Positions 1 to 21,781 of a stretch of 21,781 bases of DNA are shown piece after piece. Below the pieces are notes generated by a model. That model was not told the DNA's origin, did not search any database, and saw only the letters and a list, made by a program, of their open reading frames with translations. Numbering within the stretch: position 1 is the first letter of the stretch; each line of letters opens with the position of its first letter. Location of the stretch: positions 1-21,781 of IMG/VR virus record IMGVR_UViG_3300008266_000563, one strand, 5' to 3'. Origin of the DNA: a virus. Position numbers and translations under genes: made by a program.

Positions 1-17
1 TTTTGTATATTAATAGT

Positions 18-431
18 ATGAAGAAAATAGACATGGGTAAGTTTGTTCTGCTAATAGGTAAAGATGCTACTGAGATCTTTGATTATTATGATGTAGATCA
101 AATGCACGGGTTAAACCGTAAAGATGCCCAAGCTGAAGAAGTTGACAAGACTAAAGGCAATGGTGTCTATATATATGGTTGGACTAACTATGATCCCCGG
201 GATAAGAAGCTAAAAGCCAAAGCACCCTACAAACCATTTCTATTTCTAAATAAGAAACACTTCAAAGGAGACTTTACTGATATAACACTAGTAAATCATG
301 AGGCTATGCACGTAGCAATACTCTTGAATAACTGGAAGATTATGGATAAAGAAGAAGATGTAATTAGTCAAGCAGAAGAGTATACTAATAAAATAGTTAG
401 ACTTCTTAAGCTAGACAAGTTTACAAATTAG
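18..431 (+). CDS. Putative small zinc metallopeptidase (HEXXH)
   Basis: A 137-aa protein if started at the ATG at 18. An in-frame TTG lies at position 3, but the window edge hides the upstream context. Residues 94-98 read HEAMH, a perfect HEXXH zinc-protease motif in a hydrophobic helix (91-103). Acidic residues at 112-113 and 120-121, downstream on a second predicted helix, could supply the third zinc ligand as in gluzincin-type enzymes. There is no signal peptide, so it probably acts in the cytoplasm or is packaged in the virion. Its substrate cannot be told from sequence; prohead or host protein processing are both possible. Five residues are a small motif, so the enzymatic call is tentative, while the gene itself is secure. 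Confidence 0.6.
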   Translation: MKKIDMGKFVLLIGKDATEIFDYYDVDQMHGLNRKDAQAEEVDKTKGNGVYIYGWTNYDPRDKKLKAKAPYKPFLFLNKKHFKGDFTDITLVNHEAMHVAILLNNWKIMDKEEDVISQAEEYTNKIVRLLKLDKFTN

Positions 432-457
432 TATATTAGTATTATAAATTTATAACA

Positions 458-595
458 ATGGCAAAGATTAAAGAAGGTACTACAAAGTTGGCTAAGGTAA
501 GAGTGTCCAGGCCAGGTGTTCATGCTAAATCTAAAACAAGCAAACTAAAGAAAAGCAAGAACTACAAAAAATCTTACAGAGCACAGGGCAGATAG
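458..595 (+). CDS. Small basic conserved phage protein (45 aa)
   Basis: A short open frame starts at ATG 458 and ends at TAG 593-595, giving 45 residues. It is very basic, with Lys/Arg/His making up more than a third, and ends in a Lys/Ser/Tyr-rich stretch closing with RAQGR. No membrane segment or cysteines are present. The pattern VHAKSKTSK followed by KNYKK and a GQGR-like terminus resembles tiny conserved proteins I associate with Bacteroidota phages, but no function is known to me. Nucleic-acid binding or packaging with the genome is plausible from charge alone. It follows the HEXXH gene by 26 nt and precedes a promoter box and a terminator, so it is probably the last gene of its operon. 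Confidence 0.7.
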   Translation: MAKIKEGTTKLAKVRVSRPGVHAKSKTSKLKKSKNYKKSYRAQGR

Positions 596-606
596 AAATA
601 TTTTTA

Positions 607-614
607 TATATTTG
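607..614 (+). promoter_or_regulatory. Bacteroidota-type -7 promoter box TATATTTG
   Basis: TATATTTG fits the TAnnTTTG -7 element recognised by the Bacteroidota primary sigma factor. It lies in the gap after the 45-aa gene. No clear -33 TTG is visible 19-20 bp upstream. The same octamer recurs at 700-707 and 11237-11244, both just upstream of genes. The predicted start near 620 would give only a short RNA before the terminator at 655-683. Confidence 0.45.
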
Positions 615-654
615 TCTTGTCGTAAATCTTACTCTTAATTGAAAAGGTTAAAAG

Positions 655-683
655 AACCCGGAGTTGAAAGCCCGGGTTTTTTT
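655..683 (+). terminator. Intrinsic terminator
   Basis: A 7-bp GC-rich stem pairs 655-661 (AACCCGG) with 672-678 (CCGGGTT) around a 10-nt loop, and the T-run continues to 683. It is one of the few GC-rich sites in an AT-rich region. It separates the upstream operon from the next one. Confidence 0.85.
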
Positions 684-699
684 ATTTAAAAAAATTTTT

Positions 700-707
700 T
701 ATATTTG
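700..707 (+). promoter_or_regulatory. Bacteroidota-type -7 promoter box TATATTTG
   Basis: TATATTTG lies directly after the terminator at 655-683. A start site near 712-714 would leave a leader of about 24 nt before the ATG at 736. This placement is the main reason to prefer ATG 736 over ATG 712 or an upstream TTG for the next gene. No clear -33 TTG is seen, since that position falls in the terminator T-run. Confidence 0.55.
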
Positions 708-735
708 TTTCATGGTATACATCTATAAGCCAATT

Positions 736-963
736 ATGTGTGAAGTTAAAGCAATCCAGTTTAATGGCCGGAATGCTACTGATATCATGGAGCTTATTGG
801 TAAAGACAATGCTTTTTATAATACCAGTAATGGGCTATGGGTATTTCTACCATATGGTCAGAAGAAAGTACATTTAGATGATTATGTACTACTAACTGAT
901 GATAAGACAATCAAAATCTATGACCCAATAGATTTCAAAAAAAACTTTGAATTAGTACCATGA
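736..963 (+). CDS. Small phage protein of the 'AIQF' type
   Basis: A 75-aa protein if started at ATG 736; the in-frame ATG 712 would add eight residues and sits at the expected transcription start. It begins with CEVKAIQFNG, has a central GLWVFLP strand, and ends with an aspartate-rich turn and DPIDFKKNFELV. This matches the layout of a widespread short phage protein (VxAIQF...GDWIV...PDxFxxxYE) of unknown function. It looks like a small beta-rich soluble protein. It is the first gene after a promoter/terminator pair and overlaps the next gene by ATGA, so it probably opens an operon running to about 2101. Confidence 0.7.
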   Translation: MCEVKAIQFNGRNATDIMELIGKDNAFYNTSNGLWVFLPYGQKKVHLDDYVLLTDDKTIKIYDPIDFKKNFELVP

Positions 964-1310
964 CACAGCATCAAGCTGAGATATGGAAGAAGTTGACTGC
1001 AGAGTCAGAAACAAATCTTGAAGCAAGAATTAAATTTGATAAGTATATGGAAGAACAAGTAAAAGTAGGTTTTGAAGAAAAGAAATTACTTACATTTGGA
1101 GAACAGTTAGTAGGTTTAGACTTAGACAATCCACATGAAGATGAGGATGTACAAAAGGTAAGACTACTTGCAGCTGAAATTGCAGAGATCTTAAAACGTA
1201 GATACTCTACAGATGCAAAGTTACCAGTAAAGAGTTTGTTGTTTGATCATGCAGTAGGTGAGATACTGAATGCTCAGATGACAGTAGAGAAAGTACTAAC
1301 ACTAAAATAA
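960..1310 (+). CDS. Acb2/Tad1-like hairpin-domain protein (putative anti-defence sponge)
   Basis: A 116-aa, mostly helical, charged protein. Residues 43-56 carry LTFGEQLVGLDLDNP, followed by a helix (62-81, DVQKVRLLAAEIAEIL) and a C-terminal helix with LFDHAVGEILNAQMTVEKVLT. This resembles the small phage family with the pattern FGExxVGLxxNP, VxxIKxLxAxxID, AQMxxVKxxT, which I associate with the Acb2/Tad1 hairpin domain (DUF7681). Known Acb2 and Tad1 proteins bind cyclic oligonucleotide or cADPR-type signals and so block CBASS or Thoeris. Ligand binding here is inferred from family resemblance only. About 42 extra N-terminal residues precede the core. The start overlaps the preceding gene by ATGA. 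Gene certain; family likely; function unproven. Confidence 0.6.
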   Translation: MTQHQAEIWKKLTAESETNLEARIKFDKYMEEQVKVGFEEKKLLTFGEQLVGLDLDNPHEDEDVQKVRLLAAEIAEILKRRYSTDAKLPVKSLLFDHAVGEILNAQMTVEKVLTLK

Positions 1311-1314
1311 AAAA

Positions 1315-1590
1315 ATGAAATTACACGGAAAAAGAATCTTAGTAAATAAACCTGAGGTAAAAGAATCACAGTTTGAATTATCTGAGAAAGACAAAGCTTT
1401 GTTAGAAGCAGACATGAGAACTAAGTGGACAGCCCTTGAGATCTTTGCAGTAGGTTCAGAAGTTGACTTATTTAAAGAAGGAGATAAGGTATATCTTCAA
1501 ATGACTGCACTCAACACAGCAGAAGTAGTAGATATTGACGGAGCTCTCAAGCTCATGGTGAGAGAGCATGATATTGCAATCACATGGTAA
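1315..1590 (+). CDS. GroES-like co-chaperonin (Cpn10 fold)
   Basis: A 91-aa protein close to the length of bacterial GroES. It opens with KLHGKRILVNKPEV, matching the GroES start KPLGDRVLVKP. The middle has ALEIFAVGSEV followed by FKEGDKVYLQ, as in GEVVAVGxG...VKxGDxVLF. The end DGALKLMVREHDIAITW matches the final DGEEYLILREDDILAV strands. Residues 16-38 replace the usual mobile loop with a longer polar segment, as expected for a phage version tuned to a host GroEL, like T4 gp31. It probably helps host chaperonin fold capsid or other phage proteins. It lies 4 nt after the Acb2/Tad1-like gene and overlaps the next gene by 7 nt. Confidence 0.75.
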   Translation: MKLHGKRILVNKPEVKESQFELSEKDKALLEADMRTKWTALEIFAVGSEVDLFKEGDKVYLQMTALNTAEVVDIDGALKLMVREHDIAITW

Positions 1591-1901
1591 ATTTTAGTAA
1601 AGAATCTGAAGAACAGTTTGAAAAAGTTATCTGCTCTAAAGAGGAGATCTCTGGTGCCCCGGTTGATGTTAGTAATAGGATTATCATTGTTAATGATGCT
1701 ACTAGGCCACATCATTATGGTGGTAAAGATGCTATATATGAAGTATTTAATGTACTAGAAGCTTGGGGTATAGACAAAGATTTCTATCTTGGTAATGTAG
1801 TTAAGTATATTGCAAGAGCAGGAAAGAAAAATAAATCCACTGAAAAAGAGGATCTTAAGAAAGCTTTAGTATATTTACAAAGAAGAATAGACTCACTATG
1901 A
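1584..1901 (+). CDS. DUF3310-domain protein (possible nucleotide kinase)
   Basis: A 105-aa protein. Residues 42-45 read PHHY, followed by EVFNVLEAWGI, then LGNVVKYIARAGKK (69-82) and a C-terminal EDLKKALVYLQRRI helix. This is the DUF3310 signature common in phages. The domain also occurs in T7 gp1.7, described as a nucleotide kinase; whether this short stand-alone copy is catalytic is not known. The N-terminal 38 residues are a less conserved extension. The 7-nt overlap with the GroES-like gene and ATGA overlap with the next gene indicate translational coupling in one operon. Confidence 0.85.
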   Translation: MVNFSKESEEQFEKVICSKEEISGAPVDVSNRIIIVNDATRPHHYGGKDAIYEVFNVLEAWGIDKDFYLGNVVKYIARAGKKNKSTEKEDLKKALVYLQRRIDSL

Positions 1902-2101
1902 CCTGGATAAAGATACTTGCACTCATACTTGGCCTAAATGCACTAGCATTTTTTTGGATAGTTATTAATGCTATGACAAGACCTATCTATAATAAGATGT
2001 ACAACATGTACACTGAAGATGAGAAAGGTAGAACTATTGCTAACTGGACTATTGCTGCTATGATACTAGTATCTTTTCTATTAGGATATATGATGGGGTA
2101 G
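1898..2101 (+). CDS. Small two-helix membrane protein
   Basis: A 67-aa protein with hydrophobic segments at about residues 5-26 and 49-66, joined by a polar loop rich in Tyr, Met, Asp and Lys. It has no recognisable family. The short first tail suggests both ends lie on the same side of the membrane. It could be a holin-like or superinfection-exclusion protein, but nothing beyond topology supports either. It starts within the ATGA overlap of the DUF3310 gene and is the last gene before a terminator. Confidence 0.7.
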   Translation: MTWIKILALILGLNALAFFWIVINAMTRPIYNKMYNMYTEDEKGRTIANWTIAAMILVSFLLGYMMG

Positions 2102-2138
2102 TTCTGTTATCCTCCAATTTTCCCTACCCTGTCACAAA

Positions 2139-2165
2139 GTCCCTGGTTTTTACCGGGGATTTTTT
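2139..2165 (+). terminator. Intrinsic terminator
   Basis: An 8-bp stem pairs 2139-2146 (GTCCCTGG) with 2153-2160 (CCGGGGAT), including two G-T wobbles, around a 6-nt T-rich loop, followed by T5. It closes the accessory operon and precedes the fibre cluster. Confidence 0.8.
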
Positions 2166-2193
2166 GTTATATAAAATATTTTTAGTATATTAT
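2164..2193 (+). promoter_or_regulatory. Possible promoter for the fibre cluster
   Basis: A TTG at 2164-2166 and a TATATTAT box at 2186-2193 are 19 bp apart, which fits the Bacteroidota -33/-7 spacing although the -7 box is imperfect against TAnnTTTG. It lies between a terminator and the GTG start at 2220. AT-rich sequence makes chance matches easy. Confidence 0.3.
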
Positions 2194-2219
2194 AATGTAT
2201 ACATTTAACATTTATAGCC

Positions 2220-3869
2220 GTGGATATTTTAAATTTTATAAGCTGGATCAAAGGTGGTAGACAAGTTTCTACTGTAGATGCATCCAAAACATTAGTTCCT
2301 CTTGGATTAAGAGATGCAAAAAGAGATGATGGTTACCTTGCAGGTGCTATCACAGTAGAAGATTTGCTTGCACTTGTAGATACAAGTATTCAAGGAGAAT
2401 CATATATTGTAGTAAAAGGTGATGGTGCAACTGCTGCCGAAAATGGTGCAGAATTAAAAGCTGCATATGATATTGCTGTTGCATCTACCCCATATGGTAG
2501 TGCTAAGTCATCTTCTAATGAGTATACTATTCTTGTAGCTCCAGGTACATATGATATGAGTGCTTATAATGGAGCATATGGTTGGGAAATAGATGCTGAT
2601 TATGTAAATGTTATCAGCCTTTCTGGAATTGCTGATGTTGTTCTTACAACTTTCTTAGTTAGCAGTAGTTTCTGTACTATTAAAGGTATTGATGCAAGCC
2701 CAAATAATGGTCAAATACTTATTGACCCAAGTACTACATCTATTACATTTGATACATGTATTGCTAGTGATTTTTCATTTGGTGCAGGAATAACAATGAA
2801 TGGACACACATTTAAAAATTGTACTGCAGGAAGCAATTCCTTTGGATCATCTATGGTATTATTTGCACCTATTCCTTTTGTAACACCTCCTCAATCTACA
2901 CCACAAACAGTTACCATTCAAGCTTGTACTTTTGAAAACTGTGTTGCTGGATCAAATTCATTTGGTGCTGCACTTGTTGATGCAGGAATTATAGATTCAA
3001 CATTTAATAAGTGCTTGGTATCAACAACGGATCCAACGCCAGCTTCTTCTTTTGGTTATGCAGGTAATTTTGGACCTAGTGGTGGAACTGTTTATATTGC
3101 TGGTACAACTTTTACAGATTGTAAGAGTAGTGGTTGGTATAGTTTTGGTTGTCATACAGGTTTTGTAGGTGCCTCAGTTCTTATAGAACCTAATGCTGTA
3201 TTTACTAATTGTAAAGCTGAAGCATACACATTTGGATACTCTTCAACTGGTAATACTGCAGAAGCACTTGGTTTCTTCAAAAACTGTACTGCTCTAGTAT
3301 ACTCATTTGGATATAATAGAATGACTCGCCAAGGTATGGCAAGTGGTACTTTTGAAAATTGTACTCTTATTAATAATGAAGGTTTTGGTGGTTATGAAGC
3401 AAGTGGTTTATTTATAAATTGTAGAGTAGGTTCTCCTACCACTGGTGGTGGTTTTGCATATGCATTTGGTGCTGCTGATCCTGGAGCAGGATATGCAAGT
3501 GGAACATTCACTAATTGTGCAGCATATGGATTCTTCAGTTTTGGTAATCAAACAGCTAATGGTGTTTTTACAAACTGTATAGGTTCTTCTGCTGCATTTG
3601 GTAAATTAGCAGACGGTATATTTAATAACTGTGTTGCTAGTGGTAACTCATTTGCTTGGGATACAACTGGATTAACAGTAGCTGGTCAGTTCAATCACTG
3701 TATAGGTGGTCAAAATTCATTTGGTAATGATGATAATACATTAACTAATTATTTGCTCTCTGGTAGAGCAGCCTTTTGTATTAAAAATTACGGGGATTAT
3801 TATACATCTTCGGGTGCACCAACAGTATTACAGTGTGTAAATGGAAGTAACGTTGTTGTAACAATATAA
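2220..3869 (+). CDS. Beta-helix tail spike/fibre-like protein
   Basis: A 549-aa protein starting at GTG. The start is supported because residues 1-11 (MDILNFISWIK) and the flanking DNA match the ATG-started gene at 4256. Residues 1-50 form the shared anchor, containing LGLRDAKRDDGYL. Residues 60-112 resemble the start of pectate-lyase-type beta-helices (KGDGATAAENG, then LVAPGTYD). Residues 175-504 carry 13 imperfect repeats of F-x-N-C-x-A...S-F-G, with a cysteine and a Phe-Gly in nearly every coil, as expected for a stacked parallel beta-helix. A short C-terminal cap follows. It is probably a receptor-binding or surface-polysaccharide-binding spike. No catalytic acid pair could be picked out, so enzymatic depolymerase activity is not claimed. 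Confidence 0.8.
   Translation: MDILNFISWIKGGRQVSTVDASKTLVPLGLRDAKRDDGYLAGAITVEDLLALVDTSIQGESYIVVKGDGATAAENGAELKAAYDIAVASTPYGSAKSSSNEYTILVAPGTYDMSAYNGAYGWEIDADYVNVISLSGIADVVLTTFLVSSSFCTIKGIDASPNNGQILIDPSTTSITFDTCIASDFSFGAGITMNGHTFKNCTAGSNSFGSSMVLFAPIPFVTPPQSTPQTVTIQACTFENCVAGSNSFGAALVDAGIIDSTFNKCLVSTTDPTPASSFGYAGNFGPSGGTVYIAGTTFTDCKSSGWYSFGCHTGFVGASVLIEPNAVFTNCKAEAYTFGYSSTGNTAEALGFFKNCTALVYSFGYNRMTRQGMASGTFENCTLINNEGFGGYEASGLFINCRVGSPTTGGGFAYAFGAADPGAGYASGTFTNCAAYGFFSFGNQTANGVFTNCIGSSAAFGKLADGIFNNCVASGNSFAWDTTGLTVAGQFNHCIGGQNSFGNDDNTLTNYLLSGRAAFCIKNYGDYYTSSGAPTVLQCVNGSNVVVTI
2742..3731 (+). repeat. 13 degenerate F-x-N-C...S-F-G coding repeats
   Basis: Within the spike gene, 13 units carry the core F-(x)2-C-x(5-12)-F-G (for example TFENC...SFG, VFTNC...AFG), spaced roughly 18-35 residues apart and tighter toward the C-terminus. 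The repeat is at protein level; at DNA level the units have diverged. They probably form the stacked coils of a beta-helix with an internal cysteine ladder. Confidence 0.75.
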
Positions 3870-3878
3870 AAATAAATT

Positions 3879-4244
3879 ATGAAAACATATAGATCAAGTC
3901 AAGAAGGTGTATGGACAACTCCAGCACACTATCCAATTACAGAAGCTGAAACAGCATTATTTAATTCTGAAGATTCTGCAGCAAAAGAAGTTCTTAAAGA
4001 AACTATTGCAGCATTCTACGCAACAAACCCTTCTGAAGAAATTTCTACAGAAGTAGTAGAACAACTAAATAGTATCTATAACTCACATAAACCAGAAGTT
4101 GGAGAGGGTGAGACATATGAACTTATTAGTGCTACTATAACATTAAGAGGAGAAAAAGTTAGTGGTTTAATTAATTGTAGACCAGTAATCTTAAAAGAAG
4201 ATGGTTCAAAAGATTTGAAAACTCAGATGCAAATTAGATTTTAA
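3879..4244 (+). CDS. Unknown protein in fibre cluster
   Basis: A 121-aa soluble, acidic protein with a helical first half (residues 21-70, many Glu/Ala/Lys) and a beta-rich second half (ELISATITLRGEKVSGLINCRP, ending KTQMQIRF). There is no signal peptide, membrane segment or recognised motif. It sits between two proteins with the same anchor domain, 9 nt after the spike and 11 nt before the next fibre gene. That placement suggests a fibre-assembly chaperone or minor appendage component, which is inference from context only. Confidence 0.65.
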   Translation: MKTYRSSQEGVWTTPAHYPITEAETALFNSEDSAAKEVLKETIAAFYATNPSEEISTEVVEQLNSIYNSHKPEVGEGETYELISATITLRGEKVSGLINCRPVILKEDGSKDLKTQMQIRF

Positions 4245-4255
4245 TACTTATAACC

Positions 4256-4729
4256 ATGGACATTTTAAATTTTATTTCTTGGATTAAAGCAGGTAACTAT
4301 AGAGCTACCCTTCCAACAGACGTTACTAACTTGATTGCAGTAGGTGCAAAAGATCCATCTCGTGATGATCAGTATCTTTCTCTTGCGGTTAATGCCGCTC
4401 CTTTGCAGACATTATATCGTACAGCTAATGTAACTCAAGGTACTAGTATTACAACAGCAGTTACTGTAGATGCACTTAATGGTGTTATCACAACTGTATC
4501 ATCTACATTAGCAGCTAATGCTAGAACTTCTTTTACTGTAAACAATGATTTGGTTGTTGCAGGATCAAGAATTTTAGTATCTGTTGAATATGATGAAGCA
4601 GCAACTGGTATTCCAGTAGTAGGTGTTGCTGATATTGCAGCAGGATCATTCAAAGTAGTACTTAGTAATGGTGCTGGTGTAGCTGCATTAAACAATGTAG
4701 TTAAAGTACACTATATTATTCTTAACTAA
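4256..4729 (+). CDS. Short fibre protein with shared N-terminal anchor
   Basis: A 157-aa protein. Residues 1-50 repeat the anchor of the spike gene (MDILNFISWIKAG, then VGAKDPSRDDQYL). Residues 54-157 form a Thr/Val/Ala-rich beta domain with TQGTSITTAVTVDALNGVITT, NARTSFTVNNDLVV and AAGSFKVVLSNGAGVAALN. This is a pattern I recognise as a widespread C-terminal domain of phage fibres, normally trimeric. It probably shares the attachment site of the spike and presents a different tip. The upstream sequence CTTATAACCATGG closely matches that before the spike gene. Function as a structural appendage protein is likely; the receptor is unknown. Confidence 0.75.
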   Translation: MDILNFISWIKAGNYRATLPTDVTNLIAVGAKDPSRDDQYLSLAVNAAPLQTLYRTANVTQGTSITTAVTVDALNGVITTVSSTLAANARTSFTVNNDLVVAGSRILVSVEYDEAATGIPVVGVADIAAGSFKVVLSNGAGVAALNNVVKVHYIILN

Positions 4730-4731
4730 TT

Positions 4732-5433
4732 ATGTTAAACAACCTTACTAACTTATTTAATCTTATCAGAACTAGAATGGTGAAGACCGTTTTAGAAGAT
4801 GGTGATTTGTTTGTGGTTGGAACAAGAGATACAAGATATGATGGTAGTTATAAACCCGTAGTAGCACCATTAAGTGCTGTTGTTAATTCTGTTATTAACC
4901 AGTTACCACCATCACCTCCAGGATTATATGGTCTTTATGCACAAACAGCTAATAGTATTCCTGTTACTGGTACAACTGCAGAAACCTCTTTAATTAATGG
5001 GGGTGTAGGTACGTTATCTGTACCGGCTAATGGATTTCAAGTAGGAGATAGTTTTAGAGCTATAATGGCTGGAGTTTTAAATGTAGCCAATAATCAGACT
5101 ATAAGGATCAAAGTAAAAACAGGTAGTGTAATTCTTTTAGATAGTGGTCTTCAAAATATTACTAATATTACTAATGATGTTTTTTCTTTAAACATTGATT
5201 TTACCATTAGACAACTTGGAACAACTGGTGTAGCATCTATAGTTTCATTAGGCACTTTTCATTATGCAAAAACATCAAACACTAGTGTTCAAGGTTTTGC
5301 ATTTAATGTGGTAAACAATACAACATTTAACACTACTATCCCAAACACCCTTGATATAACAGTACAGTGGGGAAGTAATAATGCTGGAAACAGTATTTAT
5401 AGTGATATATTTATTTTAAACAAAACATATTAA
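4732..5433 (+). CDS. Fibre protein with jelly-roll-like C-terminal domain
   Basis: A 233-aa protein. The N-terminal 50 residues are a diverged version of the anchor (LFNLI..., FVVGTRDTRYDGSYKPVV). After a Pro-rich hinge (residues 62-66, PPSPP) comes LYGLYAQTA and a beta-sandwich domain with GVGTLSVPANGFQVGDSFRA, TIRIKVKTGSVILLDSG, GTTGVASIVSLGTF, and an ending LDITVQWGSNNAGNSIYSDIF. I recognise this as a recurrent C-terminal fibre domain in phages and some larger viruses. It probably acts as an exposed receptor-contact or appendage head. It starts 2 nt after the preceding gene, and all three anchor-bearing genes are colinear. Confidence 0.75.
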   Translation: MLNNLTNLFNLIRTRMVKTVLEDGDLFVVGTRDTRYDGSYKPVVAPLSAVVNSVINQLPPSPPGLYGLYAQTANSIPVTGTTAETSLINGGVGTLSVPANGFQVGDSFRAIMAGVLNVANNQTIRIKVKTGSVILLDSGLQNITNITNDVFSLNIDFTIRQLGTTGVASIVSLGTFHYAKTSNTSVQGFAFNVVNNTTFNTTIPNTLDITVQWGSNNAGNSIYSDIFILNKTY

Positions 5434-5435
5434 TC

Positions 5436-5780
5436 ATGTCAGTAGGTAACATTAACTCATACGGAGATAAAAAGAATAACTTTAATTTTCAGTATAAAGT
5501 TTTACAAGGTTTAGCATCATTGTTTAGTGCATTTACTGGAGTAACCTCTGGTGCAGCTAGAACAAGCAATATCCTTAGAACAATAAGTTCAGGTACAATT
5601 GGTGCTGGTACATTCTCAGTTTCTATTGCTAATGTAGGTCTTGCTGATGGTACAGTAAAAGGAGTGACCTTAAAGTCTAAAGAAACAATTACTTTTGATG
5701 CCGGTTCAATTAATAATACTTTAGATACTATTGCTTATAATGCTACTGGTACTGAGTTTTTAATTATTTATATTTCATAG
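5436..5780 (+). CDS. Conserved small tail-associated beta protein
   Basis: A 114-aa protein beginning SVGNINSYGDKKNNFNFQYKVLQG, with a C-terminal beta domain (ILRTISSGTIGAGTFSVSIANVG, ETITFDAGSINNTLDTI, GTEFLIIYIS). The layout is one I recognise from fibre clusters of Bacteroidota phages, where its exact role is not established. The first 30 residues may be the attachment part and the rest a small beta-sandwich. It starts 2 nt after the preceding fibre gene. A virion appendage or decoration role is likely by context. Confidence 0.7.
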   Translation: MSVGNINSYGDKKNNFNFQYKVLQGLASLFSAFTGVTSGAARTSNILRTISSGTIGAGTFSVSIANVGLADGTVKGVTLKSKETITFDAGSINNTLDTIAYNATGTEFLIIYIS

Positions 5781-5785
5781 TATCT

Positions 5786-6670
5786 ATGAAAACAAGTATT
5801 AATACTAATACTGTTTTAGGAAATACAGGAAAGACATCTATTGTTTTACCTACATTTTCTTATGACTGTCCTGACCCAGATGCAGTTGCCTTTTTATCAG
5901 CGGCAGGCGTAACAGATACCTTATCTGTGGATGCTGTATGTACACTAGTAACAGATCTAAAAACAGCAGGTCTTTGGACAAAAATGACTGCTGTGTATCC
6001 ATTTGTAGGTTCTACGCCAGCAAGTCATAAGTTTAATCTTATTAATCCAGCAGATAGTGATGCAGCCAAAAGATTAGTATTTAATGGAGGTATTATACAT
6101 TCATCAACTGGAGCTTTACCTAATGGTGTGAATGGTTATGCAAATACTTTTGTAAATTCAGATATTGCTAATTTTCCAATTCCTGATTATATTTCTTTTA
6201 GTTACTATTCTAGAACACCCGGTAGTCACGTAACAGGTGGTAACGTAATTGGTAGTTTTGGCAATCCTGCTACTCAGGCAACATCGGCAAGACTATTGAT
6301 TAGATTTGTAGGTAATCCTAACTCCTCACTTTCAGCTATTAACTATCCTGATGGTATTCAACCAAATGCATTAACTACTACAGATACAGATGGATCAGGA
6401 TACTACGTTAGTACAAGAACATCAGCAGCTAGTAAACTTTTTATTAGGGGTATCTTAAGAGGTTCTGCTTCAGGCGGTACAACAACATTTAGTCCACCTC
6501 CAGTGGATATGTTCTTGTTTGCTTATAATAACAGAGGGTTTTCTGCATTAAACTTTACAAATAAAGAGTGTGCTTTTGCACATATTGGAAAAGGACTATC
6601 GGATGCAGAGTGTGTAACTCTTAGCACTATTGTAAATAATTTTCAAACTGCTTTAGGAAGAAACGTATGA
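5786..6670 (+). CDS. Conserved tail/appendage protein of Bacteroidota phages
   Basis: A 294-aa protein. Residues 25-75 read as DPDAVAFLSAAGVTD, then LKTAGLWTKMTAVYPFVGST, SHKFNLINPADSDAAKRL and GGIIHSSTGALPNGVNGYA. This block recurs, in my recollection, in many fibre or tail proteins of Bacteroidetes phages and prophages. The following part has alternating beta strands and an ending CAFAHIGKGLSDAE...VNNFQTALGRNV, resembling laminin-G/concanavalin-like folds that bind glycans. It is probably a receptor-binding or tail-surface component. It overlaps the next gene by ATGA, so the two are likely coupled. The exact function is not known. Confidence 0.75.
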   Translation: MKTSINTNTVLGNTGKTSIVLPTFSYDCPDPDAVAFLSAAGVTDTLSVDAVCTLVTDLKTAGLWTKMTAVYPFVGSTPASHKFNLINPADSDAAKRLVFNGGIIHSSTGALPNGVNGYANTFVNSDIANFPIPDYISFSYYSRTPGSHVTGGNVIGSFGNPATQATSARLLIRFVGNPNSSLSAINYPDGIQPNALTTTDTDGSGYYVSTRTSAASKLFIRGILRGSASGGTTTFSPPPVDMFLFAYNNRGFSALNFTNKECAFAHIGKGLSDAECVTLSTIVNNFQTALGRNV

Positions 6671-6888
6671 TACAAGTAGGCTTACTTACTATTGAACAAA
6701 AAGATCAACTTATTGGGCAGTTATATGCTCCAGATAGTTACTTTAATCCAATTCAGGATATTGAAGATAACTGGGTTATAAGTCAAGAAGAAATGAATGA
6801 ATGCATAAATGAAAGATGTTTATGGGTAAAAGAATTGCCTCTCATTCCATATCTACCTAAACCAGATCCAATTTTAGAATCACTATGA
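6667..6888 (+). CDS. Small conserved tail-cluster protein
   Basis: A 73-aa soluble protein with IQVGLLTIEQKDQL, then FNPIQDIEDNWVISQEEM and CLWVKELPLIPYLPK. The pattern is familiar as a companion gene of the preceding tail protein in Bacteroidota phages. Small coupled genes after fibre genes are often assembly chaperones, but no direct evidence for that exists here. It overlaps its neighbours on both sides by 4 nt (ATGA), linking the tail cluster to the lysis module. Confidence 0.7.
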   Translation: MIQVGLLTIEQKDQLIGQLYAPDSYFNPIQDIEDNWVISQEEMNECINERCLWVKELPLIPYLPKPDPILESL

Positions 6889-7385
6889 TAAAGAACTTAA
6901 ATATCAGTACTTCTACAATCTTGCAAGTTGTCTTGATAGGTATATGTCTTATCTTGATGCTTAGAAAACCTATTCAGGTTTACCCGGTAAGTAAGCAGAA
7001 GACTATTGAAAAGAGAATAGAAGGTAAAGAAACTGTTATAAGAGAGAAAGGTCAAGTGATAGATAACAGCAAAAAGATTATTGCTAAACTAAATGCTGGA
7101 CTACTTGATCTACACTCTCAGTTAGATTCTGTTAAGAATGCTAGAGATACTTTTAACATTATTCAGATACAGGATACTATGATCCACGTGCTCTACCGTA
7201 GAGACAAAGAAAAAGATCTGATAATAAAAAACCAAGACACAGTTATTCAGGCACAGAGATATATTATTAATAGCCAGGATACAATTATTACAGCACAAGC
7301 ATTTGATATTAAGAAATTAAAGAAACAGAGAAACATATCTGTAATTCTAAATGCATTATTGACAACAGGTTTAATTATTAAATAA
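6885..7385 (+). CDS. Spanin-like membrane coiled-coil protein
   Basis: A 166-aa protein with an N-terminal membrane segment (about residues 11-27, followed by RKP) and a long coiled coil (38-148). A second hydrophobic stretch lies at the extreme C-terminus (151-165). Three QDT-I repeats (IQDTMI, NQDTVI, SQDTII) sit in the second half. One N-terminal anchor plus a periplasmic coiled coil is the layout of Rz-type inner-membrane spanins, and the neighbours include holin-like and endolysin genes. No partner lipoprotein with a lipobox was found, and the C-terminal hydrophobic tail could make it a one-gene spanin or simply a two-anchor protein. Lysis role is inferred from topology and position. Confidence 0.6.
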   Translation: MIKNLNISTSTILQVVLIGICLILMLRKPIQVYPVSKQKTIEKRIEGKETVIREKGQVIDNSKKIIAKLNAGLLDLHSQLDSVKNARDTFNIIQIQDTMIHVLYRRDKEKDLIIKNQDTVIQAQRYIINSQDTIITAQAFDIKKLKKQRNISVILNALLTTGLIIK

Positions 7386-7645
7386 TGGAATTAGCACAAT
7401 TAGTACAGTGGGGATTAGTAGCAGTAACAGGAGTTCTTGGTTACTTTTTAAGAATGATCCATACGGATGTAAGAAATAATACAGAAAGTTTAGGTAAGCT
7501 TAAAGGCAAGATTGAACTTGTAGAACAAGAGTCAAGATTAAAATATCAGGCAATTCAAGAACAGACTCAGTTAGAAATTAAAAGTCTAGCTAGAAGTGTT
7601 TCTGAACTATCTGATGCAGTTAAACAACTAATATTACAAAGATGA
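7385..7645 (+). CDS. Membrane-anchored coiled-coil protein, XhlA/holin-like topology
   Basis: An 86-aa protein with one membrane helix at residues 5-23 (VQWGLVAVTGVLGYFLRMIH) and then a coiled coil to the end (28-86). The size and build recall XhlA-type lysis accessory proteins, although in XhlA the helix is C-terminal. Its start overlaps the previous stop by 1 nt (TAATG), and its stop overlaps the next ATG (ATGA). The membrane helix and lysis-module position favour a role in membrane permeabilisation or in scaffolding membrane partners. The specific function is unknown. Confidence 0.65.
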   Translation: MELAQLVQWGLVAVTGVLGYFLRMIHTDVRNNTESLGKLKGKIELVEQESRLKYQAIQEQTQLEIKSLARSVSELSDAVKQLILQR

Positions 7646-8160
7646 GATATATTATTGATCCGCTTCACTCAGATGTAGCATTTAGAATTAAGCATTTGAT
7701 GATCTCAAATGTTAATGGAATATTTGGTAAGTTTGATGCTACTATGGAATCTGAGTCTGAAGACTTTGAAGGTGCTAAGATATGGTTTCAAGCAGAAGTA
7801 AATACCATTTCAACAAACATTACAGATAGAGATAATCATTTAAAAGGAGAAGACTTTTTTGATGCTGATAACTTTCCTTATATAACTTTTGAGTCTTCTA
7901 AGGTAGAAAAGATAAATGATGAGTATACAGTTATTGGAGAGTTAACAATTAAAGGTGTGTCAAGAGAAGTAACTCTAAAAGGTAACTACAATGGTAATGA
8001 TGTTGATGCTTATGGTCAAACTAAGTATGGATTTGAACTTGATGGATCTATAAACAGAAAAGACTGGGGTTTAACATTTAACTTAGAAGGTGGTAAAGGA
8101 TCTTTGTTGATTGGTGATGAAGTAAAACTTATGATCAATATTCAAATGATGAAGGCATGA
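7642..8160 (+). CDS. YceI-family lipocalin-like protein
   Basis: A 172-aa protein covering a full YceI domain. It starts YIIDPLHSDVAFRIKHLMISNVNGIFGKF, matching the family opening DxxHSxVxFxIxHLxxSxVxGxF. Residues 56-84 carry SIxT-like text with DRDNHLKGEDFFDADNFPYITF. Residues 101-113 read LTIKGVSREVTLK, and residues 137-151 INRKDWGLTFNLEGG. YceI proteins form an extended beta-barrel that binds polyisoprenoid or other lipids; many are periplasmic, but this one has no signal peptide and would stay cytoplasmic. It is coupled by ATGA to the histidine kinase downstream and to a membrane protein upstream. Its role in a phage is unknown; sequestering or sensing a polyprenyl lipid is a guess. Confidence 0.9.
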   Translation: MRYIIDPLHSDVAFRIKHLMISNVNGIFGKFDATMESESEDFEGAKIWFQAEVNTISTNITDRDNHLKGEDFFDADNFPYITFESSKVEKINDEYTVIGELTIKGVSREVTLKGNYNGNDVDAYGQTKYGFELDGSINRKDWGLTFNLEGGKGSLLIGDEVKLMINIQMMKA

Positions 8161-9041
8161 CCCTATCTTTTAAAAGTAAAGCAGCATTAATAATTGCTGG
8201 TATTTGCATGCTAGTATTTTTTGTTGTTAAAACTTTTACATTATTTGGTATATTTCTTCAGTGTAAGTATACTAACCTAATTGAGTATTTTTGTTTTATT
8301 GTATTTTGTCCTCCTGCTTTCTGGTTTGTTAAAGACTTCTTAAAAGAAAAAGAACAATTGCACCAGTTAACAGTAGATCAGCTACAATATAAAAATACAT
8401 ATCTTGAACATGCTGCTAAGATTCTTAGACATGATATGCATTCTGGAATCAATGTATACATACCTAGAGGAATTAGTTCATTAGAAAGAAGATTACCACT
8501 AGAAATTATAGAGCAGTATAATTTAGCATCACCTTTAAAGTTGCTTAAAGATGGTCTTTTACATACTCAAAAAGTATATAAAGGAGTTTATGAATTTACA
8601 AACTTAGTAAAGCAGGGTAGTTCATTAGAGTTTAAAGAGGTTAAGTTAGATGATTGCTTAAAAAAATATTTAGAGACTACTTCATATAAAGACCAAGTTA
8701 TCATTGATGTTTTACCAAGTGCAAAGATCAATGAATCTTTATTTTGTACAGCTGTAGATAATTTGATCAGAAATGGGCTTAGATATAATGACTCTGAAAA
8801 TAAACTAGTAATTGTATATATGTTGGATAATCATACTTTGATTGTGCAAGATAATGGTAGAGGTTTATCTAATGAAGAATTAATAGAATACTCAAGGCAA
8901 AACAAAAGAAGAGAAAACCAAAAAGAATCAGGTAGTGGTCTTGGTCTTGGCATTTGTGTAGCCATAATAAAAGAACATAATTTTGAGGTTACTTCTGAAA
9001 AAATAGCTCAGGGTACACAAATAAAAATTAAAATAAAATGA
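8157..9041 (+). CDS. Membrane sensor histidine kinase
   Basis: A 294-aa protein with two membrane helices (about 10-33 and 41-58) joined by a very short loop, so there is essentially no extracytoplasmic sensor domain. A linker coil (59-85) leads to an H-box, LRHDMHSG, with candidate phospho-accepting His92. The ATPase domain has an N-box NLIRNGLRYND (Asn202/Asn206), G1 DNGRG (232-236) and G2 GSGLGLG (259-265), all intact. It should autophosphorylate and pass phosphate to the receiver protein encoded immediately downstream with a 4-nt overlap. The lack of a sensor domain suggests detection of membrane state or of a partner membrane protein. Histidine kinases are unusual in phages. Confidence 0.88.
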   Translation: MTLSFKSKAALIIAGICMLVFFVVKTFTLFGIFLQCKYTNLIEYFCFIVFCPPAFWFVKDFLKEKEQLHQLTVDQLQYKNTYLEHAAKILRHDMHSGINVYIPRGISSLERRLPLEIIEQYNLASPLKLLKDGLLHTQKVYKGVYEFTNLVKQGSSLEFKEVKLDDCLKKYLETTSYKDQVIIDVLPSAKINESLFCTAVDNLIRNGLRYNDSENKLVIVYMLDNHTLIVQDNGRGLSNEELIEYSRQNKRRENQKESGSGLGLGICVAIIKEHNFEVTSEKIAQGTQIKIKIK

Positions 9042-9475
9042 TTAACTCAATAATGCTAATAGATGATGAAAATCTTTTTCATCTTGTTTTTGAAGATGCA
9101 TGCAGTCTTTTAGATATATCACTTTCATTTGAAGCTTTGTCTTCATCAGATGAAGCAGATAAGCTTTTTAAGCAATGGTTTCCTGATGATCCAAATAAAG
9201 AAAAACCTGATTGTGTATTTGTAGATCTTAACATTATAGGTTCATCTTTTGATGGGATAGAAATGATCAGAAAGATTAATCATGATTATGGTAATGGTTG
9301 TGTAATAGGTATTATATCTTCATCTTCTGATATTCAAGAAATTGATAAAGCTAAAGCTGTGGGTGCTCAATTCTGGATTATTAAATCTGATGAGATTGAA
9401 CCTAGACTAGAAGAGTTTAAAAAAGATTATGAAGGGTATAGAACTAAATCTTTACCTTTCAAAGTTTATAAGTAA
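9038..9475 (+). CDS. Single-domain response regulator (CheY-like)
   Basis: A 145-aa protein consisting only of a receiver domain. The acidic pair Asp9-Asp10 (LIDDE), phospho-acceptor Asp63 (VFVDLNI), the Ser95 region (GIISSSSD) and Lys116 (WIIKSD) are all in the expected places, so it should be phosphorylatable. There is no DNA-binding or enzymatic output domain, so it must act by protein-protein contact, as CheY or Spo0F do. The kinase gene overlaps it by 4 nt, and the coiled-coil membrane protein gene starts 1 nt inside its stop codon, which makes that protein the obvious candidate target. A short C-terminal tail (131-145) extends beyond the receiver fold. Confidence 0.9.
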   Translation: MINSIMLIDDENLFHLVFEDACSLLDISLSFEALSSSDEADKLFKQWFPDDPNKEKPDCVFVDLNIIGSSFDGIEMIRKINHDYGNGCVIGIISSSSDIQEIDKAKAVGAQFWIIKSDEIEPRLEEFKKDYEGYRTKSLPFKVYK

Positions 9476-10044
9476 TGGTACTACCAAAAGCAGTTAGAGA
9501 CGGGTTATTAAAGATAGCTAAAGAGAAGAAACTCTTCTTAGAAGGAAATCTTCTTAAGATAATAGAACCTGGAACAGATGATCCTGCTTTTGCTGAGTAT
9601 CTAAAAATTTGTAAAGAAAGAGATATATCATCAAGAAAAAAAAGATTAGAAGTAACTAAACAAGTACAGTCTCAGAATACAGCTCTTGCTCATGCAATGG
9701 GTGAGAAAGAAACTCTTATGCTAAATCTTCAACATGCTCTTGAACAAGCTGAAGATGCTAAGAAAGAAGCTGAACAATTAAGAGATGCTGCAATGGATGA
9801 TTTAGATCTTTTGCAAAAAAGAACACAGTTTGAACTCATTAATATAATTGTTAAAGTAGCTTTAGTAATTATAATTAGTGTAGGCATAGTAGTAAGTATT
9901 ATGTATTTATTTGCTATATTATATGGAAGAGAGACTCAAATTATAGGTTCTACATGGAGTAACCTTTTGGGTATATTACTAACTAATGCATTCTCTATAG
10001 TAGGAACTATTATGGGGGTTAAGTATGCAACAGATAAACATTAA
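9475..10044 (+). CDS. Coiled-coil protein with two C-terminal membrane helices
   Basis: A 189-aa protein. Residues 1-30 are a basic, helical N-terminus, residues 50-115 form an Ala/Glu/Lys-rich coiled coil, and membrane helices lie at about 121-149 and 161-184, ending in a short cytoplasmic tail. The section DLDLLQKRTQFELINIIVKVAL through GSTWSNLLGILLTNAFSIVGTIMGVKY looks like a conserved phage membrane module I have seen in other marine or environmental phages, with no firm function. With two helices and a large cytoplasmic coiled coil, it could be a regulated holin, antiholin or anchoring platform. It is translationally coupled (TAATG) to the response regulator, suggesting it is the output of that signalling pair. 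The function is inferred. Confidence 0.7.
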   Translation: MVLPKAVRDGLLKIAKEKKLFLEGNLLKIIEPGTDDPAFAEYLKICKERDISSRKKRLEVTKQVQSQNTALAHAMGEKETLMLNLQHALEQAEDAKKEAEQLRDAAMDDLDLLQKRTQFELINIIVKVALVIIISVGIVVSIMYLFAILYGRETQIIGSTWSNLLGILLTNAFSIVGTIMGVKYATDKH

Positions 10045-10046
10045 GT

Positions 10047-10268
10047 ATGAGATTTTTAAAAGAAATATTTACAGATGAATCAGGAAGTTATTCATCTAAA
10101 AGGGTAGCCGGTCTACTTTGTACATTAGCACTAATTGCTGCACTGATTATGAATACAACTACTCATGGAGATATTAAACCATCAGATAGACTAGTTGATG
10201 CAGTAGCATTGTTAGCATTTGGTGCATTAGGTTTAACATCCATTGATAAATGGTCTAAAAAGAAATAA
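10047..10268 (+). CDS. Holin-like protein
   Basis: A 73-aa protein with a short N-terminus containing DESGSYSSKRV, two membrane helices (about 17-36 and 48-66) separated by a polar turn with KPSDRLVD, and a Lys-rich C-terminus (WSKKK). Small size, two helices and a positively charged tail are typical of class II holins, and the endolysin gene follows 1 nt after its stop. It would let endolysin reach peptidoglycan at the end of infection. The holin assignment rests on topology and position, since holins have little conserved sequence. Confidence 0.75.
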   Translation: MRFLKEIFTDESGSYSSKRVAGLLCTLALIAALIMNTTTHGDIKPSDRLVDAVALLAFGALGLTSIDKWSKKK

Positions 10269-10269
10269 T

Positions 10270-10734
10270 ATGCAATTAAGTAAACACTTTGAACTTGCTG
10301 AGTTTACAAGAAGTAGCACAGCCAAAAGAGCAGGAATAAGTAATACACCAACTGAAGCACATCAGGCAAATATGGTGTTGTTATGTGAAAAAGTATTAGA
10401 ACCAATTAGAGAACATTTTGGTAGAGCAATCTTTTTAAGTTCTGGTTATAGAAGTGCGGCTCTTAATAAGATTACTAAAGGAGCATCAACAACATCTCAA
10501 CATTGTTCAGGTGAAGCTGTAGATATTGATATGGATGGTACTGAAGTAACTAACAAACAAATCTTTGATTACATTAAAGCTAACTTAGAGTTTGATCAAC
10601 TTATCTGGGAGTTTGGTACAGATACTAATCCAGACTGGGTACATGTATCTTATGAGTCTACTGGCAGACAAAGAAAAGAAATTCTTAAAGCTAGAAAATC
10701 AGGTAATAGAACTACCTATGTTCCATTTAAATAA
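10270..10734 (+). CDS. Endolysin, peptidase M15 family
   Basis: A 154-aa protein from ATG 10270. An upstream in-frame TTG at 10243 lies inside the holin gene and is rejected. Residues 5-13 (KHFELAEFT) and 56-66 (FLSSGYRSAALN) are typical of M15A peptidases. The zinc motif HxxGxAxD is exact: His78, Gly81, Ala83, Asp85. The final ligand is His125 in WVH, with catalytic Glu114 in LIWEF. It should cut D-Ala-containing peptide cross-links in peptidoglycan to lyse the host. There is no signal sequence, so it would depend on the holin-like protein for export. This is the most confidently assigned gene of the lysis module. Confidence 0.92.
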   Translation: MQLSKHFELAEFTRSSTAKRAGISNTPTEAHQANMVLLCEKVLEPIREHFGRAIFLSSGYRSAALNKITKGASTTSQHCSGEAVDIDMDGTEVTNKQIFDYIKANLEFDQLIWEFGTDTNPDWVHVSYESTGRQRKEILKARKSGNRTTYVPFK

Positions 10735-10740
10735 TAAACT

Positions 10741-10899
10741 ATGAAACTTAGAAACGGCTGGAATACTTACACAAAGCAGTGGGACAAGCTTGCTATTAAA
10801 GTAAGATTCTCATTTATAGATATCTTATCTATTGAAATAGATATATCTAGAGACTTTTATTTATTAACAGTGTTGAACTTTACAATTAAAAATAGATAA
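10741..10899 (+). CDS. Small hypothetical protein (52 aa)
   Basis: An open frame from ATG 10741 to TAA 10897-10899 encodes 52 residues: MKLRNGWNTYTKQWDKLAIK, then a hydrophobic/charged stretch with FSFIDILSIEIDISRDFYLLTVLNF and a basic end. It is tightly packed, 6 nt after the endolysin and 2 nt before the next ATG, with the same AT-rich leader seen elsewhere. No family is recognised, and it is too polar for a clear membrane helix. Spacing and uninterrupted frame support it as a real gene. Confidence 0.6.
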   Translation: MKLRNGWNTYTKQWDKLAIKVRFSFIDILSIEIDISRDFYLLTVLNFTIKNR

Positions 10900-10901
10900 C
10901 C

Positions 10902-11156
10902 ATGAAAAAAATAAAAAAAATGGCAGCTGGTGGTGCAGCTGTAGACTGTAAAAAAAATCCAGATGAACCAAAGTGTAAACAAACATTTGGTAAACGAGGG
11001 TTATCATCTAATGCTAAAAAAGCTATTATAGGAACAGCAGCTGGTATTGGAGCTTTAGTAGCAAATAAGAAGTATGGTCTTGTTGATAAATTTAAAGAAA
11101 AATTAGGCATAAATAAAAAGGGTGGTGCTGTAAAAAGAACTGCTAAGAGAAAGTAA
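10902..11156 (+). CDS. Small Lys/Gly-rich basic protein
   Basis: An 84-aa strongly basic protein. It starts MKKIKKMAAGGAAVDCKKNP, has two cysteines, a hydrophobic Ala/Gly helix (about 38-54, KKAIIGTAAGIGALVANKK), and ends with a Lys/Arg tail (GGAVKRTAKRK). Lys/Gly-rich small proteins of this look are common in crAss-like phages, where they tend to be of unknown function and may be virion components. The Ala/Gly helix could pass through or sit on a membrane. It is the last gene before a strong terminator. Confidence 0.65.
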   Translation: MKKIKKMAAGGAAVDCKKNPDEPKCKQTFGKRGLSSNAKKAIIGTAAGIGALVANKKYGLVDKFKEKLGINKKGGAVKRTAKRK

Positions 11157-11175
11157 TATTACTTAAACTACTATG

Positions 11176-11206
11176 ATCCAGGTACTTTCTGTGCCTGGAT
11201 TTTTTA
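11176..11206 (+). terminator. Strong intrinsic terminator
   Basis: A 10-bp stem pairs 11176-11185 (ATCCAGGTAC) with 11191-11200 (GTGCCTGGAT), with one G-T wobble, around a 5-nt loop (TTTCT), followed by T5-A-T3. It ends the lysis operon before the packaging/head operon. Confidence 0.9.
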
Positions 11207-11236
11207 TTTAAACAATATACATTTAAACTTATTTTG

Positions 11237-11244
11237 TATATTTG
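11237..11244 (+). promoter_or_regulatory. Bacteroidota-type promoter box for the packaging/head operon
   Basis: TATATTTG lies 30 bp after the terminator and 24 bp before the ATG at 11269. It is the third copy of this octamer in the window and the best placed, heading a gene run that continues to the capsid gene. No clear -33 TTG is visible at the expected spacing. Confidence 0.6.
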
Positions 11245-11268
11245 TTGTAAACCAATAAATAATTTATC

Positions 11269-11556
11269 ATGGAAAACCAACAAGAAAAAGAGTTTACAGC
11301 TGAAGATTTAGCTGCTCAAAAAGAACAAATGCTTCAATTTTATACTGAATCATTACCTTATTTAGAAGCACAAGGAAAGTATGAAGAAGCACTTCTTAAA
11401 ATTGAAGAAGCTAGATTTAAAAGAACTAGTATTCAAATGCAATATGCTATGATGGCTCAAGCACAACAAGAAGCAGAAACAGAGGGATCTGATAATGATA
11501 TTGATAAAGAGCCTGGTATACCTGAGCAGGGTAAAAGAAAGCTTAGAAAAGGATAG
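11269..11556 (+). CDS. Conserved helical protein at head of packaging operon
   Basis: A 95-aa acidic helical protein: an N-terminal charged helix (EDLAAQKEQMLQFYTESLPYLEAQ), then KYEEALLKIEEARFKRTSIQMQYAMM, then an acidic linker and a basic tail (KRKLRKG). The segment EARFKRxxIQMQYAMM is familiar from crAss-like and related Bacteroidota phages, where it lies near the packaging genes. The function is not established; an assembly or scaffold-like role is possible from its helical, charged build. It is the first gene after the promoter at 11237. Confidence 0.7.
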   Translation: MENQQEKEFTAEDLAAQKEQMLQFYTESLPYLEAQGKYEEALLKIEEARFKRTSIQMQYAMMAQAQQEAETEGSDNDIDKEPGIPEQGKRKLRKG

Positions 11557-11558
11557 TC

Positions 11559-11939
11559 ATGGCTTTAGTAAATCAAGTACAGAAAAGAGTAAGAATGCCT
11601 AAATGGGACATAGTTAAGTTCCAGATTATGACATATTGCTTTATTAATAGAATATCTATTAATGAGTCTGACTTGAATTGCCTTACACTTTTAAGTTTTA
11701 ATGAACCTATTTCATTAACAGACTTTTGTTATGATGCTTCTTCTGAAGAAGGTTGGATTTTTAAATCACCACAGACTGTAAGAAATGCAATTAATAAAGC
11801 TGAAAAGCAACAGTTAGTTGTAAAAGATACTAAGAATAAAAAGATGATATCTTTAAATCCTAATATTAAGATTCAGACAGAAGGTACCATACTACTTGAC
11901 TATAAATTTTTAAGTCATGATTCCCAAGAAATCCAGTAA
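11559..11939 (+). CDS. Conserved winged-helix-like protein
   Basis: A 126-aa protein beginning MALVNQVQKRVRMPKWDIVKFQIMTYCFIN. Its middle has a helix-turn-helix-like stretch SPQTVRNAINKAEKQQLVVKD, followed by two beta strands (KKMISLNPNIKIQTEGTILLDYKFL) that could be the wing. I recognise this as a conserved gene of crAss-like phages just upstream of the HU/IHF-like and terminase genes. It may bind DNA as a regulator or packaging factor. It overlaps the next gene by 23 nt. The winged-helix reading is from secondary structure by eye. Confidence 0.65.
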   Translation: MALVNQVQKRVRMPKWDIVKFQIMTYCFINRISINESDLNCLTLLSFNEPISLTDFCYDASSEEGWIFKSPQTVRNAINKAEKQQLVVKDTKNKKMISLNPNIKIQTEGTILLDYKFLSHDSQEIQ

Positions 11940-12321
11940 GATTTATAAGATAGTTTCAGAAGATCTAAACATTCAAGAAAAACTTGTTGAAGATTTAGTT
12001 CAGTTCTATTATAAAGAACTAAGAAAAAAAATGTCAACACTTAGTCACACAAGAATAAACATTGAAGGTTTAGGACATGCAATGGTTAAACCACAAATAG
12101 TAAGTAAAGCAATTGTTAGACTAGAAAAATCAGTAAAGAACCATGATACTTCAACATATAATGCATATCACAATAAGAAGTCCATGGAAGAAAAACTTGT
12201 TCTTTTAAAGAATATAATTGTTAAACTACAAGAAGAACAAGAAGAAAAAAAATCTTTTAAAGAAAAAAAATATGAAGGCAGCATTGAGAGCAATATGGGA
12301 GAACAAGGCACAGATTCTTGA
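11917..12321 (+). CDS. HU/IHF-like DNA-binding protein
   Basis: A 134-aa protein. Residues 8-60 (SKIYKIVSEDLNIQEKLVEDLVQFYYKELRKKMS...INIEGLGHAMVKPQ) match the helical dimerisation body and the GLG turn of the HU/IHF family, and the equivalent gene sits near the terminase in crAss-like phages. The usual DNA-binding arm with its Pro is not obvious. Residues 85-134 are instead a Lys/Glu-rich coiled-coil tail. It probably binds or bends phage DNA during replication or packaging. The last 50 nt overlap the start of the Cys-rich gene in another frame. The family call is moderately strong. Confidence 0.65.
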   Translation: MIPKKSSKIYKIVSEDLNIQEKLVEDLVQFYYKELRKKMSTLSHTRINIEGLGHAMVKPQIVSKAIVRLEKSVKNHDTSTYNAYHNKKSMEEKLVLLKNIIVKLQEEQEEKKSFKEKKYEGSIESNMGEQGTDS

Positions 12322-12565
12322 GGGTATTAAAAACTCAGTTATTAGAGATGAGTTTGTAGAAGATGTTGCCCGCATGAGATTTGATGTCTGTGATGAATGC
12401 CCAAGTAAAGGAAAAAAATGTGCAGTAAAAGGTACAGCTCCATGTTGTAATGAATGTGGCTGCTCATTAAATTTTAAAACAAGATCTCTTTCTTCAGAAT
12501 GTCCACTTGGTAAGTGGCAAGCAATTGCTACAGAAGAAGAGGAAGATAAACTAGAACAATTATGA
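12272..12565 (+). CDS. Cys-rich zinc-binding protein
   Basis: A 97-aa protein from ATG 12272. A TTG 54 nt upstream would add an unlikely poly-Lys leader and is rejected. Eight cysteines lie at 40, 43, 50, 58, 59, 62, 64 and 77: C-x2-C, a lone Cys, CC-x2-C-x-C, then CPLGKW. Two zinc sites are likely. The ending KTRSLSSECPLGKW is a signature I know from phage proteins near the terminase in Bacteroidota phages and some T4-like phages. The function is not established; a DNA- or protein-binding zinc module is probable. The start lies 50 nt inside the preceding gene and the end overlaps the nuclease ATG (ATGA). Confidence 0.75.
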   Translation: MKAALRAIWENKAQILEGIKNSVIRDEFVEDVARMRFDVCDECPSKGKKCAVKGTAPCCNECGCSLNFKTRSLSSECPLGKWQAIATEEEEDKLEQL

Positions 12566-13398
12566 GCATAGTATTTAATGCAGATGATCACAGTTATGTA
12601 AGTGTAGATCCAAATGATCAGATCAAATGGACTAGTGTAACAACATTGATATCTAGTTTAAAGAAACCTTTTGATGCTAAGAAAGTAGCAGAGAGAGTAT
12701 CTAAGAACAAGAAATCAAAATGGTATGGTGTAGATCCTAAACTTATTGTACAGATATGGGATAATGAAGCTACTAGAGCTACTACACTTGGTACATTCTA
12801 TCATAACCAAAGAGAGTCTGACTTATGCTCATTTGCTTCTATAGAAAGAGAAGGGGTTACTGTTCCTGTATTTAAGCCATATGAAGGAGATAATGGTTTA
12901 AAAATAGCACCATTACAAAAATTAGAACCAGGAGTGTATCCTGAACATATGGTCTATCTCAAGTCAGCAGGCTTGTGTGGACAATCAGATTTAGTTGAAG
13001 TAGTCAATGGTAGAGTTAACATCATTGACTACAAGACTAATAAAGAAATCAAAACAGAATCTTTTAAGAACTGGGAAGGCATGACAGAGAAAATGCTTGA
13101 TCCAGTACAACATTTAGATGACTGCAACTTTAACCATTATGCTTTACAACTCAGTGTTTATATGTATATTATATTAAAGCATAACCCTAAGTTACAAGCT
13201 GGAAAGATATTTATACATCACATTATATTTGAAGTTGACGGTGAAGATCAATATGGTTACCCAATATCTAAACTAGATGTAAATGGTGAACCTATTGTTA
13301 AAGAAGTTATTCAGATGCCGGTGCCATATTTATATGATGAGGTCATCTCAATAATTAACTTTATGAAAGAGTTTCCACACTTAATTAAAAAGAAGTAG
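12562..13398 (+). CDS. PD-(D/E)XK nuclease, RecB/Cas4-like
   Basis: A 278-aa protein with the RecB/Cas4-type nuclease order. GTFYH (His81) comes first, then Glu128 in PEHMVY, Asp143 in GQSDLVE, Asp156-Tyr-Lys158 in NIIDYKTNK, and QLSVY (196-200) matching the QxxxY motif. All catalytic positions are present, so it should be an active metal-dependent DNA nuclease. A four-cysteine iron-sulfur cluster as in Cas4 is not seen. Its position upstream of the terminase suggests a role in processing replicated concatemers or recombination intermediates before packaging, as reported for crAss-like phages, where a nuclease of this class is found close to TerL. Start ATG overlaps the previous stop by ATGA. 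Confidence 0.85.
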   Translation: MSIVFNADDHSYVSVDPNDQIKWTSVTTLISSLKKPFDAKKVAERVSKNKKSKWYGVDPKLIVQIWDNEATRATTLGTFYHNQRESDLCSFASIEREGVTVPVFKPYEGDNGLKIAPLQKLEPGVYPEHMVYLKSAGLCGQSDLVEVVNGRVNIIDYKTNKEIKTESFKNWEGMTEKMLDPVQHLDDCNFNHYALQLSVYMYIILKHNPKLQAGKIFIHHIIFEVDGEDQYGYPISKLDVNGEPIVKEVIQMPVPYLYDEVISIINFMKEFPHLIKKK

Positions 13399-13400
13399 TT

Positions 13401-13709
13401 ATGATATTTTATGAAATAAGAGAGTACAATTCTAATTATCCAGGACGTACTAAGATATTAGCATATAAAGGAATTATATTATTTAGGTATAAGGGAAGAT
13501 TATTAACCTATCTTAAACCTTTAAAAAATAAAACTAAGGGTTTTGAAGATCCTAAAAACCCAGATGTGTATTTACCAAAGGGGTTTATTGTTTGTAGAAA
13601 TGAAAGTTTATTATATCATCAATATTATTTAGCTTCAGGTTTTATAGATGCTTTAAAGAATATATTTGGTATAAAACTAAAACCAAAAACTGAAAATCCA
13701 TTTGCATGA
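13401..13709 (+). CDS. Hypothetical protein
   Basis: A 102-aa basic protein rich in Tyr, Lys and Phe. It begins with IFYEIREYNSNYPGRTKILAYKG, has beta strands IILFRYKGRLLTYL, and ends with a helix YLASGFIDALKNIFGIKLKPK. There is no recognised family, signal peptide or membrane helix. It starts 2 nt after the nuclease and overlaps the next gene by ATGA, so it is surely expressed with the packaging genes. A DNA-binding role would fit its charge but is only a guess. Confidence 0.65.
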   Translation: MIFYEIREYNSNYPGRTKILAYKGIILFRYKGRLLTYLKPLKNKTKGFEDPKNPDVYLPKGFIVCRNESLLYHQYYLASGFIDALKNIFGIKLKPKTENPFA

Positions 13710-14221
13710 TTATAAGACTCTTTGATGTTCAGAATGGTAAAGTAATTCCTACAGAACATTGTTACACACTTAAGGCACTTAAAGATGTCATGGATAATTA
13801 TCCGGATGACTATCTTAAAGTGTATCTATATCTCTTCTATATGACATGTCCTAACCCGGATATGAATCCATTCTTTCATACTCCAGAAGTAGATAAAGAA
13901 CATATCATATTAAAAGAGATAGAAGCAGAATTCTCTACAGAGGATGATGATATACATACAGCTCTTTTATTCTGCCAGAGAATGTATGAAACTCCTACAT
14001 CTAGAGCATACAAGGGTATATCTTCTATGTTAGATAGATTGGGTAGATATATGGAAACAACAACTATCACTGCAGGTAGAGATGGAAATATTAATTCACT
14101 GATTGCTGCAGCAAAAAACTTTGACCAGATTAGAGCATCATTTAAAGGAGTATATAAAGATCTCCAGGATGAACAGTCTAGTAAAGTAAGAGGTGGAATT
14201 GGAATGGCATATGACCAATAA
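13706..14221 (+). CDS. Conserved pre-terminase protein, candidate small terminase
   Basis: A 171-aa protein. It starts IIRLFDVQNGKVIPTEHCYTLKALKDVMDNYPDDYLK and contains YMTCPNPDMNPFF, then acidic STEDDDIHTALLFCQRMYETPTSRAYKGI, then LDRLGRYMETT, AGRDGNINSL, and ends with QSSKVRGGIGMAYDQ. The motif order is familiar from Bacteroidota and crAss-like phages immediately upstream of TerL. Its place 2 nt before terL and its helical build make a small terminase or DNA-recognition packaging subunit plausible, but no HTH is evident. It could instead be a different packaging accessory. Conservation is strong; the function is inferred. Confidence 0.7.
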   Translation: MIIRLFDVQNGKVIPTEHCYTLKALKDVMDNYPDDYLKVYLYLFYMTCPNPDMNPFFHTPEVDKEHIILKEIEAEFSTEDDDIHTALLFCQRMYETPTSRAYKGISSMLDRLGRYMETTTITAGRDGNINSLIAAAKNFDQIRASFKGVYKDLQDEQSSKVRGGIGMAYDQ

Positions 14222-14223
14222 CT

Positions 14224-16428
14224 ATGAGTGAAATCTATCAAGACATACCAACCTATGATAACGGACAATGGACAATCACAAGCTTTGAATCCAGAGAAGA
14301 CTTCAGTAACTTCATATTTGGGGTTTTCAAAGAACCTGGTGAGTACGGCTTCAATGACACTACTAATAAGATATTTATATCAGAGTCCAACAAGTTTAGA
14401 AGTGACGGAGTATATTGCACAGCCCCCTTCAAGTCTAAAGACTTTGTAAACTATTGGGATGATCAAAAAGCAAAATGCAAAAAAGGCATAATAGTTAAAG
14501 ATTCTGGTAACACATGGTTTCTTGCAAGAGAATACTATATGTGGTTAAACTTCTTACCAATCTTTGATAAGGAGCAACAGAAGTTTGACTTTGCTAAAAT
14601 AAGGGATGCACAATATCATATGGCTCTATATGAGTTACTAGCAGAACTTAATTACAAACATGTTGCTATCTTAAAGAAACGTCAGATTGCATCTTCTTAT
14701 TATCATATGGGTAAGCTTATAAACCAGCAGTGGTTTGAAGCAGGGGTTACTCTTAAGATTGGTGCATCACTTAAAGATTATATTAATGAGAAGGGTTCCT
14801 GGAAGTTTTTACAGGAATATGCAGCATTCCTAAATGAGCACACAGCATGGTATAGACCTATGTCTCCAGATAAGGTCATGATGTGGCAACAGAAGATTGA
14901 AGTAAGAAAAGGAGATAGAAAAACAGAAGTTGGTCTCAAAGGTACCATACAAGGTATGTCATTTGAGAAAGATCCAACAAATGGTGTAGGGGGTCCGGTA
15001 AAATACTTCTTCCATGAGGAGGCAGGTATTGCACCTAAGATGGATCAGACATATGAGTATATGCGCCCAGCCATGAGATCAGGTATGGTTACTACAGGTA
15101 TGTTCATTGCAGCAGGATCTGTGGGTGACTTGTCTCAGTGTGAACCACTAAGAGATATGATCTTGAACCCACTTTCAAAAGATATTTATGCAGTTGAAAC
15201 TGATCTTATTGATGAAAAAGGTACTATTGGTATGTCAGGATTGTTTATTCCTGAGCAATGGTCAATGCCTCCCTATATTGATGACTTTGGTAACTCTCTT
15301 GTAACTGAAGCTTTAGAAGCTTTAGATAGACAGTTTGAGCAATGGAAGAAAGAACTTAATCCAGAAGACTATCAGTTAAGGATATCTCAGCACCCTAGAA
15401 ATATTAGAGAAGCATTTGCACATAGATCTGTATCTTTATTTCCTACACACTTAGTTGCTGCACAGCAAAGAAGAATTGAAGAGAAAGAATATGGCTATGA
15501 GTTCTTAGATATTTTTACAGATGAGAATGGTAAAGTTGCAGTTAAGTCTACAGATAAACAACCTATTAAAGAATTTCCGGTATCTAAAAAACTGGAAGAT
15601 AAAACTGGAGTACTTGTTGTATGGGAAAGACCAATTGCTGATCCTACATTTGGTCAGTATTATGCTTCTATTGACCCCGTATCAGAAGGTAAGACAACAA
15701 CATCAGAATCACTCTGTTCTATTTTTATTATGAAAGCTCCTGTAGAAGTAACTAAAGTTACTATGGGAGAAACAGAAACATACATAGAACCAGATAAAAT
15801 TGTGGCTGCTTGGTGTGGTAGATTTGATGATATTAATAAAACTCACCAGAGATTAGAGTTAATTATAGAATGGTATAATGCCTGGACAGTAATAGAGAAT
15901 AACATCTCACTATTTATTCAGTACATGATATCAAGAAAGAAACAAAGATATCTAGTACCTAAGAGTCAGATTATGTTCTTGAAAGATCTTGGTGCAAATG
16001 CTAACGTGTTCCAGGAGTATGGTTGGAAAAACACTGGTACATTATTTAAAGCACACTTATTAAGTTATGCTATTGAATACTGTAAAGAAGAACTAGATGT
16101 AGAAACTAAAACAGATGGTACTGTAGTTAGAACTAAATATGGTATAGAACGTATCCCAGATCCAATGCTACTTAAAGAAATGCAAGAATATGCAGATGGT
16201 GTCAACGTGGATAGACTTGTATCATTTGCAGCATTAGTTGCTTTCATGAGAATACAGCAAGCTAATAGAGGTTATTCTAAGAGAGTCATCATGGATGATG
16301 CTTCTAAAAACTTGCAAAAGTCAGAAAATTTGTTTAAATTAAATAGAAGCCCGTTCCGTCATATGGGGCAGGGTAGATCATCATTGGGTGGAGGTTTACA
16401 GAAATCTGCATTTAAAAATATTAAATAA
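14224..16428 (+). CDS. terL: Terminase large subunit
   Basis: A 734-aa packaging motor and nuclease. The ATPase half has a degenerate Walker A region at 149-164 (ILKKRQIASSYYHMGK, lacking the classical GK[ST] but with K/R and S-S as in crAss-like and T4-like TerL) and Walker B at 259-266 (KYFFHEEAG, with acidic pair Glu265/Glu266). A likely coupling motif is TGMFIAAGSVGD (291-302). The RNase H-like nuclease has Asp484 (SIDPVSEG), Glu558 (VIENN) and Asp663 (VDRLVSFAA), the expected acidic triad. It pumps DNA into the prohead through the portal encoded 5 nt downstream and cuts the concatemer. The gene follows the candidate small terminase by 2 nt. Confidence 0.93.
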   Translation: MSEIYQDIPTYDNGQWTITSFESREDFSNFIFGVFKEPGEYGFNDTTNKIFISESNKFRSDGVYCTAPFKSKDFVNYWDDQKAKCKKGIIVKDSGNTWFLAREYYMWLNFLPIFDKEQQKFDFAKIRDAQYHMALYELLAELNYKHVAILKKRQIASSYYHMGKLINQQWFEAGVTLKIGASLKDYINEKGSWKFLQEYAAFLNEHTAWYRPMSPDKVMMWQQKIEVRKGDRKTEVGLKGTIQGMSFEKDPTNGVGGPVKYFFHEEAGIAPKMDQTYEYMRPAMRSGMVTTGMFIAAGSVGDLSQCEPLRDMILNPLSKDIYAVETDLIDEKGTIGMSGLFIPEQWSMPPYIDDFGNSLVTEALEALDRQFEQWKKELNPEDYQLRISQHPRNIREAFAHRSVSLFPTHLVAAQQRRIEEKEYGYEFLDIFTDENGKVAVKSTDKQPIKEFPVSKKLEDKTGVLVVWERPIADPTFGQYYASIDPVSEGKTTTSESLCSIFIMKAPVEVTKVTMGETETYIEPDKIVAAWCGRFDDINKTHQRLELIIEWYNAWTVIENNISLFIQYMISRKKQRYLVPKSQIMFLKDLGANANVFQEYGWKNTGTLFKAHLLSYAIEYCKEELDVETKTDGTVVRTKYGIERIPDPMLLKEMQEYADGVNVDRLVSFAALVAFMRIQQANRGYSKRVIMDDASKNLQKSENLFKLNRSPFRHMGQGRSSLGGGLQKSAFKNIK

Positions 16429-16433
16429 AGGAT

Positions 16434-19178
16434 ATGCAAATATATAATGCCCTTCAGTTAAAAAAAGGAGCCAAAGCTGAATATAATAAGATAGGTACTA
16501 TTACCCAGCCTTTGCAATTTATTCCTAGTAAGGAAAAGGATGATGAGTGGGCTGCATGGAATTTAGATTGGCTAGAGTGGCAAGGACTAAAACAGATCCG
16601 TAAGAATGCCCGTAGACTAATGAAGAACTACAAACTTGCCAAAGGTATTATTGATAGATCTGATTACATAGTAGAAACAAATAATGAGTATAGAGATATA
16701 GTAGAAACATTAGTTCAAGATGACATTTCTGCATTAGAACTAAAGTTTTATCCTATTATCCCAAATGTTATTAATGTTCTTGTAGCTGAATTTGCTAAGA
16801 GATCTACTAAACTTACCTATAGAGCAGTAGATGAGTATTCATACAATGAGTTATTAGAACAAAAAAGAGCAGCAATTGAAGATGTATTACTTCAAAATGC
16901 AGCAGTAAAAATACAAGCACAACTTCTTGCTAATGGTTTAGATCCTAATTCTGAAGAAGCACAACAACAGTTATCTACAGAAAATCTTAAGACTCTTCCA
17001 GAAATTGAATCCTACTTCAAAAAAGATTACAGATCTATGATTGAAGAATGGGCTACACATCAACATAAAGTAGATGTGGAAAGATTTAAGATGGATGAGT
17101 TAGAAGAAAGAGCATTTAGAGATTCACTTATTACAGATAGAGAGTTCTGGCATTTCCATATGATGGAGGATGACTACCAAGTAGAATTGTGGAATCCAGT
17201 AATTTGTTTTTATCATAAGTCTCCAGATGCTAGATACATTTCTCAAGCAAACTGGGTTGGTAAAACAGACATGCTTACAGCAGCAGATGTTATTGATAAG
17301 TATGGTTACTTAATGAATGAAGAACAGTTAGCTGCATTAGAAGCAATCTATCCAATTAGAGCTGCTGGTTATACAGTTGGTGGATATCAAAATGATGGTA
17401 CATTCTATGATGCTACTAAATCTCATGACTGGAATGTCAATATGCCATCATTAGGTTATAGACAATACACATCTGCTATGGCAGGATCCGTATATGATGG
17501 TGGTGATATTGTACAACAAATTCTTTCTGAAGGTGAAGACTATGTAAATAATGGTGTTGCATATCTTTTAAGAGTAACAACATGTTACTGGAAGTCACAA
17601 AGAAAAGTAGGACATCTTACTAAGATTGAAGAAAGTGGTGAAGTTATTACTGAGATTGTAGATGAACACTATAAAGTAAGTGTTAAACCACAATATGATA
17701 CAAGACTCTTTAAAAATAAAACAAAAGAGACTGTTATTTATGGTGAGCATGTAGACTGGATCTGGATCAATGAGGTATGGGGTGGTGTAAAAATTGGACC
17801 TAACATTCCAAGTTACTGGGGTATGAATAATCCAGGTGGATTAACTCCAATGTACATTGGTGTAAATAAACAAAAAATTGGACCACTTAAGTTTCAGTTT
17901 AAAGGTGATTCAAGTCTTTATGGTTGTAAACTTCCAGTAGAAGGTGCTGTATTTTCAGATAGAAATACTAAGTCTACCGCACTACTTGACTTAATGAAGC
18001 CATATCAGATTGGATACAATATTGTAAACAATCAGATTGCAGACATCTTAGTAGATGAACTTGGTACTATTATTATGCTTGACCAAAATACATTACCTAA
18101 ACATTCACTTGGTGAAGACTGGGGTAAAGGTAATTATGCTAAAGCATATATGGCAATGAAGAATTTCCAAATGCTTCCTCTTGATACATCTATTACAAAC
18201 ACAGAGAATGCATTAAACTTTCAGCATTTCCAAAAACTTGACCTTGAGCAAACAAACAGACTTATGTCAAGGATTAACCTTGCTAACTACTTTAAACAAC
18301 AAGCATATGAAGTGATTGGTGTTAACCCACAAAGAATGGGACAACAGATTTCACAACAAACTGCTACCGGAGTAGAACAAGCAGTTAATGCATCATATGC
18401 ACAGACAGAGGTATTCTTTATCCAACACTGTGACTATTTAATGCCTAGAGTACACCAAATGCGTACAGACTTAGCTCAGTATTATCATTCAACCAATCCT
18501 TCTGTTAGACTATCTTATATTACAACAGCAGATGAAAGTGTAAACTTCCAAATGAATGGTACAGATCTTTTAATGAGAGATCTAAATATTTTTGCTACTA
18601 CTACTGCAAACCATAGAGCTATTCTTGAGCAATTAAAACAAATGGCTCTTCAAAATAATACTACCGGAGCTTCTATCTATGATCTTGGTAAAGTGGTACA
18701 ATCTGACTCTATTGCACAACTTAATAATGCATTAAAATCATCTGAGCAAAAACAACAGCAGATGAAACAACAAGAGATGCAACAGCAACAGCAAATGCAA
18801 GAACAACAAATTCAGGCTCAACAACAAATGGAGCAAATGAAGATTGATGCTCAAATGGCTGAGAAAGAAAAAGATAGACAAAGAGATATCTTAGTTGCAG
18901 AAATTAGAGCAGCTGGTTATGGTTCTATGTCAGATGTTAATCAAAACATGATGTCAGACTATAGAGATGCTATGACAGAGATTAAACAAACTGAACAGTA
19001 TAAAGAACAGACTCAACTTCAGAGAGAAAAAGAGACTAATAGAAATGTTCAACAAGATAAAAAGAATCAGATTGAACGTGAAAAACTACAAGTTCAAAGA
19101 GAAATAGCAGATAAACAATTAGAAATTGCCAGAGAAAATAAGAATAAATATGATGGTAAAAATAATAATCAACAGTAA
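16434..19178 (+). CDS. Portal protein
   Basis: A 914-aa protein directly after terL, the usual place of portal. The N-terminal part has W-rich NLDWLEWQGLKQIRKNARRLMKNYKLAKGIID. The middle contains portal-like features (EFAKRSTK, MMEDDYQVELWNPV, HKSPDARYISQANWVG) and the long stem helices with LMSRINLANYFKQQAYEVIGVNPQRMGQQ. Residues 765-914 are a Gln/Lys/Glu-rich coiled tail with long Q-runs. The length is well above most portals (about 500) but agrees with crAss-like phages, whose portal is near 800-900. It forms the dodecameric gate of the head vertex and docks TerL. Confidence 0.88.
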   Translation: MQIYNALQLKKGAKAEYNKIGTITQPLQFIPSKEKDDEWAAWNLDWLEWQGLKQIRKNARRLMKNYKLAKGIIDRSDYIVETNNEYRDIVETLVQDDISALELKFYPIIPNVINVLVAEFAKRSTKLTYRAVDEYSYNELLEQKRAAIEDVLLQNAAVKIQAQLLANGLDPNSEEAQQQLSTENLKTLPEIESYFKKDYRSMIEEWATHQHKVDVERFKMDELEERAFRDSLITDREFWHFHMMEDDYQVELWNPVICFYHKSPDARYISQANWVGKTDMLTAADVIDKYGYLMNEEQLAALEAIYPIRAAGYTVGGYQNDGTFYDATKSHDWNVNMPSLGYRQYTSAMAGSVYDGGDIVQQILSEGEDYVNNGVAYLLRVTTCYWKSQRKVGHLTKIEESGEVITEIVDEHYKVSVKPQYDTRLFKNKTKETVIYGEHVDWIWINEVWGGVKIGPNIPSYWGMNNPGGLTPMYIGVNKQKIGPLKFQFKGDSSLYGCKLPVEGAVFSDRNTKSTALLDLMKPYQIGYNIVNNQIADILVDELGTIIMLDQNTLPKHSLGEDWGKGNYAKAYMAMKNFQMLPLDTSITNTENALNFQHFQKLDLEQTNRLMSRINLANYFKQQAYEVIGVNPQRMGQQISQQTATGVEQAVNASYAQTEVFFIQHCDYLMPRVHQMRTDLAQYYHSTNPSVRLSYITTADESVNFQMNGTDLLMRDLNIFATTTANHRAILEQLKQMALQNNTTGASIYDLGKVVQSDSIAQLNNALKSSEQKQQQMKQQEMQQQQQMQEQQIQAQQQMEQMKIDAQMAEKEKDRQRDILVAEIRAAGYGSMSDVNQNMMSDYRDAMTEIKQTEQYKEQTQLQREKETNRNVQQDKKNQIEREKLQVQREIADKQLEIARENKNKYDGKNNNQQ

Positions 19179-19267
19179 GTAGCTATATAAGGCAATTTTT
19201 TTACATGCATTATTTTAAATTTCAAAAGTTTATTACTATATTATTCTATAACTAAAACCAACAAAAA

Positions 19268-20521
19268 ATGGAAGAAACCAACAAACCATTTGAGGAAACT
19301 CAGGTACAAGACTCTACAACGGTAGGTCAAGTAGATGTAAACATTGATGAGTTATTTGGAATGCCTGGCGCAGAAAGTGTAATGCTACCAGAAGACCAAG
19401 AAACTGAAAAGACTAAATCTGTATTCTCTAAGGAAACAGTAGACATGTCGTTCTTTGACAAGACTGATGACAAAAAAGAAGATACACCAGAAAAGAAAGC
19501 TGAGGTAGAAGAAACCATTAATGAACTTAATGATCTTATTACTCAAGAAGAAGAAACTGGTAACAAGGGAAGACCAAAAGTAGATAAGTCTGGTCTTTCT
19601 GAGTTAGCATTAAAAATGATTGAAGAAGGTACACTTATTCCTTTTGATGATGATAAACCATTAGAAGAATATACTACCAAAGATTTCAGAGAATTATTTG
19701 AAGCTAACTTTCAAGAAAGAGAAAATAAAATTAGACAAGATACCCCAAGAGAATTCTTTGAAGCATTACCAGAAGAACTTCAATATGCAGCTAAATATGT
19801 AGCTGACGGTGGACAAGATCTTAAGGGTTTATTCAGAACACTTGCACAGGTAGAAGAAATCAGACAACTTGATCCAACTGATGAATATGATCAAGCAGAA
19901 ATTGCAAGACAATATCTACATGCTACAAGATTTGGAACTGCTGAAGAAATTGAAGCAGAAATTGAAGATTGGGCTGATATGGGTAAACTAGAGCAGAAAG
20001 CTAATCAGTTTAAACCAAAGTTAGATAAAATGCAGGAATCTGTAATTGCACAACAACTTGCTGCTCAAGAACAGAAGAAGCATCAACAAGCAGAAGCTGC
20101 TAAAATATATACAGATAGTGTTTATAATACTCTTTCTATTGGTGAATTGAGTGGTGTAAAACTTGATAAAAAAATTCAAAGTTTACTTTACTCAGGATTA
20201 GTTCAACCCAATTACCCATCTATTTCTGGTAAGCCTACTAACTTATTAGGACATCTTCTAGAAAAGTATCAGTTTGTAGAACCAAGACATGACCTTATTG
20301 CTGAAGCTCTTTGGTTGCTTGCAGACCCGGATGGTTATAAAACTAGAATTAAAGACCAAGGTGGTAAAGCAGCTATTGAAAAAACAGTAAGGCAGCTTAA
20401 AACTGAAGAAGCAAGAAAAATTACTTCTTCACATATGGAGGAACAAGAACAGAAGAGAACACCTTCTAGTAAACCTCAAAGAACACTCTCTAGACCAAAT
20501 AACTTGTTCAAGAGATTTTAA
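19268..20521 (+). CDS. Scaffold-like structural protein between portal and capsid
   Basis: A 417-aa acidic, helical, disorder-rich protein. Residues 1-110 are Glu/Asp/Thr-rich with TINELNDLITQEEETG, followed by acidic helices (PREFFEALPEELQYAAKYVADGGQD), a coil-forming centre (AEEIEAEIEDWADMGKLEQK), and a basic, Pro/Ser/Arg C-terminus (SSKPQRTLSRPNNLFKRF) that may bind capsid. Its place between portal and major capsid, its helicity and its charged C-terminal tail resemble phage scaffolding proteins. A structural virion protein occupies this position in crAss-like phages. It starts after an 89-nt non-coding gap, the longest in the head operon. The scaffold call is context-based. Confidence 0.7.
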   Translation: MEETNKPFEETQVQDSTTVGQVDVNIDELFGMPGAESVMLPEDQETEKTKSVFSKETVDMSFFDKTDDKKEDTPEKKAEVEETINELNDLITQEEETGNKGRPKVDKSGLSELALKMIEEGTLIPFDDDKPLEEYTTKDFRELFEANFQERENKIRQDTPREFFEALPEELQYAAKYVADGGQDLKGLFRTLAQVEEIRQLDPTDEYDQAEIARQYLHATRFGTAEEIEAEIEDWADMGKLEQKANQFKPKLDKMQESVIAQQLAAQEQKKHQQAEAAKIYTDSVYNTLSIGELSGVKLDKKIQSLLYSGLVQPNYPSISGKPTNLLGHLLEKYQFVEPRHDLIAEALWLLADPDGYKTRIKDQGGKAAIEKTVRQLKTEEARKITSSHMEEQEQKRTPSSKPQRTLSRPNNLFKRF

Positions 20522-20549
20522 TTAGTAACAATTTAAATTAATATATACA

Positions 20550-21781
20550 ATGGCAACTCCAGTAATGAACAATGGTATATTCCTCAGGGATACCGCTTAC
20601 AATGCAAGTTCCCATGTGGATTCTTACCACTTGGTGAATATGCTGAAAGATGCAGAGCCAATGGACCTTGGTCCAGTGGATCTATGGGCTATGGCTCAAA
20701 AAGTTGAAATGCCTCTTTATCAGATGTCTTCATTTGGTGGCAAAAATGTTATCATGGTAGATAACGCACGTGGGGAATACAGATGGCAAACACCTGTTTC
20801 TATTGACCTTCCTTACATTGTAGAAGATGTTGAACCAAACAATGAGTTCAAAGGTGTTGATGGTACTACATTCCGTATCAAACTCAACAAAAGAGAATTT
20901 GGTCATGGTGACATCATTACTTATGACAAATACAACGGTGTTGAGATGTACATTACTCAGGAAGACATTCTTCCATTAGGTGATGGTTATATCTATACAG
21001 TTCAGTTGGTAAACAATGACAACTATAAGTTCATTGAAAACAGATACCTTGCTAACGGTACTAAAGTATTCCGTAAAGGTTCTGCAAGAGGTGAGTATGG
21101 TGAAAGATTCTCTGACATCATCACTAATGCAGGTTTCCGTGAATTCTACAACTACGTAGGTGGTGCAGAAGCTCACGTACACTACTCTATCTCTAGCCGT
21201 GCTGACTTGATGATCAAAGGTGGAATGAATGCAGATGGTACAGTTCCTGTAACTGAGATCTGGAGATCATTTGACAAAACTATGGATCCATCAATTACTT
21301 CTTTGGAAGACATGGTTAAAGTAATGGGTAAAGACTCTGTTAAAAAAGCATTTGACAACGGTAACTTGTCACGTACTTTCTTAACTAACATGGAAGCTGC
21401 TCACTTGTCAAAAATTGCAATTGACATTGAGACTTACTTAATGTGGGGTCATGGTGGTAGAGTTCGTCAAGATGGTCCAGATGATGTTAGATTGTCTGTG
21501 GGTCTTTGGAAGCAGTTGGATAACTCATTCAAAAGAGTATACAACAAAAACAACTTCACACTTGACTTGTTCCGTTCTGAGATCTACAACTTCTTCAATG
21601 GTAAGGTTGAGTTCCAAGGACCAGATCCAAAACGCAGCTTGATTGTACAAACTGGTATGGGTGGTATGAGAATGGTTAATGAGGCTATCAAACAAGAGGC
21701 TATCTCTTCAGGTCTTCTTATTCAGGCTGCTGACATCGGTGCAATCACTGGTAAAGGTATGGACTTGAACTTTGGTTTTGC
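20550..21781 (+). CDS. Major capsid protein (partial, runs off right edge)
   Basis: The open frame from ATG 20550 continues without a stop to the end of the window, covering 410 residues. It begins MATPVMNNGIFLRDTAYNAS, with LGPVDLWAMAQKVEMPLYQMSSFGGKN, RGEYRWQTPVSIDLP, then FNKREFGHGDIITY-like text, a capsid E-loop/P-domain arrangement, and SLIVQTGMGGMRMVNEAIK near the visible end. This matches the crAss-like major capsid protein (HK97 fold) as I know it, and the gene order supports it. Codon choice shifts clearly here: 8 CGT of about 20 Arg codons and many C-ending Asn, Tyr, Phe and Asp codons, as expected for the most abundant virion protein. C-terminus is not visible. Confidence 0.9.
   Translation, partial: MATPVMNNGIFLRDTAYNASSHVDSYHLVNMLKDAEPMDLGPVDLWAMAQKVEMPLYQMSSFGGKNVIMVDNARGEYRWQTPVSIDLPYIVEDVEPNNEFKGVDGTTFRIKLNKREFGHGDIITYDKYNGVEMYITQEDILPLGDGYIYTVQLVNNDNYKFIENRYLANGTKVFRKGSARGEYGERFSDIITNAGFREFYNYVGGAEAHVHYSISSRADLMIKGGMNADGTVPVTEIWRSFDKTMDPSITSLEDMVKVMGKDSVKKAFDNGNLSRTFLTNMEAAHLSKIAIDIETYLMWGHGGRVRQDGPDDVRLSVGLWKQLDNSFKRVYNKNNFTLDLFRSEIYNFFNGKVEFQGPDPKRSLIVQTGMGGMRMVNEAIKQEAISSGLLIQAADIGAITGKGMDLNFGF

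Follow-up and report, generated by a model that had tools for sequence, protein, structure and literature searches.

Lysis timing in phages is classically a matter of the holin allele, antiholins and superinfection. What purpose could a complete kinase-receiver pair then serve immediately upstream of the lysis genes of a phage? The question is raised by the window analysed here, that is, the whole of a 21.8-kb virus record, which carries a crAss-like terminase and portal (the terminase being at most about 26% identical to those of named phages). The first-pass annotation had described three open reading frames at 8157-10044, and these were borne out exactly as claimed: a histidine kinase of 294 amino acids (HK, 8157..9041), a stand-alone receiver of 145 amino acids (RR, 9038..9475) and a protein of 189 amino acids (CC, 9475..10044) in which alignment and model give a coiled coil and a two-helix membrane hairpin, all on the + strand like every other window feature given below. 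HK overlaps the preceding gene by 4 nt and RR by another 4, and RR overlaps CC by 1 nt. Directly after CC, in the order claimed, come a small holin-like gene (10047..10268; 73 amino acids, two hydrophobic stretches, ‘SSKR’ family) and an M15 peptidase endolysin (10270..10734; 154 amino acids) recognised both as Peptidase_M15_3 (E 2.4e-17) and as phrog_894 endolysin (E 1.7e-38). Since no HMM matched the former, we infer its putative holin function from its size, its two hydrophobic stretches and its neighbourhood; its homologues adjoin endolysins in the relative L049 and in two of the one-component loci discussed below, L119 and L122.

On the upstream side lie a putative spanin-like protein (6885..7385), with an N-terminal membrane helix (hydrophobic stretch 5-33) and a long helical region, for which Pfam/PHROG-type family searches gave nothing informative, then a further gene at 7385 and a YceI-domain protein (7642..8160; PF04264, E 6.8e-44) with no obvious signal peptide. 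The YceI gene occupies the same slot, at 86% identity, in three other contigs (L005, L007 and L013), and is an optional accessory of the cassette. In other phages this slot is often taken by a membrane protein of about 62 amino acids with a conserved CPSKW-like motif (L018:6542-6742, L022:1152-1400 and many others), which by eye resembles YgaP-TM (DUF2892), the L022 copy having no Pfam match. Downstream of the cassette and the lysis genes, a terminator-like hairpin stands at 11175..11201, by consensus match only; sites so recognised numbered 13 in the scan, against 3.4 expected.

Does this pair have what a working phosphorelay needs? HK matches HATPase_c above the Pfam cut-off (E 4.5e-12) and has an H-box, LRHDMHSGIN, with His92 at codon 8430-8432, along with the N, G1 and G2 boxes. 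There being no Pfam HisKA match, the H-box was assigned by how conserved it is and where it lies, and His92, Asn202, Asn206, Asp232, Gly234/236 and Gly259/261/263 are invariant across 31 relatives. RR likewise matches Response_reg above the cut-off (E 8.4e-8), and its acidic pocket (Asp9, Asp10), its phosphoacceptor Asp63 (codon 9224-9226), Ser94 and Lys116 (codon 9383-9385) do not vary among relatives. The named catalytic residues of both proteins are thus invariant across 31-39 diverse relatives, and the kinase boxes and the Asp63/Lys116 pair are as intact as had been proposed. The pairing is a dedicated one, as RR and HK are absent jointly where they are absent. Both the Pfam search and the predicted fold agree that RR is a receiver only, without output domain. 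That fold is CheY-like (pLDDT 83) with a short extra C-terminal strand, and Rcp1 and RcpA are among its closest structures; Rcp1/RcpA and CheY share with it the fold and a C-terminal extension, but RR is only about 15-19% identical to receivers of this type, and its partner, unlike theirs, is a phage-encoded coiled coil in the membrane that belongs to no known family. The PHROG histidine kinases phrog_857, phrog_10912 and phrog_20778 share the HATPase_c region with HK; the similarity (E 6e-12 to 1e-9) does not extend beyond the catalytic C-terminal part.

As to sensing, HK of the window has a strong hydrophobic stretch at 2-37 and, on visual inspection, a second and weaker one at about 42-61; the two leave no space for a periplasmic domain, in agreement with the claim that the kinase has no extracytoplasmic sensor. 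Besides this bare two-helix form, the HKs of relatives come with one PAS domain (PAS_3/PAS_9), with GAF plus PAS (728 and 649 amino acids) or with a second, TPR-repeat kinase, all of them paired with a single RR and a single CC. Tandem kinases before a single RR and CC are seen in some large phages (L115, L141, L207, L220, L224, L229, L232 and L260); in L260 the N-terminal half of the second kinase contains TPR repeats. In L233 (about 634-1704, in kinase orientation) a divergent kinase that shares the H-box (RHDMHSGINTYIPRG) stands alone, with no RR or CC nearby.

CC is the least familiar member. Hydrophobic stretches at about 116-152 and at 164-182 (the hairpin is encoded at about 9838-10029) fit its earlier description as a coiled coil with two membrane helices, and its most conserved stretch is the second of these helices, WSNxxGILLTN[A/S]FSI[V/I]GTIMGVK. 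It has no significant family in Pfam, NCBIfam or PADLOC and no holin or antiholin family match in Pfam, PHROGs or NCBIfam; comparison with the PDB, by sequence and fold, returned nothing beyond coiled-coil noise, and BFVD holds one relative, the uncharacterised phage protein A0A6J5PRT3. A role in anti-phage defence was considered and rejected, as HK, RR, CC and the PAS-CC fusions described below are without any PADLOC match. In 12 loci (cluster c13), RR and CC are separated by an extra protein of about 165 amino acids (e.g., L018:~8438-8935 and L051:537-1040), in which membrane helices and, at the C-terminus, a coiled coil can be made out by eye.

The three genes are found together in other phages too, as a receiver scan of 2.9 million viral contigs (IMG/VR) shows. 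Among the best 80 of the 524 confirmed RR relatives, HK lies upstream and CC downstream in essentially all, whilst the other neighbours differ. Independent pattern scans, starting from the second membrane helix of CC and from the kinase H-box, left this picture unchanged: RR precedes CC in 102/108 loci with room for it, and HK is followed by RR in 102/103, some contigs being redundant in both counts. In 50 whole contigs of 12-321 kb, CC is present in all 50 and RR in 47, the three without RR all being PAS-CC fusion records from which HK is absent too; where RR and CC occur, a record has a single copy of each, alongside one or two kinases. Compared in pairs, RR sequences are on average 82.5% identical, HK sequences 62% and CC sequences 59%, and the median pN/pS values (0.17, 0.36 and 0.40, respectively) indicate strong purifying selection, so that chance open reading frames or pseudogenes can be rejected. 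HK-RR-CC is a fixed cassette, present in hundreds of IMG/VR contigs from phages that are otherwise unrelated.

The earlier statement that such pairs are rare in phages holds for named phages, none of 50,697 having a cassette match at E 1e-5, but not for uncultured ones, in which the cassette is common. Nor does it look like a host operon captured once: a pattern scan of 84,980 GTDB genomes (with patterns from the window's own RR, which distant relatives would escape) gave a single match, and this one, L087 (CAJQGZ010000002.1), is a phage-type contig inside a 2.1-Mb genome bin, with terminase-like and PhoH-like open reading frames by eye. No further CC was found in the other 244 genomes searched of the phylum of that bin. 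Together with the absence from named phages, this led us to reject the capture explanation. The window cassette itself is of mosaic make-up. The part that begins with yceI (about 7640) and runs into RR (about 9200-9400) is closest to L013, a phage contig of 64 kb that differs elsewhere and carries a GH19 endolysin, whereas its CC, its holin-like gene and the remainder match the crAss-like relative L011, which suggests that the HK/RR and CC of different phages are interchangeable.

Is the position next to the lysis genes equally general? Few other cassettes have the window's type of holin and endolysin nearby, and for this reason the linkage was at one point suspected to be a quirk of the crAss-like window, an idea dropped once other endolysin families were recognised. 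Five families (Amidase_2, M15_3, GH19, Phage_holin_4_1 and phrog_3000) were searched over the 50 whole contigs at any position. A lysis gene lies within 2.5 kb of the cassette in 29 of the 39 contigs that gave a match, where random placement would lead one to expect 6.6 (P 1.6e-16, threshold count, Poisson-binomial under a uniform placement null that ignores relatedness), and the excess is still seen in contigs of 100 kb or more (5/11 vs 0.85 expected, P 7e-4). Physical linkage to holin/endolysin genes thus exceeds chance, and the lack of co-conservation with lysis genes in related phages, which the first-pass annotation had named as something that would refute it, was not what the survey showed. 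A Fisher combination of the per-contig distances was dominated, for Amidase_2, by far cases (P 0.23), and the threshold count was preferred to it for that reason. Since the choice of families was partly guided by genes near cassettes, a PHROG tally was added as an unbiased check, comparing 110 genes within three of the cassette with 110 genes at least five away, in 45 non-redundant loci: the leading families of the near genes are mostly endolysins or a holin, and those of the far genes comprise structural proteins, nucleases and ribonucleotide reductases. Cassettes have endolysins of at least four unrelated families as neighbours, and those next to M15, GH19, amidase or phrog_3000 genes turn up on deep branches throughout the cassette tree (positions being phylogenetically non-independent), so the pairing with lysis genes seems to recur. 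The phrog_3000 proteins, whose members also match phrog_33083 endolysin, are possibly an unrecognised family of phage lysis enzymes; about 200 amino acids long (e.g., L062:5686-6303), they recur beside the cassette, and an SAGC motif like that of L,D-transpeptidases can be read in them by eye.

Lysis regions of many phages, however, also gather accessory genes, and the cassette might be one of these, an accessory (moron) unit in a hot-spot where late genes of this kind are tolerated next to the endolysin, with some other membrane function, for instance the exclusion of superinfecting phages or protection of the host membrane. The mosaic nature of the remaining neighbouring gene content, and of the window cassette itself, would suit this explanation. 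So would the 5/29 contigs whose nearest lysis gene is on the strand opposite to the cassette (in the other 24/29 the two run the same way), and one clade (G006, G010 and G018) in which the cassette sits beside capsid-type or other genes. Further exceptions count against a role in lysis: the recognised lysis gene is more than 2.5 kb off in 10/39 contigs, and another 11/50 whole contigs have no match to any of the five families searched, three of these (G013, G019 and G022) having genes for a small membrane protein and a protein of the DUF5675 type next door. Yet a tolerant hot-spot does not readily account for association with one functional class through at least four endolysin families and across deep branches, nor for the tight one-component operons, where a fusion protein lies between holin-like and endolysin genes with overlapping reading frames. 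We hold the accessory-gene explanation to be fairly unlikely.

Those one-component operons are informative in another way. In five loci (L119, L122, L149, L150 and L156) HK and RR are absent, and one PAS-CC protein of 245 amino acids is found instead; the loci represent about three lineages, as L119, L149 and L156 are closely related. The PAS domain of the fusion (TIGR00229, E 1.2e-14) is 40% identical to that of the L054 HK, and its CC part corresponds to residues 59-188 of CC at 52% identity, the N-terminal segment being missing. Three of the fusion records (G035, G041 and G042) were searched whole and have no RR or HK match elsewhere, although these three may be incomplete. In 4/5 fusion loci a holin-like gene is directly upstream and an endolysin directly downstream (GH19 in L119, L149 and L156, M15 in L122). 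In the three GH19 cases the reading frame of the fusion overlaps, on its upstream side, that of a holin-like gene of the SSKR family (the L119 copy being 39% identical to that of the window), and the endolysin follows with a 4-nt overlap. In the fifth locus (L150/G042) GH19 is 139 nt and a Phage_holin_4_1 gene 765 nt away. L153 has a lone short CC without HK or RR, then an endolysin-like open reading frame (phrog_9589, E 1.5e-4).

As phages without RR fuse a sensor domain straight to the coiled coil and hairpin of CC, CC seems to be the end of the pathway, which supports the part of the first-pass interpretation that took a membrane protein as the output. The segment missing from the fusions, the N-terminal 58-67 or so amino acids of CC (9475-9675), in whose place PAS stands, is accordingly the proposed site of RR action. 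The same loci bear on the possibility that RR is a decoy or phosphate sink aimed at the host, either at its two-component signalling or at another of its proteins, with CC as a membrane tether only. RR is indeed the most conserved part of the cassette (82.5% over 61 sequences, against the lower values of HK and CC), over most of its surface and including the C-terminal tail, and this could mean an additional, possibly host, target. But a dedicated HK is nearly always present, and phages that lack RR have lost HK and the CC N-terminal segment as well whilst keeping the membrane hairpin, so that CC rather than RR stands at the end of the path; a decoy function is highly improbable.

Could CC be itself of the holin class, a pore gated by the receiver or by PAS? 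This would be a sub-case of the proposed lysis switch, providing a second, signal-controlled trigger in place of a regulator that acts on another holin. The two-helix hairpin is the most conserved part of CC, with invariant polar Thr/Asn/Ser in helix 2, and PAS-CC has a holin-like gene on one side and an endolysin gene immediately on the other. As a rule, however, a distinct holin-like or Phage_holin_4_1 gene is close by, CC has a long cytoplasmic coiled coil that small holins do not, and it matches no holin family; a pore-forming CC can be entertained only tentatively and seems rather doubtful. The usual presence of a separate holin near the cassette also counts against lysis control in general, as it means that CC need not be a lysis protein.

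Taken as a whole, these results suggest that phages carrying the cassette use a bacterial-style signalling switch that helps to decide the time of lysis. We think it somewhat probable, judging from sequence comparisons, that CC is the membrane effector, that HK/RR or PAS provides its input, and that CC modulates lysis. In such a mechanism, HK, optionally informed by PAS/GAF sensors or by a second kinase with TPR repeats, would autophosphorylate and pass the phosphate to the single-domain RR. RR would then engage the N-terminal segment of CC, changing the state of its coiled coil and very conserved membrane hairpin, and CC might modulate, or add to, membrane permeabilisation by the neighbouring holin, thereby setting or adjusting the timing of lysis. 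The role of lysis regulator first advanced for the window gains from the co-location with several unrelated endolysin and holin families, also in phages of more than 100 kb. Membrane state, the signal proposed along with it, is just one option: relatives carry cytoplasmic PAS/GAF sensors, and a cytoplasmic signal is at least as likely. One might speculate, from the YceI fold family, that the bare kinase of the window and its YceI neighbour are compatible with a lipid- or quinone-related cue.

Two-component wiring to holin-like proteins does exist in bacteria, though via transcription. In staphylococci, the LytSR system controls the holin-like LrgAB/CidAB proteins: LytS responds to changes in membrane potential and LytR induces the expression of lrgA, whose product is antiholin-like (PMC5717393). 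The cassette resembles LytSR in tying a kinase/regulator pair to holin-like membrane proteins and lysis. LytSR, however, is a chromosomal bacterial system that acts through transcription and has no homologous effector, whereas RR of the cassette lacks an output domain, the LytTR DNA-binding output included, and has a membrane coiled-coil protein as its genetic partner, so the comparison extends to how the two work only. Lysis inhibition of the T4 type relies on holin T and the antiholins RI and RIII (PMC11413866, PMC8385771; for ICP1, PMC7182436), with RI in the periplasm and believed to sense superinfecting phage DNA. The likeness to the proposed role of the cassette is in a phage-encoded environmental input acting by protein contacts with the holin; the difference is that no kinase, receiver, PAS domain or phosphorelay takes part. 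A relation to RI or RIII was looked for through family libraries, with no match. In the open-access literature no description of phage-encoded two-component or kinase-based lysis control was found, Flavobacterium phages included.

As a two-component system, then, the cassette belongs to a known kind, though its membrane output is unusual and unannotated, whilst as a means of lysis control it would be new. Whether a phosphorelay or fused PAS domain that switches a new, CC-type family of effectors, gating holin/endolysin lysis by the state of the infected cell, constitutes a widespread class of lysis control is a matter on which we find ourselves evenly divided. The effector family is unannotated in the libraries searched, and thanks to its one-component PAS-CC form the question lends itself to a direct test in a laboratory strain that needs only two or three genes. 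If the interpretation is correct, the sensor-to-effector architecture would be transferable, and many uncultured phages would be measuring the physiology of the cell to decide when to burst it.
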